Below are positions 1 through 64,000 of a stretch of 64,000 nt of DNA, one piece after another. Each line of letters opens with the position of its first letter. Position 1 is the stretch's first letter. The stretch spans positions 539,501-603,500 of the forward strand of contig NZ_CP150096.1 in the NCBI RefSeq assembly GCF_038396765.1, read 5' to 3'. Under the pieces are notes generated by a model. That model was given only the letters and a program-made list of their open reading frames with translations, was not told where the DNA came from and searched no databases. The position numbers and the translations under genes were made by a program. The stretch comes from Chitinophaga caseinilytica (GTDB lineage: Bacteria; Bacteroidota; Bacteroidia; Chitinophagales; Chitinophagaceae).

Positions 1-1128
1 CGGCGGTTTCATGCGCAGCATCATCTGATCGTACAGCCCCATTTTCGCGGCGTTGGTGTAGCTGGAGGTGTATAATTCTTCCTGTCCGTTGATAATGAGG
101 TAATACAGTTCTTCGGGCGTAAAATCTTTCACGATGCGGAAGCGGACGGCGTGCCCTTCTTCGTGCAGGTCGTTCACTTCGCGGATATACCGGAGCGATT
201 TCGCCTTCATGTTTTCCTGCATAGCCTTGAGGCCCAGGATGTTGGCACCTTCCGCGCGTTTTTTCTGGAGCACGATGGAGGTGTGGACCATGAGGCGGAA
301 ATAGGTATCGTCGTTGGCTACTTTGCTTTCCAGTTCGGAAAGGGTGGCGGAGCCGTCGAGGAGTTGGTCGATGAAGGGCAGCAGTTTGGTGGACTGGCTG
401 CTTTTGCCGATGGCGACGATCTGCTGCACGAGGGGGTCCTGGTTGCGGCGGATGGCGCTGGCGGTGGGGGTGTAGGAAGTGGCGTAGGTGAGCACCTGGT
501 TGGGGTACTTTTTAGCCACGGCGGCCACGATGGTGTCTACGACGGGGTAGTCGAGATAGGGGCCGAGTTTGGGCATGATCTCTTCGAGATTCTTGAACGC
601 GAACTTGGAGAACATTTCCGCACGGGCCTCTTTGTAGCCGGGGTTTTCCTGGAATGCGTCGATCGTGCGCTCGCCGGCTTCGAAGCTCAGCGTCCGGGCG
701 ATGGGGTAAATGCTTTTCCCCTTGATGTCTGCCTGCATCATCTGGTGATACGCCTGCAGCATGGCGGGCGCCTCTTCGGCGTCGATGCGGTTATATGCGC
801 GCTTGACGTTGTAATCGCGGAGGGTTTGGTGGAGGCCGGAAAGGTATTTTACTTTCAGGCGGTGGTCCAGAGACGTATCCAGCTCAATTTCCTGCTGCAT
901 ATCGTCTACCAGTTTGGTAAGGGCGCTGGTGACCTGGAGGTTCATGTTTTCGTCGTCGCCGACCTTCACGTAACCGTCCTGTTTGCCGTCCAGCTTGTCG
1001 GCGTTTACCTGCTCCTTGTCGATGTTATCATGGAAGCCTTGCCGGTTGATGGGGATCTGAACTTTCTGACCATAGCTCCAACCACTGTACACAATGCCTA
1101 AAGATATGATTAGTAATGCTTTTTTCAT
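1..1128 (-). CDS. Hypothetical secreted protein (3' end outside window)
   Basis: The frame is open from an ATG at 1128 to the left edge, so 376 codons are visible and the C-terminus is missing. Residues 1-20 form a Sec-type signal peptide (MKKALLIISLGIVYSG, then WSYGQ). The mature part is rich in charged helices. It includes a segment reading NDLHEEGHAVRF about 45 residues before the edge, but this is not a convincing metalloprotease motif in context. I recognise no family. A TAAATTTG -7 element at 1157-1164 supports this start. The gene is divergent from the PhoB-like regulator and is not obviously part of its operon. Confidence 0.85.
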   Translation of the reverse strand, partial: MKKALLIISLGIVYSGWSYGQKVQIPINRQGFHDNIDKEQVNADKLDGKQDGYVKVGDDENMNLQVTSALTKLVDDMQQEIELDTSLDHRLKVKYLSGLHQTLRDYNVKRAYNRIDAEEAPAMLQAYHQMMQADIKGKSIYPIARTLSFEAGERTIDAFQENPGYKEARAEMFSKFAFKNLEEIMPKLGPYLDYPVVDTIVAAVAKKYPNQVLTYATSYTPTASAIRRNQDPLVQQIVAIGKSSQSTKLLPFIDQLLDGSATLSELESKVANDDTYFRLMVHTSIVLQKKRAEGANILGLKAMQENMKAKSLRYIREVNDLHEEGHAVRFRIVKDFTPEELYYLIINGQEELYTSSYTNAAKMGLYDQMMLRMKPP

Positions 1129-1156
1129 ATTGATGTGTTACTCCTATGCTATACTG

Positions 1157-1164
1157 CAAATTTA
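1157..1164 (-). promoter_or_regulatory. -7 element TAAATTTG of the leftmost gene
   Basis: It matches the Bacteroidota primary-sigma -7 consensus TAnnTTTG on the minus strand. It lies 28 bp before the ATG at 1128, giving a leader of about 25 nt. I see no 11-bp-spaced octamers upstream of it. Confidence 0.5.
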
Positions 1165-1395
1165 CTACCAATTATAGTAGATAAGCAATCCCATCGCAGG
1201 CATACCGAACAATTTATATGCGTTTTATGTTAAATATCTGAACTGCAACCCGGTATCATGGCCGATCTCCATTTTCCGGGGCTTGAATTCTTTTTGATGG
1301 GCGGCGGAAAGGTCTGCCGGATTGGCGGGCGATCGGGCCCGAAAAGGGGCAAAAAGCGTAAATTGCAGGCGGATAAACGATTTCAGACGGCGAAA

Positions 1396-1451
1396 TTAAC
1401 AATTACATAATGTTATCTTTTCATGAATCGGGAAAGGGCTGATTAATTTTG
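1396..1451 (+). promoter_or_regulatory. Candidate Pho-box promoter of the PhoB-like regulator
   Basis: Three octamers lie at exact 11-bp spacing: TTAACAAT (1396-1403), ATAATGTT (1407-1414) and TTTTCATG (1418-1425). After an 18-bp gap comes the -7 element TAATTTTG (1444-1451). The third octamer is the weakest. The same arrangement with the same 18-bp gap recurs at 8107-8162, 11016-11071 and 11550-11605. An 11-bp direct-repeat period is characteristic of OmpR/PhoB-family sites, so autoregulation is inferred. Confidence 0.6.
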
Positions 1452-1474
1452 TGCCGTCTTTAAACACCCAAATT

Positions 1475-2164
1475 ATGTTGATGGAACCAGCAGTAGCAGT
1501 AGGAAAAATTCTGGTAGTAGACGATGAGGCGGATATCCTCGAGATCATCAGTTACAACCTGAAAAGCGCGGGTTACGAAACGGTGACGGCGAAAGACGGG
1601 CTCGAAGCCATCCAGAAGGCCAAGATCTTCCGTCCGGACCTGATCATGCTGGACATCATGATGCCCAACAAGAACGGGATCGACACCTGCCGCGAGCTTC
1701 GCCGGCTGCCGGAGTTCAAAGAAACCATGGTACTGTTCCTCACCGCGCTCAACGATGAAAAGAGCGAGATCGAAGGGCTGAACATGGGGGCAGACGATTA
1801 CATCGCCAAGCCCATCAAGCCCAGGCTCCTCGTTTCCCGCATCAACGCCCTCTTCCGCCGGCTCAACAAAACGGAAGAACAGCAAATCCACCTGGGAGAC
1901 CTCATCATCGACCGCGAAAAATTCACCGTCACCTATAAAGGCACCGAGATCATCCTCGCAAAAAAGGAATTCGAGCTCCTTCAACTCCTCGCCTCCAAAC
2001 CCGGCCGCGTGTTCCTCCGCAACGAAATCCTCAACCAGGTCTGGGGTACGGAAGTGATCGTGGGAGACCGCACCATCGACGTGCACATCCGCAAAATCCG
2101 CCAGAAACTGGGCGTAGACCTCATCACCACCGTAAAAGGCGTAGGCTACAAATTCGAACTGTAA
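1475..2164 (+). CDS. Response regulator transcription factor, OmpR/PhoB family
   Basis: This 229-aa protein has an N-terminal receiver domain and a C-terminal winged-helix DNA-binding domain. Receiver features are the acidic pair D16-D17, phospho-acceptor D60 in DLIMLDIMMP, and the conserved lysine in YIAKP. The C-terminal half ends with the typical DVHIRKIRQKLG and TVKGVGYKF segments. I chose ATG 1475 over an upstream GTG at 1451, because 1451 is the last base of the -7 element. The sensor kinase gene follows 64 bp downstream on the same strand. Neighbouring phosphate-transport genes and the 11-bp operator suggest a PhoB role, but receiver sequence alone does not prove the signal. Confidence 0.93.
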   Translation: MLMEPAVAVGKILVVDDEADILEIISYNLKSAGYETVTAKDGLEAIQKAKIFRPDLIMLDIMMPNKNGIDTCRELRRLPEFKETMVLFLTALNDEKSEIEGLNMGADDYIAKPIKPRLLVSRINALFRRLNKTEEQQIHLGDLIIDREKFTVTYKGTEIILAKKEFELLQLLASKPGRVFLRNEILNQVWGTEVIVGDRTIDVHIRKIRQKLGVDLITTVKGVGYKFEL

Positions 2165-2228
2165 TAACATTCCCAACCCACCCGAACTTCCCGTATCCGC
2201 ACCTCTGTGGCCACCGGCACCGTGATTT

Positions 2229-3359
2229 ATGGCATCTACCTCTACAAGTAAAAAATTTAGCTTAATTTCCAGCTATCACAATCTATCCGCTCTCTGGAGT
2301 ATGCTGAAAGCCAAAAACCTGTCGCCACAGAAACTAGCCGCCTTCACTGCTTTCATCCTGTCGGTCGTAATGGCCCTCGGATGCCTGTTCATCGGCGCCA
2401 CCCTCAAACAAACGCTCCTCGCGCTCGGCCTCACCTTTATCGTGGCCTATTTCCTCTATCTCTACACCTTGCAGAACTTCATCTACCGAAAGATCAAGCT
2501 CATCTACAAGTTCATTTACCAGACAAAGGCCTCCAAGCGCGAAGAATTCTTCAATAAAAACATCCTGCCCCTCAAAACCATCGAGGAAGTAAGCGAAGAC
2601 GTGGAAAAATGGGCCTCGCAGAAAAAGGAAGAACTGGAAAACCTCCGCCGCAACGAAGCTTTCCGGAAAGAATTCCTCCTCAACCTGTCCCACGAACTGA
2701 AAACCCCCATCTTCGCCGTGCAGGGATACATCCATACCTTGCTGGACGGCGCCCTGGAAGACCCCAACGTCAATAAGGACTTCCTCAAGAAAGCGACCAA
2801 GAACATCGACCGCCTCTGCCGGCTGATCGACGATCTCGATGAAATCTCCAAGCTCGAAAGCGGGGAAATGACTATCAACAAAGAACAATTCGTTATCCAG
2901 GACCTCATCCGCGATGTGTTCGACACCCTTTCCATCAAAGCCCGGCAGAAAGATATCAAGTTCGGTATCAAGAAAGGCTGCGAAGCGCCCGTGCAGGTTT
3001 ATGCCGACAAGGAAAAGATCCGGCAGGTGCTGATCAACCTCATCGAAAACTCGGTGAAATACGGCAAAACGGAAGGACAAACCATCGCCAGCGTATACAA
3101 TATGGACGGGAATCGCGCGCTCGTGGAGATTTCCGACAACGGGATCGGCATGGCCGAAGAGCACCTCCCCCGCGTGTTCGAACGTTTCTACCGGACAGAC
3201 CGTGCCCGCAGCCGAGACATCGGTGGTACCGGCCTGGGACTCGCCATCGTAAAGCATATCGTGGAAGCGCACGATCAGACGATCAACGTGCGCAGCAAGG
3301 TGGAAGTAGGTTCCACTTTCGGATTTACCCTGGAACTGGGCCGCGAGAACCTGCTGTAA
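2229..3359 (+). CDS. Sensor histidine kinase, PhoR-like
   Basis: This 376-aa membrane kinase presumably phosphorylates the regulator encoded just upstream. Two hydrophobic segments (about residues 38-58 and 62-82) form a hairpin with almost no periplasmic loop, and there is no clear PAS domain before the kinase core. The H-box is LNLSHELKTP with H155. The ATPase domain shows N274 in LIENSVKYG, DNGIG at 303-307, and GGTGLGLAIVKHIVE near the end. Lack of a large extracytoplasmic sensor resembles PhoR, which reads the state of phosphate transport through partners rather than a ligand outside the cell. Specificity for phosphate is inferred from neighbours. Confidence 0.92.
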   Translation: MASTSTSKKFSLISSYHNLSALWSMLKAKNLSPQKLAAFTAFILSVVMALGCLFIGATLKQTLLALGLTFIVAYFLYLYTLQNFIYRKIKLIYKFIYQTKASKREEFFNKNILPLKTIEEVSEDVEKWASQKKEELENLRRNEAFRKEFLLNLSHELKTPIFAVQGYIHTLLDGALEDPNVNKDFLKKATKNIDRLCRLIDDLDEISKLESGEMTINKEQFVIQDLIRDVFDTLSIKARQKDIKFGIKKGCEAPVQVYADKEKIRQVLINLIENSVKYGKTEGQTIASVYNMDGNRALVEISDNGIGMAEEHLPRVFERFYRTDRARSRDIGGTGLGLAIVKHIVEAHDQTINVRSKVEVGSTFGFTLELGRENLL

Positions 3360-3412
3360 CTTTCTTCATTTAATGTCCGTTTCAATGGGGAACAACCAAA
3401 CAATTACCCCTC

Positions 3413-3808
3413 ATGAAACACATGCTTTTGTTGTTGCCGTTGATGGCAACCATTATTTTTTCGGCTTGCAAAAAGGACAAATCCCCCAACTATGAAGGTA
3501 CCCCCAATGCCATCAGCGGAGAATGGAAAATAGACGCGTCCGCCATGCAGTTCACTTCAGATGCCATCCTCCCGGAATGGGGATTCGGTACGGATCACAA
3601 GTATGAAAGGAAAGGCGGTACGAAATCCGCGCCCCTCCACGAAAAGGGAACGTATACTTTCGGCCCCGGCCCTGCCGACGGCCTGATCCTCACGCTGAAA
3701 CCCAACGGTGGCAATAGCTACACCATCAGCGTTTCCGAGCTCACCGCAAAATCGGTCAACTTCAGGGAAACGGCAGACGGGCCTACGAACACCTTCCTCC
3801 GGAAATAG
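3413..3808 (+). CDS. Small lipoprotein, tandem paralog 1 of 4
   Basis: This 131-aa predicted lipoprotein has a signal peptide ending in FSAC (lipid-modified Cys at residue 19), followed by KKDK as in many Chitinophagaceae outer-membrane lipoproteins. The mature domain of about 110 residues is beta-rich. It contains AISGEW, an EWGFGTDHKYE block, a KGTYTF strand and a final TFLRK strand, a layout reminiscent of compact lipocalin-like domains. It starts 54 bp after the kinase gene on the same strand and could be co-transcribed. It is closest to the next gene, with which it shares even the leader sequence around ACCAAACA and CCCCTC. The function is unknown. Confidence 0.88.
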   Translation: MKHMLLLLPLMATIIFSACKKDKSPNYEGTPNAISGEWKIDASAMQFTSDAILPEWGFGTDHKYERKGGTKSAPLHEKGTYTFGPGPADGLILTLKPNGGNSYTISVSELTAKSVNFRETADGPTNTFLRK

Positions 3809-3926
3809 CCGGCCACCGCGCTCATTTCGCAGCAAATACTGCCCAGATACCGGTTTCCGGGGCCCGGATGTAACTTTCCGGCCCCGGAAGCCGTTTCGCA
3901 CATATCAACCAAACAAAACACCCCTC

Positions 3927-4322
3927 ATGAAACACATGATCCTGTTTTTGTCGCTCGCTGCTTCCGTTATTTTCACTTCCTGCAAGAAAGACAAGGCCCC
4001 CAATTACGGAGGAGCGCCAAACGCCATTAGCGGCCATTGGGTTTTAGACGCCGGATACATGCAATACCCGGCCGGCACCATCCTCCCGGAATGGGGATTC
4101 GGCACGGATTACAAATATGAAAAGAAAAGAGGCCTGGCATTTGCGTCGGCAACCGAGCAGGGAACTTATTCATTAGCGCCCGGCCCGGCCAACGGCTACA
4201 CCCTCACCTTAAAGCCCCGAAATGGCAACAGTTACACCGTCACCGTTACCGAGATCTCGGCGAAATCCGCCTACTTCAAGGAATCGGCAGATGACCCTAC
4301 GTTCATTTATCTCCGCAAATAG
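3927..4322 (+). CDS. Small lipoprotein, tandem paralog 2 of 4
   Basis: A 131-aa lipoprotein, the same length as paralog 1, with the lipobox FTSC at residue 19 and the same blocks: KKDKAPNY, AISGHW, LPEWGFGTDYKYE, LTLKP-NGNSYT and a terminal YLRK. An upstream-extended frame beginning at 3708 overlaps paralog 1 and has no signal peptide, so ATG 3927 is preferred. The 15-20 bases before the ATG nearly repeat those before paralog 1, indicating recent tandem duplication. I see no enzyme motif. Binding of a small hydrophobic or anionic ligand is possible but not shown. Confidence 0.88.
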   Translation: MKHMILFLSLAASVIFTSCKKDKAPNYGGAPNAISGHWVLDAGYMQYPAGTILPEWGFGTDYKYEKKRGLAFASATEQGTYSLAPGPANGYTLTLKPRNGNSYTVTVTEISAKSAYFKESADDPTFIYLRK

Positions 4323-4434
4323 ACCGGCGGCGGCAATTTTGCAGCAACGATAGACAGTCAAGCCTTTCCAGGTCCAGGAAGTAAATTCCACCACCGAAAG
4401 CCGTTTATAAAACTATCCACCTAATAATTCCCTT

Positions 4435-4854
4435 ATGAAACAGCTTTTCCTTTTCCTCCTGATGGCTGCCGGCATGGCGGCCGCATCCTGCAAAAAAGAC
4501 AAGAAACCCGCACCGGCACCGGATTATAACGGTACACCCAATGCCGTGAGCGGCGTTTGGTCGATGGATATTTATACCCTTAGCTCCATCGCACCCTTCC
4601 AGTACGACTACGGATTCGGTACCAATAACCTTTACGAAAAGGTGACCGGCTCATCGACCGATAAAAAAACAGAGAAAGGAAGTTACACGCTCACGCCGGT
4701 TACAGGCACACCGGGCGCATATACCATTCATTTACAGCCGGTTACCGGCAGTGCATATACGATCAGCGTAACGGAACTTACCGAGACCTACGCTATTTTT
4801 GAACAATCGCAGCCATACACTAAATTCGGGTTCAGAAAAATCCCCCGTCGATGA
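4435..4854 (+). CDS. Small lipoprotein, tandem paralog 3 of 4
   Basis: A 139-aa lipoprotein with Cys19 in the lipobox AASC, followed by KKDKKPAPAPDYNGTPNAVSG. It keeps the family blocks: VSGVW, YGFGTNNLYEK, KGSYTL, GSAYTISVTEL and a final FRK. It is more divergent from paralogs 1 and 2, with a proline-rich linker after the lipid anchor. Its stop overlaps the start of paralog 4 by four bases (ATGA), so these two are translationally linked. No function is recognisable. Confidence 0.87.
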   Translation: MKQLFLFLLMAAGMAAASCKKDKKPAPAPDYNGTPNAVSGVWSMDIYTLSSIAPFQYDYGFGTNNLYEKVTGSSTDKKTEKGSYTLTPVTGTPGAYTIHLQPVTGSAYTISVTELTETYAIFEQSQPYTKFGFRKIPRR

Positions 4855-5243
4855 AAAAATCCCTGATCGCCTGTGCCCTCCTGGCCACCACGCTCTTTGG
4901 CGCGTGCAAGAAAGACAAATACACCGGCGTCGAATTCGGCGGCACCGCCAACGAAATCTCCGGCGAATGGATGATGAACCCGGTCACCGTTACGGGAGAT
5001 CCCGCGTCTACCGTGGTCCCCAAATACCAGTTCGGCACCAATTCCAGGTACTCTTTCGTACAGGGCCTGCATACTTTGCCCAAGACGGAAACCGGAAAGT
5101 ATATGGTGATACAGCGGCCGCCCATCGGTTTTTACGTGGTGGTCTTCACCCCTGATAACGGGGCGGAATACAATGTGGAGCTACATCTCCAGTCGCCCGA
5201 CGTGGCTATGTTCGGCGCGCGGATGTTCCATCGTTTAAAATGA
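4851..5243 (+). CDS. Small lipoprotein, tandem paralog 4 of 4
   Basis: A 130-aa lipoprotein, again with the anchor at Cys19 (FGAC), followed by KKDKYTGVEFGGTANEISGEWM. It retains the ISGEW block, a YQFGTNSRYSF version of the GFGTD block, and a KTETGKYMV strand. It is the most divergent of the four and ends MFHRLK. Its start overlaps paralog 3 by four bases. Its TGA is immediately followed by the TCA stop of the convergent porin gene, so the two genes abut in a TGATCA palindrome with no terminator between them. Confidence 0.87.
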   Translation: MKKSLIACALLATTLFGACKKDKYTGVEFGGTANEISGEWMMNPVTVTGDPASTVVPKYQFGTNSRYSFVQGLHTLPKTETGKYMVIQRPPIGFYVVVFTPDNGAEYNVELHLQSPDVAMFGARMFHRLK

Positions 5244-6580
5244 TCAGAAGCGGTACTGGATACGGGTGGTAAACACGTTGTCGGGGATATCGCCCTCGAA
5301 CCCGTCGATGGAAGTGCTTTCGTTCCAAACGCGGTCGTACCAGATGGTGGCTTTCATGTTTTCGTTGAAGTACAGCACATACCCGAAGCCGAAGGTATCG
5401 AAACGGATATCTGCGGGCGTGAGGTATTTTGAAGCGGCGTCGCCGATCTGGCGGCCTTTTACGCTGCGGTTGGGGTCGTACCAGTCGTATTTCATCACGA
5501 GTTGGTGTTTGGGGCTGCCGAGGTGCTGGAGGAACGAGAAATAGGCGCCGTCGAACGGCCGGATGTACAGGGGCGCGAAGGCACCGGATTTCTCCATGGG
5601 GATCGTTCCGGGCGTTTCGGTATCCAGCGCTGTGGAGGTTTGGGTGCCGCGGATGTATTCCGCACGGAACTGCGTACTGCCGCGCCCTTTGCCGTTGGGG
5701 ACCACGAATTGCGCATCGCCGCCGAAATATTGCCGGGGGGCGATAACGCCCACATTATGGGCGCTCGAATCCACGGAGAAGTCTTTCTTCCCCCTTCCAT
5801 CGTATAAATTTTGTTGGTAAACTGCTCCATCCCGCCGTACAGGATGCTGCCGCCGAAGGAAAGCAGCCAGCCGGCCGAATTGACGGGCCGCGGCTTCATG
5901 GCCACCCGGGCGATGAGGTCTTTGTGGCTGTCGAAGTCCGACGGGCCGGAGAGGCCCTGTCCGTTAAACAGGCCCACATCTACTTTCAGGAAATGCAAGG
6001 GGTGGGATTTGGCGCGCGGCTCGAAGGTGAGCATGCCGCCCATATCGCGCTCGCTGCGCATCAGGATCTGGCTCATCCGCCCGCGCTCGGGCGCCTCGCG
6101 GTCGCCGGAGGAAAGGTTCACCTCGTACCCGAACGGCCGGGCGAACATACCCATCGTGAGCGCCATCACGTCCCACTGGCCATCAAACAACCGGCCCCAG
6201 AAGTCGCGGATGTTCACGCCGCGCTCGGTGCCGTCGAACTGGAACACGAACTGTACCGTGGGCAGGTCCCGCTTGTTGAAGTGGGCGTAATCGAACCGCA
6301 CACGGCCGCGGCGGAGCATGAACCTGTTGTCTGACTGTTTATTGAAATCCCCGCCGGAATAGCTTTCTATGCCTTTATGCGATGCGTACTGGAACTGGGG
6401 CTGCATGTACCCGCTGATCCGCAGGTGATCGTACCGTTTATAAATGGAAATCATCCCCTTCCCCAGTTCGGTCGTGGTGTCGATCATATCCATCAGGAAC
6501 TGGGCTTTCGCTGAAAACGCAGCCGTGCTGAGAAATAATGCCAGGAAACCTGTCCGAACGATTGTGCGCATTGCCTTCAT
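5244..6580 (-). pseudogene. Phosphate-selective porin O/P-like protein, frameshifted
   Basis: Two frames join into one OprO/OprP-type outer-membrane barrel of about 445 residues. The N-terminal part (signal peptide ending SAKAQ, then RISGYMQPQFQYA, RRGRVRFDYAHFN and VFQFDGTERG) runs in one frame. The C-terminal part (FGGDAQFVV through FTTRIQYRF, a normal barrel end) runs in another. The break lies in a C5 run at 5790-5794, where one missing base (or two extra) separates the frames. The total span of 1337 nt is one short of a multiple of three. The start at 6580 is used because the -7 element lies just upstream. OprO/P porins favour phosphate or polyphosphate, which fits the neighbourhood. Sequencing error is as likely as inactivation. 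Confidence 0.85.
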
Positions 6581-6584
6581 CGCG

Positions 6585-6615
6585 CAAAAATACGGAACCG
6601 GATACAGCAAACAAA
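6585..6615 (-). promoter_or_regulatory. Full -33/-7 promoter of the porin
   Basis: On the minus strand, TTTG (6612-6615) and TATTTTTG (6585-6592) are separated by 19 bp, a full match to the Bacteroidota TTTG/TAnnTTTG promoter. Only four bases separate the -7 element from the ATG at 6580, so the transcript is probably leaderless or nearly so. The operator octamers of the neighbouring Pho-type promoters are absent. Confidence 0.65.
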
Positions 6616-6638
6616 ACGCCCGGGCGGCTGCCCGGGCG
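6608..6638 (-). terminator. Rho-independent terminator of the beta-helix lipoprotein gene
   Basis: A 9-bp perfect stem (CGCCCGGGC with GCCCGGGCG) around a 4-nt loop is followed on the minus strand by TTTTGTTT. The T-tract overlaps the -33 element of the porin promoter. Confidence 0.8.
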
Positions 6639-6670
6639 CTGTAGATTATAACGATTCGACAGATGCGTGA

Positions 6671-8074
6671 TTAGTACGCCTGCTGACCAGGGTTGAAGTT
6701 GGTCCAACCTGCGATCCAGTTGTCGGTACCGAAAGCACCGCGGAAAGTCTCGGTTTTGATACCGGTTGCAGCCTGGAAGGTGCCTTTCAGGGGCTCGGAA
6801 CCGGTTTTGGGCAGGAAGTTGGGGTTAGCCAGGTTGAACGGATCGGTGAGGCCAACTGCGTCTGCGGAAGCCGCTACGAAGTTATATTGGTTGGCAGCGG
6901 TAGCCAGGTCGCGCAGCATGCCGATACCTTCGTTGATCATGGCAGTGCGGTCTGCGCTGGGCATGGGATCAGCAGGGTATTTGTTCCCGGTCAGGAAACG
7001 CGCGGTAGCTGAGTCGGTGCTGAAGGGTTTGGCTACAGCGTAAACGATGTTGTTCTGCCATTTGCTCACACCATTCTTGTAATCGTTCCAGCTGGCGGAA
7101 GATTCGATAGAGAAACCGCCTTTCTGGTTGCCGAGGAGGATGGAGTTCACGAAAGTGAAATTGGTCGCTCTTCTCCAACGGTTGCCCAGGTTGTGGTTAG
7201 AGAGGGTGCCGGTGGCGCCGTTGGGGCCAATGATGGTCATATTGGAAATTACCGGGTGTGTACGGGGAGTTGCGGTGGTACCGGAACCGTCGTTGTCGCA
7301 CTCGATACCGTTACCAGCATCTCCGGGGTCAACGAAATCGGGTTTGCGGAGCGCAACAGCGTACTGAACGGTGCCGCGGTAACCGAAGTCGAAATCGAAA
7401 TCATCGTCTGCAGTGGCGAAAGCAACCAGGTGAGTGGGGCTAACGGTACCGCCGAAGAATTCGAAGGCATCGTCGTTAGCGAAAGCAGTCATTACGTGAT
7501 CGATTTTGGTGCCGCTACCTACAGCGCCCAGGGTGAGGGCGTTGATCTCGGAGTTAGGCTGTGCTGCGATACCAGCGTATTCGATACGAACGTATTGGAG
7601 GATACCGGAGTTATCGTTATCATCGTTGCCACCGTAGTAGCGGCCAACACCGCCTTCGATCTGGGGATCGGTGCTGCGGTTGGTCTTGGCTTTACCGAGG
7701 ATGATGATGCCACCCCAATCGCCGGGGTTACGCTGGCCGGGGGCTTTACCGGAAGTAAACACGATAGGTTTCTGGGCGGTACCGGTCGCGAAGATTTTCG
7801 CGCCGCGCTCGATGATCAGCGCGCCTTTTTCAGTAATATCGCTTTTGATCACGGTGCCTTCCTGGATGGTCAGCGTTTTTCCTTCAGGAAAATAAACGTA
7901 ACCTTTCAGCGTCCATACTTTATCATTGGTGAGGGTCTTGCTCTCGGTTTGAACACCGCTCAGAACGGTTTCTACAACGGGCGTCAGATCATCATCATCG
8001 CCATCATTATTACGGCAGGAAGAGAGCGCTATCGCTGTACCTAAAGTAAAAGCAAGGAATTTTACAAGTTTCAT
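6671..8074 (-). CDS. Beta-helix-type lipoprotein paired with the TonB receptor
   Basis: A 467-aa surface or periplasmic lipoprotein, with signal peptide and lipobox ALSSC then RNNDGDDDD. The body has right-handed beta-helix-like repeats: KTLTIQEGTVIKSD, GALIIERGAKIFATG, PIVFTSG, then GDWGGIIILGKA and GILQYVRIEYAG. It carries many Asp-rich turns such as TADDDFDFDFGY. Proteins of this kind are often encoded next to a TonB receptor in Bacteroidota and are thought to act with it at the outer membrane. Here it lies directly downstream of such a receptor but has its own 11-bp-spaced operator (8133-8162) and its own terminator. Induction by phosphate shortage is inferred. The substrate is unknown. 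Confidence 0.88.
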   Translation of the reverse strand: MKLVKFLAFTLGTAIALSSCRNNDGDDDDLTPVVETVLSGVQTESKTLTNDKVWTLKGYVYFPEGKTLTIQEGTVIKSDITEKGALIIERGAKIFATGTAQKPIVFTSGKAPGQRNPGDWGGIIILGKAKTNRSTDPQIEGGVGRYYGGNDDNDNSGILQYVRIEYAGIAAQPNSEINALTLGAVGSGTKIDHVMTAFANDDAFEFFGGTVSPTHLVAFATADDDFDFDFGYRGTVQYAVALRKPDFVDPGDAGNGIECDNDGSGTTATPRTHPVISNMTIIGPNGATGTLSNHNLGNRWRRATNFTFVNSILLGNQKGGFSIESSASWNDYKNGVSKWQNNIVYAVAKPFSTDSATARFLTGNKYPADPMPSADRTAMINEGIGMLRDLATAANQYNFVAASADAVGLTDPFNLANPNFLPKTGSEPLKGTFQAATGIKTETFRGAFGTDNWIAGWTNFNPGQQAY

Positions 8075-8106
8075 TCGAACAGATTTTCAGTGATTGAATT
8101 GCAGTG

Positions 8107-8162
8107 CAAAAGTGCCTTCGTTATGTTATGCGTACTTTAACACGGCGTTATGAAATTGTTAC
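8107..8162 (-). promoter_or_regulatory. Candidate Pho-box promoter of the beta-helix lipoprotein
   Basis: Read on the minus strand, the octamers GTAACAAT (8155-8162), ATAACGCC (8144-8151) and TTAAAGTA (8133-8140) lie at 11-bp spacing. They are followed after exactly 18 bp by a weak -7 element CACTTTTG (8107-8114). A fourth in-phase octamer, ATAACATA, lies inside the 18-bp gap. The weak -7 element and missing -33 element suggest activator dependence. Confidence 0.55.
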
Positions 8163-8174
8163 TGTATCGTCGTA

Positions 8175-10991
8175 TTATTTATTCTTTCCCAAACCGAACT
8201 GGTAAGTGAAATTCAGCGAAATGTTCGTACCAGGGCGGAGCGTGTTGATAATCTGGTCTACGTTCTTGCTGTACGCCTTCTTGTTGTCGTTGTTCTGATA
8301 GAAGATCAGCTTCTGGTTCAGCAGGTCGCTCACGTTCAGGCGCAGTTCACCTTTCTTGTTCATGATCTTTTTACCGATCTGAAGGTCGATCAGATCGCGG
8401 CCTTTTTCGTAAATGTGCTCATACCCATCGAAGCCTACGAGGTAAACGCGCTGCCCCATTTTGTTGTACAGCAGTCCGAAAGCGAGGTCGGTTTCAGGAT
8501 TCACGTACTGGAGGCCGGCGTTGACCAGATAAGGGCTCTGGCCCTGCAGGCCGCGCTGCGACAGCGTTTCAGATGCAATACCCTGAAGGTCTACTGAAGA
8601 GTGAATGTAGGAGAAGTTTGCAAATGCGGTGGTATTGGCGAAGAAAGGCTCGCTGGACATGAAATCCAGCTTCTTGCGGAACTCCAGCTCAAATCCGTAC
8701 GACTGTGCGCTGGGCACGTTCTGGAACAGGATCTGGCGGCGGTTGGGCGTAGAACCCGGGTCAACGATCTGCTCGATCGCGTCTTTGAAGTGCTTGAAGA
8801 ACACGGAAGCCGTGATAGCCTCTCCTGCACCGGGGTACAGCTCGTAACGGAGGTCAGCGTTGGTGATGAGGCCGCGCTTCAGGTCGGGGTTACCGATCAT
8901 GGAGCTGAAGGTCACGAAATCGTAGAAGGAAAAGTAGCTCAGCTCGCGAAGCTCAGGACGGGATACCGTTCTGCTGCCGCTCAGGCGGATATTGGACTTC
9001 TCGTTCACCGCATAAGAAATGTTGGCGCTGGGCAACACGTCAAAGAAGGTAACATCCTGTTTTACGCGCTTGCCGGAGAAATCGGCGGTGCGAATGAACT
9101 GGTAGTACGATTCGCCACGGGCGCCCCATACCACACGTACCTTATCACCGATCTTGTTGTCGAACTGCACATAACCAGCCACGAGGTCGGAAGTAGCTTT
9201 GTATTTGTCTGAGTTGTTCGTGATCTCTTCGATACGGAGGCCATTCTCGCGAATGTTGGCGGGAGCGAAAATCTGCCCCGGCTCCATCGACAGGATCGAC
9301 TGGTCGTAACCGGTCTGGTTGGCGGCATATCCGAGAACGCGTGCGCTGAAGTCGCGCTCGCGGTACAGTTTCTGGCCACCGAGCTTCACGCTTTGTTTAA
9401 CACCGGCGATGTTAAAAGGAGCGGTCAGCGATCCCATCGCGCCTACGCCATATTCTTCCAGGTTCGACCAGAAGCGGGATACGTTACGGGCCACGGAGTT
9501 CACGGGGATCATGGCTTCGTAGATATTCTTGCTTTCGTTCAGCTTATAGGTCAGCACCTTCATGTCGGGCTGGTCGCGGTTGGTCAGCGAGTAGTTTACG
9601 TTCCAGTCCAGTCTCCAGTCGCGTGCGTTCAGCTTGTGGTTGCCTTCGAGCTGGGAGTTCAGCATCGTTTTGATCGTCAGGTCCTGGCCGTAAGCTTTCA
9701 GGTCGCCGATGTCGGTGCTGTTACCGGAGCGGTAGATATAGTTGTTGTCGAGGATGCGGTTGAAGATATTCTTGAAGGAAATCTTGTTGTTGCGTTTCAC
9801 GTAAGTGAAGTTGGCGATGGCGCCGAGGCTGGTGTTGTATTTGTACAGATCTTCCGCGAAATTGATGCTGCGCACTTTCCCGTCCTCATAATCCGCTCGC
9901 TCACCTTTCTGGATGTTTTCGGAATTCCGGTAGGTAACGGAAATGATGCTGCCGAAAGAACCATCTTTTTTCAGGCGGATGCGATTCCCCCAGGTAACCT
10001 GGTAGTTCTGCGCAGGCAATGCTTTCCCCTGGTCGGAAACCGCCCAGTTGTTCTTGAATTCGCGGCTCAGCGACAGTTTCTGATCGAGGTTGAGCGCGCT
10101 GTATTTTTGTCTGGATGAAGGGAAGGAATTCGGCAGTTCGCGCAGGCCGTCGTCGAACGTCAGCCAGTCGGTTTTACCACGCTCCATGCCCTGGGTTTCC
10201 TTGAAAGTGGTCTGGCTGTTGTAGCCGAGGCCGATATTGAAGGAGATGAAATTTTCGGTAGGGATATCCTTTGTATATACCTGGACCAGGCCACCGGCGA
10301 AGTCGGCGGGCATCTCGGGAGATGCGGTCTTGTTGATAATGATGTTATCGATCAGGTTGGAAGGAATGAGGTCGAAGGAGAAGGCCTTACGGTCCGGCTC
10401 GGTGCTGGGCAGCATGGCGTTGTTGATGGTGGCGGTATTGTAACGGTCGTTGAGGCCGCGTACGATAATATATTTGTTATCCTGGATGGATGCGCCGCTC
10501 ACGCGTTTGAGCACTTCTGAAGTATTGCGGTCCGGGCTGCGGCGGATGCTTTCGCCGGAGATGCCGCTGGAAATGCTGGGGTTGTTTTTCTGGGCAACGA
10601 AGAGGGCGTTGATGGTTTCCTGTTTGTAGGAACCGCGGATCACCACTTCCTGCAGGTCTTTGGATTTGGGCTCGTCCAGCGCGATGTCGAGGTTGGCGGT
10701 TTGCCCGGCCTTTACCACCACGTCTGCGATAGATTTGGTTTGGTAGCCCATGTATTTGAAGTCGAGCGTATAAGTGCCGGGAGCCACCTGGATGAGGTAG
10801 CGGCCTTCTACGTCGGTCACGGCGCCTTTTGAGGTATTCTGTACCATCACTGTCACACCGATCAGCAGTTCGCCCGTTTTCTTGTCAGTCAGTTTCCCGG
10901 TAATTTTCCCGGACCCGTCCTGCGCGAAAGAAGGAAGGCAGGCGATGCATAAAATCCCGATAATTTGTACAGCAGTAATAATGCGTTTCAC
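8175..10991 (-). CDS. TonB-dependent receptor with carboxypeptidase-like N-domain
   Basis: A 938-aa outer-membrane transporter starting at GTG 10991. Domain order: signal peptide (about 1-23); a carboxypeptidase-regulatory-like beta-sandwich (about 25-115, GKITGKLTDKKTGELL to YMGYQTKS); a plug (about 130-240, including NTSEVLKRVSGASIQ, IIVRGLNDRYN and FAGGLVQVYT); then a large barrel ending NFTYQFGLGKNK. It is not a classic SusC, because no SusD is adjacent. Its likely partner is the beta-helix lipoprotein immediately downstream. The promoter carries the clearest 11-bp-spaced octamers in the window, so it is the strongest candidate for phosphate-starvation control. The transported substrate (phosphate or an organophosphate) is inference only. 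Confidence 0.92.
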   Translation of the reverse strand: MKRIITAVQIIGILCIACLPSFAQDGSGKITGKLTDKKTGELLIGVTVMVQNTSKGAVTDVEGRYLIQVAPGTYTLDFKYMGYQTKSIADVVVKAGQTANLDIALDEPKSKDLQEVVIRGSYKQETINALFVAQKNNPSISSGISGESIRRSPDRNTSEVLKRVSGASIQDNKYIIVRGLNDRYNTATINNAMLPSTEPDRKAFSFDLIPSNLIDNIIINKTASPEMPADFAGGLVQVYTKDIPTENFISFNIGLGYNSQTTFKETQGMERGKTDWLTFDDGLRELPNSFPSSRQKYSALNLDQKLSLSREFKNNWAVSDQGKALPAQNYQVTWGNRIRLKKDGSFGSIISVTYRNSENIQKGERADYEDGKVRSINFAEDLYKYNTSLGAIANFTYVKRNNKISFKNIFNRILDNNYIYRSGNSTDIGDLKAYGQDLTIKTMLNSQLEGNHKLNARDWRLDWNVNYSLTNRDQPDMKVLTYKLNESKNIYEAMIPVNSVARNVSRFWSNLEEYGVGAMGSLTAPFNIAGVKQSVKLGGQKLYRERDFSARVLGYAANQTGYDQSILSMEPGQIFAPANIRENGLRIEEITNNSDKYKATSDLVAGYVQFDNKIGDKVRVVWGARGESYYQFIRTADFSGKRVKQDVTFFDVLPSANISYAVNEKSNIRLSGSRTVSRPELRELSYFSFYDFVTFSSMIGNPDLKRGLITNADLRYELYPGAGEAITASVFFKHFKDAIEQIVDPGSTPNRRQILFQNVPSAQSYGFELEFRKKLDFMSSEPFFANTTAFANFSYIHSSVDLQGIASETLSQRGLQGQSPYLVNAGLQYVNPETDLAFGLLYNKMGQRVYLVGFDGYEHIYEKGRDLIDLQIGKKIMNKKGELRLNVSDLLNQKLIFYQNNDNKKAYSKNVDQIINTLRPGTNISLNFTYQFGLGKNK

Positions 10992-11015
10992 GTATTTGTG
11001 TGTTGATTACGGCCG

Positions 11016-11071
11016 CAAAACTACCATGGTCGAATTATGCCAATGTTAAGCCAATATTACCAGAATGTTAA
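11016..11071 (-). promoter_or_regulatory. Candidate Pho-box promoter of the TonB receptor (clearest case)
   Basis: On the minus strand, the octamers TTAACATT (11064-11071), GTAATATT (11053-11060) and TTAACATT (11042-11049) repeat every 11 bp. They are followed after 18 bp by the -7 element TAGTTTTG (11016-11023). The first and third octamers are identical. No TTTG is present at -33, because the promoter-proximal octamer occupies that position. Confidence 0.65.
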
Positions 11072-11147
11072 TTGTTAAGGAATCATTAAAAAATCATTAA
11101 CGATGCCCCCGAAGCGCGGTGGATAAGGTTTTCAGCCGCAAAACCGT

Positions 11148-11528
11148 TTATATGGCGGGGTTTCCGCCCTGGCGCAGGAGCCATTCGATGGAGAGGTCGA
11201 CGCCGCGGGCGGGCGGTTTTTCGGAACAGGGCGGCAGTTGGAACAGCCGGAGGCTTTTATTCATGAAGGGTTTGGAATCCTGGTTGCACAGTTCGATGGA
11301 AAAATGGAATTTTTCTTCGACTTCTTCTTCGAACTCGCGGAGGCTGAGGGTTTCGTCTATAGGGAATTCGATCATGTCCTCTTCTTCGAGGCCGGCTTCA
11401 CGAAGGGTATTAAAACCGTTTGCCAGGGTATGACGGATATACACCGCGGCGTTGCAGTGGAGGAGCCGCTGTATCTGCATCTGTAACAGGGATATCGTCA
11501 TGAGTGGGTGTAGCTTGAGCGTCTTCAT
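11148..11528 (-). CDS. Hypothetical 126-aa protein with Pho-box-type promoter
   Basis: A small soluble protein without signal peptide or membrane segment. Its N-terminal part is helical. A glutamate-rich stretch, LREFEEEVEEKFHF, lies near the middle, and it ends GVDLSIEWLLRQGGNPAI. I recognise no family. It sits between the TonB receptor and the PlcP/LpxH-like phosphoesterase, all on the minus strand. A TAAGTTTG -7 element lies 21 bp before the ATG at 11528, with three operator octamers upstream. That makes it a predicted member of the local Pho regulon. Alternative internal starts exist (second Met at residue 10). Confidence 0.75.
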   Translation of the reverse strand: MKTLKLHPLMTISLLQMQIQRLLHCNAAVYIRHTLANGFNTLREAGLEEEDMIEFPIDETLSLREFEEEVEEKFHFSIELCNQDSKPFMNKSLRLFQLPPCSEKPPARGVDLSIEWLLRQGGNPAI

Positions 11529-11549
11529 CTAGTATTCGGATCGGTTACG

Positions 11550-11605
11550 CAAACTTATCCGTTCAGGGTTACCTGAATATTAAGCAAACGTTATAAATGT
11601 GTGAA
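11550..11605 (-). promoter_or_regulatory. Candidate Pho-box promoter of the 126-aa protein
   Basis: On the minus strand, the octamers TTCACACA (11598-11605, weak), ATAACGTT (11587-11594) and TTAATATT (11576-11583) are spaced by 11 bp. They are followed after 18 bp by TAAGTTTG (11550-11557). The geometry is identical to the three other candidate Pho boxes. Confidence 0.58.
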
Positions 11606-11607
11606 AA

Positions 11608-12435
11608 TTAACGTGTGAAGGAAATCGAGCGGGCCACGGCGCTCCATTCGAGCTGGAGGGTTTCATCCTCTTCCTCCACCACCGGCGCTTTCTTTTCGGC
11701 GTGGCGGTACAGGTCCCACCGCCCTTCCGTGTACTCCAGGGCGGTGAGGCTCTCTACCCAGTCGCCCGAGTTGAGGTACGTCACCGTCCGCCCGTTCACC
11801 TGTTCTTCGCGGATCACGGGTTGGTGGATATGGCCGCAGCAGACTACGTCTATTTCCTTGTCTGCCGCGATTTCCACCACCGTCTGCTCGAAATCGGAGA
11901 TGAATTTGACGGCCTGTTTCACGCCGGCTTTCACTTTCTGGGAGAACGACATTTTTTCGCGGCCCATTTTCTCCAGCATGTGGTTTACGAGGCGATTGAG
12001 GATGATGAGGAGGTCGTACCCTTTTCCACCGAGCTTGGCGAGCCATTTGGAGTTTTTCATGGTAACGTCGTACACGTCGCCATGGAAGAACCAGTGCTTC
12101 TTTCCGTCTACATCCAGGATTAATTTATTGTCTATCAGGAAGTTACCTAATCCGAACCCGGCATATTTGCGGAGGGCTTCGTCGTGGTTGCCGGTGAGGT
12201 AATAGACATCGGTGCCTTTGCCCATCATTTTGAGGATGCGGCGGATGACTTTGGTGTGGGATTTCGGGAAGTAGCGTTTGCTGAACTGCCAGATGTCGAT
12301 GATATCGCCGTTGAGGATGAGGATCCTGGGCTGGATGGAGTCCAGGTATTGGGCGAGCTCTTTTGCGTGACAGCCGTAGATTCCGAGGTGGACGTCGGAA
12401 ATGACTACAATATCCAGTGGTCGTTTGTCTGACAT
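11608..12435 (-). CDS. Calcineurin-like phosphoesterase, PlcP/LpxH-type (COG2908-like)
   Basis: A 275-aa cytoplasmic metallophosphoesterase with the full metal-ligand series: SDVHLG, NGDIID, TGNHDEAL, FHGDVYD and CGHIHQPV. The C-terminal YLNSGDWVESLTALEY segment is typical of proteins annotated as UDP-2,3-diacylglucosamine diphosphatase and of the phospholipase-C-like PlcP group. PlcP enzymes remove phosphate-containing head groups from membrane lipids during phosphate starvation in other bacteria. The phosphate-gene neighbourhood favours that role here, but LpxH activity in lipid A synthesis cannot be excluded. The gene is divergent from the DUF47-PiT operon. No glycolipid synthase is adjacent. 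One octamer (TTAACATT, minus strand, 12477-12484) lies upstream without the complete operator geometry. Confidence 0.88.
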   Translation of the reverse strand: MSDKRPLDIVVISDVHLGIYGCHAKELAQYLDSIQPRILILNGDIIDIWQFSKRYFPKSHTKVIRRILKMMGKGTDVYYLTGNHDEALRKYAGFGLGNFLIDNKLILDVDGKKHWFFHGDVYDVTMKNSKWLAKLGGKGYDLLIILNRLVNHMLEKMGREKMSFSQKVKAGVKQAVKFISDFEQTVVEIAADKEIDVVCCGHIHQPVIREEQVNGRTVTYLNSGDWVESLTALEYTEGRWDLYRHAEKKAPVVEEEDETLQLEWSAVARSISFTR

Positions 12436-12613
12436 TTGTTGGTTTATGGGCGCTTTTTCAACTTTTTTACATAAAAAATGTTAATTATATGATTGAGCTG
12501 AAAGGCGCCAGGATTCTATCACAAAGGAAAAAATGCTATATTACTTTCATATTAATTCAATGTTACCAAAACATTAATTCTCTTTTTTTCTGGCGCCATT
12601 TCTTTTAGAAAAC

Positions 12614-12621
12614 TAATTTTG
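12614..12621 (+). promoter_or_regulatory. -7 element TAATTTTG of the DUF47-PiT operon
   Basis: It lies 29 bp before the ATG at 12651. The octamer arrangement does not fit at the 18-bp position. Three TTA-starting blocks at 11-bp phase (12552, 12563 and 12574) lie about 14 bp further upstream and are a weaker candidate operator. Confidence 0.5.
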
Positions 12622-12650
12622 CGGCAAATTTTCAACAAACACAAACATTT

Positions 12651-13301
12651 ATGGGAGGCTTTAATTCTATTGTGAAACTGTTCATGCCGAAAGACAGGGT
12701 GTTCTATTCACTTTTCGAAGATGTGGCGGCGAACCTGGTGGAAATGGGTAAAGTGCTGGTGGAGCTGGTGGAAACCAAGGACCCGGTGATCCGGAAAGAT
12801 AAAGTAGTCCTGATCGAGCGGCTGGAGCACAAGAACGATGACCTGACGCATCGCATATTTGTAGAATTGGGGCAGAACTTCATTACGCCTTTCGACCGGG
12901 AAGACATTCACTATCTCGCCTCTACGCTGGACGATGTGGCGGATTACATCCATGGTTCGGCCAAGCGTATCGACATGTACAAAGTGGTGGAAATCAATGA
13001 CAGTGTTCGCAAACTGGCTGATCTGATCAACCAGGGCGTGGCGGAGCTGGCCAAAGCGATCCCCGAGCTGCGCAACATGAACAATATGCGGGCCATCACG
13101 GATGCGTGTGTGAAGATCAACAGCCTGGAGAACCATGCCGACGATATTTACGACCGTGCGATCGCGGATTTGTTTGAGCAGGAAAGCAATGCGGTGGAGC
13201 TGATCAAGATGCGCGAGATCTATCAGGCGCTGGAAATCGCTACCGACAAGTGCGAAGATTCCGCCAACGTGATAGAAACCATCATCATTAAATATGCTTA
13301 G
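12651..13301 (+). CDS. DUF47 family PhoU-like protein, PiT accessory
   Basis: A 216-aa, all-helical cytoplasmic protein of the DUF47/PhoU-like family. Characteristic segments are EDVAANLVEMGKVL near residue 25, HKNDDLTHRIFVELGQNFITPFDREDI around 62-90 and EIYQALEIATDKCEDSANVIE at the end. DUF47 proteins are usually encoded with PiT permeases and are thought to control or couple their activity, binding metals through E/D-rich motifs. The permease gene starts 19 bp downstream, so this is a two-gene operon. Length is normal for the family. Confidence 0.93.
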   Translation: MGGFNSIVKLFMPKDRVFYSLFEDVAANLVEMGKVLVELVETKDPVIRKDKVVLIERLEHKNDDLTHRIFVELGQNFITPFDREDIHYLASTLDDVADYIHGSAKRIDMYKVVEINDSVRKLADLINQGVAELAKAIPELRNMNNMRAITDACVKINSLENHADDIYDRAIADLFEQESNAVELIKMREIYQALEIATDKCEDSANVIETIIIKYA

Positions 13302-13320
13302 CCGCTAATCCCGACAGCTC

Positions 13321-14328
13321 ATGACATTTCTGGTAGTCATCATTATACTGGCATTTATATTCGATTACATAAACGGGTTCCACGATGCGGCCAATTCCAT
13401 TGCCACGATCGTGTCCACCAAAGTACTGACGCCGTTCCAGGCGGTGCTGTGGGCCGCGCTCTTCAACTTTGCGGCGTTCTTCGTTTCCAAATACATTTAC
13501 GGTGAGTTCAAGGTGGGCAATACCATCGCCAAATCCGTGTTCGAGGAGTTCATTACCCTGAAGGTGATCTTTTCCGGACTGGTGGCGGCCATTACCTGGA
13601 ACCTGCTGACCTGGTGGTACGGCATCCCGTCCAGCTCCTCCCACACGCTGATCGGCGGGTTTATCGGGGCGGCGGTAGCTAACGCCCATGGGTCCTTTGC
13701 CGTGATCAACTTTTCCAAAGTATTGCCTACGGTGTATTTCATCGTGCTGGCTCCTTTCATCGGCATGGTGGTGGCATTCATCATTACCGTGTTCATCGTC
13801 AACGTCTCCAAACGGGCCAATCCGTACCGTGCGGAAAACTGGTTCAAGCGCCTGCAGCTGGTATCTTCCGCCGCATTCAGCCTTGGCCACGGCGGTAACG
13901 ATGCGCAGAAGGTAATGGGTATTATCGCCGCGGCGATGGTGGCCCATGGCAGTATCGGTCATTTGAAAGACGTGCCCGACTGGGTGCCGTTCGCCTGCTT
14001 TACGGCCATTGGCCTGGGTACGCTGAGCGGTGGCTGGAAGATTGTGAAAACGATGGGTACCCGCATCACCAAGGTGACGCCGCTGGAAGGGGTGAGCGCC
14101 GAAACGGCGGGTGCGATCACGCTGTACATGACCGAAAGCCTCGGTATCCCGGTGAGCACCACGCATACCATTACCGGTTCCATCATCGGGGTGGGCGCCA
14201 CCAAACGTCTTTCGGCCGTGCGCTGGGGGGTGACGGTGAACCTCCTCTGGGCCTGGATCCTCACGATCCCCATCAGTGCAGCCCTGGCCGCGGTGGTGTT
14301 CTTCATCGTGAACTTCTTCGTGAAATAA
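13321..14328 (+). CDS. Inorganic phosphate permease, PiT family
   Basis: A 335-aa inner-membrane phosphate transporter driven by a cation gradient. It shows both halves of the PiT inverted repeat: GFHDAANSIATIVSTKVL at the N-terminus and SLGHGGNDAQKVMGII in the second half. SSSSHTLIGG and STTHTITGSIIG are the paired serine/histidine-rich re-entrant motifs. About ten membrane segments are visible. It is the second gene of the operon with DUF47, and a strong terminator follows. It gives the cell phosphate uptake across the inner membrane, after the porin and TonB receptor at the outer membrane. Confidence 0.95.
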   Translation: MTFLVVIIILAFIFDYINGFHDAANSIATIVSTKVLTPFQAVLWAALFNFAAFFVSKYIYGEFKVGNTIAKSVFEEFITLKVIFSGLVAAITWNLLTWWYGIPSSSSHTLIGGFIGAAVANAHGSFAVINFSKVLPTVYFIVLAPFIGMVVAFIITVFIVNVSKRANPYRAENWFKRLQLVSSAAFSLGHGGNDAQKVMGIIAAAMVAHGSIGHLKDVPDWVPFACFTAIGLGTLSGGWKIVKTMGTRITKVTPLEGVSAETAGAITLYMTESLGIPVSTTHTITGSIIGVGATKRLSAVRWGVTVNLLWAWILTIPISAALAAVVFFIVNFFVK

Positions 14329-14349
14329 GATTTTCGATCCCTAAATAGA

Positions 14350-14378
14350 AAAGCCGCCTTCCCGGGCGGCTTTTTTTA
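14350..14378 (+). terminator. Terminator after the PiT gene
   Basis: A 7-bp stem AGCCGCC / GGCGGCT with a 6-nt loop, followed by a run of seven T. Confidence 0.85.
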
Positions 14379-14517
14379 TGGCCCCGGCTTTTTTTCATGA
14401 CAGTTCCGCATGACAAATCCCCGACCCAGCGGTGCCCCGGCCCTGCAAAACGGGCGAAGGTGCGTTAGATAATTGCATTAAATCCCAAAATATTAGGGGG
14501 AATCCATTTGGTTCGAC

Positions 14518-14525
14518 TATTTTTG
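14518..14525 (+). promoter_or_regulatory. -7 element TATTTTTG of rfbA
   Basis: TAnnTTTG match 27 bp before the ATG at 14553. I see no matching -33 at 19 bp and no 11-bp octamers. Confidence 0.5.
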
Positions 14526-14552
14526 TGCCTCCAAAAACCTGATTTTTAAGCC

Positions 14553-15412
14553 ATGAAAGGAATTATTCTGGCAGGGGGCTCCGGGACCCGGCTCCACCCC
14601 ATCACCTACGCGATCAGCAAGCAGATCATGCCCGTTTATGATAAACCGATGATCTATTATCCCCTTTCCACCCTTATGCTGGCTGGGATCCGGGAAATTC
14701 TCATCATCAGCACCCCGCACGATCTTCCTGCCTTTCAACGACTTTTCGGTGATGGCAGCCATATCGGTCTTCAGCTTTCCTATGCGGAGCAACCCGAGCC
14801 CAACGGCCTGGCACAGGCGTTCGTCATCGGCCGGGAGTTCATCGGGAAAGATCCCGTGGCCCTGGTGCTGGGAGATAATATCTTTTACGGCGCAGGCCTC
14901 GGCGGCCAGCTGGCCAACAACACGGCCCCCGTCGGCGGCATCGTTTACGCCTATCATGTGGCCGACCCCGAGCGTTACGGCGTGGTGGAATTCGACAGCA
15001 ATATGAAAGCCGTTTCCATCGAAGAAAAGCCGGCAAAGCCGAAATCCAGCTACGCAGTGCCCGGGCTTTACTTTTACGACAACGAGGTGGTGGAGATCGC
15101 CGCCAACCTGAAACCCAGCGCCCGCGGAGAATACGAGATCACAGACGTCAATAAGGTATACCTTGAAAAAGGCCGCCTGCAGGTGTCTATCCTCCCCGTG
15201 GCACGGCCTGGCTCGATACCGGCACCTTCGATTCCCTTATGCAGGCTTCCCAGTTCGTGCAGGTGATCGAACAACGGCAAGACATCAAGATCGCCTGTAT
15301 AGAAGAGATCGCCTGGCGGAAGGGCTTTATCGACAACGAACAGCTCCAAAAACTCGCGCAACCGCTGTTGAAAAGCGGTTACGGCACATATTTGATGAAT
15401 CTGATTAAATAA
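14553..15412 (+). pseudogene. rfbA: Glucose-1-phosphate thymidylyltransferase (RmlA/RfbA), frameshifted
   Basis: The enzyme makes dTDP-glucose from glucose-1-phosphate and dTTP, the first step of dTDP-sugar synthesis for surface polysaccharides. The N-terminal part is intact: [43 protein letters not shown] and [17 protein letters not shown]. After LQVSILP the frame is lost. The expected continuation ([20 protein letters not shown] to [15 protein letters not shown]) is encoded in the next frame down to the TAA at 15410-15412. The break lies in the C4 run at 15194-15197, where one added C restores a 286-aa protein of normal length. galE follows 12 bp downstream. A sequence error is likely. Confidence 0.88.
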
Positions 15413-15424
15413 ACGTTATTCTGT

Positions 15425-16456
15425 ATGCAGAAAGTCCTTGTTACGGGCGGTTGCGGATACATTGGGTCCCATACCATCGTAGATCTGATCAACAACGGCT
15501 TCGACGTGGTATCGGTCGACAGCAACATTCGCAGCTCCACAAAACTCCTGGAAGGTGTAGAAAAAATCACGGGCCGGAAGATCCGCAATTATAAAGTGGA
15601 CCTTTGCAACCTGGAAGACACGAACGCAGTTTTCCACGAAAACCGCGACATCGTGGGCGTTATCCACTTCGCGGCCCTGAAAAGCGTCGGCGAATCTGTA
15701 AACGAGCCGCTGCTGTATTTCCAGAACAACCTGACCTCCCTCATCAACGTACTGAAATGCATCCGGGAATTCAACGTTCCCAACTTCGTATTCTCCTCTT
15801 CCTGCTCCGTGTACGGCAACGCTACCGATCTGCCCGTGGTGGAAACCACCCCGCTCGGCGAGGCCCAGAGCCCCTACGCGCGCACCAAGCAGATGGGCGA
15901 ACAGATGATCGAAGACTATAGCCGGGTGAACGCGACCAACAGCATCCTGCTGCGCTATTTCAACCCCGTAGGCGCGCATCCCTCCGCACTGATCGGCGAA
16001 TTGCCCATCGGCAAGCCCGACAACCTCGTGCCGGTGATCACGCAGACCGCCATCGGAAAAATTCCGAAACTGACCGTTTTCGGGACCAAATACAACACCC
16101 GCGACGGCTCCTGCATCCGCGATTACATCCATGTGATGGACATTGCCAACGCCCACACCAAGGCGCTGCAATACCTCATCGAAAAACGCAACGCCGGCAA
16201 CCTGGAAGTTTTCAACCTCGGTACCGGGAACGGTGTTACCGTGCTGGAAGCCATCCAGGCGTTCGAGAAAGTGTCTGGCATGAAGCTGAATTACGAACTG
16301 GGCCCCGAGCGCCCGGGAGACGTGATCGCCATCTACGCTAACAATAATAAGGCGAAGACCCTGCTGGGCTGGGACCCGCAGATCACCATCGAAGACTCGA
16401 TCCGCACGGCCTGGCAATGGGAAGTTGCGCTGCGCGACCGTGTTTTACAGAATTAA
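15425..16456 (+). CDS. galE: UDP-glucose 4-epimerase
   Basis: A 343-aa short-chain dehydrogenase/reductase-type epimerase interconverting UDP-glucose and UDP-galactose. The NAD-binding motif is TGGCGYIGSH near the N-terminus. The catalytic Ser and YxxxK are in SSSCSVYGNATDLP and SPYARTKQMGEQ. RYFNPVGAHPSALIGE and RDGSCIRDYIHVMDIANAH are typical GalE segments. It begins 12 bp after rfbA and probably shares its transcript. This pairing supplies nucleotide sugars for cell-surface glycans. Confidence 0.93.
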   Translation: MQKVLVTGGCGYIGSHTIVDLINNGFDVVSVDSNIRSSTKLLEGVEKITGRKIRNYKVDLCNLEDTNAVFHENRDIVGVIHFAALKSVGESVNEPLLYFQNNLTSLINVLKCIREFNVPNFVFSSSCSVYGNATDLPVVETTPLGEAQSPYARTKQMGEQMIEDYSRVNATNSILLRYFNPVGAHPSALIGELPIGKPDNLVPVITQTAIGKIPKLTVFGTKYNTRDGSCIRDYIHVMDIANAHTKALQYLIEKRNAGNLEVFNLGTGNGVTVLEAIQAFEKVSGMKLNYELGPERPGDVIAIYANNNKAKTLLGWDPQITIEDSIRTAWQWEVALRDRVLQN

Positions 16457-16470
16457 TTTATTTTATTTTC

Positions 16471-16478
16471 TAGCTTTG
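16471..16478 (+). promoter_or_regulatory. -7 element TAGCTTTG of the transketolase gene
   Basis: TAnnTTTG match 20 bp before the ATG at 16499, in the short gap after galE. It suggests that the transketolase half is transcribed separately. Confidence 0.5.
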
Positions 16479-16498
16479 CGACACAAATTTCTGGCATT

Positions 16499-17461
16499 AT
16501 GGTAAAAGACATACAAGTACTGAACGAGAAGGAAACCCGCGGCGGATTCGGCGAAGGTATCCTCGAAGCAGGCAGAAGGAACCCCAACGTGGTAGCCCTC
16601 ACGGCAGACCTGGCCGGCTCCCTGAAACTGCAGGCGTTTATCAAGGAATTCCCCGACCGCTTCGTACAATGCGGTATCGCGGAAGCCAATATGATCGGTG
16701 TGGCCGCAGGTATGACCATCGGCGGCAAAATCCCCTACACTACCACTTTTGCCAACTTCTCCACCGGCCGCGTGTATGACCAGATCCGCCAGTCGGTCGC
16801 CTATTCCGGCAAAAACGTGAAAATCTGCGCATCCCACGCCGGCCTCACCCTCGGCGAAGACGGTGCTACCCACCAGATCCTCGAAGATATCGGGATGATG
16901 AAAATGCTCCCGGGCATGACCGTCATCGTTCCCTGCGATTTCAACCAGACCAAAGCCGCCACGATCGCCATCGCCGATTACGAAGGCCCCGTGTACCTGC
17001 GCTTCGGCCGCCCGAAATGGCCCAACTTTACGGCGGAAGACCAGGATTTCCAGATCGGAAAGGCCCAGGTCCTCAACGAAGGCACCGATATTACCCTCTT
17101 TGCCTGCGGGCACCTCGTATGGAAGTGCGTGGAAGCCGGCCGCATCCTCGAAGAGAAAGGCTATAGCGTGGAACTCATCAATATCCACACCATCAAGCCG
17201 CTCGACGAAGCCGCCGTTATCAAATCCATCACCAAAACCGGCTGCGCCGTTACCGCTGAAGAACATAACGTGCTCGGCGGCCTGGGAGATTCCATCGCGC
17301 AGGTAGCAGCCCGTCACAACCCCATTCCCATCGAATACATCGGTACCAACGATACTTTCGGGGAAAGCGGCTCGCCCAAAGACCTCCTCAAGAAATATGG
17401 CCTGGACACTCCCCAGATCGTAGCGGCGGCAGAGAAAGCCATCGCCCGGAAAAAGGGATAA
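16499..17461 (+). CDS. Transketolase, C-terminal subunit (split form)
   Basis: A 320-aa protein covering the pyrimidine-binding and C-terminal domains of transketolase. It lacks the thiamine-diphosphate pyrophosphate-binding (GDG) domain. Visible motifs are RFVQCGIAEANMIGVAAGM (with the catalytic Glu), KICASHAGLTLGEDGATHQ and VTAEEHNVLGGLGDSIAQV. Split transketolases normally work as a pair with an N-terminal subunit of about 280 residues, usually encoded next door. No such gene lies on either side (galE upstream, a terminator and an ECF sigma gene downstream), so the partner must be elsewhere. A DXS-like role is less likely because of the sequence pattern. Confidence 0.9.
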   Translation: MVKDIQVLNEKETRGGFGEGILEAGRRNPNVVALTADLAGSLKLQAFIKEFPDRFVQCGIAEANMIGVAAGMTIGGKIPYTTTFANFSTGRVYDQIRQSVAYSGKNVKICASHAGLTLGEDGATHQILEDIGMMKMLPGMTVIVPCDFNQTKAATIAIADYEGPVYLRFGRPKWPNFTAEDQDFQIGKAQVLNEGTDITLFACGHLVWKCVEAGRILEEKGYSVELINIHTIKPLDEAAVIKSITKTGCAVTAEEHNVLGGLGDSIAQVAARHNPIPIEYIGTNDTFGESGSPKDLLKKYGLDTPQIVAAAEKAIARKKG

Positions 17462-17489
17462 AATTCATAGAAGCGTTAAACCTTCGGCG

Positions 17490-17520
17490 GAAAAAACCAT
17501 CTTATAGGTGGTTTTTTCTG
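17490..17520 (+). terminator. Terminator after the transketolase gene
   Basis: A stem of AAAAAACCA with TGGTTTTTT around a 9-nt loop. It ends in a T-rich stretch. Confidence 0.75.
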
Positions 17521-17610
17521 TTTTTACAGCAAACCCGGACCACGGATTATGGTTATATTAGTTCAATATACCGCATGCTCCAACGGTAACCGCTCATTAG
17601 ACAACCGCCT

Positions 17611-18162
17611 ATGGCTGTAACGCAAGAAGATAAAGAATTACTGGCGCTATTCGGGCACCCGGACACACGGGAGAAAGGTTTCACCCTCATCGTCAGGAAG
17701 TATCAGGAAAGGCTCTACTGGCACATCCGCCGCCTCGTCATCGATCATGACGATGCGAACGACGTGCTGCAAAACGTGTTCATCAAAGTCTGGAAAAACC
17801 TCGACAATTTCCGGGAAGACGCGCGGCTCTACACCTGGCTCTACAAAATCGCCACCAACGAGTGCCTCACATTCCTCGACAGCCTCAAGCGGAAAGCCGC
17901 CATATCCCTGTCTGACGTGGAATCCGGCCTCAGCAACAAACTCCAGGCAGATCCCAATTACGATCCCGCAAAGATCGAATGGAAACTGCAAAACGCCATC
18001 CTCAGCCTGCCGGAAAAACAACGCACCGTTTTCAGCTTACGATATTACGATGAAATGCCATACGAGGAAATGAGCCGCGTGCTCGACACCTCCGAAGGCG
18101 CCCTAAAAGCCTCGTATCATCATGCCGTCAAAAAAGTGGAAGAATTCCTAAAAAATAATTGA
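17611..18162 (+). CDS. RNA polymerase sigma factor, ECF (sigma-70 family)
   Basis: A 183-aa extracytoplasmic-function sigma factor with region 2 (VRKYQERLYWHIRRLVIDHDDANDVLQNVFIKVWKNL) in its first half. Region 4 (LSLPEKQRTVFSLRYYDEMPYEEMSRVLDTSEGALKASYHHAVKKVEE) is at the C-terminus. It directs RNA polymerase to a small set of promoters, usually under control of a membrane anti-sigma factor. The next gene encodes a single-pass membrane protein that could be that anti-sigma, and the third encodes a CpxP-like periplasmic protein. Together they look like an envelope-stress operon. Confidence 0.93.
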   Translation: MAVTQEDKELLALFGHPDTREKGFTLIVRKYQERLYWHIRRLVIDHDDANDVLQNVFIKVWKNLDNFREDARLYTWLYKIATNECLTFLDSLKRKAAISLSDVESGLSNKLQADPNYDPAKIEWKLQNAILSLPEKQRTVFSLRYYDEMPYEEMSRVLDTSEGALKASYHHAVKKVEEFLKNN

Positions 18163-18200
18163 AATTAAACCATTCGCCTGCCGGATGGTCTCAAATATGT

Positions 18201-18827
18201 ATGTCGCAAAAAGGAAAAGATATCGCTGATGAACTGAACCAGGTGGCTCCCCACCTGCCCGAAATGGGCGGGATGCCGGATTTCTACCTGCCGGACGACT
18301 ATTTTGCGCAGTTCCCGAAACACCTCCTCAAACGGATGCGGGAAATGGACGGGCACGACGAAGTGACGGAAGAACTGGAAGCCATCGCTCCCTTCCTCGC
18401 CCAGCTGCCCCGCAAAACAGCCCCCTTCCACACGCCCCACGGGTATTTCGAAGGGCTCGACCGCGATATGATCCAGGGCAGCGGCAACGAGCCCGTTACC
18501 AAAGTGGTTTCCATCAGCAAAAGGATCCGGCTGTTCAAACGCTGCCTCGCCGCCGCAGCCATCGCCGGTGTAGTGGTGGTTTCCGCCATCTGGGGCGCCA
18601 AACAATGGACCGGCAACTCCATCGACCGCGAGCTCGCACAGATCAGCGACCAGGAAATCGTAGATTTTCTCCAGTTCCGGTCCGATGAGTTCGACGATGA
18701 TAATATATTTGCGAACGTATCTTTCGAAGAAAGCATGCCATCCGTGCTGCCGGAAGACCTGAGCAATGAAGAAATTGAAATCCTGCTGGAAGACAACCTT
18801 TTGCAGCAGACACAGTTAAATAATTGA
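18201..18827 (+). CDS. Putative anti-sigma factor, single-pass membrane protein
   Basis: A 208-aa protein; ATG 18201 is preferred over an upstream TTG. One hydrophobic segment (about residues 110-131, CLAAAAIAGVVVVSAIWGA) separates a cytoplasmic N-terminal part from an acidic C-terminal part. The N-terminal part holds a two-fold internal repeat: VAPHLPEMGGMPDFYLPDDYFAQF and, about 46 residues later, a related block IAPFLAQLPRKTAPFHTPHGYF. The canonical ZAS H-x3-C-x2-C zinc motif is absent. Position directly after an ECF sigma gene and the topology suggest anti-sigma function, which is inferred rather than shown. Confidence 0.75.
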   Translation: MSQKGKDIADELNQVAPHLPEMGGMPDFYLPDDYFAQFPKHLLKRMREMDGHDEVTEELEAIAPFLAQLPRKTAPFHTPHGYFEGLDRDMIQGSGNEPVTKVVSISKRIRLFKRCLAAAAIAGVVVVSAIWGAKQWTGNSIDRELAQISDQEIVDFLQFRSDEFDDDNIFANVSFEESMPSVLPEDLSNEEIEILLEDNLLQQTQLNN

Positions 18828-18834
18828 TAACCAG

Positions 18835-19335
18835 ATGAAACGGATCAAGTTGATTGGGGTATTGTTCGGATTCATCCCCATTTTCATGCTATCGGCTTTA
18901 GCCGTGCGCTCGCAGGACGCGCCAAAGGAATCGGGGGAAGATAAAGTGAAATCCCTCGAAATCCTCTACATCTCCCGCGAACTGGACCTCACACCCGAAG
19001 AAGCCCAGAAATTCTGGCCGGTTTACAAGCAATATTCGCATGAAGTGAATGACCTGATCTCCGAACGCCGGAAAAAATCGAAAGAGCTCAAAACCAAACC
19101 GCGGACCGACGAAATGGCGAACGAAGCCCTCGACCGTGAACTGGGTTTCGAGAAACGCATGCTCGACATCAAAACGAAATATAAAGGCGAATTCCTCAAA
19201 GTACTGCCCGCCAAGAAAGTCTCCGGGCTTTACCGCGCGGAAAGGGAATTCCGCTCGATGATGATCCGCCAGCTCAAGGAGCGCCGCGAAAACCGGGCGA
19301 TCAATAATCCGAAAGGAAACAAACACCGACCATAA
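18835..19335 (+). CDS. CpxP/Spy-like periplasmic protein
   Basis: A 166-aa secreted helical protein. The signal peptide is residues 1-26 (to AVRSQ). It has a LTPEEAQKFWPVYKQYSHEVNDLI segment near residue 55 that resembles the LTxxQ-type helix of CpxP/Spy-like proteins. The rest is highly charged, with many Lys and Arg. It starts only 7 bp after the putative anti-sigma gene, and an excellent terminator follows. CpxP-like proteins act as periplasmic chaperones or sensors of envelope stress, which fits an ECF-controlled operon. Exact function is unproven. Confidence 0.8.
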   Translation: MKRIKLIGVLFGFIPIFMLSALAVRSQDAPKESGEDKVKSLEILYISRELDLTPEEAQKFWPVYKQYSHEVNDLISERRKKSKELKTKPRTDEMANEALDRELGFEKRMLDIKTKYKGEFLKVLPAKKVSGLYRAEREFRSMMIRQLKERRENRAINNPKGNKHRP

Positions 19336-19366
19336 AAAAAGCCCTCCGTTCCGGAGGGCTTTTCGT
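19336..19366. terminator. Bidirectional terminator between CpxP-like and SnoaL-like genes
   Basis: An 8-bp core stem GCCCTCCG / CGGAGGGC with loop TTC, flanked by A-rich sequence on the left and T-rich sequence on the right. It can serve both converging genes. Confidence 0.85.
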
Positions 19367-19368
19367 TT

Positions 19369-19713
19369 TTATTGTTCCTTATAGTGGGCTCTCACTTCCT
19401 TCACCTTCCCATTTCCATCCACCACCATCATCTCGGCCGCCAGGCGGTTACCAACGCTTTGGTAATACAGCGTCACGGAATCCACGCTTTCGAGCACATG
19501 GTAGAGATCGAAGTGCAGCTCCGGATAAGCCACTAAAGCCCTTTCAAAATAGGCTCTCAGCGCGGCTTTACCGGTAATACGGCCAGAGGGGTCGTTGTTG
19601 ATGCGCTTGATGAACGGCGAATAGAAAACGATGTCGTCGGCATAGTGTTCCATGATGGCGTCGAGGTCGTGGTTGTTCCACGCCTGCACCCAGGCTTCTG
19701 CTAAATGGTTCAT
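19369..19713 (-). CDS. SnoaL/NTF2-like domain protein
   Basis: A 114-aa single-domain protein of the NTF2/SnoaL-like fold. Typical pieces are the N-terminal helix WVQAWNNHDLDAIMEHYADDIVF, then SGRITGKAALRAYFERAL, and a final set of beta strands ending KVKEVRAHYKEQ. Such domains act as ketosteroid-isomerase-like enzymes or small-molecule binders, and the substrate cannot be named. Its ATG overlaps the stop of the upstream MBL hydrolase gene by four bases, so the two are translationally coupled. Confidence 0.85.
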   Translation of the reverse strand: MNHLAEAWVQAWNNHDLDAIMEHYADDIVFYSPFIKRINNDPSGRITGKAALRAYFERALVAYPELHFDLYHVLESVDSVTLYYQSVGNRLAAEMMVVDGNGKVKEVRAHYKEQ

Positions 19714-20462
19714 ATTTGGAATTTTGTGGTGGGTTGTTTCGTATCGTGATAGAACAAAAACGTCCAGTCGCCGGCCTTTCCGCGTTCCATATACTCCTGC
19801 CGCAACTCGCTCGCACGCTTGCCGTCGTAATCATATTTGGCTACGAAGCGGCTCCGCATCTGGGAAATCTGCGGCGCTTCGTCTCCCCCGAAAAATACTT
19901 TGTCTTCCCCGTCATCTACCAGGAAAACCTGGTGGTAAGGGCAATGCCCGCCCGACCATTCATAATGGATATACCCGTCTATCGTGCCTTTCCCTTCGGT
20001 AAACACCACATTGTCCCGCTGTGCGAGGAGGTCAAAATCTTCTTTGTGGTAGGATTTGCCGTCGTTCGCGAAAGCGTAATCCAGCTCGGGTTTGGACACG
20101 TAATAAGTGGCGTGGGGGAAGCTCAGGCTGCGTTCGCCCGTTACGGGATCGGTGGAAATGACGCCGCCGGAATGGTCTTTATGCAGGTGGCTCATGAGCA
20201 CCTTGGTCACTTCCATGGGATTGATCCCGTTATCGATAAGGTTTTGATGCAGTTGTAAAATACCGTCGGGATTGCGGAACCCCAGGCCCGTGTCCATCAA
20301 CAGAATATCCCGGTCCGTTATCACAAGGAAAGGCTGGATCTCTACCAGCAACGAACCGGCAGGGCGGTCTTTGAGCTGGTCTTTCCGGTCGTCGAAGGGT
20401 ACAAATTGCTTGGTTCCGTCTACTGTAAAGCTTCCTTCCGAAAGCGGGATAATGCGTGCCAT
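19710..20462 (-). CDS. MBL-fold metallo-hydrolase
   Basis: A 250-aa metallo-beta-lactamase-fold hydrolase. The metal-binding motif is HLHKDHSGG (around residue 92). Further ligands are likely in EWSGGHCPYHQVFLVDD and FFGGDEAPQ. No signal peptide is present, so it is cytoplasmic. It resembles the lactonase or glyoxalase-II-like part of the superfamily rather than a true beta-lactamase. The substrate is unknown. The -7 element TACATTTG sits four bases before the ATG, implying a nearly leaderless transcript. The gene overlaps the SnoaL-like gene by four bases. Confidence 0.88.
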   Translation of the reverse strand: MARIIPLSEGSFTVDGTKQFVPFDDRKDQLKDRPAGSLLVEIQPFLVITDRDILLMDTGLGFRNPDGILQLHQNLIDNGINPMEVTKVLMSHLHKDHSGGVISTDPVTGERSLSFPHATYYVSKPELDYAFANDGKSYHKEDFDLLAQRDNVVFTEGKGTIDGYIHYEWSGGHCPYHQVFLVDDGEDKVFFGGDEAPQISQMRSRFVAKYDYDGKRASELRQEYMERGKAGDWTFLFYHDTKQPTTKFQI

Positions 20463-20466
20463 TATA

Positions 20467-20474
20467 CAAATGTA
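20467..20474 (-). promoter_or_regulatory. -7 element TACATTTG of the MBL hydrolase
   Basis: TAnnTTTG match on the minus strand with only four bases between it and the ATG at 20462. It is one of four near-leaderless starts in the window. Confidence 0.55.
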
Positions 20475-20485
20475 ACGATTATGCC

Positions 20486-21772
20486 CTATCGCAGTACCAT
20501 CTGCCGGTCTGCATCGAGGCGCAGCATGATGAAGATGAGCATGGTGAACGTCATGAGCGACGAACCGCCGTAACTCACCAGTGGCAAGGGAATCCCGATC
20601 ACCGGCGCCAGACCGATGGTCATCATGATGTTGATGGCCAGGTGGAAAAAGATGATGGAAGCCACGCTATAGGCATAGACGCGACTGAAGGTACTTCGCT
20701 GTCTTTCGGCGATGAAGATGATCCGGAAGAGCAGGGAGACGTAAATCCCCAGGAATATGATACTGCCGACAAAGCCGAAGTCTTCGCCGATGGTACAGAA
20801 AATGAAGTCGGTAGATTGTTCCGGCACGAAATCGAACCGGGTTTGGGTGCCTTTGAGGTACCCTTTCCCCCAGAACCCGCCCGAGCCGATGGCGATCATG
20901 GACTGGCGGGTGTTGTAAGTGGCCTTGGGGTCGTTTTCCTGCCCCAGCATCACATAAATACGGCGCACCTGGTAATCTTTCAGCACATTGGTGAACACGA
21001 AAGGCACCACGTACATGACGAATGAGGCGCAGAACGCCCAGATACCGATGATCAGCGCCAGGCGCGATTTGTTCCTTCTGATCTGGAAGCGGTTGAAATA
21101 TACGACCAGCGCGGCTACGCCGGTGAAAATGTAGAGGAGGATGAACTTGTCGACCAGCAGGGCGCTCAACACCAGCACGATCCCCGAGAAAGCGATCACG
21201 AGCAGCACACCGGGCAGCCCTTCGCGGAACATCACGAGGAAGAACGCGAAATACACGAGCGCAAGACCGGTTTCATCCTGCAGAATGATGATCCCCAGCG
21301 GCACCAGTACCATGGCCACGGCGATGAGCCGCGATCGGAGCTTGGTGAAATCCGTTTCCATCGCCGATATGTATTTCGCCAGGGCCAATGCGGTACATAG
21401 TTTGGTGAATTCCGCGGGCTGGAACCGGAAACCGCCCAGTTCGAGCCATGAGTTGGAGCCTTTCACCCCCGTTCCTATGGCCAATACCACGAGCAGCAGC
21501 AAAATACCGAAGGCGTAGAAAAGGTTGGCAGTGGCGGTGAAGAATTTGGAGTCGGTGAGCCAGATACCTGTTGCCAGTACGATAGACACGCCAAACCACA
21601 ATACCTGCCTGGCCCAGTTTTTATTCTGGTGCAGGAGGTTTTGGATCACCTGGTCGCCCTCCCGGTATTCCGCGGCGAATATCGCCAGGAAGCCGATGAA
21701 TACCAGTGCGAGGTACATCCCGAGAACGGGCCAGTCGATGCCTGCGGTCAGTTTCGCTTGTGAGCGGTTCAT
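20486..21772 (-). CDS. rodA: Rod shape-determining protein RodA (SEDS glycosyltransferase)
   Basis: A 428-aa multi-pass inner-membrane peptidoglycan glycosyltransferase that polymerises lipid II in the elongasome with PBP2. The SEDS signature is present: FRFQPAEFTKL, IAIGSGGFWGKGYLKGTQTRF, FVPEQSTDFIFCTIGEDFGF and PLVSYGGSSLMTFT. In the extracellular loop where RodA proteins usually read QPDLG, this protein reads LQDETG, so the aligned position is Glu rather than Asp, with an Asp one residue earlier. It follows mrdA by 24 bp in the same operon. Confidence 0.95.
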   Translation of the reverse strand: MNRSQAKLTAGIDWPVLGMYLALVFIGFLAIFAAEYREGDQVIQNLLHQNKNWARQVLWFGVSIVLATGIWLTDSKFFTATANLFYAFGILLLLVVLAIGTGVKGSNSWLELGGFRFQPAEFTKLCTALALAKYISAMETDFTKLRSRLIAVAMVLVPLGIIILQDETGLALVYFAFFLVMFREGLPGVLLVIAFSGIVLVLSALLVDKFILLYIFTGVAALVVYFNRFQIRRNKSRLALIIGIWAFCASFVMYVVPFVFTNVLKDYQVRRIYVMLGQENDPKATYNTRQSMIAIGSGGFWGKGYLKGTQTRFDFVPEQSTDFIFCTIGEDFGFVGSIIFLGIYVSLLFRIIFIAERQRSTFSRVYAYSVASIIFFHLAINIMMTIGLAPVIGIPLPLVSYGGSSLMTFTMLIFIMLRLDADRQMVLR

Positions 21773-21796
21773 GTTATGGGTTTGCGCGTTTTGTTT

Positions 21797-23761
21797 TTAG
21801 TGTCCTGTAATTTTCCGCATGATCACGGCTCCTTCGGCGCCAGCGTATTGCACGCTGTTGAGGGAGTCGAGCTTCGATTTATTCTTGATTTCCGACGAGA
21901 ACGTATTTGTTTCCAGCATCCTTTGCAAGATAGGCCTACGTTTCGCAGAAATAGTATCCGTCAGGTATTTTTCCATGAGAATGCTGGCGATGGGCACGGC
22001 GTAGGTGGAGCCGAACCCGGCATTCTCTACTACTACGGCGATAGCGATCTTCGGATTATTTTTCGGTGCGAACGCCACAAACAACGAGTGATCTTTCAGT
22101 TTCACCATTTTTCCGTCAACGCGCGTCGTATTCTCCGCCGTTCCGGTTTTTCCGCACACTTCAATCCCTTCGATCTGGGCGCCACGGGCCGTACCATGGG
22201 TCACCACATCTCCCATGCCGTCTACTACAGACTGGAATGCCGCGCTCGAAATATGCGCCACCGAGTGTTTTTCCTTATACTTTTTCAGCTTGTCGGACTT
22301 ATCGTTGTCGATAGATTGAACGAAATGCGGAATATAATACCAGCCGCGGTTGGCGATGATGCACATTGCGTTGGCAAGCTGAATGGGCGTTACGTTGAGT
22401 TGCCCCTGTCCCATACCCACATACATTTCGGAGCAGGAATTCCAGACACCGCGATACACGCGGTTCATACGGGCCGTATCCGGTACGATACCGGGTTTTT
22501 CGGATGGAATGTCGACCCCGATCCTCCGGCCAAGCCCCATTGCGTAGAGGTATTCCACCCATTTGGCTTGCCCGTTTTTGGTGCCGCCCCATTTCTTGTT
22601 ATCGACAGACAGGCGGTAAACATGCATGAAATAACTGTTGCAGGAATTCGCCAGGGCGGTCCGCATATTGGCGGCGTGACCTGGGTTGCTGTGGGTACAG
22701 CGGGAGAAACGGCCGCAAAGTCCGTACCCACCATGGCAGGGGAACCCGAATTCCGGGCCGATCACACCTTCGTCCAGTGCAATTAGCCCTGTGATGGGCT
22801 TAAAGGTAGAGCCCGGGGGATAATATGCCTGGATAGGCCGGTTGTACATCGGCTTCACGGTGTCGTTGAACAGAATGCCCAAGTTACGGGCCCGGTAGGC
22901 CCCTGAAAGCAGATTCGGATCAAACGAAGGCCCGCTCACCATAGCGAGGATCCCGCCGGTGGAAGGGTCGATTGCCACGATGGATCCGATCTTTCCTTTC
23001 ATCATATTTTCTCCCAGTACCTGCAATTCTATATCCAGCGACAACCGCAGGTTTTTGCCCGCTATGGCCGCCGTATCAAAGATACCTCCTTCCAAAGCGC
23101 CTTGCGGCCGGTTCAGATTGTCTTTTACCAGGTACTGAATACCGCGTTGTCCCATCAAAATATCTTCATACGTACTTTCCAGCCCCGTCATCCCGATATA
23201 ATCCCCCTGCTGGTAAGCACCGTATTTGCCGGTGGTATCGCCTAGCATATTGGGCGAAATTTCGCTGATGTACCCGAGGAAGTTGGCGCCCACGCCGTAG
23301 GGGTACGAGCGCACGGGGCGCTGAACCAGTTCGAAGCCGGGCTGGAAGAGGTACATACTTTCCTGGAGCTTGCCGTACATGTCGGGCGAAAGCAGGCTGG
23401 CGAATACCGACGGGCGGCGGGGCCCTTCGCGGTTCCGCGCCACCTGGATGCGGCGGTTGAATTCCTTCATGTCGATATTCAGGATTTCGCACATGTATGC
23501 CGTATCGATCCCTTTAACGTTGATAGGCGTTACCATGAGGTCGTACAGCGCCTCGTTGCGCATCACGGCTCGGCCATGACGGTCGTACACGATGCCGCGG
23601 CTGGGGTAGATCACCTTGCGAAGGTGGGCGTTGGCGTCTGCCAGTTTGGAATATTTCGTTTCCACGACCTGCAGATAAAACAGTCTCGCCACGATCACCA
23701 ATACGGTGCCGAGCATGATGAACTGGATGACGCGCCTCCTGGACTGATTAAAAACGGACAT
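21797..23761 (-). CDS. mrdA: Penicillin-binding protein 2 (elongasome transpeptidase)
   Basis: A 654-aa class B penicillin-binding protein that cross-links peptidoglycan during side-wall growth. One N-terminal membrane anchor (about 11-31) precedes a pedestal domain (SRGIVYDRHGRAV, then GLESTYEDILMGQRG). The transpeptidase domain carries SxxK at Ser318 (PGSTFK), the SxN box NSCNS and the KTG box CGKTGTAEN. Length is normal. It lies between mreD and rodA, 24 and 34 bp from its neighbours, matching the usual Bacteroidota mre order. Confidence 0.95.
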   Translation of the reverse strand: MSVFNQSRRRVIQFIMLGTVLVIVARLFYLQVVETKYSKLADANAHLRKVIYPSRGIVYDRHGRAVMRNEALYDLMVTPINVKGIDTAYMCEILNIDMKEFNRRIQVARNREGPRRPSVFASLLSPDMYGKLQESMYLFQPGFELVQRPVRSYPYGVGANFLGYISEISPNMLGDTTGKYGAYQQGDYIGMTGLESTYEDILMGQRGIQYLVKDNLNRPQGALEGGIFDTAAIAGKNLRLSLDIELQVLGENMMKGKIGSIVAIDPSTGGILAMVSGPSFDPNLLSGAYRARNLGILFNDTVKPMYNRPIQAYYPPGSTFKPITGLIALDEGVIGPEFGFPCHGGYGLCGRFSRCTHSNPGHAANMRTALANSCNSYFMHVYRLSVDNKKWGGTKNGQAKWVEYLYAMGLGRRIGVDIPSEKPGIVPDTARMNRVYRGVWNSCSEMYVGMGQGQLNVTPIQLANAMCIIANRGWYYIPHFVQSIDNDKSDKLKKYKEKHSVAHISSAAFQSVVDGMGDVVTHGTARGAQIEGIEVCGKTGTAENTTRVDGKMVKLKDHSLFVAFAPKNNPKIAIAVVVENAGFGSTYAVPIASILMEKYLTDTISAKRRPILQRMLETNTFSSEIKNKSKLDSLNSVQYAGAEGAVIMRKITGH

Positions 23762-23795
23762 GGCAGGTTCCTGGATTTATGACTTTTATGGCTCC

Positions 23796-24305
23796 CTATT
23801 TCCTGCTGAAAAACAACAGTTCGTAGATCAGGATCAGCAACAAACTGGCTGTGGTAGACAACAAGATCTTCGTCAACAGGTACAGGGGATCAGCAAAACT
23901 GAAAACGGACAAACAAAAATACGCGATGTGATGCAAAAGGACCATCACGGTCACATAAATCGCGAACTGGGAAATGCCCATCGTGGTAACGGAGGGCGTG
24001 CGCTGGGGGCCTTCGAAGCCGCCCTGCGGGCTGAGGATGTTGAGCACGAACGGGCGCAGGTAAGCGATGAATACGCAGGCTGCGGCGTGGATGCCCATGG
24101 AATCGGAAAACATGTCGAGCGTGAGGCCGAGCAACAGGCCCAGGAACTGGAGCGCCGGGCGGGGGATGTTGAAGGGCAGCAGCAGGATGAAGAGCATGTA
24201 GAGGTAAGGGTTCACCATCTGGTGCACGAGTATCCGGTCCAGCACCAGTACCTGGAACAGGATCAGCAAAATGAATCGGATGATATTTCTTAACAGTATG
24301 CTCAT
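23796..24305 (-). CDS. mreD: Rod shape-determining protein MreD
   Basis: A 169-aa inner-membrane protein with about five hydrophobic segments (for example IIRFILLILFQVLVLDRILV at the start and LLSTTASLLLILIYELLFF at the end). It is weakly conserved in sequence but identified by size, topology and position between mreC and mrdA. It scaffolds the elongasome with MreC. Its ATG overlaps the end of mreC by four bases. Confidence 0.9.
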   Translation of the reverse strand: MSILLRNIIRFILLILFQVLVLDRILVHQMVNPYLYMLFILLLPFNIPRPALQFLGLLLGLTLDMFSDSMGIHAAACVFIAYLRPFVLNILSPQGGFEGPQRTPSVTTMGISQFAIYVTVMVLLHHIAYFCLSVFSFADPLYLLTKILLSTTASLLLILIYELLFFSRK

Positions 24306-25201
24306 TTCAACATTTTGCGTGTCGAATCCTCCAGCCGCTCCTGCTCGTCGCGCAGCAGGTTCTCGATGACGTACACGTATTGCAGGTTGTAAAAATTAGT
24401 GGCCAGTTTGAGGCGGATGGTAAACGAGGTGCTCGCTTTCTCGCCGACGTAAAAGGTGTCGATGTACCCGATGTTCATGTTTTCGGGGAACACGGCCGAG
24501 AAGCCGCTCGTCACCACGGTATCGCCCTTGTGCAGCTTGGCGCTGCGGGGCACGTCCTTCATCGTCACATGCCCGCCGTCGTACCCGTCCCAATACACCG
24601 TTCCGATCTCGCCGGAGTTTTTGAGGCGGGAGCTGAAGCTGAAGGAAGAGGTGCTGCCGCTGGATTTGGTGAGCAGGGAGATGATCACGGCATAGTTTTC
24701 CGAAGCCGTTCTCACCACGCCTACCACGCCGTTAGGCCCGATCACGCCCATGTTGGGGCGGATACCGTCTTTGGAACCGCGGTTGATGGTGATGAAGTTG
24801 ACGGGCTTGTTGACGGAGTTGTTCACGACTTTGGCGCTGCGGTAGAGGAACTTGCGGACCTCCGTGCTGAGGAGCTTGCGGGCCGTATCGTTGGTAAATT
24901 TCCGGAGGGTGTCAAATTTCACCTGGGAAGCCGTGTCTTTTTCCTCGAAGCTGGTAGGCAGTTGCTGGAGCAGCGCGAGGTTTTCCGACACGAGGCTGTC
25001 GTTGGTGGATTTGAGGTGGAAATAATACTGGATATCGTTGTAGCGGGTGTACAGTTTGCCGGAGACGCCGTTGGCGGAATTGAGGTAAACGGTACGTTGG
25101 AAATTATTGGTCCGGAAAACGAAAATCAAGCAAATCACTTCCAGCAGCAAAAACAGAAAGAAGTTGAAGTACCGCCGTAAGAAAATGATCAGATTGCGCA
25201 C
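24302..25201 (-). CDS. mreC: Rod shape-determining protein MreC
   Basis: A 299-aa elongasome scaffold with a short cytoplasmic tail, one membrane helix (about 9-28) and a periplasmic coiled-coil plus beta domain. Typical pieces are NFITINRGSKDGIRPNMGVIG, NGVVGVVRTASENYAVIISL and LHKGDTVVTSGFSAVFPENM. It is the usual second gene of the mre cluster. A hairpin (25230-25260) lies between it and mreB. It overlaps mreD by four bases. Confidence 0.94.
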   Translation of the reverse strand: MRNLIIFLRRYFNFFLFLLLEVICLIFVFRTNNFQRTVYLNSANGVSGKLYTRYNDIQYYFHLKSTNDSLVSENLALLQQLPTSFEEKDTASQVKFDTLRKFTNDTARKLLSTEVRKFLYRSAKVVNNSVNKPVNFITINRGSKDGIRPNMGVIGPNGVVGVVRTASENYAVIISLLTKSSGSTSSFSFSSRLKNSGEIGTVYWDGYDGGHVTMKDVPRSAKLHKGDTVVTSGFSAVFPENMNIGYIDTFYVGEKASTSFTIRLKLATNFYNLQYVYVIENLLRDEQERLEDSTRKMLK

Positions 25202-25229
25202 TGGATACGAGTCTAAGGATTCCGGATAT

Positions 25230-25269
25230 CATCCCGGCATGCCTGGGGCAAGCCGGGATGTGTTTTTTT
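25230..25269. repeat. Hairpin between mreB and mreC with T-run on the plus strand
   Basis: A 9-bp perfect inverted repeat, CATCCCGGC and GCCGGGATG, encloses 13 nt and is followed on the plus strand by seven T that run into the mreB stop codon. In the coding (minus) direction no T-tract follows, so it should not terminate mreB transcripts. It could block antisense transcription or act as an mRNA processing or stability element. Confidence 0.6.
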
Positions 25270-26290
25270 ATTGCATCAGGAAAGGATACTTGCCGATGTG
25301 TTTCAGGGCAATGCCGGTGCCTCTTACTACCGCGCGCAGCGGATCGTCTGCTACATGAACGGGCAGTTTGATCTTCTGGCTCAGGCGCTTGTCCAGCCCG
25401 CGCAACAGGGCGCCACCGCCGGTGAGGTAAAGGCCGCGGCGGTAAATATCCGCTGCCAGCTCGGGCGGGGTGGTTTCCAGTGCTTTCAGGATGGCTTCCT
25501 CGATCTTGAAGATCGACTTGTCCAGCGCTTCGGCGATTTCCTGGTAAGATACCATGATCTGTTTGGGGATACCGGTCACAAGGTCGCGACCGTTCACGGG
25601 GATGTCGTCCGGTGGATTGTCCAGCTCTTTCAGGGCAGACCCGATCTGGATCTTGATCTGCTCTGCCGTGCGCTCACCGATGAGCAATGAGTGGTAACGG
25701 CGAAGGGCTTCCATGATGTCGGCCGTAAATTCGTCGCCCGCGATGCGGATAGACTGGTCGCACACGATCCCTGCGAGGGCGATCACGGAGATGCCGGTAG
25801 TACCGCCTCCGATGTCGATGATCATGTTACCGACCGGTTCTTCCACGTCTATACCGATACCGAGGGCCGCAGCCATCGGTTCGTGGATGAGATACACTTC
25901 CTTGGCACCCGCCTGCTCCGCAGAGTCGCGCACCGCGCGTTTCTCCACTTCCGTGATGGACGACGGGATGCAGATCACCATCTTCCAGCTCGGGGCGAAC
26001 AACGGCTTCTTGGGATAAACCATCTTGATCAGCTCGCGGAGCATCCCCTCTGCCGCATTAAAGTCTGCGATCACACCGTCTTTCAGCGGACGGATGGTGC
26101 GCAGGTACTCGTGCGTTTTTTCGTGCATCATCATCGCCTTCTTGCCTACGGCAACGATCTTTCCACTGGCCCTTTCTATAGCCACGATGGAAGGTTCGTC
26201 TACCACCACCTGATCGTTATGAATGATCAGTGTATTGGCGGTACCGAGGTCAATTGCAATCTCCTGAGTTAAAAAGTTAAAGAAGCCCAT
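25268..26290 (-). CDS. mreB: Rod shape-determining protein MreB
   Basis: A 340-aa actin-like cytoskeletal ATPase that guides side-wall synthesis. Actin-fold motifs are IAIDLGTANTLI near the N-terminus, NMIIDIGGGTTGISVIALAG (phosphate 2) and GLYLTGGGALLRGLDKRL (adenosine) near the C-terminus. Length and sequence are typical. It is the first gene of the mreBCD-mrdA-rodA series on the minus strand, and a TATTTTTG -7 element lies 14 bp upstream. Confidence 0.96.
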   Translation of the reverse strand: MGFFNFLTQEIAIDLGTANTLIIHNDQVVVDEPSIVAIERASGKIVAVGKKAMMMHEKTHEYLRTIRPLKDGVIADFNAAEGMLRELIKMVYPKKPLFAPSWKMVICIPSSITEVEKRAVRDSAEQAGAKEVYLIHEPMAAALGIGIDVEEPVGNMIIDIGGGTTGISVIALAGIVCDQSIRIAGDEFTADIMEALRRYHSLLIGERTAEQIKIQIGSALKELDNPPDDIPVNGRDLVTGIPKQIMVSYQEIAEALDKSIFKIEEAILKALETTPPELAADIYRRGLYLTGGGALLRGLDKRLSQKIKLPVHVADDPLRAVVRGTGIALKHIGKYPFLMQ

Positions 26291-26304
26291 TGTTTGATAC
26301 GGTC

Positions 26305-26312
26305 AAAAATAT
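26305..26312 (-). promoter_or_regulatory. -7 element TATTTTTG of mreB
   Basis: TAnnTTTG match on the minus strand, 14 bp before the ATG at 26290. It is the likely promoter of the mre cluster. Confidence 0.5.
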
Positions 26313-26446
26313 TTGAATGCAAAAATGAATAATTCTAACGAATATACGATGCAATTATTGGATTATTCAAGAAGTTCAGCGGAAATAAATAAAAGAAATG
26401 CTATATGCATATTTTCGCTATCCGTGAACCCTGTACGACGAATTAC

Positions 26447-27724
26447 TTAGCTGAATTCATACCCAATGTCGCGACGATAATACTTGCCCCCGAATGAAAT
26501 GCTGTCGGCAGTCTCCCTGGAATGCGCCAATGCCTGCTGCAAATCGCTTGCCAAAGATGTGATGGCGAGCACGCGGCCGCCGTTGGTAACCGTTTTTCCG
26601 CCATCGGCTTTCGAGCCAGCGTGGAAAACGATCTGATCGGCCGTGGGAGCGGGAATGCCGGTGATCTCCTTACCTTTTTCGTACGCTTCGGGGTACCCTC
26701 CGCTCACGAGCATGATGGTAGCCGCGGCGCGCGGATCTTCGGTGATGGTCACTTTATCGAGCTGCCGTTCCTTCACGGCGGTGAAGAGCTCCAGCAGATC
26801 GTTCTGCAGCCTGGGCATTACGACTTCCGTTTCGGGGTCGCCCATGCGGCAGTTGTATTCGATAACGAAGGGGTCGCCCTCCACGTTGATCAGTCCGAAG
26901 AAGATGAACCCTGGGTAAACGATGCCTTCGGCGGCCAGTCCGGCCACGGTAGGCCGCACCACGCGGTCTTCCACTTTTTTCATGAAACCCGCGTCTGCAA
27001 AGGGAACGGGCGAAATGGCGCCCATGCCGCCGGTGTTGAGGCCGGTATCACCTTCACCAATTCGTTTGTAATCCTTGGCGGAGGGGAGCAGTACGTAATG
27101 CTGGCCGTCGCTCAAAGCGAAGGCAGACATTTCAATGCCGGTGAGGAATGCTTCCACGACCACCTTTTTGCTGGCGTCGCCGAATTTGGCGGATTTGATC
27201 ATCTCGGTATATTCGGCGATGGCTTCCTCGTGCGAGGCTGCGATCACGACGCCTTTGCCCAGTGCGAGGCCGTCGGCCTTCAGTACCACGGGGAGGGTGT
27301 GAGCGGCGATATAGGCGAGGCCTTCTTCGAAGTTGGTTTCGCTGAATTCGCGGTAAGCAGCGGTGGGGATGTTGTGGCGGAGCATGAACTCTTTGGCGAA
27401 GGCCTTGCTGCCTTCCAGGCGGGCTCCGGATTTGGAGGGGCCGATCACGGGAATGTGCTGCAGGGCAGGGTCTGCGCCGAAGAAATCGTAGATGCCCAGT
27501 ACCAGGGGCTCTTCGGAGCCGGGCAGGAGCAAATCGATCTGTTTATCGATACAGAAGGCTTTGATGCCTTCGAAATCGGAGACGGAAAGGTTGACGTTTT
27601 CGCCATAGGCGGGCGTTCCCGCATTGCCGGGGGCGATGTAAAGCTTCGTACATGCAGGACTTTGAGCCATCTTCCAGGCCAGGGCATGTTCCCGGCCACC
27701 GCTACCTAACAGTAAAATGTTCAT
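26447..27724 (-). CDS. purD: Phosphoribosylamine-glycine ligase
   Basis: A 425-aa ATP-grasp enzyme joining glycine to phosphoribosylamine, the second step of de novo purine synthesis. It begins MNILLLGSGGREHALAW, so ATG 27724 is chosen over an in-frame start 25 codons upstream that lacks homologous sequence. Other motifs are PVVLKADGLALGKGVVI, GDTGLNTGGMGAISPVP and YNCRMGDPETEVVMPRL. It is a monocistronic-looking gene between mreB and the divergent POT transporter, with no purine genes nearby. Confidence 0.95.
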   Translation of the reverse strand: MNILLLGSGGREHALAWKMAQSPACTKLYIAPGNAGTPAYGENVNLSVSDFEGIKAFCIDKQIDLLLPGSEEPLVLGIYDFFGADPALQHIPVIGPSKSGARLEGSKAFAKEFMLRHNIPTAAYREFSETNFEEGLAYIAAHTLPVVLKADGLALGKGVVIAASHEEAIAEYTEMIKSAKFGDASKKVVVEAFLTGIEMSAFALSDGQHYVLLPSAKDYKRIGEGDTGLNTGGMGAISPVPFADAGFMKKVEDRVVRPTVAGLAAEGIVYPGFIFFGLINVEGDPFVIEYNCRMGDPETEVVMPRLQNDLLELFTAVKERQLDKVTITEDPRAAATIMLVSGGYPEAYEKGKEITGIPAPTADQIVFHAGSKADGGKTVTNGGRVLAITSLASDLQQALAHSRETADSISFGGKYYRRDIGYEFS

Positions 27725-27905
27725 AATGGATTGAGACGTAATATATGAGGAGATTCCCTGCGCTCCGGCGAAACCTTGCGCGCGCGGAAATTTTTGCAAA
27801 GTAAGGTCAAAAAAACCGGTTTTTGGACGCGATAGTCCGAATTTCTTTATATTGCCTGATTAATTGAACTGTAACTGTATATTTTTTATTCAAAACTAAC
27901 CATTT

Positions 27906-29642
27906 ATGAATCCATCAGCTGTTGCGCTGGAGTCGGAGCCCCTGCAGAAGAAGGGACATCCGAAGGGTCTCGGTGTGCTGTTTGCTACCGAGATGTGGGA
28001 ACGATTTAACTTCTATGGGATGCGGGCCCTGCTCTCGCTGTTCCTCGTAAATGCACTGGCTTTCTCTGATGCGGACGCATCTATTATTTATGGCGGCTTC
28101 CTCGGCCTGAGCTATCTCACGCCCATGCTCGGCGGATACATCTCCGACCGCTTCCTCGGCAACCGCAACTGCATCCTCCTCGGCGGCCTCATCATGTCTA
28201 TCGGCCAGTTACTGCTGTTCTTCAGCGGCTGGATGTTCGAGGGCAACGTAGACACCGCCCGCGGCATCATGTGGCTCGGCCTCTTCGTGATCATCATCGG
28301 CAACGGCTTCTTCAAACCCAACATCTCCTCCATGGTAGGCCAGCTCTATCCGAAAGGAGACTCCCGCCTGGATTCCGCTTTCACCATCTTCTACATGGGC
28401 ATCAACGTGGGCGCGTTCCTCGGCATGACCATCTGCCCGCTCCTGGGAGACGTTACCATCAACGAAGGTGAGCGCACCATCCAGGTAGCTTCCGCCTTCA
28501 AATGGGGCTTCCTCGCCGCCGGCGCAGCCATGTTCCTCGGCACCGTTCTCTTCTTTTACCTGAAAGATAAATACGTAGTTACGCCCGACGGTAAAGCCGT
28601 AGGCGCCAAACCTAAATTCACCAACCAGGCCGTTCAGGCCGGCGGCGAAGCGGAAAAAGCACACTTCACCTCCAAAGCCATCGGCATCGCCGTGGCCCTG
28701 CTGGTCATCCTCTTCTTCGCGATCCACTACCTTTCCCTCGATCCCAATGTAACGGTCCAGAACCCCATCAAGGTATGGGTATACCCGTTCATTTACGCAG
28801 CAGGCATCAGCCTGGCAGTGCTGATCATGACAGACAAGTCCATCACCAAAATCGAGCGCGACCGTATCCTCGTGCTGTACGCAGTGGCTTTCTTCGTGAT
28901 CTTCTTCTGGGCGTGTTTCGAACAGGCGGGCTCATCGCTCACCTTCATCGCGAGCTACCAGACAGACCGTCGCCTTTTCGGATGGGAAATGCCGGCCAGC
29001 TTCGTGCAAAACGCCAATTCCGCGTTCATCATCATATTCGCCTTCCCCATGAGCTTCCTCTGGTCGTGGCTGCAAACGCGCAAAATGGAGCCTATCTCCC
29101 CCGTAAAACAGGCCATCGGCCTGGCTTTGCTGGCGCTTGGCTCCCTGATCATCGGGCTTTCGGTGAAAGGGCTCGGCCAAACCGAGAAACTGGCGGTAAT
29201 CTGGCTGATCGTGATGTACCTGTTCCACACCATCGGCGAGCTTTGCCTGTCTCCCATCGGCCTTTCGCTCGTGTCGAAACTCGCTCCGCTCCGTTTCTCG
29301 AGCCTGCTGATGGGCGTTTGGTTCATCGGCAACGCATCCGGTTACGCGCTGGCGGGCACCCTCGGCACCCTGCTCCCTCCTACCGGCAACAAGTTCCAGG
29401 ACGCGGCCAAGGCCGGGATCGACCTGCAAGGCATCCTCGACAAAACCATCACGCCCACGGTGGAGCAGCTTTCCCAGCTGAAATCGCTCAACATCCCGGC
29501 GCATTACCCCCAGTTCCTGGGCTTTACCATCCATAACCTGTATGAATTCTTCATGGTAATGGTAATCCTCCCCGGCGCTGCTTCCCTGCTCCTTTTCCTG
29601 ATCTCCGGGATCCTGAAAAAAGGAATGCACGGCGTACGCTAA
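27906..29642 (+). CDS. POT/PTR family proton-dependent oligopeptide transporter
   Basis: A 578-aa MFS transporter of the POT family importing di- and tripeptides with protons. N-terminal signature elements are FATEMWERFNFYGMRALL (ExxER-like motif) and GGYISDRFLGNRNCILLGG. FFKPNISSMVGQLY follows. About 12-14 membrane segments are evident, plus an extended insertion between the halves. Its own terminator follows. A second, unrelated peptide transporter (OPT family) lies just downstream, so the region specialises in peptide uptake. Confidence 0.94.
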   Translation: MNPSAVALESEPLQKKGHPKGLGVLFATEMWERFNFYGMRALLSLFLVNALAFSDADASIIYGGFLGLSYLTPMLGGYISDRFLGNRNCILLGGLIMSIGQLLLFFSGWMFEGNVDTARGIMWLGLFVIIIGNGFFKPNISSMVGQLYPKGDSRLDSAFTIFYMGINVGAFLGMTICPLLGDVTINEGERTIQVASAFKWGFLAAGAAMFLGTVLFFYLKDKYVVTPDGKAVGAKPKFTNQAVQAGGEAEKAHFTSKAIGIAVALLVILFFAIHYLSLDPNVTVQNPIKVWVYPFIYAAGISLAVLIMTDKSITKIERDRILVLYAVAFFVIFFWACFEQAGSSLTFIASYQTDRRLFGWEMPASFVQNANSAFIIIFAFPMSFLWSWLQTRKMEPISPVKQAIGLALLALGSLIIGLSVKGLGQTEKLAVIWLIVMYLFHTIGELCLSPIGLSLVSKLAPLRFSSLLMGVWFIGNASGYALAGTLGTLLPPTGNKFQDAAKAGIDLQGILDKTITPTVEQLSQLKSLNIPAHYPQFLGFTIHNLYEFFMVMVILPGAASLLLFLISGILKKGMHGVR

Positions 29643-29673
29643 TAAAATACCGTCGACAGACGTTTATACCCTT

Positions 29674-29708
29674 TCAAAAGGAGCAGGCATTTCCCCTGCT
29701 CCTTTTTT
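29674..29708 (+). terminator. Terminator after the POT transporter
   Basis: A stem of about 12 bp, AAAAGGAGCAGG with CCTGCTCCTTTT, around a short loop and ending in T-rich sequence. Confidence 0.85.
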
Positions 29709-29748
29709 ACTTATATTTAGGCCAAAACTGATATATATCTAACTGCTT

Positions 29749-31816
29749 ATGTCGTCGAAATTCAAACCTTTCGTTGCCCCCGAAGTTAAAATGAAGGAGC
29801 TGACGCTCAAGTCGATCCTCCTCGGATGCCTGGCCGGCATCATCTTCGGCGCCGCCACCGTTTACCTGGCTTTAAAGGCCGGGCTCACCGTATCGGCATC
29901 TATCCCCATTGCGGTGATCGCCATTACGTTGGGCCGGAAGTTCTTCAAAACCACCATCCTGGAGAACAATATCATCCAGACCACCGGTTCTGCGGGCGAA
30001 TCGATCGCGGCGGGCGTGGTGTTCACTTTGCCGGGGTTCCTCTTCCTTTCCGCGGGCGAAATGGGCATCAGCAGCGGTGAGAAATACTTCGATTACCTGA
30101 CCATCCTCGTACTGGCCATTTTCGGCGGGTTGCTGGGCACCCTGATGATGATCCCCCTGCGGCGGTCGCTCATCGTAAAAGAGCACGAAACCCTTCCCTA
30201 CCCGGAAGGAACAGCCTGCGCCTCTGTACTGAAAGCGGGGGAAAAGGGCGGCACATTCGCCAAAACGGCTTTCATCGGGCTGGGCGTGGCTTTGCTGTAC
30301 GCGATGCTGCAAAAAGTGCTGCATGTGATCGCCGAAACGCCGGCCTACATGACCAAACAGGCCAATAAAATCTTCCCGTCCGCCAAGCTTTCCGGAGAAA
30401 TCACGCCCGAATATCTCGGCGTAGGCTATATCATCGGCCCCAAGATCGGCGGCGTACTCGTGGCAGGCGGCGTGCTCGCATGGCTGTGCCTCATCCCCCT
30501 GCTGGCATCCCTCATCCCGGGAGACATTGTAGCCGCGCAGCTCGTGAAACTCGGCATGCTGGCCAATCTCCAGACTCCAGGCGGCCCCGGCGCACTGGGA
30601 CCCCGCTGCCCATTCGTTCAACGACTGGTCGTCTGCCATCTACCAGGCATATGTGAAGCAAATCGGCGCAGGAGCCGTTGCGGCAGGCGGTTTCATCACC
30701 CTGCTCAAAACCATCCCCACCATTATCTCCTCGTTCAAAGACAGCCTCGGTTCCCTGAAAGAAAAAGGCGCCACCGGCGAGGTGCCCCGTACCGAAAAAG
30801 ACCTTTCCTTTAAATATGTGATCATCGGCAGCATCGTACTGATCCTGCTCATGGCGCTTTTACCGCAGCTCCCGGGCGAATCTATCCTCAACAAACTGCT
30901 GGTAGGCCTGCTGGTCGTGATCTTCGGCGCGTTCTTCGTGACCGTGAGCTCCCGCATCGTAGGGCTGATCGGCAGCAGCAACAATCCCATTTCCGGGATG
31001 ACGATCGCCACCATCATGGGCACCTGCCTCATTTTCATCGCAGTGGGCTGGACAGGCAAAATCTATGAGCCCATGGCCCTCGTCGTAGGCGGCATGATCT
31101 GTATCGCAGCGGCCAATGCCGGCGCTACTTCGCAGGATTTGAAAACCGGTTACATCGTGGGCGCCACGCCGCGCAACCAGCAGATCGCCCTGTTCGTGGG
31201 CGCGATCGTTTCGTCGCTGGTGATCGGCTGGACCGTCCACTACCTCGATACGCCTACCAAAGCCATGATGGACCAGGGCATTACCCACGCCATCGGCTCC
31301 CCCACTTACGCTGCGCCCCAGGCTACGCTGATGGCGACCCTTATTAAAGGTATCCTCGGCGGCGACCTCGACTGGCAGTTCGTGCTCGTGGGCGTGTTCA
31401 TCGCCATTACGCTGGAACTTTGCGGCGTGAAATCCCTCTCATTCGCTGTGGGCGCTTATCTCCCGCTGTCTACCACCCTTCCCATCTTTATCGGCGGCGC
31501 GATCCGCGGGCTGGTTGACTGGAAACAGAAGCGTTCCGGCGTTCAGCTTTCGGCCGAAGAGGAAGAACTGGGCAAAGGCAATCTCTTTGCTACGGGGCTC
31601 GTGGCCGGAGGTGCGGTAGCCGGGGTGATCGTGGCCATACTTTCGGTGAACGACGGCATATCCGCCACGCTTGCGAAAGTGAGCGCGCACGAAGGGCTCG
31701 AGCGGGCGCTCGGCGCGGGTGGGTATCAGCTGCTGGGCGTGCTGTTCTTCGCCGCAATGGGGTATATGCTGTATCGCATCGGTCGTCAGAAACAGGTTTC
31801 TATTGATAAACTCTAA
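29749..31816 (+). pseudogene. OPT family oligopeptide transporter, frameshifted
   Basis: Two frames together encode an OPT transporter of about 688 residues. The first half holds LALKAGLTVSASIPIAV, NIIQTTGSAGESIAAGVVF and ITPEYLGVGYIIGPKIGG, and is normal through LANLQTPGGP. The second half resumes in another frame at WDPAAHSFNDWSSAIYQAY, then KQIGAGAVAAGGFITLLKTI, and runs to the stop at 31816. The break is between about 30580 and 30596, next to the C4 run 30585-30588. One extra base explains it, and the total length of 2068 nt is one over a multiple of three. Sequencing error is likely, since both halves are otherwise well conserved. Confidence 0.87.
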
Positions 31817-31829
31817 AATACCCGATCCT

Positions 31830-32354
31830 ATGTCCTATTCCACCACAACCCTCGCCCTGCTCGGCGTCCTGCTTTTCAGCGCAGGTTGCAGCAGCGATAA
31901 AGATGTGGAGCCCGAGCGCAGGTTCATCTCGTTCCAGATGAACGGAAAAATTATGCTTTCCGAACAGCGGAACATGGTGTATTATGTGCCCGGCGACAAG
32001 TCTGACACCGACCCCACGAACGATAAAGCACAGATGCTCATCCAGGGCTACACTTACGATAAGGATGCGGTGCTGATCCACATCATGGGAGACGATGTGG
32101 TGATCAAGCCCGGTGTTTACACCAACACCCAGCCCGGCAACGCGTTCACGATCGAGAAATTCCCGACTATGGAATTCATCCGGGCCGATGAAACCACCGG
32201 CAACTGGCGCGTCACGATCCACCAGGTTAAAGATAACCCGGTGATCGGGGAGTTCAGCGGAACGGCGGTGTCTATGGATAATGGAACGATCCACCAACTG
32301 ACACGCGGCTACTTCAAGCTGAAATGCCAGACAAACGGGCCGGCCATACATTAA
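31830..32354 (+). CDS. Hypothetical lipoprotein
   Basis: A 174-aa predicted lipoprotein starting at ATG 31830 (an upstream-extended frame overlaps the transporter gene). Its signal peptide ends in lipobox FSAGC, followed by SSDKDVEPE. The mature domain is beta-rich with segments such as FISFQMNGKIMLSEQ, VLIHIMGDDVVIKPGVYTNT and GTIHQLTRGYFKLKC, similar in style to small lipoproteins of unknown function in Bacteroidota. It starts 13 bp after the OPT gene and may share its transcript. No function is assigned. Confidence 0.82.
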   Translation: MSYSTTTLALLGVLLFSAGCSSDKDVEPERRFISFQMNGKIMLSEQRNMVYYVPGDKSDTDPTNDKAQMLIQGYTYDKDAVLIHIMGDDVVIKPGVYTNTQPGNAFTIEKFPTMEFIRADETTGNWRVTIHQVKDNPVIGEFSGTAVSMDNGTIHQLTRGYFKLKCQTNGPAIH

Positions 32355-32379
32355 TCCGGATATCAGATTTTCATGATAA

Positions 32380-32416
32380 AAAAATCCCCCATCGTTTTAC
32401 ACCGATGGGGGATTTC
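32380..32416. terminator. Bidirectional terminator between lipoprotein and HtrA-like genes
   Basis: A 13-bp perfect stem, AAATCCCCCATCG with CGATGGGGGATTT, around an 8-nt loop, with A-rich and T-rich flanks. It serves both converging genes. Confidence 0.88.
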
Positions 32417-32421
32417 CATTT

Positions 32422-33339
32422 TCAGGCAACGCGCTCCGATGGCGTGATCCGCAGCTCCACCAGCCGGTTTTGCCGGATCAGCCGGATAAATTGGAACTGA
32501 CCGATCTTGTCGCGGTCCAGCAGGCGGAAAAGCCCGTCAGACGTTTCCACCGGCTGGTCGTTGAACGACACTACGATGTCTCCGTCTGCTACACCGGCCT
32601 TGTTAGCCGGCCCGTTCCTTTCCACCCCGGTCACGAAGAGGCCGGATTTGTTTTTCAGTTCCAGTCCGCTTCTCAGTTTGGGCACCAGGTTCACCTGTTG
32701 CAACATCATCCCGAGGTATGCTCTCGACACCTTTCCGTTTTTCATCAGTTCCGCCGCGATCAGACGCGCCGTATCGATGCTGATGGCGAAGCAAAGCCCT
32801 TGCGCACCGCGGATCATCGCGGTGTTGACGCCTACCACTTCACCACGGTAATTGATGAGCGGGCCGCCGGAGTTGCCGGGATTGAGGGCCGCATCCGTCT
32901 GGATAAGCCCGTCGATCGTACGGCCGTTCTCACTACTCAGCGAGCGCCCGAGGGCACTGACCACGCCCGTAGTTACCGTGTGCTGAAATCCCATGGGGTT
33001 GCCGATCGCGATCACCAGCTGACCGATCTGCAGGTCAGACGCGGCGCCCAGTTGCGCCGGCTGGAAGTCGAAGGCGGTCGATTTCAGTATGGCGATGTCG
33101 GTATCGGGATCTTCCCCGGCCAGCGTGGCAGGGTATACCGAACCGTCGTGCAGCATCACATTGAAATAACTCCCCTTATGCACCACATGGGAATTGGTGA
33201 AGAGATAACCGTCGGACGAAAAGAAGAATCCCGATCCCGTTCCGGTCACTTGCCTGTTGGCATCCAGCCGTTCTATTTTGACGACCGATTTGCCGGCGGC
33301 TTCCACCGCCTGATGGATGATCTGGGAAAATGCATCCAT
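32422..33339 (-). CDS. S1C trypsin-like serine protease with PDZ domain (HtrA/DegP-like)
   Basis: A 305-aa protease with catalytic triad H51 (TNSHVV), D81 (DTDIAIL) and S157 (NPGNSGGP). A C-terminal PDZ domain (about 210-300) contains RAYLGMMLQQV and GPANKAGVADGDIVVSFND. No signal peptide is present, so it may be cytoplasmic, unlike typical periplasmic DegP, and it is shorter than DegP with only one PDZ domain. A perfect AAGGAGG Shine-Dalgarno sequence sits 4 bp before the ATG, which is unusual for this phylum. It is separate from the adjacent sugar-utilization genes. Confidence 0.92.
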   Translation of the reverse strand: MDAFSQIIHQAVEAAGKSVVKIERLDANRQVTGTGSGFFFSSDGYLFTNSHVVHKGSYFNVMLHDGSVYPATLAGEDPDTDIAILKSTAFDFQPAQLGAASDLQIGQLVIAIGNPMGFQHTVTTGVVSALGRSLSSENGRTIDGLIQTDAALNPGNSGGPLINYRGEVVGVNTAMIRGAQGLCFAISIDTARLIAAELMKNGKVSRAYLGMMLQQVNLVPKLRSGLELKNKSGLFVTGVERNGPANKAGVADGDIVVSFNDQPVETSDGLFRLLDRDKIGQFQFIRLIRQNRLVELRITPSERVA

Positions 33340-33343
33340 AAAA

Positions 33344-33350
33344 CCTCCTT
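33344..33350 (-). promoter_or_regulatory. Strong Shine-Dalgarno AAGGAGG before the HtrA-like gene
   Basis: On the minus strand AAGGAGG is followed by TTTT and the ATG at 33339. Most genes in this window have no such sequence, and it confirms the start. Confidence 0.7.
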
Positions 33351-33428
33351 GTTTAGGGTTTCATCCCTTCCAAAAACAAGCCACATCGAAATCCGGCCAA
33401 ATTGACAGCGAATTCGAAGATGCGAAGG

Positions 33429-33764
33429 TCATAACTGGTAAATCCGGTCCATGCACACCCATTTTTCATTGCCGCTGGCCCAGGGCAGGGGCTGCTGGTA
33501 TTTCCACATGAGCTGCTCCCATTCCTGCACATGCGGATTGGCAGCGTCGCGGGCGGCTTTTTCCTCATTGCGGAAATCGTCCAGGGTTTCCATGATCATG
33601 AACAGGCGGTTGCCGGTGCGGTAGATTTGCATGTCTACGATCCCGGCGTCCAGGATGCTTTTACGTATTTCGGGCCAACCGTTTTCGGCTTTGTGCCAGT
33701 TTTCGTATTCGGCGATGAGGGCCGGATCGTTTTTCAGATCGAGGGCGAAGCAGTGTCTTTTCAT
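33429..33764 (-). CDS. L-rhamnose/L-fucose mutarotase family protein
   Basis: A 111-aa protein of the RhaM/DUF718-type sugar mutarotase family, which interconverts alpha and beta anomers of deoxy-sugars. Typical pieces are the N-terminal RHCFALDLKNDPALIAEYENW, then IRKSILDAGIVDMQIYRTGNRLF, and the C-terminal NEKWVCMDRIYQL. With a GH29 fucosidase and a fucose-dehydrogenase-like reductase nearby, L-fucose is the likely substrate. Its ATG overlaps the end of the aldo/keto reductase gene by four bases, so the two are coupled. Confidence 0.9.
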   Translation of the reverse strand: MKRHCFALDLKNDPALIAEYENWHKAENGWPEIRKSILDAGIVDMQIYRTGNRLFMIMETLDDFRNEEKAARDAANPHVQEWEQLMWKYQQPLPWASGNEKWVCMDRIYQL

Positions 33765-34777
33765 ATGTCAGGTTCGTAAAGATGGGTTTCCGCAAAATGT
33801 TTATCGATGAGGTTTTCCGTCGCCATTCTTTCCCAGCATGCGGGTGGAATGCTGGTTTTCAGGATATCGACCTGGCTACCCGCGCGATAATCCCGCGTCA
33901 TGTTCAATGCGATGGAACGCACGCCCGGGGCGCTTTTCGCAAAAGCGACGCAGGCTGCCGCCGGAAGGATGCCGAATTCCCGGCAGACGGCGTGCATCTT
34001 TTCGCGCCAGCGGTACAACTCCGAATGGGTTTGCGGCGACACCCGGCGGTAATTGTAAAAATCCTGTCCCGTTAAAAATCCGCCGTTGAAAACCGCCGCG
34101 TTGATGACGGGAATCCCCTGCGCATCGAGCTGCCGCATGAATGCCACGAGCTCCGCAGGATGGTGATGCATCGTGAAGCTATTGGCGATCATGACCCAAT
34201 CCATCTCCACCACTTCGCAAATCTCCCTCACCACCGTCCAGTCTTTCGACCCGATCCCCACGCCGGCAACACTTCCTTCCCGCTTCAGGTCTTTGAGCGC
34301 CTCGTAGGCAGACAGCACATCTCCGAACCGCCGCGCACGGTCGGCCGGGGAAACGGCCGCCGCGAGGTATTCGTCTGGATCGTGGACAGACACCCAGCCC
34401 GCCCGGTACCCGTTCAGCAGGGTGTTCCCCTGTTCGTAACAGGCCACGATCCCATCGTAATCGATCCGCTGCACGGCATCGTGCTCCAAATTTTTCCAGA
34501 CGCCTGGCTCGAAAGATGGCTCCTTTCCCTTCAGGGCCGTCCGGTACCAGCCGAGCTTGTTGCTGATAACGACTTCCCCGGGATGGGTGCCCTGTTTCCG
34601 CAGTCCTTCGCCCAGCATTTCCAATGCCAGGCCCGCGCCATACTTGCCGGCGGTGTCAAAAACCAGCGGGCCCGGGGCCACACGAACGCATTCTTCCACA
34701 ATCTGCCACTTCGTTTCGGAAGGCCACGCTTCGTAAAGGTTCCCCAGGCCGCTGGTGCCGAAGATCAGCTCCGGCAT
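33761..34777 (-). CDS. Aldo/keto reductase, L-fucose dehydrogenase-like
   Basis: A 338-aa TIM-barrel oxidoreductase if the third Met (ATG 34777) is the start, as homologous sequence begins PELIFGTSGLGNLYE. Starts at 34801 and 34828 would lie inside the direct repeats. Active-site residues are visible as FDTAGKYG (Asp and Tyr), SNKLGW (Lys) and SVHDPDEY (His). The family oxidises L-fucose or D-threo-aldoses to the lactone with NAD(P). It is followed, with a 4-bp overlap, by the mutarotase and preceded by the susC/susD pair, matching a fucose-degrading locus. Confidence 0.88.
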   Translation of the reverse strand: MPELIFGTSGLGNLYEAWPSETKWQIVEECVRVAPGPLVFDTAGKYGAGLALEMLGEGLRKQGTHPGEVVISNKLGWYRTALKGKEPSFEPGVWKNLEHDAVQRIDYDGIVACYEQGNTLLNGYRAGWVSVHDPDEYLAAAVSPADRARRFGDVLSAYEALKDLKREGSVAGVGIGSKDWTVVREICEVVEMDWVMIANSFTMHHHPAELVAFMRQLDAQGIPVINAAVFNGGFLTGQDFYNYRRVSPQTHSELYRWREKMHAVCREFGILPAAACVAFAKSAPGVRSIALNMTRDYRAGSQVDILKTSIPPACWERMATENLIDKHFAETHLYEPDI

Positions 34778-34790
34778 CGGACATTTCTCT

Positions 34791-34853
34791 GTGCTTATCA
34801 TACAAACTTCTTCGTGCTTATCATACAAACGAATGGATGCTTATCATACAAAC
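34791..34853. repeat. Three direct repeats, 17-bp unit at 23-bp period, before the aldo/keto reductase
   Basis: Units at 34791-34807, 34814-34830 and 34837-34853 share TGCTTATCATACAAAC (the first base of the 17-mer is G, G, A). The starts are exactly 23 bp apart, close to two helical turns, and the spacers differ. They lie between susD and the reductase start. Because 23 is not a multiple of three, they are not coding repeats. An operator for the local AraC-type regulator is one reading. Confidence 0.8.
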
Positions 34854-34872
34854 AATGCAGGGTAGCCGCGGA

Positions 34873-36363
34873 TCAGTAATCCGGGTTTTGTTTCAACGCC
34901 GGCGTATTCCGGTCGATTTCCGTTTGTGGAATGGGCCAGAATTGATATTTGTCTTCATATTTCAGTTTGATGTTCGGCGCGAGCGGATTGGCGACGAAGC
35001 CGTTCAGCTTCGCCGTAGCGATGCCCCAGCGGCGCAGATCGAAATACCGGATACCTTCCAGTGCAAATTCCACCCTGCGTTCGTGGCGAACCCGGTCGCG
35101 CATCTGCGCCTGCGTGAGGTTTGCGGGCAGCCCGGGCATTCCGACACCCGTCCGCGCCCGTACTTCGTTGATTTGTTTATATACCGATGCATCGGCACCC
35201 ACGGCTTCGTTCTGTGCTTCGGCGTACATCAGCTTCACGTCGGCGAAGCGCAGCAGCACGAAGTCATTATCGACGAGCGTGCCCGTGGTAGGGTCTTCCA
35301 GGCCGGGCGGAAACCATTTCCGCGGCGGATAAAACCCTTCGATCCAACCGTCCATCCCCGGCGTGGCAACCGCCAGCTCGCCGGTAAACGGCCAGCCCTG
35401 CGCTTTCGTATCTCCCGGGAAGAACCAGGTCATCGTTTTGCGCGGATCGCTGGCTTCATATTCGTTGATGAGGTCCTGGGTGCCGAGGTAGCCCTTCCAG
35501 CGGTGCATGGGCGCCACCAGCGGCACGTCCTGGTGCGCGATGTTGGGCAACAGGTATTTCACGGAAAACATGATTTCCTTGCTGCTGTTCTGCGCCGGCT
35601 TGTAAAAATTGGCGAGGTAATCGTCGTTGAGGGAAAATTTATTCCCGTCGATGATCTCCTTAGCCAATGCGGCCGCTTCCGCGTACTTCTTCCCGAACAA
35701 CAGCGCCCGTACTTTATATCCCTGCGCCGTTCCCTTCACGGCATGGCCGGTGGAATAGCCTTCATCGGGTAGTCCGGCGATAGCCAGGTCGAGATCTTCC
35801 TGCACGAAAGCGAGCACTTCATCGCGGGTGGATTTCGCCATGACCGTATTATAATCGATGGTAAAAGGGTCCGCCTTCACGATGGGCACATTGCCGTACA
35901 GCTGCGCCAGCCAGAAATAGTTGAAAGCACGCAGGAAGTAAGCTTCCGCCTTATAACGCTTGAGCTTGTCGCCGCTCAGCACCTTGTCCACATTGGCGAG
36001 GAAGTGATTGGCGGCAGCGATCGCCTTGTAGTTATTTTCGTAATAACTCCGCACATAGGCGCCGGTGTTGGGCGTAAGCCCGGAGCTGCCGGCGCTTCTG
36101 CCGCCGCCATAGTCGTGCTGGCCGTACGCGTCGTCGGAATAGGTATCCCAGGCGAACACGTAATATTGCGAGCAAGCCCAGTTGCCGCCCGGCATGTACA
36201 GGAAATTGTACAACCCCGTCAACGCGAAATCCGCATCCGCAGCCGATTTCCAGAAAATGGACGCCGGCAGTTTATCCGTAGGCGTTACATTCAGGTCTTT
36301 ACACGCACCGAACGCAAGGATGCAACCTATCGAGATGTATATTTTTTTAATGATGCTTTTCAT
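34873..36363 (-). CDS. SusD/RagB family nutrient-binding lipoprotein
   Basis: A 496-aa outer-membrane lipoprotein that captures glycans for its SusC partner. The signal peptide ends in FGACKDLNVTPTDKLP. Family markers are the tetratricopeptide-like helices (RYKAEAYFLRAFNYFWLAQLYG), the late segment VRHERRVEFALEGIRYFDLRRW and the standard C-terminus ALKQNPDY. The susC gene is 25 bp upstream. Neighbouring GH29 and mutarotase genes point to fucosylated glycans. Confidence 0.95.
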   Translation of the reverse strand: MKSIIKKIYISIGCILAFGACKDLNVTPTDKLPASIFWKSAADADFALTGLYNFLYMPGGNWACSQYYVFAWDTYSDDAYGQHDYGGGRSAGSSGLTPNTGAYVRSYYENNYKAIAAANHFLANVDKVLSGDKLKRYKAEAYFLRAFNYFWLAQLYGNVPIVKADPFTIDYNTVMAKSTRDEVLAFVQEDLDLAIAGLPDEGYSTGHAVKGTAQGYKVRALLFGKKYAEAAALAKEIIDGNKFSLNDDYLANFYKPAQNSSKEIMFSVKYLLPNIAHQDVPLVAPMHRWKGYLGTQDLINEYEASDPRKTMTWFFPGDTKAQGWPFTGELAVATPGMDGWIEGFYPPRKWFPPGLEDPTTGTLVDNDFVLLRFADVKLMYAEAQNEAVGADASVYKQINEVRARTGVGMPGLPANLTQAQMRDRVRHERRVEFALEGIRYFDLRRWGIATAKLNGFVANPLAPNIKLKYEDKYQFWPIPQTEIDRNTPALKQNPDY

Positions 36364-36388
36364 GATGGAAAATTTAATGGCCCAGGAA

Positions 36389-39300
36389 TCAGAATTGTAC
36401 GGACGCGCCGAAGGTGAATGTCCGGATCTGCGGATACGTTACGTACAGCCCGTCGCCGGCACGTTCCGGGTCGAGCCCGGGATAATCGCTGATGGTAAAC
36501 ACATTGTCTGCCGCGAAATACACCCGCAGCGATTTCATGGCGGCCTTGTCCGTTAACCGCGCCGGCAGCGTGTATCCCAGTTGCAGGTTCTTCAACCGCA
36601 GGAACGATGCGTCTTTCAGGAAATAGGTGGAAGGATAGCCCTGTACGGGCGCATATCCGTCTGCCATATAGATTTTGGGCATCGTGGTGGAGGGATTGGT
36701 GGGCGTCCAGCGGTTGCGCCAGTCGGTGGTTGGCATCGACCCCTGGCGGAAGGGCTCCGCGCCCCAGCCATTCACATAGATTTTCTGCCCCTGGGAGCCA
36801 TACAGCATGGCGCTGAAGTCGAACTGTTTCCAGTTGAGCCCCAGGTTGGCGGTGTACTGGAAGGAAGGATATTTCCCCTGCACGTACGTCCGGTCGGCGT
36901 CGCTGATGATCCCGTCGCCGTTCACGTCTTTGATTTTCAGATCGCCGGGACTGGGCGTGATGGGCTGTTTGGGCGAGCGGTCGATTTCGGCCTGGTTCTG
37001 GAAGATGCCGTCCCAGATATAGAGGTAATATTCGTCGAGGGGTTTGCCTTCCTCCCGGATTAGATTGCCGTTGATTTCGCGCTTCCCGTATTTCTCCAGC
37101 GTATTCTTATATGCCTGGAAGTTGCCGCCGGCGAAGAAGGACAGGTCTTTGGTGATATGCCCCCTGTACTGCGCGCCCACTTCCACCCCTTTGTTACGAA
37201 CGGAACCGTTGTTGATCAAAGGCGCCTCCATCCCCAGCCACAGCGGGATTTGCGCCTGGCGGAGAATGTCGAACGTGTTTTTGTTGAACCAGTCGAAGGT
37301 GAGCGACAATTTATTATCGAACGCCGTGAGGTCGGCGCCAATGTCCAGCACCTGCGTGGTTTCCCAGGTGAGCGTGGGCTCAACGATCATGGCGGAATTA
37401 TATCCGGGTATTACCTTTCCGTCGAACGCGTAATCGCGGGCGGTGAGGGTAGACTGGTAAGGATACAACCCGATGTTCTGGTTGCCCAGTTTGCCCCAGG
37501 AGCCCCGCAGCTTCAGGTCGTTTATCCAGCTGACGTCTTCCAGGAACGATTCCTTCGAAATCCGCCATCCTGCGGAGAAAGAGTAGAACAATCCCCAGCG
37601 GGTATCTTCCGGCAGCCGCGACGTTCCGTCGTAACGGATGCTCGTCCCGAACAGGTATTTATCCTGGAAATCGTAATTGGCATTTCCATAAAACGACCGG
37701 ATGGCCCATTCAGACGAAGTACCGGAATTGGTCATGCCCGGCTTGGGGCCTGCGTCCAGCTCCTTCAGGAAATTGGTCGTGTATTGCAACCGCGAGCCCG
37801 CGATATTGCTGGCCTTGTTGTATTCCTGCTGGTAACCCGCCAGTGCAGACAGCGTATGGTCCCCGAAAGTTCTCCGGAAGTTCAGCTGGCTGTAATACAC
37901 GCCGTACACGTTATCCGTCCTTCTCGCGTCATAGCCCAGCGGCCCCACGTCCAGCTGGCCGGCGGTGGTCATATCGCTATAATAGAACATTTCCACGACC
38001 GGACGGAAATCGCTGAACTTGAATGCGTCAAAATTGCCACCGGCACGGTTTTCCCAGGTGAGGCCCTTGAGGATTTCCACGTCCAGCGAAATATTGCCCT
38101 GCACATAATAGTCTTCGCTTCGCGCGCGCACGTTCTCGCCCACGATGGCGGGAATATTCTTGTTGCCCTGCTCGTTGGAATAGGCCTTTTTGATCCAGCG
38201 GCCGTCTGGCGCCCGGGGCGGGTACAGGGGTGATTGCGCGAGGGTCGACAGGAAACTGTCGTCTGCGCCTTGCCGCGGATTGAGTTTGTTGCTGTAATTA
38301 AGGAGGATATTGGTCCCCAGCGTCACGCGCTTGTTCACTTTCGACGAGAGGCCGAGGTTCACGGTATATTTCTTGAATTCGAACCCGATCATCGTTCCCG
38401 GCTGGTCGGTGTACCCGATACCGAGGTTGTAGGTGGTATTGTCTTTACCGCCGGCCATGTTCAGGTAATGGTTTTTCGTGTATGCGGTCACGAAGAGATC
38501 GCCGAGCCAGTCGTGGTTCGGGTATTTCACCCGGTCGGTAGCGTTTTCGTACAGATCGATCTGGGCCTGGGTGTAGATGGGCTGCCTTCCGGAGTTGGCG
38601 GACGCTTCGTTGGAAAGGCGCATGTATTCGGCGGAGTTCGTCACTACGTCGGGGAGGCTCGTGGGGTTGGAGATGCCGAGGTTGAAATTGTACGTCAGCG
38701 AAAATCCGCCGTTTTTGCCTCTTTTGGTTTTGATGACGATCACGCCATTTGCGCCGCGGGAGCCGTAAATAGCTGCCGACGCCGCGTCTTTGAGCAGGCT
38801 CACCGATTCAATATCGTTGGGGTTGAGCGAAGCGAGGCTCCCCGGCAGTCCGTCCACGATCACCAGCGGATCGTTTCCCGCGCCGCTGAAAGTGCTCACA
38901 CCGCGGATGCGCAGATTGATTTTTTCCGCGCCCGGCTCCCCCGATCCCTGTACCACCTGCAACCCGGGCAGTTGCCCTTGCAGCAAGGCCGTGGGATTGG
39001 TGGCGATGCGCTTGTTCAGGTCTTCGCCGGAAACAGTGACCACGGCGCTGGTGAGCTTCCGCTTCGACTGGGTACCGTACCCCACCACTACTACCTGGTT
39101 GAGTTGCTGATCGGCCGATTCCAGGGCAATGGCGAGCATCGACTGCCCGGCGATCTTCACTTCCTGCGAAGCATACCCGATCGCGCTGACGAGCAGCGTC
39201 CCGTTGGCCGGTGCGTTGATGCTGAATTCTCCTTTCTGATTGGTTTGCGTGCCGATGGCGGTGCCCTTCAGCTGGACGGTCACCCCGGAAATGGCCGAAT

Positions 39301-39451
39301 CCGCGGCCGTGACGCGGCCCCTGACGGTTTGTTGTGCAGCAAGTTGCAGCGTGGATAGCAGGATACCACACAACATGGCCCATCTGAGCCGTATGACGGG
39401 TACATGCATGAAAATGCCGGGAGGAAAGATCCTCCGTAAAAGTTTGTTCAT
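36389..39451 (-). CDS. SusC/RagA family TonB-linked outer-membrane protein
   Basis: A 1020-aa TonB-dependent transporter importing oligosaccharides together with SusD. After a long N-terminus with signal peptide (ending LQLAAQQ) come a carboxypeptidase-like domain (TVRGRVTAADSAISG to SAIGYASQEV), the plug (VVVVGYGTQSKRKLTSAV, GLQVVQGSGEPG, IRGVSTF, DAASAAIYGSRGANGVIVI) and a barrel ending FTFGASVQF. No separate STN domain is visible. It precedes susD by 25 bp. Upstream lies a 15-bp motif shared with the GH29/AraC promoter region. Confidence 0.95.
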   Translation of the reverse strand: MNKLLRRIFPPGIFMHVPVIRLRWAMLCGILLSTLQLAAQQTVRGRVTAADSAISGVTVQLKGTAIGTQTNQKGEFSINAPANGTLLVSAIGYASQEVKIAGQSMLAIALESADQQLNQVVVVGYGTQSKRKLTSAVVTVSGEDLNKRIATNPTALLQGQLPGLQVVQGSGEPGAEKINLRIRGVSTFSGAGNDPLVIVDGLPGSLASLNPNDIESVSLLKDAASAAIYGSRGANGVIVIKTKRGKNGGFSLTYNFNLGISNPTSLPDVVTNSAEYMRLSNEASANSGRQPIYTQAQIDLYENATDRVKYPNHDWLGDLFVTAYTKNHYLNMAGGKDNTTYNLGIGYTDQPGTMIGFEFKKYTVNLGLSSKVNKRVTLGTNILLNYSNKLNPRQGADDSFLSTLAQSPLYPPRAPDGRWIKKAYSNEQGNKNIPAIVGENVRARSEDYYVQGNISLDVEILKGLTWENRAGGNFDAFKFSDFRPVVEMFYYSDMTTAGQLDVGPLGYDARRTDNVYGVYYSQLNFRRTFGDHTLSALAGYQQEYNKASNIAGSRLQYTTNFLKELDAGPKPGMTNSGTSSEWAIRSFYGNANYDFQDKYLFGTSIRYDGTSRLPEDTRWGLFYSFSAGWRISKESFLEDVSWINDLKLRGSWGKLGNQNIGLYPYQSTLTARDYAFDGKVIPGYNSAMIVEPTLTWETTQVLDIGADLTAFDNKLSLTFDWFNKNTFDILRQAQIPLWLGMEAPLINNGSVRNKGVEVGAQYRGHITKDLSFFAGGNFQAYKNTLEKYGKREINGNLIREEGKPLDEYYLYIWDGIFQNQAEIDRSPKQPITPSPGDLKIKDVNGDGIISDADRTYVQGKYPSFQYTANLGLNWKQFDFSAMLYGSQGQKIYVNGWGAEPFRQGSMPTTDWRNRWTPTNPSTTMPKIYMADGYAPVQGYPSTYFLKDASFLRLKNLQLGYTLPARLTDKAAMKSLRVYFAADNVFTISDYPGLDPERAGDGLYVTYPQIRTFTFGASVQF

Positions 39452-39534
39452 AACGTTCGATTTTGGTAAAGAAAGGAAGACGTGGATGTCAAAAGTTTTC
39501 CCATCCGGCCTGAAAAAGACCGGTCAAATCCATA

Positions 39535-39549
39535 TTGTATATTTCCGAC
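39535..39549 (-). promoter_or_regulatory. Shared 15-bp motif upstream of susC
   Basis: On the minus strand this reads GTCGGAAATATACAA, 84 bp before the susC ATG. It matches 13 of 15 positions with 41295-41309 upstream of the GH29 gene. It is a candidate site for the AraC-type regulator. A weak -7-like element AACTTTTG lies at 39490-39497. Confidence 0.5.
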
Positions 39550-39568
39550 TTGATATTTTTTGAAACGA

Positions 39569-41204
39569 TTACACCACGGCCCCTTCGATCTTCAGCGCAA
39601 AAGCCTCCTTTCCGGGCGCCTGTGCCGGCAGTTCCACTTCCAGCCCGCGGTCACTTTGATGGAAAACCAGTTCCCCTTCATGCCCCAGCAGTTTCACGGA
39701 CGACACTTTCCCTTTGCCCGCAAGACTTTTTACGAGCGTTTTGCCTCCATCCGGCCAGCCCAGCAAAATGGCGTACAGCGTTGTCCCTTTTTTGGTGAAG
39801 CGGATATCCTCCGCTGTAAACGGCTTTCCTTTTCCCTCGTTGAAATTCCCCGCGGTGTTCGATGCGGCCGATTCGGTAGCCGCTCCTTCGCCGAAAACCG
39901 TCCATGGCCGGGTGCCGTAGATCGCTTCTCCGTTTACCTGCATCCATGCGCCGATCGCTTCCACGATCGCGCGCTCCTTTTCGTCGATGGTGCCATTTCC
40001 GCGGACGGGCACGCTCAGCATGAGGTTACCGTTTTTGCTCACCACATCGGCCAGCGTGTGGATGACGGTTTTGGCGGATTTGTAACGATCGTTTTCATAC
40101 ACCCGCCGGTCGTAATGCCAGCCGCCGATGCAGGTATCCGTTTGCCAGGGCAGCGGCTCAATGGCGTGACTTTGCCCCCGCTCGATGTCCCACACCATGC
40201 ATTTCCGCTGTTCCGCATTCAGCCCTTTGCCCGTGAGCACCGCTTCCAGCCTGCCGTTCTTTTTGATACTGCGGTTGTAAAGGTTGGCGGCGATGCGCAG
40301 CCCCACATCGCTGACGGGCCACAGCGGCAGCACGGAATCATCGAAGTAAACAAGCGCGGGATCGTAGTTTTCGATAAGCGCCATCGTGCGCTTGTAGAAT
40401 TTTTCGGCATAGGCTTTCGAGGGAACGGATGCACCGTCCTGCCAATCCCATTTCTTCAGATGATCGCCGCCCGGCTGGCTCAGGGAATGGTTTTGGGCGT
40501 ACAGTTCCTGCGGGTCCAGTCCATCCCACCACTGCCCTTTTCCGTCGGCGGCGGTAAGCTTGCCGTCGTAGGGCACGCCGGCGAGGGGACCGTTCTTATC
40601 CGCCTTTTGCGCGGCTTCGTACCACGTCCAGGCATGGGAAGCATGCACGCTCACACCGAAGGCGAGCCCGTGTTCCCGCGCTGCGGCGGCCCATCCGCCA
40701 ACGATGTCTTTGTGAGGGCCTACGCGCGTGGCGTTCCATTTTTGATACTTATTGGGATACAGATCGAGATTATCAGTGATGATTGGCCATGGCCACGAAG
40801 AACTTCGCGCCGGCTTTTTTGTAGAGGCCCAGTAGTTCGGAAGGGTCCCATTTTTCCGCTTTCCATTGGCGGATCACGTCTTTGAAACCGAACTTCGAAG
40901 GATGGCCGTATTTTTCGCAGTGATATTTGTAAGTGGCGCTGCCTTCGTGGTACATGGATTGCGCGTACCAGTCGCCGTACTCCGGCTCGCATTGCGGGCC
41001 CCAGTGCGCCCAGAGGCCGAACTTCGCGTCGCGGTACCAATCGGGGACCGCGTAATTGGACAGCGAATCCCAGTTGGGCTGGAACGGGGCTGCGGAAGCG
41101 GGAGACAATACCCCGGAGAAACCCGCCGCACGGCCGACAACGCCGGAAAGCAATAACGAGGGAATACCGGCGAGCGCGCCCTTGACCAATGTCCTTCTAT
41201 TCAT
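39569..41204 (-). pseudogene. GH29 alpha-L-fucosidase, frameshifted
   Basis: Two frames encode one GH29 enzyme of about 544 residues, which releases L-fucose from glycans. The N-terminus MNRRTLVKGALAGIPSLLLS looks like a twin-arginine signal. ATG 41204 is chosen because the frame upstream has no signal. The first frame runs through KFGLWAHWGPQCEPEYGDWY and FFVAMANHH, then hits TGA at 40775-40773. The second frame continues directly with DNLDLYPNKYQKWNATRVGP and VYFDDSVLPLWP (likely nucleophile Asp). One extra T (A at 40775 on the plus strand) explains the break. It sits between susC and a divergent AraC regulator. Confidence 0.88.
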
Positions 41205-41243
41205 ATCAGTTCGATACTTGGATAACGTGAAATGGTGACGTTC

Positions 41244-41251
41244 CAAACTTA
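41244..41251 (-). promoter_or_regulatory. -7 element TAAGTTTG of the GH29 gene
   Basis: TAnnTTTG match on the minus strand, 39 bp before the ATG at 41204. The shared 15-bp motif begins 44 bp upstream of it, a plausible AraC-activator position. Confidence 0.5.
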
Positions 41252-41294
41252 CGACCGATCCTCCCCCGAAAACTTGCCTCAAACGGACTTTTTT

Positions 41295-41309
41295 TTGTAT
41301 AAATCCGAC
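41295..41309 (-). promoter_or_regulatory. Shared 15-bp motif in the GH29-AraC intergenic region
   Basis: On the minus strand this reads GTCGGATTTATACAA, matching the susC-upstream copy at 13 of 15 positions. Because the region is divergent, one bound regulator could control GH29 and its own gene. Confidence 0.5.
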
Positions 41310-41358
41310 CTTTTGCTAATTTTTTAATCCTACTTTAGCAGCGATAAGCCGCTCCGAT

Positions 41359-42267
41359 ATGATCCAACGAAAATTCCAGCACACTTTCACTCTATTGAAT
41401 GTAGACCGCGTACAGCTCGATGCACGATGGAATTACCAGCACGTCATCAGTCCATATTACCGGATTTATTATATCCACGACGGCGACGGCTCCCTGTCGG
41501 GCGCAGGTGGAACGGTGACGCTGGAGCCAGGGTTCCTCTACATCATCCCCAGCTTTACGTTGTGCAATATGCGGTGCGACAGCCATCTCGACCAGTATTT
41601 CGTCCAGTTTTTCGAAGATTCGACGGACGGGATTTCCCTTTTCGCGCAGCAGCGCAGCATTTTGAAAGTGGCGGCAACGGAAATGGATGGATTATTGTTC
41701 AACCGCCTCCTGGAAATCAATCCCGGCCGGGGCATCAACCGGTCCGACAATCCGAAAGTGTATGAAAAAGACGTGTATTACCGGGAGTACCAGGAACTGA
41801 ACAACCTCCAGAACATAGCGGTGTCTATGGAAACGCAGGGCATTCTCTGGCAATTGACGGCCAGGTTCCTCAGCCAGCACGCTACAGACGGGCAGGAGGC
41901 AACGCCCATCCCGGGGAAACTCGCCGAAACGCTGGACTACATCGCCCTTCACCTGCATGCAGAACTGACGGTCAATTTCCTCGCATCCCGCGTGAACCTG
42001 CACCCGGATTATTTCTCACGTCAATTCAAAGCGTTTACCGGTACCCGCCCCCTCAACCACATCCACGAAAAACGGATCGAACGGGCGCAATATTTAATGG
42101 CCACCACGCGGCTGAGTTACGCCGAAATCAGCGCCCAGCTGGGGTTTGGCGATATCTCCCATTTCTCGAAAGCCTTCCGGAAATCGACGGGCATGGCGCC
42201 GAGAGACTACCGGAAACAGCTATACCTCGTGGGCTTCCATCATCACCCGAAAAATATATCCGAATAG
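41359..42267 (+). CDS. AraC family transcriptional regulator
   Basis: A 302-aa regulator with an N-terminal cupin-type ligand-binding domain (about 1-100, including SPYYRIYYIHDGDGSLSGAG and LEPGFLYIIP). The C-terminal pair of helix-turn-helix motifs is HAELTVNFLASRVNLHPDYFSRQFK, then RLSYAEISAQLGFGDISHFSKAFRKSTGMAP. It is divergent from the GH29 fucosidase and most likely activates the fucose utilization locus on sensing a sugar. The ligand is inferred from the neighbours only. Using an AraC regulator instead of an HTCS or ECF sigma/anti-sigma pair is a known alternative for such loci. Confidence 0.93.
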   Translation: MIQRKFQHTFTLLNVDRVQLDARWNYQHVISPYYRIYYIHDGDGSLSGAGGTVTLEPGFLYIIPSFTLCNMRCDSHLDQYFVQFFEDSTDGISLFAQQRSILKVAATEMDGLLFNRLLEINPGRGINRSDNPKVYEKDVYYREYQELNNLQNIAVSMETQGILWQLTARFLSQHATDGQEATPIPGKLAETLDYIALHLHAELTVNFLASRVNLHPDYFSRQFKAFTGTRPLNHIHEKRIERAQYLMATTRLSYAEISAQLGFGDISHFSKAFRKSTGMAPRDYRKQLYLVGFHHHPKNISE

Positions 42268-42322
42268 CCGCGCGATGGGTTTCCGATTGCCGTAAATTGC
42301 ATACCTAAACCCATCTCCTACC

Positions 42323-43267
42323 ATGCGTTCCTACATCATTTCCGCCACCATCATCACCCTCATGGCTTCCTGCGCCGGCAACCCGAAACAGCCTGCGGCA
42401 GACAGTCTCACCGTATCCGCGACCTCCACGTCGCCCACCACCGATTCCCTCCGCCAGCAAATCTCCGCCATCGCCGCGGAAGCAAAAGGTATCGTTGGTG
42501 TCGCCATTCAGAATTTTACGACCGGAGACACGCTCACGCTCAACGACACCGCCCGCCTCCCGATGCAAAGCGTCTTCAAATTCCCCATCGCCATGGCCGT
42601 CCTCAAACAGGTAGACGAAGGCAAACTGACGCTCGAACAAACCCTCCCCGTTACGCCCGACGATCTGTTCGAAACCTACAGCCCGCTGCAAGACAGCTTC
42701 CCGAAAGGCACGAAAGACAAAACCATCGCCAACCTCATTTACCTGATGGTAGCCAAAAGCGACAACATCGCCTGCGACGTGCTCATCCGGAAAGTTGGCG
42801 GCTGCAAAGTGATCAATGATTTTGTGCATGGCCTTGGTGTAAAAAATATCGAGATCGTACTAACGGAAGAAGAAATGAACGGCCCTGGCACCGGGTTTGA
42901 CCTGCAGTTCAAAAACTGGGCGAATGCATCCGCCTATTCCCAATTGCTGGACATCCTCCGAAAAGGCACGGCGCTTTCCAAACCCAGCAACGATTTCCTC
43001 ATGAATACGATGCTCGCTACCACCACCGGCAAAAACCGTCTGCCCGGCCTGCTGCCCGCCGGCACACCGGTTGCGCACAAAACCGGATCGGGCAGCACGA
43101 AAGACGGTTTGGTTTCCGCTACCAACGACGCCGGCATCATCACCCTTCCCAACGGCCAGCTGCTGGCGGTTTCCGTGTTCGTTTCCATGAGCGCGGCAGA
43201 CGAAGCCACCCGCGACGCCGTGATCGCAAAGATCGCCAAGGCGGCGTACGATCATTATTCCAAATAG
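42323..43267 (+). CDS. Class A beta-lactamase, lipoprotein form
   Basis: A 314-aa serine beta-lactamase. All class A motifs are present: S83-x-x-K86 (MQSVFKF), SDN at 146-148 (KSDNIACD), a Glu cluster in the omega-loop region (LTEEEMN, about 182-184) and KTG at 253-255 (AHKTGSG). The SVFKF and SDNIACD style fits subclass A2, which includes the CfxA/CepA/PER types of Bacteroidota. The leader ends in LMASC, so it is predicted to be lipid-anchored. It stands alone with its own terminator and without mobile sequences nearby, which suggests a resident chromosomal gene. Confidence 0.92.
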   Translation: MRSYIISATIITLMASCAGNPKQPAADSLTVSATSTSPTTDSLRQQISAIAAEAKGIVGVAIQNFTTGDTLTLNDTARLPMQSVFKFPIAMAVLKQVDEGKLTLEQTLPVTPDDLFETYSPLQDSFPKGTKDKTIANLIYLMVAKSDNIACDVLIRKVGGCKVINDFVHGLGVKNIEIVLTEEEMNGPGTGFDLQFKNWANASAYSQLLDILRKGTALSKPSNDFLMNTMLATTTGKNRLPGLLPAGTPVAHKTGSGSTKDGLVSATNDAGIITLPNGQLLAVSVFVSMSAADEATRDAVIAKIAKAAYDHYSK

Positions 43268-43285
43268 TTGATTTACATACACACG

Positions 43286-43321
43286 AAGGCCTCCCGCAAA
43301 CGCAGGAGGCCTTTTTCTTTT
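43286..43321 (+). terminator. Terminator after the beta-lactamase gene
   Basis: A 9-bp stem AAGGCCTCC / GGAGGCCTT with a 10-nt loop, followed by a long T-rich run. Confidence 0.85.
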
Positions 43322-43338
43322 TTGGGTTTTATACGCGG

Positions 43339-44538
43339 TTAGATGAAGGATAAATGCTCGTAGGATTGCTGCAGGATGGCGGCATCGTCTGCCCCCAGCC
43401 ATTTCTTCAGCAGCGTGGCGTACACCGATTTGAAATCGACCTTGAATTGCAGATCGCCGTCTTTCAGGTCGGTAAGGTTGGGGCCGTCGTTAAGGATGCC
43501 TTTCTCCTTCAGGCCACCGCCCACGAGGAACATATTGTTCGCCGTTCCGTGATCGGTACCGCCGCTGGCGTTCTGCGCCACCCGCCGTCCGAATTCGCTG
43601 AAAGTCATGACCAGCACGTCTTCGAACCGGTGGTTCTTCTTCAGATCGGCCACGAACGGCGCCAGGGCGTCACTGAGTTGTGAAAACAGCCGCTGCTGCT
43701 GGTTCTGCTGGCCAACGTGCGTATCGAAACTGCCATGGGAAACGTAATACACGCTCGTGTTGATATCCGTCATGATCAGCTCGGCGATCGTTTTCATGTT
43801 TTTCCCCAGCTCCGTGTTCGGATAACTTTCCTTGCTTTTGTACGTTTTGAACTGCTGCTGGATATACCCGGCGGAGGAAATGGTTTCCGCCATGGTTTTG
43901 TAGAGGTAATCGACGTTGTGATGCTCGTCGTCGTGCTGCTGTTTAGCGAGCAGGTCACGGAAATATCGGTCGTTGCTGGCGCCGTACAACCTTTGCGGAT
44001 CGGTGAGGGCCAGCCCCTTCACATCGTTACCTTTCAGCGCAAGGCTGAGGGTATCGTCTATTTCGAGGGCTTGCGTGGGCTTGTCGCAGCCTTTGCATTG
44101 CGCGTCGAGGAAACGGCCGAGCCAGCCCGTGCCCCAGTAATCTTTGGAATCGCTGGCGCTTTGCCAGATGTCCATACTGCGGAAGTGGGAACGGTCGGGA
44201 TTGGGGTAGCCTACGTTGTTGAGGACGCCCAGCGAACCGTCGTCGTACAGGCTTTTGAAGGTTTTGAGGGCGGGATGGATGCCCAGCTCGTCGTTCAGGG
44301 CGAGCGCATCGTTTCTCCGGATGCCCAGTTGCGGGCGGAGCTTGTAGTAAATATCGTTGCGGTAAGGGACAACGGTGTTGAGCCCGTCGTTGCCGCCGGA
44401 GAGCTGAACCACTACCAGGACCTTATTGCCCGGGGGCACGAAATTCCCCTGTTCCATGGCTTTGAGGAATTTGGGCAGCATGAGGCTGGCCGATGCCAGG
44501 GAGCCCACTTGTAAAAAACGACGTCTGTGTATTAGCAT
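43339..44538 (-). CDS. DUF1501 domain protein, Tat-exported
   Basis: A 399-aa exported protein with a twin-arginine signal (HRRRFLQVGSLASASLML). The body shows the DUF1501 pattern: KVLVVVQLSGGNDGLNTVVPY, FSEFGRRVAQNASGGTDHGT and a SHGSFDTHVGQQNQQQRLF segment. DUF1501 proteins are sulfatase-like in fold and of unknown activity. They are usually encoded directly with a DUF1800 gene, as here (DUF1800 is 19 bp upstream on the same strand). Confidence 0.92.
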   Translation of the reverse strand: MLIHRRRFLQVGSLASASLMLPKFLKAMEQGNFVPPGNKVLVVVQLSGGNDGLNTVVPYRNDIYYKLRPQLGIRRNDALALNDELGIHPALKTFKSLYDDGSLGVLNNVGYPNPDRSHFRSMDIWQSASDSKDYWGTGWLGRFLDAQCKGCDKPTQALEIDDTLSLALKGNDVKGLALTDPQRLYGASNDRYFRDLLAKQQHDDEHHNVDYLYKTMAETISSAGYIQQQFKTYKSKESYPNTELGKNMKTIAELIMTDINTSVYYVSHGSFDTHVGQQNQQQRLFSQLSDALAPFVADLKKNHRFEDVLVMTFSEFGRRVAQNASGGTDHGTANNMFLVGGGLKEKGILNDGPNLTDLKDGDLQFKVDFKSVYATLLKKWLGADDAAILQQSYEHLSFI

Positions 44539-44557
44539 GTTACGGTCCGTTTCTTTG

Positions 44558-46003
44558 TTAGCACATTTGGTACTCCGGCGTGCTCATCACGTCGATCGTT
44601 ACCGTTTTGATGTAATTCTCGCGCGAGGAGGCGTCGGAATATTTTTCCAGCAATGCCCTGTCGATGCCTTTGCTCCGCACCAGCAGCGACTGCGCGATGG
44701 ATTCCGCCAGTTCTTCCCGCTTCACTTCCTTGAACCCATCGAGGTACGGCTGCCAGTCTACCTGCGCGTTCACGCGGCGGGCATACTGTTTTTTCAGCAG
44801 TTCGTTCACCTGCATCGTCATTTTGTAATTCTGGCCTTCGCCCATTTCAGGGGTGATTTCTTTCGGGCGGATGTTGAATTCCTGCGAATACAAAATGATC
44901 TGTGGCACGCGGAGGCGGAACATAAGGCTGGAGCTGTCTATCCAGTTCCTCCCGCCCGGCCAGCCGGCTACGTTCGGCGGATAGAAAAGCGTTTGCCCCA
45001 GTACCCGCTGGAACACCAGCATGGCTTCTTCCTGCTCGAAGCGCATGGGCACGGCGCGGCGCAGCCCTACGATGAGCTCTACCGGCGATTTGATCCTGCT
45101 GCCCACGATGCTGTCGTCGTAAAACCAGTCGGCCATGAAAATATGTTCCATGAGCGCGCGCAGATCGTACCCACTGCGGTAGAATTTCTCCGCCAGTTCG
45201 TGTTCATGCGCTTCGTTGCCGTTTTCGTGAACGAAGTAGCGGTATATTTTTCCGGAGATGAATTTTGCGGTCTGTTTTTGTTCGAGGAGGATGTTGATGA
45301 CGTCGTCCCCATTATAATTCCCCGTTTTCCCGAGGATGGTTTTGGGGCCGTCGTCGTGCACGTTTTTCCGGAACTGGAATTCGCCCATATCGTTGTATCC
45401 CCATCCCGTGAACGCCCTGGCGGATTCTTTCACGTCTTTTTCCGTGTAATTTCCGCGGCCGAGGGTGAAAAGTTCCATCACTTCCCGCGCGAAATTCTCG
45501 TTGGGCCTTTGTTTGCGGTTTTGCTGGTTGTTGAGGAAGCCCAGCATGGCGGGGGATTTGGACACTTCGCTGAGGAGCGTCCCGAAATTCCCCAGGCCGT
45601 GGCGCCGGATGGTGTCGAGCAACTGCTGGTTAAAAAGGACGTTCTGCGTTCTGCAGGCAAAATGCCCGTGCCAGAACAGCGCCATTTTTTCCCGCAGCGG
45701 ATGATCGCTGGTGATCATGGCGTGCGACCATAAAACGTTGAGATCTTTGATGCCGTCTGTATTGAGGCGTTGTACCATTTTGCGCTCTTCCGCGCCCATA
45801 TTGCGCTGGCGCCGGTAGTCGGGGAGATCGGTTTCGTCCACCACGCGGATGGGCGACGGGGCATCTGAGGGGCCGAGGATGACTTTACGCACCACTTCCT
45901 TCCGCCGCTTTTTCATCCAGGACCTGATCTCGGGAAGGCCTTCGCCGAAACCGGCCCTCCAGCCCAGGTGCTGCATTTGTGTCTGTAATGGAACAACTGG
46001 CAT
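44558..46003 (-). CDS. DUF1800 domain protein
   Basis: A 481-aa protein of the DUF1800 family. Typical pieces are REKMALFWHGHFACRTQNVLF, the NENFAREVMELFTLGRGNYTEKDVKE motif and GWPGGRNWIDSSSLMFRL. There is no clear signal peptide at the predicted start. DUF1800/DUF1501 pairs are common in Planctomycetota, Bacteroidota and others, and their function is unknown. The pair is a two-gene operon here with a 19-bp gap. Confidence 0.92.
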   Translation of the reverse strand: MPVVPLQTQMQHLGWRAGFGEGLPEIRSWMKKRRKEVVRKVILGPSDAPSPIRVVDETDLPDYRRQRNMGAEERKMVQRLNTDGIKDLNVLWSHAMITSDHPLREKMALFWHGHFACRTQNVLFNQQLLDTIRRHGLGNFGTLLSEVSKSPAMLGFLNNQQNRKQRPNENFAREVMELFTLGRGNYTEKDVKESARAFTGWGYNDMGEFQFRKNVHDDGPKTILGKTGNYNGDDVINILLEQKQTAKFISGKIYRYFVHENGNEAHEHELAEKFYRSGYDLRALMEHIFMADWFYDDSIVGSRIKSPVELIVGLRRAVPMRFEQEEAMLVFQRVLGQTLFYPPNVAGWPGGRNWIDSSSLMFRLRVPQIILYSQEFNIRPKEITPEMGEGQNYKMTMQVNELLKKQYARRVNAQVDWQPYLDGFKEVKREELAESIAQSLLVRSKGIDRALLEKYSDASSRENYIKTVTIDVMSTPEYQMC

Positions 46004-46100
46004 AAACGGAAAAATTTAAGGTAAGACGGGCAAGCAACGGTCAAAGTTTAACCGGCATCGCCGCAACCGCTAAAAATTTCGCAAATACCGTTCCACCCTG

Positions 46101-47177
46101 TCAATACTGGGCCATAGTGGGGTCGATTTCGCAGGCCCAGGCATGGATGCCGCCCGTCACGTTGTACACGTCCCGGAACCCGGCCTGCAACAGCAATTCG
46201 GCCGAAGCGCGGCTCCGTATCCCGTGGTGGCAGATCATCGCCACCGGCGTTTCCCGCGGGAGGTTCGACAAAGACGCCGCCACCCGCCGCAGCGGAATGT
46301 GCACCGCCCCTTCGATATGGCAGTATTCCCATTCGTCGCGCTCGCGGACGTCTATCAATTGAAAATCACGGCCTTCGTCCAGCCAATCCTTCAATTCCTG
46401 TACGGAAAGGAGCTGGAGCGTGCGGGCGTCGCAAACGGAGTTGCCGTAGCTGTCCTCCAATGCGGTAATATCATGATTGCCGGGTTGCGGCTGGAAAGTG
46501 AAGACCTGGTGCGTATTATCGAGCAACTGGATGGTCAGCAGCTGGTTGGCGAGCGGCTCCCCGATGCCGGTGAGCACTTTCACCGCTTCCGAAGCCTGGT
46601 AGCAACCGATGATGCCGGGCAACACACCCAACACGCCCACATCGTTGCAATCGGGCGCATTTCCCGGTTCGGGAAAAAGACAGCGATAGGTACCACTGCC
46701 GTTGTGGTTCAGTACGCTCACCTGCCCTTCGTACTGGAAAATGGAACCGTAAATGAAAGGTTTTTGGAGGATGACGCAGGCATCGTTGATGAGGTAGCGC
46801 GTCCCGAAGTTATCGGAACAATCCACCACCAGGTCGTACTGCGCCACGATGCCGAGCGCGTTGGCAGTGCTGAGATAATGCGGATGCGGGGTAAAAACGG
46901 TGTCGGGACTGAGGGCGCTCAACCGGCTGATAGCCGCGCCGATCTTCGGTTTCCCTTCATCGGCCGTGGTATAGATCACCTGTCGCTGGAGATTGGTGAC
47001 GGAAACGGTATCTTCTTCCGCGATCCCGATCCGGCCCACGCCCATGGCGGTGAGATATTGCAATACCGGCACACCGAGGCCACCGGCGCCAACCACCAGC
47101 ACGGATGCGTTGCGCAGCATGTCCTGCTTCTCGGGGCCGAAGCCTTCCAGCCTGATCTGTCTGTCGTAGCGATTCAT
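46101..47177 (-). CDS. MoeB/ThiF-type adenylyltransferase fused to a rhodanese domain
   Basis: A 358-aa protein. Residues 1-240 form an E1-like ATP-binding domain (VVGAGGLGVPVLQYL, TNLQRQVIYTTADEGKPK, VDCSDNFGTRYLINDAC). Residues 255-358 form a rhodanese domain with active Cys in ICHHGIRSRASAELLL. Such fusions adenylate the C-terminus of a small sulfur carrier (MoaD/ThiS-like) and transfer sulfur to it. The zinc tetracysteine of MoeB is not seen: the usual CxxC before LF reads TYRC, and no second CxxC pair follows. An SD-like GGAGG precedes the ATG. No molybdopterin or thiamine genes are adjacent. Confidence 0.9.
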   Translation of the reverse strand: MNRYDRQIRLEGFGPEKQDMLRNASVLVVGAGGLGVPVLQYLTAMGVGRIGIAEEDTVSVTNLQRQVIYTTADEGKPKIGAAISRLSALSPDTVFTPHPHYLSTANALGIVAQYDLVVDCSDNFGTRYLINDACVILQKPFIYGSIFQYEGQVSVLNHNGSGTYRCLFPEPGNAPDCNDVGVLGVLPGIIGCYQASEAVKVLTGIGEPLANQLLTIQLLDNTHQVFTFQPQPGNHDITALEDSYGNSVCDARTLQLLSVQELKDWLDEGRDFQLIDVRERDEWEYCHIEGAVHIPLRRVAASLSNLPRETPVAMICHHGIRSRASAELLLQAGFRDVYNVTGGIHAWACEIDPTMAQY

Positions 47178-47181
47178 TTTC

Positions 47182-47186
47182 CCTCC
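47182..47186 (-). promoter_or_regulatory. SD-like sequence before the MoeB-rhodanese gene
   Basis: On the minus strand a GGAGG core lies a few bases upstream of the ATG at 47177. It is one of only two clear Shine-Dalgarno sequences noted. Confidence 0.5.
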
Positions 47187-47216
47187 GTTTTTCTCCCTTA
47201 AATTTCGTGAATTTTT

Positions 47217-48275
47217 CTATTTCAAACCAGCCCTGATCTGATCCCACGTTGCTTTCAGCGGAGCGGGAACGGCGGGTTCGGGGTTAGACAACTTTTCCTG
47301 TACGTATTCCGCGCGGCGCTCCAGGTCAGGATGCGAGCTGAGCCATTCGGAGGGCGCGGAGCCGCCGCCCTGGCCGAGCGTTTTGAACAGGAGCACGAAC
47401 CCGTTGCCGGGGATTTCCTGGTTTTTGAGCATGCTCAGGCCGTTGAGGTCGGCTTCCTTTTCGAGCCGGCGGGAATATTCCAGGTTCTTCAGCGAGCTGG
47501 CGTTTTCCACCAGTACCGCGCCGATGCCGGTGACGTCGCCGAAAATGAGGCTTACGGCGGTGAAGGTGCCGAGGCTCTGCATGAGCGAGCGGGTGGTATG
47601 GCGGAGGTTGACGTGCGAGCTTTCATGCGCCAGCAGCGCCGCCAGCTCTTCAGGATGCTGCATGCGCTTGAGCAGGCCGCTGTACACCACGATGTGGCCG
47701 CCGGGAACGGCGAAAGCGTTCGTTTGGTCGAAATCCACCACCGTAATTTGAATGGGATAGGGGGATTTCACGCCCATCTGTTTGTAAAATTTATTGACCT
47801 GTTCGGTTTGTTTCGGCAGGATTTTATATTCGGCGATGAGCGATTTATACGCTTCCTCCCCCATCGATACTTCGTATTCCACCGGCAGCGCGTTGGCCGC
47901 TTTGCCGGCCAGCCACGGAACGATCCATACGAACGCGGCCACGATCAGCCCCAGGATGATGAGCCCCGTCGTGAAAAAGGTGACCCAGGCAGTGGGGAAA
48001 TTGCGGCGTTTCTTTTTCATCTGCACATCCACTTCGGCAGCGAATTCGCCGTTGGGAACGATCAGCGTTTGAAGGGGAAGGCCGGTGTGATGGAGCACGC
48101 AGCCGCCGGGGCGCTCTTCGCCCCGCACCACGTTTTCCCAGTACCAGTGCACGATGCGCGGATTGCCGTGGGCGTCTTTCAAATGGATTTCGATACGTTT
48201 GTTCGTAACTGTGATGTCTGCACCCTGGATATGGTCGGGCGTTTCATAGGAGTAATAACCCTGAAAAGTTTTCAT
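47217..48275 (-). CDS. M48 family metalloprotease, membrane-anchored
   Basis: A 352-aa zinc protease. An N-terminal soluble domain (1-88) is followed by one membrane helix (about 97-124) and an M48 domain with zinc motif HESSH at 217-221 (ALLAHESSHVNLRHT). The third ligand lies in RRLEKEADLNGL. ANAFAVPGGHIVVYSGLL is typical of M48 enzymes. The family includes HtpX and BepA-like proteases in membrane-protein quality control. The extra N-terminal domain is found in related Bacteroidota proteins but its role is unknown. The start overlaps the upstream GNAT gene by four bases. Confidence 0.92.
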   Translation of the reverse strand: MKTFQGYYSYETPDHIQGADITVTNKRIEIHLKDAHGNPRIVHWYWENVVRGEERPGGCVLHHTGLPLQTLIVPNGEFAAEVDVQMKKKRRNFPTAWVTFFTTGLIILGLIVAAFVWIVPWLAGKAANALPVEYEVSMGEEAYKSLIAEYKILPKQTEQVNKFYKQMGVKSPYPIQITVVDFDQTNAFAVPGGHIVVYSGLLKRMQHPEELAALLAHESSHVNLRHTTRSLMQSLGTFTAVSLIFGDVTGIGAVLVENASSLKNLEYSRRLEKEADLNGLSMLKNQEIPGNGFVLLFKTLGQGGGSAPSEWLSSHPDLERRAEYVQEKLSNPEPAVPAPLKATWDQIRAGLK

Positions 48276-48826
48276 CGGTCTTGTATGGGTTTGATACGTT
48301 TGCTCATGACCACCAGGTCTACCAGCGAACCATCCGGCTGGATGATACCGCCGGGGATGCGGCCATGTTCTGTAAAATTGAAATTCCGGTACAGCTGGAT
48401 GGCCCGTTCGTTATTGGCCAGCACTTCGAAATGGACCACTGCGATGCGGGGATGCCCTTCCGCCCATCGGATGGCCGATGTCAGCAACCGCCGTCCGATG
48501 CCCATGTTCCAGTATTTATGCAACACCGCGATGCCCAGCAGCGCCATATGGTGCTGCTTGCGCGTGCGGCCCTGGTTGAGGCTCACCATCCCGGCGATCT
48601 CCCCTTCCACATCGGCCACCAGGAACAGGTTGTTCGGATTGTCGATGTAAGAACGGATGAACGCCTCTTCCTTCGCCAGGTTGTACAGCAGGGATTCTTC
48701 GTGGGTGTACAGCAGGAAATCCGTTTCCCGCGTAACCGTTTGAAAGGTCGTCAAACAAGCTTGCGCATCCATGACCTGGGGAGGACGGATGATCAGTTGT
48801 TTGCCATTGGGAAGGAAGTGTCGCAT
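48272..48826 (-). CDS. GNAT family N-acetyltransferase
   Basis: A 184-aa acyltransferase with the acetyl-CoA-binding segment LLGIAVLHKYWNMGIGRRLL, and FEVLANNERAIQLYRNFNF near the C-terminus. This is the layout of RimI/SpeG-like GNAT enzymes. The substrate is unknown. ATG 48826 is selected because a -7 element (TATATTTG, 48832-48839) lies just upstream, whereas a longer frame from 48895 would start before the promoter. It is translationally coupled to the M48 protease gene. Confidence 0.9.
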   Translation of the reverse strand: MRHFLPNGKQLIIRPPQVMDAQACLTTFQTVTRETDFLLYTHEESLLYNLAKEEAFIRSYIDNPNNLFLVADVEGEIAGMVSLNQGRTRKQHHMALLGIAVLHKYWNMGIGRRLLTSAIRWAEGHPRIAVVHFEVLANNERAIQLYRNFNFTEHGRIPGGIIQPDGSLVDLVVMSKRIKPIQDR

Positions 48827-48831
48827 TCCCG

Positions 48832-48839
48832 CAAATATA
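48832..48839 (-). promoter_or_regulatory. -7 element TATATTTG of the GNAT gene
   Basis: TAnnTTTG match with five bases between it and the ATG at 48826. It predicts a nearly leaderless transcript and rules out the longer reading frame. Confidence 0.55.
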
Positions 48840-48911
48840 AGGTACAGGTCTGGCTTCCGGGCATAAAAAAGGCGGCTTTTCGGCCGCCGGTCCATTACAT
48901 ACGGAGAGGGA

Positions 48912-49208
48912 TCAGGATGCTTTGGCGTGCTTGGTTACGAACGCCAGCACATCGGATTTCTGATCGTCGTTCAGCTTTGCTTTTTTCGCCATCCGGTCGA
49001 TGATGCCGGGCCATTTTTCGGCGGTCTTCATTTCAGGGAGTCTGTAATTGTGGCATTTCGCGCATTTCTCGCGGAAGATCGCCTTTCCCTGGGAATCTTC
49101 GTACTTGGCGAACGCGGCGTCCACCTTGGCTGTATTGCTGGGGTTGAGGCCACCGGCACATCCCCATAACACAACGGTGATGAGTGATAACTGGATGAGT
49201 GTTTTCAT
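48912..49208 (-). CDS. Small c-type cytochrome lipoprotein
   Basis: A 98-aa protein starting at ATG 49208. The signal peptide ends with lipobox LWGC, followed by a short linker and one mono-heme cytochrome c domain: heme motif CAKCH (FREKCAKCHNYRLPEM), a likely Met ligand, and C-terminal helix LNDDQKSDVLAFVTKHA. It probably shuttles electrons at the periplasmic face of the outer or inner membrane. It is monocistronic between the GNAT gene and the subtilase. Confidence 0.88.
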   Translation of the reverse strand: MKTLIQLSLITVVLWGCAGGLNPSNTAKVDAAFAKYEDSQGKAIFREKCAKCHNYRLPEMKTAEKWPGIIDRMAKKAKLNDDQKSDVLAFVTKHAKAS

Positions 49209-49259
49209 AATTTGCATGTTTGACCTGTTGACAAGTTAAGTATTTTTTTCTGTAACGGA

Positions 49260-52021
49260 TCAACGCACTTTAACGAAGCGCGCGCCGAACTGCCGTTTCC
49301 CGTCTTCATACACGCCGATCCAATAATTGCCGGCGGGGAGCCCGCCCAGGGGAATTTCCTGCTGGAGGCTTTCCATCCGCAGGCTTTTCCGCACCCGGCC
49401 CTGCATGTCCGTCACTACGATCTGCTGCCCGCGCAGCCCTTTCGCCAGGAGCCTTATCCATTCGCCGGCGGGGTTCGGGAAGAGGATGTATTCTTCGGCG
49501 CCGGTAACCGCCACGGGCACTGCGTCTGTCAGAATTCTACGGCCATTCGCCAGCTCCAGTTCTGCATAATAATATACGATCCCTTGCGGCGGCCGTTCAT
49601 CCGTTGCCGCATATACGAAACCATTCCCCGGCGTTGCACTTCCCAACACCATTCCCTGTCTGAACCAGCGGATATTCCGCAAACCGACGGGCGTTCCCAG
49701 CTCCAGCTGCAATTGCACGGCCCCGGCAGCATCCAGATCGGCCGTAAAATTGCGGACGTAGCAACCGGGCGCGTTGGCGGAAAAGCGATGCGCCGCGCTG
49801 CGGGCGCCTTCCTGTTGCGCAACGGCGCTCACGGCTACGATGCCCGAAACAACCGTAGATGGACGGAAAGCGAATGTCGTATCCACTGTTTCGCCAAGCA
49901 GACGGTAAGCATCGTTCTCCAGCGCGTAAACCCGGTACCGGGAAGCGCCCGGGGCCGCGGCCCACCAAACCAGGGCGCTGTCTTCGCAGATGAAGCCGGT
50001 TGCGGGCCGGAGGCGCGGCGCTACCAGGAATTGCGGGCCCGTGAACGATTTCCCGGCAACATCCATCCGCAATTGCATGGGCCCGAATGCCGGGGGCGTT
50101 TCCCACCCCACCTGGCCTTCTTCCACATTCAGTACGTTGGCCAGCGGCTGCCAGTTGCCCGAATCTCCCTGCCGGTAAAAAATTTTCCCGGGGCCGCCGA
50201 TGTTCGTACTCCAGCGCAACGTAGCCCGTGCGCGGGCATCCAGCGTTTCGGCGAAGGCGGGCGCGTCCCATTCGAAATAATTGTCGGGTATCCATTGCCA
50301 GGCCAGGGCGAAGGTTTGCAGGCCGCTCACTTTGCGGCCCTGAACGTGAATGGTCAATCCACCGGCAGCAGACCGTGCCTGTACCTGCTCGGTATTGTTG
50401 AGGCTGTCGCGACCGGGGATCGCGGTGCGGGTAAGACTATCCTTATGCGGAAACGCGGAAAGCGTCCAGGGACCGAAGCGGTTTCCCGCCGCGTCGGTCA
50501 GCCACAGGTCGAGGTCGTTGGTGAGGGCGCGGGCGCTGTTGGCCGGCGCTTCCAGGTCGGTGTACCGCATCGTCACGCGGAGTGTTCCCGTTCCTGCCGG
50601 AACAGGCATCTGGAAGGCATTCCCTTGCCCCACGCGCCCTGTGGCGTACCTTCGGTCAACGACCGTTCTCGCCGCGGCGCGCGCGTCCACCGCACCAAAG
50701 CCTGTAATAAAATCGGGGCCCGGCGCACCGAGGTCTGTGGCGGAATTGATCAGCACGGCGGCCATGAGCGCAGCGGAAGGCGCAGCGCCCGATTGCAGCC
50801 GGAATTGTTCCTGCAGCAGCAGCCCGATCCCCGACACGAGCGCCGCCGCGTCGGAGGTGCCGCCTTCACCATACGCCACCAGTTCCGGCTTAATACGCCC
50901 GTCGAAAGCGGGGCCCCTGCTGCTGCGGGGGCTGCGGTACGGTTCCCGTCCGTGGCTCCGATCACCAATATGTTTTTCGCTTGTTTGAAACTTCCGCTCA
51001 GGTTGGCGAAACCCGTCAAGCCGGCATAAATACCTTCCGCCGGCGCATCCGTACCAATATTCCCGGATGAAAAAACGTGCAGGAAAGTATCCAGTTCCCT
51101 GACCTGCGCATCATATGCCACCGCCTCCAGTCCGTAGTAATTTTCGATACCGGTCCCGTAGGAATGGTTCTGGGCGTGGATTTGCAGCGTGGAGAAAATT
51201 CCGGCATCGTCTGGCAACAGGCGCGAAAAATCCGAAGAAGCGATCATCGCGCGGGGTGCGGCCCCGAGTGATCCGGGGCCACTGTTGCCGTTTCCGGCGA
51301 TGAGCGTGGCCATGAGCGTGGCGTGCGTTTCCGTGCGCGCAGGTTCGCCGCCATGGCGTATATGCCGGGGATGGAGATCGATATCGAGCGTATCGTACAA
51401 CGTTTCCTTCAATGAAATCCGCATGCCATTTCCGCGAAGGGCGGGCATTTCGGCATGGAGGGCGTTGACGCGGTCAACAGACAGGTCGGCATTCGCGGAA
51501 GCGGATTCCGTATGGGGATGGCGGAGCACATCGGCCAGGTGCAACCGCGGATCGGCGGCGAATGCGGGCCAGTCTTTCACGGCGATCCTTATCTCATAAA
51601 CGTTTGCGGCGGCTTGACGGAGGACGTGCGCCGTTCCGGCTGCATCGGCAATAAGAGTAACACTATCCTGATCGTGCAAAGCATAAAGCCGGTCTATCAA
51701 CTTCGTTGATGCTTTCCAGTTATGATTCGATGACCAGATCAGGACGGTTGAATCGGGGAGCAGTTTGCTGACGATATGGTACCTGGGGTGGAGGGATTTT
51801 ATCCATCCCCAACTATCCAGTACCGATTGTTCCGGAACGTTAGGAAACCTGACGAGAAAGAACCCGCCATCCGGTGCTCCCTGCCGGGCGGATGCAGTCA
51901 TCGCAGTGCCGGAAGCGTATCGCTGCACGATGCGGCTTTCCTGCGCCGGTAGCCGCAAATGCAATATGGCGGCCATTATGGCGACGAGCGATAAAATCCG
52001 GGAAACATAACGGGCGGACAT
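49260..52021 (-). pseudogene. S8 (subtilisin-like) peptidase with T9SS sorting domain, frameshifted
   Basis: Two frames form a secreted protease of about 920 residues. The first frame carries the signal peptide and most of the S8 domain: the Asp region LYDTLDIDLHPRH, His region ETHATLMATLIAGNG and oxyanion region HVFSSGNIG. The second resumes at AFDGRIKPELVAYGEGGTSD, with the catalytic Ser in GGTSDAAALVSG. Beta-sandwich modules and a type-A T9SS C-terminal domain (ILFPNPAGEWIRLLA to FGARFVKVR) follow. The frames separate in a G4C4 run at 50910-50917, where one missing base explains it. The protein would be exported by the type IX system. Error or real decay cannot be separated here. Confidence 0.86.
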
Positions 52022-52371
52022 ATATCTAATCTATAATTTTTTTCTGCGTGAAAAAAAATACCTATTATTGGAACATCGAAAAGCCCAGATCTGAACGAAG
52101 AGCATAACAAGAGCAATCTGTATTAACCGAATCTTAACGAGCACATTTATTCCGTTAAACGCTACGTCCTCCGTATTTTATTGAACATCTAAAAAAAACC
52201 TGTATAGAGAGCATCCTTAACAGCATATTGTAAACGTGCCGCGCCATTGTGTGCGTGCCATTGCATTGTTGATAGCCCGATGAAAGGGAGCCCGGATTCC
52301 GGACAGGCCTTTCCATGCTCCATTTAACGATATTCATTTTTAATTCCAAAATCTACAAAATCTAAACTTCC
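52022..52371. other. Intergenic region of 350 bp between subtilase and M57 genes
   Basis: It is divergent and largely AT-rich. I find no convincing gene, no hairpin terminator and no TAnnTTTG match in the correct position for either gene. A short minus-strand frame inside it lacks coding character. Confidence 0.6.
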
Positions 52372-53199
52372 ATGAGAAAGAACACCATTGCAGCCCTGCT
52401 ACTGGGCGCCACGTTCGCCTTCATTGTTTACGCCTGTAAGAAAGATGGGGCTCCCCAGCAAAAGGACACGGAGCCCGTTCCGCAAGATGTGATCGCCAAA
52501 ATCAAGGCCCTCGGCTTTTCATCGTCCGGCGTTCGCGCAGCGGAAGGCGGATGGCTGGTAGAAGGCGATATCCTGCTGACCGCCGAAAATCTCAGCGAGG
52601 CCTCCACATCGGCCAATCTGCGCATCGCTGAAACAGAACAGTACCGAACGAACAACCTGGTAAAAAGCCTGCCACGCCAGATCACTGTTAAAGTGATGGA
52701 CCTGGGCCCGGCCTTCGTTTCCGGCGCCGATCTCGCCATTGCCCGCTATAATGCGCAAAACCTGCAGCTCACTTTCCGCCGGATCACCAGCGGCAAGGCA
52801 GACATTACCATCAAAGGCTTCTACCAGGGCCCCAGCGGCGGTTTCATCACACTCGGCTCCGCAGGTTTCCCTACCCGCAACGGCAGCCCGTACAGCACTA
52901 TTTCCATGAATACGCACGAACAGGCTTATGGCGCCAACCCGAACGTAGACTACGTTGGTTCCGTGATCCAGCATGAAATGGGCCACTGCATCGGCTTCCG
53001 CCACACCGACTATATGAACCGCGCATTCAGCTGCGGTGCCAGCGGCGCAGGCAACGAAGGCGCCTCCAATGTAGGGGCCGTTCACATCCCCGGTACGCCC
53101 ACCGGCCCCGACGCAGCGTCCTGGATGCTCGCCTGTTCCAACGGCGGCAACCGCACCTTCAACGCCAACGACATCGTGGCGCTCAATTACCTGTATTGA
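52372..53199 (+). CDS. M57 family dual-action HEIGH metallopeptidase, lipoprotein
   Basis: A 275-aa predicted lipoprotein (Cys22 in VYACKKD). The zinc protease domain has the motif HEMGHCIGFRH at 201-211 followed by TDYMNR, diagnostic of the M57 (PrtB-like) group. The region before it has beta strands and the FPTRNGSPYSTISMN segment typical of the family. It is surface- or periplasm-anchored and probably degrades peptides. It stands alone with a bidirectional terminator shared with serS. Confidence 0.92.
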   Translation: MRKNTIAALLLGATFAFIVYACKKDGAPQQKDTEPVPQDVIAKIKALGFSSSGVRAAEGGWLVEGDILLTAENLSEASTSANLRIAETEQYRTNNLVKSLPRQITVKVMDLGPAFVSGADLAIARYNAQNLQLTFRRITSGKADITIKGFYQGPSGGFITLGSAGFPTRNGSPYSTISMNTHEQAYGANPNVDYVGSVIQHEMGHCIGFRHTDYMNRAFSCGASGAGNEGASNVGAVHIPGTPTGPDAASWMLACSNGGNRTFNANDIVALNYLY

Positions 53200-53213
53200 T
53201 CTTTGCCGCATAA

Positions 53214-53246
53214 AAAAAGCGCACGGAAACATTCCGTGCGCTTTCG
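53214..53246. terminator. Bidirectional terminator between M57 protease and serS
   Basis: A 13-bp perfect stem AAAGCGCACGGAA / TTCCGTGCGCTTT with a 3-nt loop, flanked by A-rich and T-containing sequence. Confidence 0.88.
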
Positions 53247-53267
53247 CTTTGATGAGAGAAAAATCGC

Positions 53268-54542
53268 CTACGCGATCCTGTCTCCCCCGAAATATTTATG
53301 CAGTACTTCCGGCAGCAAAATGCCGTCGGCCGACTGGTTATTTTCGAGCAATGTAGCCATGATACGCGGGCACGCCAGCGAGCTGCCATTCAGCGAATGC
53401 ACCAGCTGGTTCTTGCCGTTTTCGTCTTTGAAGCGCACCTTCATCCGGTTGGTCTGGAACGTCTCGAAGTTGGAAACGGACGATACTTCCAGCCATTTTT
53501 CCTGCGCGGCGGACCATACCTCGAAATCGAACGTCTGCGCGGAACCGAAGCTCATATCGCCACCACAAAGGTTGAGGATGCGATAAGGCAGTTGCAGGCT
53601 CTGGAGCAGCTTTTCCACATGTGCCACCATTTCCTGCAGCGTATCGTACGATTTGTCGGGATGCACGATCTGCACCAGCTCCACCTTTTCGAACTGGTGA
53701 AGGCGGTTGAGGCCGCGCACATCTTTTCCGTAAGACCCGGCTTCACGGCGGAAACAGGGGCTGTAGGCCGTGATTTTCACCGGCAGCTCCGACTCCTTGA
53801 GGATCTCGTCGCGGAAAACGTTGGTCAGCGGTACTTCCGACGTGGGGATCAGGTAGAAGTTGTCTTCCGGCATGTAGTACATCTGGCCTTCCTTATCGGG
53901 CAGCTGCCCGGTACCGTATGCCGATGCTTCGTTCACCAGGAACGGCGGCAGGAATTCCGTATAGCCGTTGGATGTATTGAAATCGAGGAAATAGCTGATG
54001 AGGGCGCGTTGCAGGCGGGCTCCCTTGTTCTTGTAGAAGGGGAAACCGCTGCCGGTCACCTTATTGCCCAGCTCGAAATCGATCAGGTCGTATTTTTTGG
54101 CCAGGTCCCAATGGGGCACTGCGCCTGCGGCCAGGGTGGGGATATCGCCACCACGGCGCACTTCCACGTTGTCTTCCGCCGTTCTGCCTTTGGGAACGTC
54201 TGCCCCGGGCAGGTTGGGAAGGCGGACGAGCGTGTCGTGCAGCAATTTCTCCGTCGCGCGCAGCTGCTCGTCGATGGGCCCAAGCGCCTGCTTGAAGGCG
54301 GCCACCTCCTGCTTGCGAGACTCCGCGCCCGACTTATCGCCTGATGCCATGAGCTTCCCGATCTCTTTTGATGCGGAATTCACCTTGGCTTGCGTTTCAT
54401 CGTAATCGAGCGTCAGCTTCTTGCGCTGATCGTCAAGCGCCAGTACTTCGTCTACGACGGCAGCCGCGTCCGCGAAATGCTTCACGGCCAGCCTTTCCAG
54501 TACCAGCTCTTTGTTTTGACGGATAAATTGTACCTGTAACAT
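53268..54542 (-). CDS. serS: Seryl-tRNA synthetase
   Basis: A 424-aa class II aminoacyl-tRNA synthetase. The N-terminal coiled-coil arm (about 25-105) grips tRNA-Ser. The catalytic core carries motif 2 CFRREAGSYGKDVRGLNRLH and motif 3 GSSLACPRIMATLLENNQ. Length and order are typical. A TATCTTTG -7 element lies 26 bp upstream of the ATG. It is a single-gene unit between an intergenic terminator and nadE. Confidence 0.96.
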   Translation of the reverse strand: MLQVQFIRQNKELVLERLAVKHFADAAAVVDEVLALDDQRKKLTLDYDETQAKVNSASKEIGKLMASGDKSGAESRKQEVAAFKQALGPIDEQLRATEKLLHDTLVRLPNLPGADVPKGRTAEDNVEVRRGGDIPTLAAGAVPHWDLAKKYDLIDFELGNKVTGSGFPFYKNKGARLQRALISYFLDFNTSNGYTEFLPPFLVNEASAYGTGQLPDKEGQMYYMPEDNFYLIPTSEVPLTNVFRDEILKESELPVKITAYSPCFRREAGSYGKDVRGLNRLHQFEKVELVQIVHPDKSYDTLQEMVAHVEKLLQSLQLPYRILNLCGGDMSFGSAQTFDFEVWSAAQEKWLEVSSVSNFETFQTNRMKVRFKDENGKNQLVHSLNGSSLACPRIMATLLENNQSADGILLPEVLHKYFGGDRIA

Positions 54543-54567
54543 TTTAATATGAATATTGAAATTTGGA

Positions 54568-54575
54568 CAAAGATA
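54568..54575 (-). promoter_or_regulatory. -7 element TATCTTTG of serS
   Basis: TAnnTTTG match on the minus strand, 25 bp before the ATG at 54542. Confidence 0.5.
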
Positions 54576-54588
54576 ACGGGGTTCTCCC

Positions 54589-56259
54589 TTAACTCAAATA
54601 TTTCCCCACGATAGGCACCCTTCGCCCGATCCCGAAGGCTTTGGACGACACCCGGATAATGGGGCAGAACTGGTTCCGCTTGTATTCGTTGGTGTTCACC
54701 ATTTTCAGGGTGCGCGCCACCAGCGCCTCGTCGAACCCTTGCGCCACGATCTCCTTCGGCCCCTGCCGCCGCTCAATATACTGATACAGGATGCGGTCCA
54801 GTATCGTATAATCCGGCAAACTGTCGGAATCCTTCTGGTTGGGCCGCAATTCCGCCGAAGGCGCCTTATCGATGATATTCACCGGGATGATCTCCTTTTC
54901 GCGGTTGATGTACCGCGCCAGGGCATACACCTGCATTTTGTACAGGTCCCCCAGCACCGAAAGCCCCCCGGCCATATCGCCGTACAAGGTCCCGTAACCG
55001 GTAGACAGCTCGCTCTTGTTGCTCGTGTTCAGGAGTATATACCCGAATTTATTGGCCAGCCCCATCAGCAGGTTCCCCCGGATGCGGCTTTGCGTGTTCT
55101 CTTCCGCCACATTGAACGGCAGCCCCTTGAAGTAAGGTTCCAGCGTCTCCAGGAAATTCTCGTAAATATTGTTGATGCGGATGATGTCGTACGGATTGTC
55201 GAGGTTTTTCGACAGCGCCACGGCATCGTCTACCGAATGTTCCGTACTGTAGGGCGACGGCATGAGGATGGCGCGGACGTTCTCCTTGCCCAGGGCTTCC
55301 ACCGCCAAAGCCAGCGTCACTGCGCTGTCGATCCCGCCGGAAGAGCCCAGGATAGCCTGTTTGAAGCCCATCTTCCTGAAATAATCGCGGATACTGAGCA
55401 CGATCGCCTGTTTGATCCGGGCGATATTATGGTCGAACACCAGCTCCTCCATCACGGAATTGGGCGTAGTGGGCGTTTCGGGATTGGGTTTCTTCTTGCC
55501 CAGCGCATCCAGCTCCACGCCGGCCATATCTTCCTCGAAAAAGGCCAGCTGCTTGATGATCTGCCCTTCCGCGTCGAACACCATCGATCCGCCGTCGAAA
55601 ACGATCTCCGTCTGCGAGCCCACCGTATTGCAGTAATACATCGGCAGGCCGTACTTTTTCACATTTTCGCGGATGATCTCCCGGCGGCTTTCGTCGTGGT
55701 CGTAATCGAACGGCGAGGCAGACAGGTTGATCATCACGTCGGGATTTTGCAGGATGAGCCGGTCCATGGGGCAAATCCGGTACAGCGGGTTATCGCCGAG
55801 GTTCCAGATATCTTCACAGATCGTTACGGCCAGCTTCTTTCCTTTGAAGGGGATGACGTTCCATTCGAACGCCGGCTCGAAGTAGCGGTATTCATCGAAC
55901 ACATCGTACGTTGGCAGCAGCGTTTTCTGCACCACCTGCTTGATTTCGCCTTCGTAGAGGAAAAAAGCGGCATTGAAGAGGTCTTTCCCTTCGCGGTGGG
56001 GATTGCGCTGCGGACCGCCCACCAGCACGGCGGTTTTGAGCGTATGTTTGCGGATTTCGTCGATAGCGGCGTAGCTCCGGGCGATAAAGTCTTCGAACTC
56101 CAGGAAATCCCTCGGCGGATATCCGCACACGCACAGTTCGGAAAACACGACCAGGTCGGCCCCGCGGGCTTCCGCGGCGTGGATGGATTCGATGATACGG
56201 GCCGTATTGGCCTCGAAGTTGCCGATATGGTAATTCTGCTGGGCGAGGAAAATATTCAT
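54589..56259 (-). CDS. nadE: Glutamine-dependent NAD+ synthetase
   Basis: A 556-aa two-domain enzyme converting nicotinate adenine dinucleotide to NAD with glutamine as nitrogen donor. The N-terminal nitrilase-type glutaminase has its Glu in FSELCVCGY, Lys in VVQKTLLPTY and Cys in VTICEDIWN. The C-terminal synthetase has the pyrophosphate loop GSSGGIDSAVTLAL. ATG 56259 is chosen because the upstream alternative at 56280 lies in the -7 element. In gliding Bacteroidota nadE often neighbours gldB, as here. Confidence 0.95.
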   Translation of the reverse strand: MNIFLAQQNYHIGNFEANTARIIESIHAAEARGADLVVFSELCVCGYPPRDFLEFEDFIARSYAAIDEIRKHTLKTAVLVGGPQRNPHREGKDLFNAAFFLYEGEIKQVVQKTLLPTYDVFDEYRYFEPAFEWNVIPFKGKKLAVTICEDIWNLGDNPLYRICPMDRLILQNPDVMINLSASPFDYDHDESRREIIRENVKKYGLPMYYCNTVGSQTEIVFDGGSMVFDAEGQIIKQLAFFEEDMAGVELDALGKKKPNPETPTTPNSVMEELVFDHNIARIKQAIVLSIRDYFRKMGFKQAILGSSGGIDSAVTLALAVEALGKENVRAILMPSPYSTEHSVDDAVALSKNLDNPYDIIRINNIYENFLETLEPYFKGLPFNVAEENTQSRIRGNLLMGLANKFGYILLNTSNKSELSTGYGTLYGDMAGGLSVLGDLYKMQVYALARYINREKEIIPVNIIDKAPSAELRPNQKDSDSLPDYTILDRILYQYIERRQGPKEIVAQGFDEALVARTLKMVNTNEYKRNQFCPIIRVSSKAFGIGRRVPIVGKYLS

Positions 56260-56277
56260 CCGTACTTTTTTGTCTGG

Positions 56278-56285
56278 CAAATGTA
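56278..56285 (-). promoter_or_regulatory. -7 element TACATTTG of nadE
   Basis: TAnnTTTG match 18 bp before the ATG at 56259. It overlaps the alternative TTG start and so excludes it. Confidence 0.55.
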
Positions 56286-56299
56286 CGGACTAAACAGGG

Positions 56300-57025
56300 T
56301 TAAAAATAAACCCCGAGCCGCAAAATGAAGCTATTGCCCGTTACGCGGCCATCGTTCCACTTGCCGTTCCGGGTGATGTCCACGAAATTATTCTGGTAAT
56401 TGATGCCCACCACGCCGGTCAGTGTTTCCGTGAGCGGATATTCGACGCCCGCGCCCAGGAGCATTCCCGCCGAAAATGGCTGTATCTGCCGGAGGACGCT
56501 CAATTTGTCGAACCGCTGCATGTTGCTGATCACATTGGCGCGTGCGCGGATGGGCATGCCCACGAAACCGCCGAACTGGCCGTAGAAGTCGAACCCTTTG
56601 GCAGTGGCGGTTTTGAGCTTAAGTGCCACCGGCACTTCGATGTATTGCAGGCGGATGTCATATTCCGAAGATGCGGAACGGAAGTCGGACAGGCCTTTCC
56701 CGGCCTCGTACTGCATCACGCTGCCGAAGTGCGTCACCTGCACGCCGGTAGCCAGGGCATAGCGTTCCTCGTCGTCGATGAACCAGTCGGCCAGGACGCC
56801 GTAGCTAAAGTAAAAACGGCCGATGTTGCGGGTTACGCCGGCTTCCTGCGGATTGAGGAACGACGCGCCGGGATCGATTTTGAATCCGAAACGCACCTTC
56901 CGCCCGGTTTTTTCGGACATGCGGTCACTGAAAGACTGTGCAGAAAGCGATGCGGCCGATGCGAGAAGCACCACAGCCATCAGAAAGGATTTCCGGAATA
57001 CGTTGCGAAACAATATTTTTACCAT
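56300..57025 (-). CDS. Outer-membrane beta-barrel protein, PorT-like
   Basis: A 241-aa predicted outer-membrane barrel. The signal peptide ends SASLSAQ. The rest alternates amphipathic strands (FGFKIDPGASFLNPQ, FYFSYGVLADWFID, LQYIEVPVALKLKTATAKG, FILRLGVYF at the end), the pattern of the PorT/OmpW-like barrel_2 family. PorT in Porphyromonas is tied to the type IX secretion system. Similar small barrels are numerous, so this is only a possible link, strengthened by the neighbouring gldB. It is divergent from gldB with just 20 bp between the start codons. Confidence 0.83.
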   Translation of the reverse strand: MVKILFRNVFRKSFLMAVVLLASAASLSAQSFSDRMSEKTGRKVRFGFKIDPGASFLNPQEAGVTRNIGRFYFSYGVLADWFIDDEERYALATGVQVTHFGSVMQYEAGKGLSDFRSASSEYDIRLQYIEVPVALKLKTATAKGFDFYGQFGGFVGMPIRARANVISNMQRFDKLSVLRQIQPFSAGMLLGAGVEYPLTETLTGVVGINYQNNFVDITRNGKWNDGRVTGNSFILRLGVYF

Positions 57026-57045
57026 CTCTAAAGTTATTATAGGCG

Positions 57046-58071
57046 ATGCAAAGTTACCTGAAAATACATTCCCTGTCTATCCTGATCCTCACAGTCGCCA
57101 TCATGGCGGGTTGCGGACGAAAAAAACAGATCCCCGACGTCAGCCACATCCCCATCACGGTGAAGATAGAACGGTTCGACCGGGCATTTTCCGGTATTGA
57201 TACCACTAACGTCGCAACGGGCGTAAAATTGTTGCAGGAAATGTACCCGGGTTTCATGAACGACTATCTTTCGCATATCCTCTACCTTCCCAACACCGGC
57301 GATTCCGCTGCATTAACGCGTTCCGTTCATGATTTCCTCGCCAATAAAGACATCCGCGCGTTGAACGACTCCGTGGGCGCGCATTTCGCCGATATCCGGC
57401 CGCTGGAACAGGAACTGACGCAAGCTTTCCGCCTGGCGAAATATTACCAACCGAAGTTCCGCGCGCCCCAGGTGCTCACGTTCATTTCCGCCGTCAACAA
57501 TTTCGGTGCCGTCACGATCGATTCGGTGCTGGGGATCGGGCTAGACATGTATATGGGCGCGGATTTCAACGTGTACAAGCTGGTGCCCGACATGCCGGAA
57601 TACATGGTCCGCCGCTTCACCCCCGAAAACATACCCGTCAATGTCATGACCGTGCTGTACCAGCAGCTGGACGCGCCCCGCGAAGGCGCTTCCCTGGCTG
57701 AGCAACTGGTATACCTCGGCAAGCAGCAATATTTCCTGGAGCAGGTGCTGCCGGAAACGGACGCGCACATCCGCATGGGCTACACGAGCGGGCAAATGAA
57801 ATTCTGCGAAGAAAACGAGCAGATGATCTGGCAATATTTCGTGGAGAACAAATTACTGTATAACCGTGAAGGACAAACGATCTCACGGTATATCGGTGAC
57901 GGGCCATCGACCCAGGGCATGCCAGCCGAGGCGCCGGGTAAAATAGGCGCATTTACCGGGTACAGGATCGTACGGGCATTCATGGAGCGCCATCCGGAAT
58001 ATACATTGGAAAAACTCATGGGCACGCAGGACGCGATGCTCATCTTCAACGGGGCCAAATACCGGCCCTAG
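57046..58071 (+). CDS. gldB: Gliding motility lipoprotein GldB
   Basis: A 341-aa lipoprotein (signal peptide to the lipobox IMAGC) matching GldB: VKIERFDRAFSGIDT after the anchor, MYPGFMNDYLSHILYLPNTG, VLTFISAVNNFGAV and a C-terminal GKIGAFTGYRIVRAFMERHPEYTLEKLM. GldB is required for gliding and type IX secretion function in Flavobacterium. Its location beside nadE and apaG repeats the gldB neighbourhood known from gliding relatives. Its TAG stop overlaps the stop of apaG in a CTAG palindrome. Confidence 0.93.
   Translation: MQSYLKIHSLSILILTVAIMAGCGRKKQIPDVSHIPITVKIERFDRAFSGIDTTNVATGVKLLQEMYPGFMNDYLSHILYLPNTGDSAALTRSVHDFLANKDIRALNDSVGAHFADIRPLEQELTQAFRLAKYYQPKFRAPQVLTFISAVNNFGAVTIDSVLGIGLDMYMGADFNVYKLVPDMPEYMVRRFTPENIPVNVMTVLYQQLDAPREGASLAEQLVYLGKQQYFLEQVLPETDAHIRMGYTSGQMKFCEENEQMIWQYFVENKLLYNREGQTISRYIGDGPSTQGMPAEAPGKIGAFTGYRIVRAFMERHPEYTLEKLMGTQDAMLIFNGAKYRP
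57049..57056 (-). promoter_or_regulatory. -7 element TAACTTTG of the PorT-like gene, inside the gldB start region
   Basis: TAnnTTTG match on the minus strand, 23 bp before the PorT-like ATG. It covers codons 2-4 of gldB on the opposite strand, so the two genes' control regions overlap coding sequence. Confidence 0.5.
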
Positions 58072-58454
58072 TTCATTTTGAACGGCACTACCATCTGAAA
58101 CTCGGGGATCTTCACATCGAAGAGCTTCTTGTTCAGCTGGTTTTCCATTTGATACGTGCCGTACATTTTACCGATTTCCGTGCGGAGATTGGAGCCGGAA
58201 ACATATTGATAGCTTTCGCCCGGTGCGAGCAGCGGTTGCACACCTACCACGCCTTCCCCTTCCACTTCGCGGTGCGAGCCGTTGGAATCGATGATATACC
58301 AATGGCGGCGCAACAGTTTGATGGGGAAGGTATTGTTATTTTCGATGGTGATACGGTAAGCGAACATGAACTCACTGCCGATCGGATTGGAGTAATCCGG
58401 CTGGTAAAACGTTTCCACGCTTATCGTGATTCCCTCTGTGACCTTCTTAACCAT
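58068..58454 (-). CDS. apaG: ApaG family protein
   Basis: A 128-aa single-domain protein of the ApaG/DUF525 family with an Ig-like fold: SVETFYQPDYSNPIGSEFMF, FAYRITIENNNTFPIKLLRRHW, EGVVGVQPLLAPGESYQYVS and YQMENQ near the end. ApaG was linked to cobalt/magnesium efflux and bis-nucleoside tetraphosphate metabolism in enterobacteria. The biochemical role is uncertain. It converges on gldB with a 3-base overlap of stop codons and no terminator. Confidence 0.93.
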   Translation of the reverse strand: MVKKVTEGITISVETFYQPDYSNPIGSEFMFAYRITIENNNTFPIKLLRRHWYIIDSNGSHREVEGEGVVGVQPLLAPGESYQYVSGSNLRTEIGKMYGTYQMENQLNKKLFDVKIPEFQMVVPFKMN

Positions 58455-58538
58455 ATTAATCAGCCTTTACCGTAAAAATAAGGAAAATAACCGCGTTGCA
58501 ACATTTTTTATCCCCACCCCCTTCGTTTTAACGAATCT

Positions 58539-58865
58539 TTATCGTATCTCCACCCCTTCCAGCTCCCGCGGATTGGCTTCCGCCAGCCGGGCGTCCCTTT
58601 CGTACGGGATGTTGTAATAGCCATACCGGCGCCAGTCGCGCACGTAGCGCCAAAGGAACCGCCAGAAGCCGGCTTCCCGGTACTGGCGCACGTGCCGCAC
58701 TTCATGCCGCACCCACGCCGTATTGGCCAGGAACCGCTCCCGGCTTACCCCATGCAGGTGAATGACGTTCCCGAAAACGATCGCGATATTGCCCGAGCCC
58801 ATCTTCCAGGCGGCTATCCGCGCCACCATGGAGCCTTCCCGGATACGGCATTTCAATGTTGACAT
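58539..58865 (-). CDS. Small HExxH-motif protein, putative zinc-binding
   Basis: A 108-aa protein with RHEVRHVRQ near residue 54, a minimal HExxH zinc motif. It is followed by an aromatic, arginine-rich segment and YNIPYERDARLAEAN, which supplies a distal Glu/Asp as in compact metallopeptidases (DUF4157-like). No signal peptide is present. Activity is not established, because the motif reads HEVRH and the protein is shorter than most peptidases. The gene lies alone between apaG and the DUF5777 operon. Confidence 0.78.
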   Translation of the reverse strand: MSTLKCRIREGSMVARIAAWKMGSGNIAIVFGNVIHLHGVSRERFLANTAWVRHEVRHVRQYREAGFWRFLWRYVRDWRRYGYYNIPYERDARLAEANPRELEGVEIR

Positions 58866-58932
58866 ATCCGCAATTTAACGGCTTCGGGCCAAAAACAGCA
58901 CAATCGTACCCATTCACTTCCCATTAACGGCC

Positions 58933-59862
58933 TTAACGCCCGCCCAGCGAGAACCGGCGCGAAATATTGAAGCCCCAGCGGAACTGTCCATGCGTCCAGG
59001 TGCTCACCGTTTCAGGGATGAACTGGTTCTCCAGGATGGCCGTGGCATTCGTGAAATTCAGGTGGAACACGTGCCCGCCCGTTTCGATCTCCACGCCCAC
59101 GCCCAGCGAGTTGTAGAACTTCGTGCCGCGGGACTCGTAATAATCCTTGCTTTCCTCGTCGCGGAACGAATAAAAGTAATCGGCCACCAGCGCCACGCGC
59201 TTGCTGAACCGCAGCCTGCCGCCCAGCCCCATGGCGAACATGTTGTTCATGTCCTTGAAACCCACGCGGTTACGATGCACGAACGAGGGCAGCAGCGCCA
59301 GGCTCACCATTTCCCCGAACTTCCGGGAAATCACCACCTGGGCCACGGCGCTCCCGCGGTCGGAGAATTTGTCGAAATAATTGGGATCGGCCTTGTCCGG
59401 ACTGCTTTTCATGGACGACACCACCGCGTTGGCGAACAGCGTAACGCCGACCGGCACGCGGTTATCGTGCGTTTGCTGCAGCAGTTTGAATTTGCCCAAA
59501 ACCTCCCACATCTGCGAGAAGTTGCCGCTGCCCTTGGAACGGCTCAGGCCGGCCGTGAGGCGGTCGGTAATGCCGTATTCGAAGGCGATGCGGATGTCTG
59601 TAGAATTATCGAGCCCGAAAAAGGTGGACGAGCCGCCGCCGGAGCCGCCCATGTCCCCGAAACGGTGCGCCACCCGGAAGTCGAGGTCGCCCTTGGCCAG
59701 GGTTTCGTTCGACTGCCCGTTGATGATGCGGGTGCTTTTGAAGGTGGAAGTCACGGGATCGCGGCGGACGGAGTCCTTCCCGAAAATGGCGCCCAGATCG
59801 TCTTGCGCCATGGCCGCCGGGGCCGTGAGCAGAAGGGCGGTGATCAAGCGGAGATGCAACAT
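58933..59862 (-). CDS. DUF5777 family outer-membrane beta-barrel protein
   Basis: A 309-aa secreted protein: signal peptide to APAAMAQ, then a barrel with TRIINGQSNETLAKGDLDFR, VAHRFGDMGG, IRIAFEYGITDRLTAGLSRS and a C-terminal FRWGFNISRRFSLGGR. This matches the DUF5777 pattern of Bacteroidota. It is the third gene of an operon after a cytochrome-like lipoprotein and a YceI protein, a recurring trio. The role may be in electron-transfer-linked outer-membrane transport but is not proven. Confidence 0.88.
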   Translation of the reverse strand: MLHLRLITALLLTAPAAMAQDDLGAIFGKDSVRRDPVTSTFKSTRIINGQSNETLAKGDLDFRVAHRFGDMGGSGGGSSTFFGLDNSTDIRIAFEYGITDRLTAGLSRSKGSGNFSQMWEVLGKFKLLQQTHDNRVPVGVTLFANAVVSSMKSSPDKADPNYFDKFSDRGSAVAQVVISRKFGEMVSLALLPSFVHRNRVGFKDMNNMFAMGLGGRLRFSKRVALVADYFYSFRDEESKDYYESRGTKFYNSLGVGVEIETGGHVFHLNFTNATAILENQFIPETVSTWTHGQFRWGFNISRRFSLGGR

Positions 59863-59887
59863 ATTCGCTGGTTTGAAGCTTTTTAGA

Positions 59888-60439
59888 TTAAGGTTTGACG
59901 GCCGGTTGATATTGCGCGCTCATGGTCACTTCCACCACTTCCGCGATATTTTTTACCACCAGGCTCGGGATTTTGATGTTATGATCGGCCACCCGCACGT
60001 TGAACTTCGCTTCGGCGGCCAGATTACCGCCCGAAACCGTGATGGTGCCGGACACGCGGTAGGATTTGGTGACGCCGTGGATCTGAAGGTCGCCCTCCAC
60101 TTCCGCCGGCCAGGTGCCGTCTTTGGTGAGGTCTGTGGTGCCGAGGACCTTCCCTTTGAATTCGGCGTACGGGTACTTCTCGCTTTCCAGGTAATTCTCG
60201 TTGAAGTGCTCCTGCATCATCTTCTTTTTAAACTGGAACGAGGTGATGGGCACTTTGAAATAAATGACGCGCGTGGCGGGATTGATGGCCGATACGCCCA
60301 GGGTGCTCACGGCCTCGATATCTTCCAGCGGTGCGCTGGAGAAGAAACGGAGGCGCACGGAGCGGCACGACTGTACATCCTGCGCCGCCGCCGAAATGGC
60401 GAGACCGAGGAAAGCGATGATGACGAAAATGCGTTTCAT
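59888..60439 (-). CDS. YceI family protein
   Basis: A 183-aa periplasmic lipocalin-like protein. The signal peptide ends SAAAQ. YceI features are AINPATRVIYFKVPITSFQFKK, the YLESEKYPYAEFKGKV motif, EGDLQIHGVTKSYRVSGTITV, and a final VADHNIKIPSLVV strand. YceI proteins bind isoprenoid-quinone-type lipids in other bacteria. Its position between a cytochrome-like lipoprotein and a DUF5777 barrel suggests a redox or quinone-related role. Gaps to the neighbours are 19 and 25 bp. Confidence 0.92.
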   Translation of the reverse strand: MKRIFVIIAFLGLAISAAAQDVQSCRSVRLRFFSSAPLEDIEAVSTLGVSAINPATRVIYFKVPITSFQFKKKMMQEHFNENYLESEKYPYAEFKGKVLGTTDLTKDGTWPAEVEGDLQIHGVTKSYRVSGTITVSGGNLAAEAKFNVRVADHNIKIPSLVVKNIAEVVEVTMSAQYQPAVKP

Positions 60440-60458
60440 GCGTGGCTGTTTTGGTGGA

Positions 60459-60860
60459 TCAATCCGGCATTCCCTTGTTTACCCAGCAGGCGATGGAATC
60501 GCGCACGGCTTTAGGCAGCGGGGGATAGCCCTGGCTTTGCGGCATATCGGCGCCGGCGCCGGTAACGCGGAACGTCCATGATGCGCCGTTGGCGGAAATG
60601 TAACTTTTCAGTTTGGCCGGCGTGGAAAAATCGGCGTTCAGCGGCGATCCCGTGCCGGGATGGCAGTTGCGGTTGGTGCAATTCTGCTGAACGATCTCGT
60701 ACATCCGGGCGGTGGTGACGTTCACGGTGGAGCAATCGGCGCTGGTAGTGGGCTCCGGCGCCTGTTCAGACGTACAGGCGGCCAGGATGCACAGGGCCAG
60801 CAGCGCCGGCATCGTCCATAAATGTTTCCTGCGTTTGCGCATAAGTTGACGGGTTTGCAT
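60459..60860 (-). CDS. Cytochrome-like lipoprotein with CX4CH motif
   Basis: A 133-aa lipoprotein (lipobox LAAC after a hydrophobic stretch) containing NCTNRNCHPGTG, where the heme-type motif has four residues between the cysteines (CTNRNCH) instead of two. Similar proteins in Bacteroidota are annotated as c-type cytochromes, with a downstream ADMPQSQGYPPLP segment likely giving a Met ligand. It heads the operon with YceI and DUF5777. The start is ATG 60860 or the second Met at 60842. Heme attachment is inferred. Confidence 0.82.
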   Translation of the reverse strand: MQTRQLMRKRRKHLWTMPALLALCILAACTSEQAPEPTTSADCSTVNVTTARMYEIVQQNCTNRNCHPGTGSPLNADFSTPAKLKSYISANGASWTFRVTGAGADMPQSQGYPPLPKAVRDSIACWVNKGMPD

Positions 60861-60934
60861 AGCGTTAATTACGGGTTCGGGCCTTCATAGGTTGCCTGCG
60901 AAAGATAATAAAGAAAATGAGGGCCATCATTCCT

Positions 60935-60942
60935 TATTTTTG
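60935..60942 (+). promoter_or_regulatory. -7 element TATTTTTG of murF
   Basis: TAnnTTTG match 18 bp before the GTG start at 60961. It lies inside the frame of a longer ORF, so the long version is unlikely. Confidence 0.55.
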
Positions 60943-60960
60943 TACGCAAATCAGCAACAC

Positions 60961-62232
60961 GTGAATATCGAACAGCTATATACCATCTACCGCCAGCACC
61001 CTTCCGTGCAAACAGACACGCGCCAGCTCAAATCCGGCGATATCTTCTTTGCCCTGCGCGGCCCCAACTTCAATGGTAACCAGTATGCCGACGCGGCCCT
61101 GGCATCCGGCGCCAGCTTCGCGGTGGTCGACGATCCTGCGTTTTTCACCCAGCCGGAAAAGATGATGCTGGTGGATGATGCGCTGGCGGCCCTGCAGGCT
61201 TTGGCAAGGCATCACCGCCGGCAGTTCTACATTCCGTTCATCGCCATTACCGGCACTAACGGCAAAACCACTACGAAAGAAATGCTCCGCACCGCACTGG
61301 GCGCCGCATATCGTACATACGCCACCGAAGGCAACCTCAACAACCATATCGGCGTGCCGCTGACGCTGCTGCGCATCCCTATGGACGCGGAGATGGCCGT
61401 GATCGAAATGGGCGCCAACCATCGCCACGAGATTGCCGCATATTGCAAAGTGGCGGAGCCTACGCACGGGATCATCACCAACATCGGAAAGGCCCACCTG
61501 GAAGGGTTCGGCAGCGAAGAAGGCGTGCGCCTGGCCAAGGGCGAGCTGTACGACTACCTCCGCGAAAACGGCGGCACCGTGTTCGTCTGCAAGGATTATC
61601 CCTACCTGGTAGAAATGAGCAAAGGCATCGGCACGGTGATCACCTATGGTCACGATCCGGCCGATTTCGCCGGCGCGCCCTTCCCCGGGACCGCCCTGCT
61701 GGAGCTGGAATCCGTGGGCGCGGGGCATGTGCGCACCCAGCTCGTAGGCGCTTACAACTTTCCGAACGTCATGGCCGCCATCGCCGCGGGGCTCCATTTC
61801 AAGGTGCCGGCAGAAAAACTGCGCGCCGCACTGGAAGCCTACGCCCCCTCCAACAACCGCTCCCAGGTCGTGAAAAAAGGTACCAACACCTTCGTGATGG
61901 ACGCTTACAACGCAAACCCCTCCAGCATGAAAGCCGCCGTGGAAAACTTCGCGGGGCTCGATGCGAAGCAGAAAGTACTCCTCCTCGGCGCCATGAAGGA
62001 ACTGGGGCCCGACAGCGAAAAGGAACACCAGGCACTGGCCGACCTTCTCCAACTGAGCCACTGGAAAGCCGTTGTGCTCGTAGGAAAGGAATTCTCCAAA
62101 ACCCAGCACCCCTACATCTGGTTCGAAACGGCCGATGAAGCCCGCACCTGGCTGGAACAGCAACAGTTCCAGGACACCCACATCCTCGTAAAAGGCTCGC
62201 GGAGCGTGGGGATGGAAAAAGTAGTGAACTGA
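60961..62232 (+). CDS. murF: UDP-N-acetylmuramoyl-tripeptide-D-alanyl-D-alanine ligase
   Basis: A 423-aa Mur ligase adding D-Ala-D-Ala to UDP-MurNAc-tripeptide in peptidoglycan precursor synthesis. The P-loop is IAITGTNGKTTTKEML. Other motifs are AVIEMGANHRHEIAAYC, GAYNFPNVMAAIAAG and MDAYNANPSSMKAAVENF. The start is GTG 60961 (VNIEQLYTIYRQH): the -7 element lies inside the longer frame beginning at 60892, which excludes that start. The end is two bases from the stop of the convergent ABM-like gene. No other mur genes are adjacent. Confidence 0.94.
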   Translation: MNIEQLYTIYRQHPSVQTDTRQLKSGDIFFALRGPNFNGNQYADAALASGASFAVVDDPAFFTQPEKMMLVDDALAALQALARHHRRQFYIPFIAITGTNGKTTTKEMLRTALGAAYRTYATEGNLNNHIGVPLTLLRIPMDAEMAVIEMGANHRHEIAAYCKVAEPTHGIITNIGKAHLEGFGSEEGVRLAKGELYDYLRENGGTVFVCKDYPYLVEMSKGIGTVITYGHDPADFAGAPFPGTALLELESVGAGHVRTQLVGAYNFPNVMAAIAAGLHFKVPAEKLRAALEAYAPSNNRSQVVKKGTNTFVMDAYNANPSSMKAAVENFAGLDAKQKVLLLGAMKELGPDSEKEHQALADLLQLSHWKAVVLVGKEFSKTQHPYIWFETADEARTWLEQQQFQDTHILVKGSRSVGMEKVVN

Positions 62233-62234
62233 GT

Positions 62235-62648
62235 TTACTTCCCCGCGGGCAACTTCCTGAACATTTCCGCCATAGTGGCCGGATCGATGGCCTCCATATC
62301 CGGCAGCCGCAAGGATTTCACCATCTTCGCGGTTGCCGTTTTGTATTTGATGAAATGTGCCGTTTTCAGATGACTTTCGTATGCTTCGCGGCTGGCGTAG
62401 ATTTCAAGAATCCGCACCTGCGCGGGCCGCGCCTTGTCGAACATCGGGAAAATGGCGATAACGCCCGGCTCCAGCTTTATGGAAGCGGCCGCTTCTTCGG
62501 CAAGGATCGCCTTATAGGCCGGTAAAGAAACGGAATCGATTTCCAGTTCGGCGATGCGCACCATCATACGCTGCTGGGCGGCTACGGTCGTTCCCGTTAG
62601 CAGGAAAAACATCAGGGCGATAAAAACAGGACGGATCATAGACAACAT
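62235..62648 (-). CDS. Secreted antibiotic-biosynthesis-monooxygenase-like (ABM) protein
   Basis: A 137-aa protein with a signal peptide (MIRPVFIALMFFLLTGTTVAAQ). An ABM-type ferredoxin-like domain follows: RIAELEIDSVSLPAYKAIL, GVIAIFPMFDKARPAQVRI and EIYASREAYESHLKTAHF. This matches putative quinol monooxygenases (YgiN-like). Export to the periplasm is unusual for the family, though seen in Bacteroidota. ATG 62648 or 62639 is likely; a longer frame begins with unrelated sequence. It converges with murF with a 2-bp gap. Confidence 0.85.
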   Translation of the reverse strand: MLSMIRPVFIALMFFLLTGTTVAAQQRMMVRIAELEIDSVSLPAYKAILAEEAAASIKLEPGVIAIFPMFDKARPAQVRILEIYASREAYESHLKTAHFIKYKTATAKMVKSLRLPDMEAIDPATMAEMFRKLPAGK

Positions 62649-62992
62649 TTTTTTTAGCGGGAAACAGGTAACGGAAATTAATGTAATCCCTACACTATTC
62701 CTCGATCCCCCGCGAAAAAGCCGAAGTGTGCGACGCAACGGCGGCCGGGATTTTTACCGAAGCCGGCTACCTGAACAAACGTCCGGAAACATTCACGGAT
62801 GCGGTAAAAAAAGAAACCTGCGAGTTAAAAAACCCACAGGTTTTCATAACCTATGCCAACTTTAGAGTATTGTGATGAAGCCTGAGCGGCTTGCATTTGT
62901 GCTGTGTTATACCATTATCAACGCGCGACAAAATAAAAGGTTTAAATACCGCCATTTTTTTCGCGCTTTTTTTATAACAGGCTGATTTCCTT
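62649..62992. other. Intergenic region of 344 bp with a gene-like open frame
   Basis: No complete gene is visible. A plus-strand open frame at 62687-62875 lacks an ATG but reads like coding sequence (for example EKAEVCDATAAGIFTEAGYL, later NPQVFITYANFRVL) with GC-rich third positions. It may be a remnant of a lost gene. A weak hairpin AAAACC-CACA-GGTTTT lies inside it around 62830. Confidence 0.45.
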
Positions 62993-63397
62993 CTATTCGG
63001 TCCGTTCCTGTGTTAACTCCACCAGCACGCCATTCGTGCTTTTGGGATGAAGGAAACATACCAGTTTGTTATCTGCCCCCGGTTTGGGCTCGGCAGACAG
63101 GAGCTCGAAACCTTCGCTTTGCAACCGGGCCATTTCGGCGCGGATGTCTTTCACTTCAAAAGCCAGGTGATGCACGCCTTCGCCCTTTTTTTCGAGGAAT
63201 CGGGCGACGGGGCTGGCGGGAGATAACGCTTCCAGCAGCTCGATCTTTGTTTCGCCCTGGCGGAAAAACGCGGTAGACACGCCTTCGGAGGCGATTTCCT
63301 CGGTTTTGTAGCATTCCGCGTTCAGCAGTTTTTCGAACAGGGGAACGGAAACGGCCAGCGATTTCACGGCGATGCCGATGTGCTCAACTTTTAACAT
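62993..63397 (-). CDS. mce: Methylmalonyl-CoA epimerase
   Basis: A 134-aa vicinal-oxygen-chelate enzyme converting (2S)- and (2R)-methylmalonyl-CoA, part of the route between propionyl-CoA and succinyl-CoA. Metal-binding positions are the early His in VEHIGIAVKSL, Glu/His in EGVHHLAFEVKDI and the final Glu in VLVELTQE. Length is normal. No mutase gene is in the window. It is divergent from the cysteine desulfurase. Confidence 0.93.
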   Translation of the reverse strand: MLKVEHIGIAVKSLAVSVPLFEKLLNAECYKTEEIASEGVSTAFFRQGETKIELLEALSPASPVARFLEKKGEGVHHLAFEVKDIRAEMARLQSEGFELLSAEPKPGADNKLVCFLHPKSTNGVLVELTQERTE

Positions 63398-63483
63398 AGC
63401 GGTGTATGATTTAATGCCCGGAAAGATGACCCTGCGGTTACCCGCGGCCCGGGCGGTTCCGGGTAAAAGTAGAACTTAAACCG

Positions 63484-63491
63484 TAATTTTG
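63484..63491 (+). promoter_or_regulatory. -7 element TAATTTTG of the cysteine desulfurase
   Basis: TAnnTTTG match with only five bases to the ATG at 63497, another near-leaderless start. Confidence 0.55.
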
Positions 63492-63496
63492 CATAG

Positions 63497-64000
63497 ATGC
63501 AGACACTGCCCGTTTACCTCGACAACAACGCCACCACGCCCTGCGACCCGCGGGTGCTGGAAGCCATGCTGCCCTACTTCACCACCCATTTCGGCAATGC
63601 CGCCTCCCGCGCGCACGCCTGGGGATGGACGGCCGAAGAAGCGGTACAGCAGGCGCGCGAGGAAGTGGCCGCGCTCATCGGCGCCGAGCCCCAGGAAATC
63701 GTGTTCACCTCCGGTGCCACCGAGGCCCTCAACCTGGCCCTCAAAGGCGCTGCCGAAGCATATGCCGTAAAAGGGAAACACTTCATCACCCTGCAAACCG
63801 AGCATAAAGCCGTGCTCGACACCTGCCGCCACCTCGAAAAACTCGGTGCGGAAGTTACCTACCTGCCGGTAGACGGCCGCGGGACCGTAAACCCCGACGA
63901 CCTCAAAGCCGCCATCCGGCCAGACACGGTGCTGGCCGCCGTGCTGTACGCCAACAACGAAACGGGCGTTATCCAGCCCATCGCCGATATTTCGGGGATT
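63497..64000 (+). CDS. Cysteine desulfurase (IscS/NifS-like), 3' end outside window
   Basis: 168 codons of a PLP-dependent cysteine desulfurase are visible before the right edge. Matching motifs are [20 protein letters not shown] at the N-terminus, [17 protein letters not shown], the PLP-contacting [12 protein letters not shown], and [13 protein letters not shown]. The PLP lysine and active cysteine lie beyond the edge. The enzyme supplies sulfur for Fe-S clusters and thiolation. The subtype (IscS or NifS) cannot be fixed from this part. Confidence 0.93.

Follow-up and report, generated by a model that had tools for sequence, protein, structure and literature searches.

A probable Pho box of four tandem repeats locked to the -7 element in Chitinophaga caseinilytica and other Bacteroidota

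We identified a repeated operator in a 64,000-nucleotide stretch of the Chitinophaga caseinilytica genome (the window). The full site consists of four tandem copies of [GT]TAA[CT]A[AT]T-N3 in one orientation, both in the sequence and in a logo built from 53 sites across the family. These repeats are very probably a Bacteroidota Pho box, i.e., a phosphate-starvation operator read by the PhoB orthologue; both the binding and the phosphate response are inferred. A literature search returned no published Bacteroidota Pho box.

The sequence-only reading had described four such sites, before the genes of a PhoB-type regulator, a beta-helix-like lipoprotein, a TonB-dependent receptor and a 126-aa protein (Table). 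It placed three octamers in each at offsets 0, 11 and 22, with the third ending exactly 18 bp before a -7 element (TAATTTTG, CACTTTTG, TAGTTTTG or TAAGTTTG). Letter by letter, the positions, offsets and spacing were all confirmed. The octamers are present, but the unit count had to be revised, as the presumed 18-bp gap contains a fourth octamer in three of the sites: ATAATTCG before the TonB-receptor gene, GTAACCCT before the 126-aa gene and ATAACATA before the beta-helix gene. The family-wide logo also shows a fourth unit, which rules out a full form of three. The claim that the DUF47 promoter lacks the arrangement is true of the DUF47 strand alone, because a further array, overlooked in that reading, lies on the opposite strand and faces the other way.

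Table. Features of the window. Positions are counted from its first letter; array units are given in the order of transcription.
Feature	Position	Strand	Units or domains	-7 element or remark
Two-unit site of the regulator gene	1396..1451	+	TTAACAAT (1396-1403), ATAATGTT (1407-1414)	TAATTTTG (1444-1451), 29 bp after unit 2
PhoB-type response regulator gene	1451..2164	+	receiver, Trans_reg_C (Pfam)	
PhoR-type histidine kinase gene	2229..3359	+	HisKA, HATPase	
Beta-helix-like lipoprotein gene, 467 aa	6671..8074	-		putative fold name, from the sequence-only reading and homologues
Candidate Pho-box array, beta-helix-like lipoprotein gene	8107..8162	-	GTAACAAT, ATAACGCC, TTAAAGTA, ATAACATA (8129-8122)	CACTTTTG (8114-8107)
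TonB-dependent receptor gene	8175..10991	-	CarbopepD_reg_2, Plug, OMP_b-brl_3	
Candidate Pho-box array, TonB-receptor gene	11016..11071	-	TTAACATT (11071-11064), GTAATATT (11060-11053), TTAACATT (11049-11042), ATAATTCG (11038-11031)	TAGTTTTG (11023-11016); 0 mismatches to the search pattern, read from the letters
Additional three-unit stretch	11070..11101	-		immediately upstream of the TonB array; not in the same 11-bp register
126-aa gene	11148..11528	-	no domain (Pfam, NCBIfam)	
Candidate Pho-box array, 126-aa gene	11550..11605	-	TTCACACA, ATAACGTT, TTAATATT, GTAACCCT (11572-11565)	TAAGTTTG (11557-11550)
PlcP-like calcineurin-type phosphoesterase gene, 275 aa	11608..12435	-	PF00149/PF12850	
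Candidate Pho-box array, PlcP-like gene	12522..12577	-	TTAATGTT, GTAACATT, TTAATATG, GTAATATA	-7-like TTCCTTTG (12529-12522); faces the 275-aa gene, divergent from DUF47-PiT
DUF47 (PhoU-like) and PiT transporter genes	12651..14328	+	PF01865, PF01384	divergent from array 12522-12577

The 53-site training set left out the window's own genus, and an overlapping match at locus L100, one unit off register and without the TTTG end, was dropped. In the logo, 7 bp separate the end of unit 4 from the -7 element TANNTTTG downstream of it; unit 4 occupies the usual position of the -33 element and overlaps the promoter core. The operator core is TAAC/TAAT; moreover, the logo contains features that the search pattern had not imposed: G/T ahead of TAA, A following TAAY and C following TTTG. 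The same fixed register was recognized by eye in further families of the class and of the phylum. The operator has tandem direct repeats at an 11-bp period and a fixed distance to a core promoter element with the upstream element replaced, and it lies in front of genes for Pst, phosphatases and phosphate porins, as expected of a Pho box. The CTGTCAT core of the E. coli type does not appear in the 53-site logo.

A phosphate regulon had been proposed from the sequence, to be given up if the motif were not enriched around the phosphate genes of relatives. We ran this test for pstS and found the enrichment: among the arrays listed, a same-strand array lies 195-1677 bp upstream of 16 of the 29 PstS loci above the TIGR00975 cut-off, vs none of the 33 look-alikes below it (tested in two sets, 26 and 7). 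The arrays comprised 150 of the 188 family matches and one G014 match from the phylum listing; with 150 of 188 matches listed, none was found at 13 of the 29 pstS loci. In the nine cases read, the gene between array and pstS encodes an OprP-like porin. The 60 genes assigned downstream of arrays include 32 TonB receptors, 10 porins (three matching Phosphate-selective porin O/P, best E 1.3e-7), four PlcP-like, two PstS and one PhoX (PF05787); for at least three of the 60 (L060, L061, L096) a link to phosphate is not apparent. This tally is 62 rows minus two duplicates (the second register of L100 and L104, a repeat of L075); L098/L100, L051, L097 and L099 were assigned from the frames directly after the site, and one site (L054) is at a contig edge. 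The pstS enrichment, the PhoX, PstS and PlcP-like genes behind arrays, and the induction of Flavobacterium johnsoniae homologues described below all support the phosphate-regulon interpretation.

Within the window, the TonB receptor belongs to a homologue group (A1) that carries arrays in other families too. The beta-helix-like lipoprotein matched nothing in Pfam or NCBIfam at 0.001, and shares 38% identity over 350 aa with a protein encoded next to a TonB receptor in genome G471, which we read as F. johnsoniae. The 275-aa protein belongs to the calcineurin-like phosphoesterase family, as does the phospholipase C PlcP, and clusters with the protein of L064, which is 58% identical to a G471 locus read as PlcP; it scored 47.9 bits against the LpxH model TIGR01854, short of the 190.35 cut-off. 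The protein is predicted to be a PlcP-like, phospholipid-recycling enzyme. Searches of the own genome for NptA, PhoU and PstS found none of them.

The window regulator combines a receiver with a Trans_reg_C winged helix, the arrangement of the OmpR/PhoB family. Its best NCBIfam model is PhoB (TIGR02154), with 222.5 bits, below the equivalog cut-off of 296.2, and a presumed PhoB orthologue (E 1e-70 or better) occurs once in each of the 60 family genomes searched. For the adjacent kinase, the best NCBIfam models were PnpS, WalK and PhoR, all below cut-off. The GTG at 1451 coincides with the final base of the -7 element, and the ATG at 1475 is the likelier start of the regulator. Of the three octamers proposed for its promoter, units 1 and 2 stood up (E 0.048 in the window), whereas the third, TTTTCATG at 1418-1425, is unsupported. 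With the four-unit matrix the site scored -4.2 bits, vs 30 to 53 at the other four window sites. Among 30 orthologous regulator promoters (30 loci of the 60 regulator matches), the two-unit site occurs in 19, own included, and was not found in 11; the third octamer was not seen by eye in the promoters that have it, and the four-unit matrix reached at least 12 bits in just one of the 30. The regulator's own promoter has the two upstream units alone, in the same register, which suggests that feedback is weaker or takes another form.

Expression data are available for relatives of the window genes. In F. johnsoniae, phosphate depletion induces homologues of the TonB-receptor, beta-helix lipoprotein and phosphoesterase families (Table 1, PMC8115612); the homology was assigned by sequence, with locus tags inferred. 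Among the phosphate-induced genes reported, the TonB-receptor and beta-helix homologues show some of the strongest induction (PMC8115612). The OprP porin of the PhoBR operon, PhoR and PafA are not induced according to Table 1 of the same paper. In G471, the strict four-unit array gave one match, equal to the reversed control. The best partial site (22.4 bits) precedes an operon read as PhoX-MauG, in a stretch chosen because phosphate genes were expected there; the 493-aa protein of this operon has no Pfam domain.

Taken singly, the octamers are degenerate, and they were chosen in the course of reading; a chance pattern singled out by eye from AT-rich promoters might look like this. The counts against controls, the other-genus profile and the conserved cores refute that explanation, to which we give practically no credence. 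When sites in exact register before the 31 window elements of TANNTTTG type were compared with three copies of TTAACATT, those noted scored 22, 18 and 17 of 24 and the next best 10. The beta-helix site, which falls outside the 31 because its -7 element is CACTTTTG, scored 15 in the same way. With the register free, the element before DUF47 (12614) also scored 17, at another distance, and this match is the reverse-strand array. A search of all 6.5 Mb of the genome for the spaced pattern, three mismatches being allowed, gave six matches vs none in the reversed control; four of the six lie in the window cluster, the beta-helix site not being one of them. A profile built from other genera only, with 150 of 744 first-look candidates scored, recovered three window sites as the top three of the genome: the TonB array ranked first (E 1.4e-8) and array 12522-12577 second (E 2.2e-7), the array of the 126-aa gene had E 2.7e-5, and that of the beta-helix gene had E 0.033, rank 7 of 20 listed. 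With the other-genus matrix these four arrays scored 52.6, 45.7, 31.1 and 30.4 bits, respectively, and none of 3.5 million reversed positions reached 20 bits (highest 19.9). The first three are present in 11 of 11 named Chitinophaga loci, and the beta-helix array reaches at least 8 bits in 8 of 11. Family-wide, the array occurs in 109 of 147 genomes (188 matches vs 11 in the reversed control); even a looser three-unit pattern had no match in 21 of the 147, and at the phylum level 153 of 198 genomes had no match. Over 8-11 named Chitinophaga loci, the TAA cores are 0.99 and TTTG 0.98 identical, vs 0.69 for spacers and 0.67 for the flank. Local promoter duplication was also rejected: arrays in relatives are on many contigs, before different genes, and within Chitinophaga only the cores are nearly invariant.

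A functional site might still act, or be read, differently. Since the fourth unit overlaps the promoter core, a bound regulator could cover the -33 region and block the polymerase, making the array a repressor site. We consider this very improbable, as the array replaces the -33 element at rigid spacing, which is what class II activators do with the upstream element. Furthermore, the F. johnsoniae homologues are induced by starvation, not repressed (PMC8115612). The arrays might instead be true activator sites of phosphate genes whose reader is an OmpR-family regulator other than the window PhoB-type protein. Such genomes encode many OmpR-family and receiver proteins (101 first-look candidates in the own genome), the window regulator is below the PhoB cut-off, and in 5 of the 11 named Chitinophaga loci (L285-L289) the 10 kb next to the TonB gene did not reveal phoBR. 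Against another reader stand the orthologue in every family genome searched, the version of the units at most of its promoters examined, and PhoB as the regulator's best model; autoregulation is frequent among response regulators. On balance we judge another reader improbable, albeit less so than repression. The five loci where no phoBR was seen within 10 kb of the TonB gene have kept their arrays, so proximity to phoBR was also rejected as what explains the link.

Our preferred reading, a Pho box bound by the PhoB orthologue, can be compared with known operators. The PhoP box of Bacillus subtilis, with several TTAACA-like repeats at 11-bp spacing, resembles the operator described here but differs in phylum, targets and promoter class. 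The cyanobacterial SphR Pho box consists of 8-bp direct repeats with a 3-bp linker (consensus CTTAACCT) and shares the 8+3 geometry, the TTAAC core, the three to four tandem units and phosphate genes as targets (pst and phoA in cyanobacteria) (PMC1906773). In our operator, however, the core is followed by A and then A/T rather than by the C of SphR (PMC1906773), and four units stand in one rigid register to TANNTTTG, in another phylum and with another target set. The E. coli PhoB box, two 11-nt units with CTGTCAT (PMC4415409, PMC1906773), has in common with ours the 11-bp direct repeats, the fixed promoter distance (in E. coli, 10 bp ahead of the -10 region) and a PhoB-type reader, which here is a candidate. 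It differs in its core (TGTCA vs TAAC), its basic form (two units vs four) and its promoter, ours having a Bacteroidota -7 element. Within Bacteroidota, PhoP of Riemerella anatipestifer binds in vitro a motif in which TTTAACA is most conserved (DAP-seq, 583 peaks; PMC9603813). Unlike the regulator proposed here, it is described as ArcA-like and tied to virulence, and the accessible part of that report defines neither a -7 spacing nor a phosphate regulon (PMC9603813). PhoB of Bacteroides fragilis bound the pstC promoter in gel shifts and controls pst genes, which parallels the candidate control proposed here; the accessible part of that paper gives no binding sequence (PMC3547664).

If the PhoB orthologue is the reader, PhoR would phosphorylate it when phosphate runs out, and two PhoB dimers would bind the four half-sites head to tail, all on one DNA face. 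The protomer closest to the promoter would then recruit the housekeeping sigma factor, replacing the -33 contact. The genes switched on in this way would encode an outer-membrane uptake set (the TonB receptor with the beta-helix lipoprotein, plus an OprP-like porin and PstS in relatives), phosphatases (PhoX in a single relative) and the PlcP-like phospholipid-recycling enzyme.

A bolder reading, which we advance tentatively and rate somewhat short of even, is that the four-unit box in fixed register to the -7 element served as the ancestral Bacteroidota phosphate switch, and that Chitinophagaceae and other classes of the phylum have retained it in front of one TonB receptor group. Under it, as neither PstS nor PhoU was found here, PhoR would have to sense phosphate without them, the PhoU-like DUF47-PiT pair beside one array being a candidate, and in some relatives the box would drive a small RNA beside the kinase gene.

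A Pho box defined at the sequence level would make the phosphate regulon predictable in many genomes of the Bacteroidota, a phylum with abundant members in soil, root, ocean and gut habitats. It would tie orphan TonB receptors and beta-helix lipoproteins to a definite switch and supply a tightly spaced candidate phosphate-responsive promoter, and it raises the question of how phosphate is sensed in a genome where PstS and PhoU were not found.

We also observed that all listed homologues of the 126-aa protein that have a species name come from Chitinophaga. The additional three-unit stretch next to the TonB array scored 15.3 bits (E 0.0011 in the window, E 0.11 genome-wide).

In relatives, the full form of the array comprised four units. 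A logo built from 53 sites in other genera read 4 × [GT]TAA[CT]A[AT]T-N3, with unit 4 ending 7 bp before TANNTTTG, which was mostly followed by C. The G/T before TAA, the A after TAAY and the C after TTTG were left free in the search pattern, yet were conserved. The units and register described in the sequence-only reading agreed with this form, whereas its count of three units did not. The four-unit pattern matched in 109 of the 147 genomes of the family Chitinophagaceae (188 matches, versus 11 with the reversed pattern). A matrix trained on the 53 sites, none of which came from the window's genus, gave 52.6 bits for the TonB receptor, 45.7 for the PlcP-like phosphoesterase, 31.1 for the 126-aa gene and 30.4 for the beta-helix gene; among 3.5 million reversed positions, none reached 20 bits (maximum 19.9).

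Each of the four sites previously reported in the window was verified letter by letter. In the exact register, 3 of the 31 window TANNTTTG elements scored 22, 18 and 17 when compared with three TTAACATT units (maximum 24), with the next best at 10, and the CACTTTTG site scored 15. The complete own genome measures 6.52 Mb, of which the window covers positions 539501-603500. Allowing up to three mismatches, the spaced pattern matched six times in this genome, versus zero in the reversed control, and four of the six matches lay within this cluster. One of the six was a strong array facing the PlcP-like gene, which the list of four sites had left out. In a whole-genome search with a profile built from the 53 sites, the three top hits were window sites (E 1.4e-8, 2.2e-7 and 2.7e-5), followed by L293, among the 150 of 744 first-look candidates that were scored. 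The PlcP-like array stopped shortly before the promoter of DUF47-PiT (-7 element TAATTTTG at 12614; window 12522-12621), and because of this position it might also act on expression of the phosphate transporter. The window TonB receptor shared 95% identity with its counterpart in Chitinophaga rhizosphaerae, which places the host in Chitinophaga or close to that genus.

Arrays and candidate sites in the own genome and in two genomes of one genus (genes marked "by eye" were named from translations)
Feature	Position	Strand	Context	Profile E
PlcP-like array, window	12522-12577	minus	faces 275-aa phosphoesterase gene; divergent from DUF47-PiT	
Beta-helix site, own genome				0.03
L293, own genome	4784470		before PAP2-type phosphatase gene (by eye)	1.8e-4
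L294, own genome	4041339 (4.04 Mb)		before TPR-protein gene (by eye)	2.9e-4
L295, own genome	4039731 (4.04 Mb)		before TonB receptor gene (by eye)	0.02
L101, own genome	958046		before small secreted protein gene (by eye)	0.04
Array-led RNA-like unit, L097	4001-4160	plus	L099 counterpart on minus strand; two genomes, one genus	

The regulator promoter, proposed earlier to carry the operator, bore part of it. The full array was not supported: under the four-unit matrix the regulator site scored -4.2 bits, and among 30 orthologous promoters one reached 12 bits. A two-unit site, [GTA]TAACAAT-N3-NTAA[TC], was kept in 19 of the 30, own included (controls on the same promoters: one match when reversed, none on the opposite strand, shuffle mean 0.03). 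A -7-like element followed after 29 to 32 bp in 14 of these 19 promoters and after 29 bp in the window, 29 bp being the register that units 1 and 2 have in the full array; of the remainder, two had such an element at 20 and 40 bp, and two had none listed. The window regulator itself scored below the PhoB cut-off. Five PhoB orthologues lacking the two-unit site (L265, L270-L273) shared, by eye, an upstream motif CATTAA(G/C)TCT or near before TAGGTTTG.

The genes behind the arrays were read at 60 sites, namely all matches with 0-1 mismatch outside the own genome among those listed, and some with two. Thirty-two were TonB receptors of one homology group, and ten were porins, three of which matched Phosphate-selective porin O and P. 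Four PlcP-like phosphoesterases were found, one followed by a glycosyltransferase gene, as in the plcP-agt pairs described in PMC4796936. Two PstS (over the TIGR00975 cut-off), two relatives of the window 126-aa gene, one beta-helix protein, one PhoX, one choice-of-anchor I protein and one GH1-like enzyme (named by eye) were also present, the rest being two RNA-like units, three others and one site at a contig edge.

Enrichment upstream of pstS orthologs, one part of the suggested check, was borne out. The TIGR00975 cut-off was exceeded by 29 PstS loci, in 26 of 147 family genomes; at least 16 of these loci had a same-strand array 195-1677 bp upstream, versus 0 of 33 sub-cut-off matches, among the 150 of 188 array matches listed; the 16 is therefore a lower bound. 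In nine of these 16 loci (nine read), the intervening gene was a porin of the array-linked group.

At the phylum level, 45 of 198 genomes had an array match (control: five matches, counted by hand), and the TonB group was present in 35 of 40 chosen genomes searched. Inspection of 30 TonB-group loci by eye located same-register arrays before the gene in several further families, within the class and elsewhere in the phylum. Part of one large family had arrays of five to six units; a few of the 30 loci showed no array, and for some the stretch viewed lay inside the gene. In 11 named Chitinophaga loci, arrays of 8 bits or more preceded the PlcP-like, 126-aa and TonB genes in 11/11 each and the beta-helix gene in 8/11. 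Identity to the window was 0.99 for TAA cores and 0.98 for TTTG, versus 0.69 for spacers and 0.67 for the flank.

The anatomy and register of the array were directly observed. In the proposed mechanism, PhoB would bind the array and, once bound, would activate the downstream genes, with phosphate as the presumed signal. Despite the phosphate-type operators, we found no match to PhoU (PF01895), PstS (TIGR00975) or the Na/Pi cotransporter (PF02690, NptA-type) in the own genome, and therefore phosphate sensing there is probably unlike that of E. coli. PstS was likewise not found in two same-genus genomes. DUF47, named PhoU_div in Pfam, is a candidate partner in sensing.

G471, which we take to be the F. 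johnsoniae UW101 chromosome, encoded a 38% match to the window beta-helix protein with an adjoining TonB receptor, a 58% match to a PlcP-like protein of the array-linked group and a 32% match to a longer TonB receptor of the array-linked group; their locus tags were inferred from position and order. Within the genus Flavobacterium, 375 of 398 genomes carried the TonB group. The strict array matched once in G471, at L198 before a GH1-like enzyme gene (named by eye), and once in the control; an array also preceded such a gene in a family member (L056). The best matrix site, in 400 kb picked around expected phosphate genes, scored 22.4 bits (control maximum 7.1). This site preceded a gene for a 493-aa lipoprotein, which had no Pfam domain, and then a MauG gene, an order that fits Fjoh_2478/2477, two strongly induced genes. 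From these results, the Flavobacterium box has diverged, been shortened or is missing from most targets. As reported in PMC8115612, phosphate depletion of F. johnsoniae strongly induced a TonB receptor of the PhoBR operon and the adjoining lipoprotein, together with further TonB receptors, lipoproteins, PlcP and a PhoX-like enzyme; OprP, PhoR and PafA were not induced, and the induced lipoproteins were said to resemble pectate lyases (PMC8115612).

Searches of an open-licence library, which omits most subscription journals, yielded no defined Bacteroidota Pho box. Cyanobacterial Pho boxes likewise show 8+3 repeats with a TTAAC core (PMC1906773), a TTTAACA motif is already known for a regulator of a Bacteroidota species (PMC9603813), and in B. 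fragilis, PhoB binds to the promoter of pstC (PMC3547664).

At loci L097 and L099, a full array with TACTTTTG led about 100 nt nearly identical between the two genomes, ending in a strong hairpin and T-run (fold z about -2.3). This unit is a candidate for a small RNA or tiny ORF under phosphate control. After it lay, by eye, the 3' end of a gene for a histidine kinase on the opposite strand, and in genome G009 the phoB orthologue was located 1.4 kb from the RNA-like unit.
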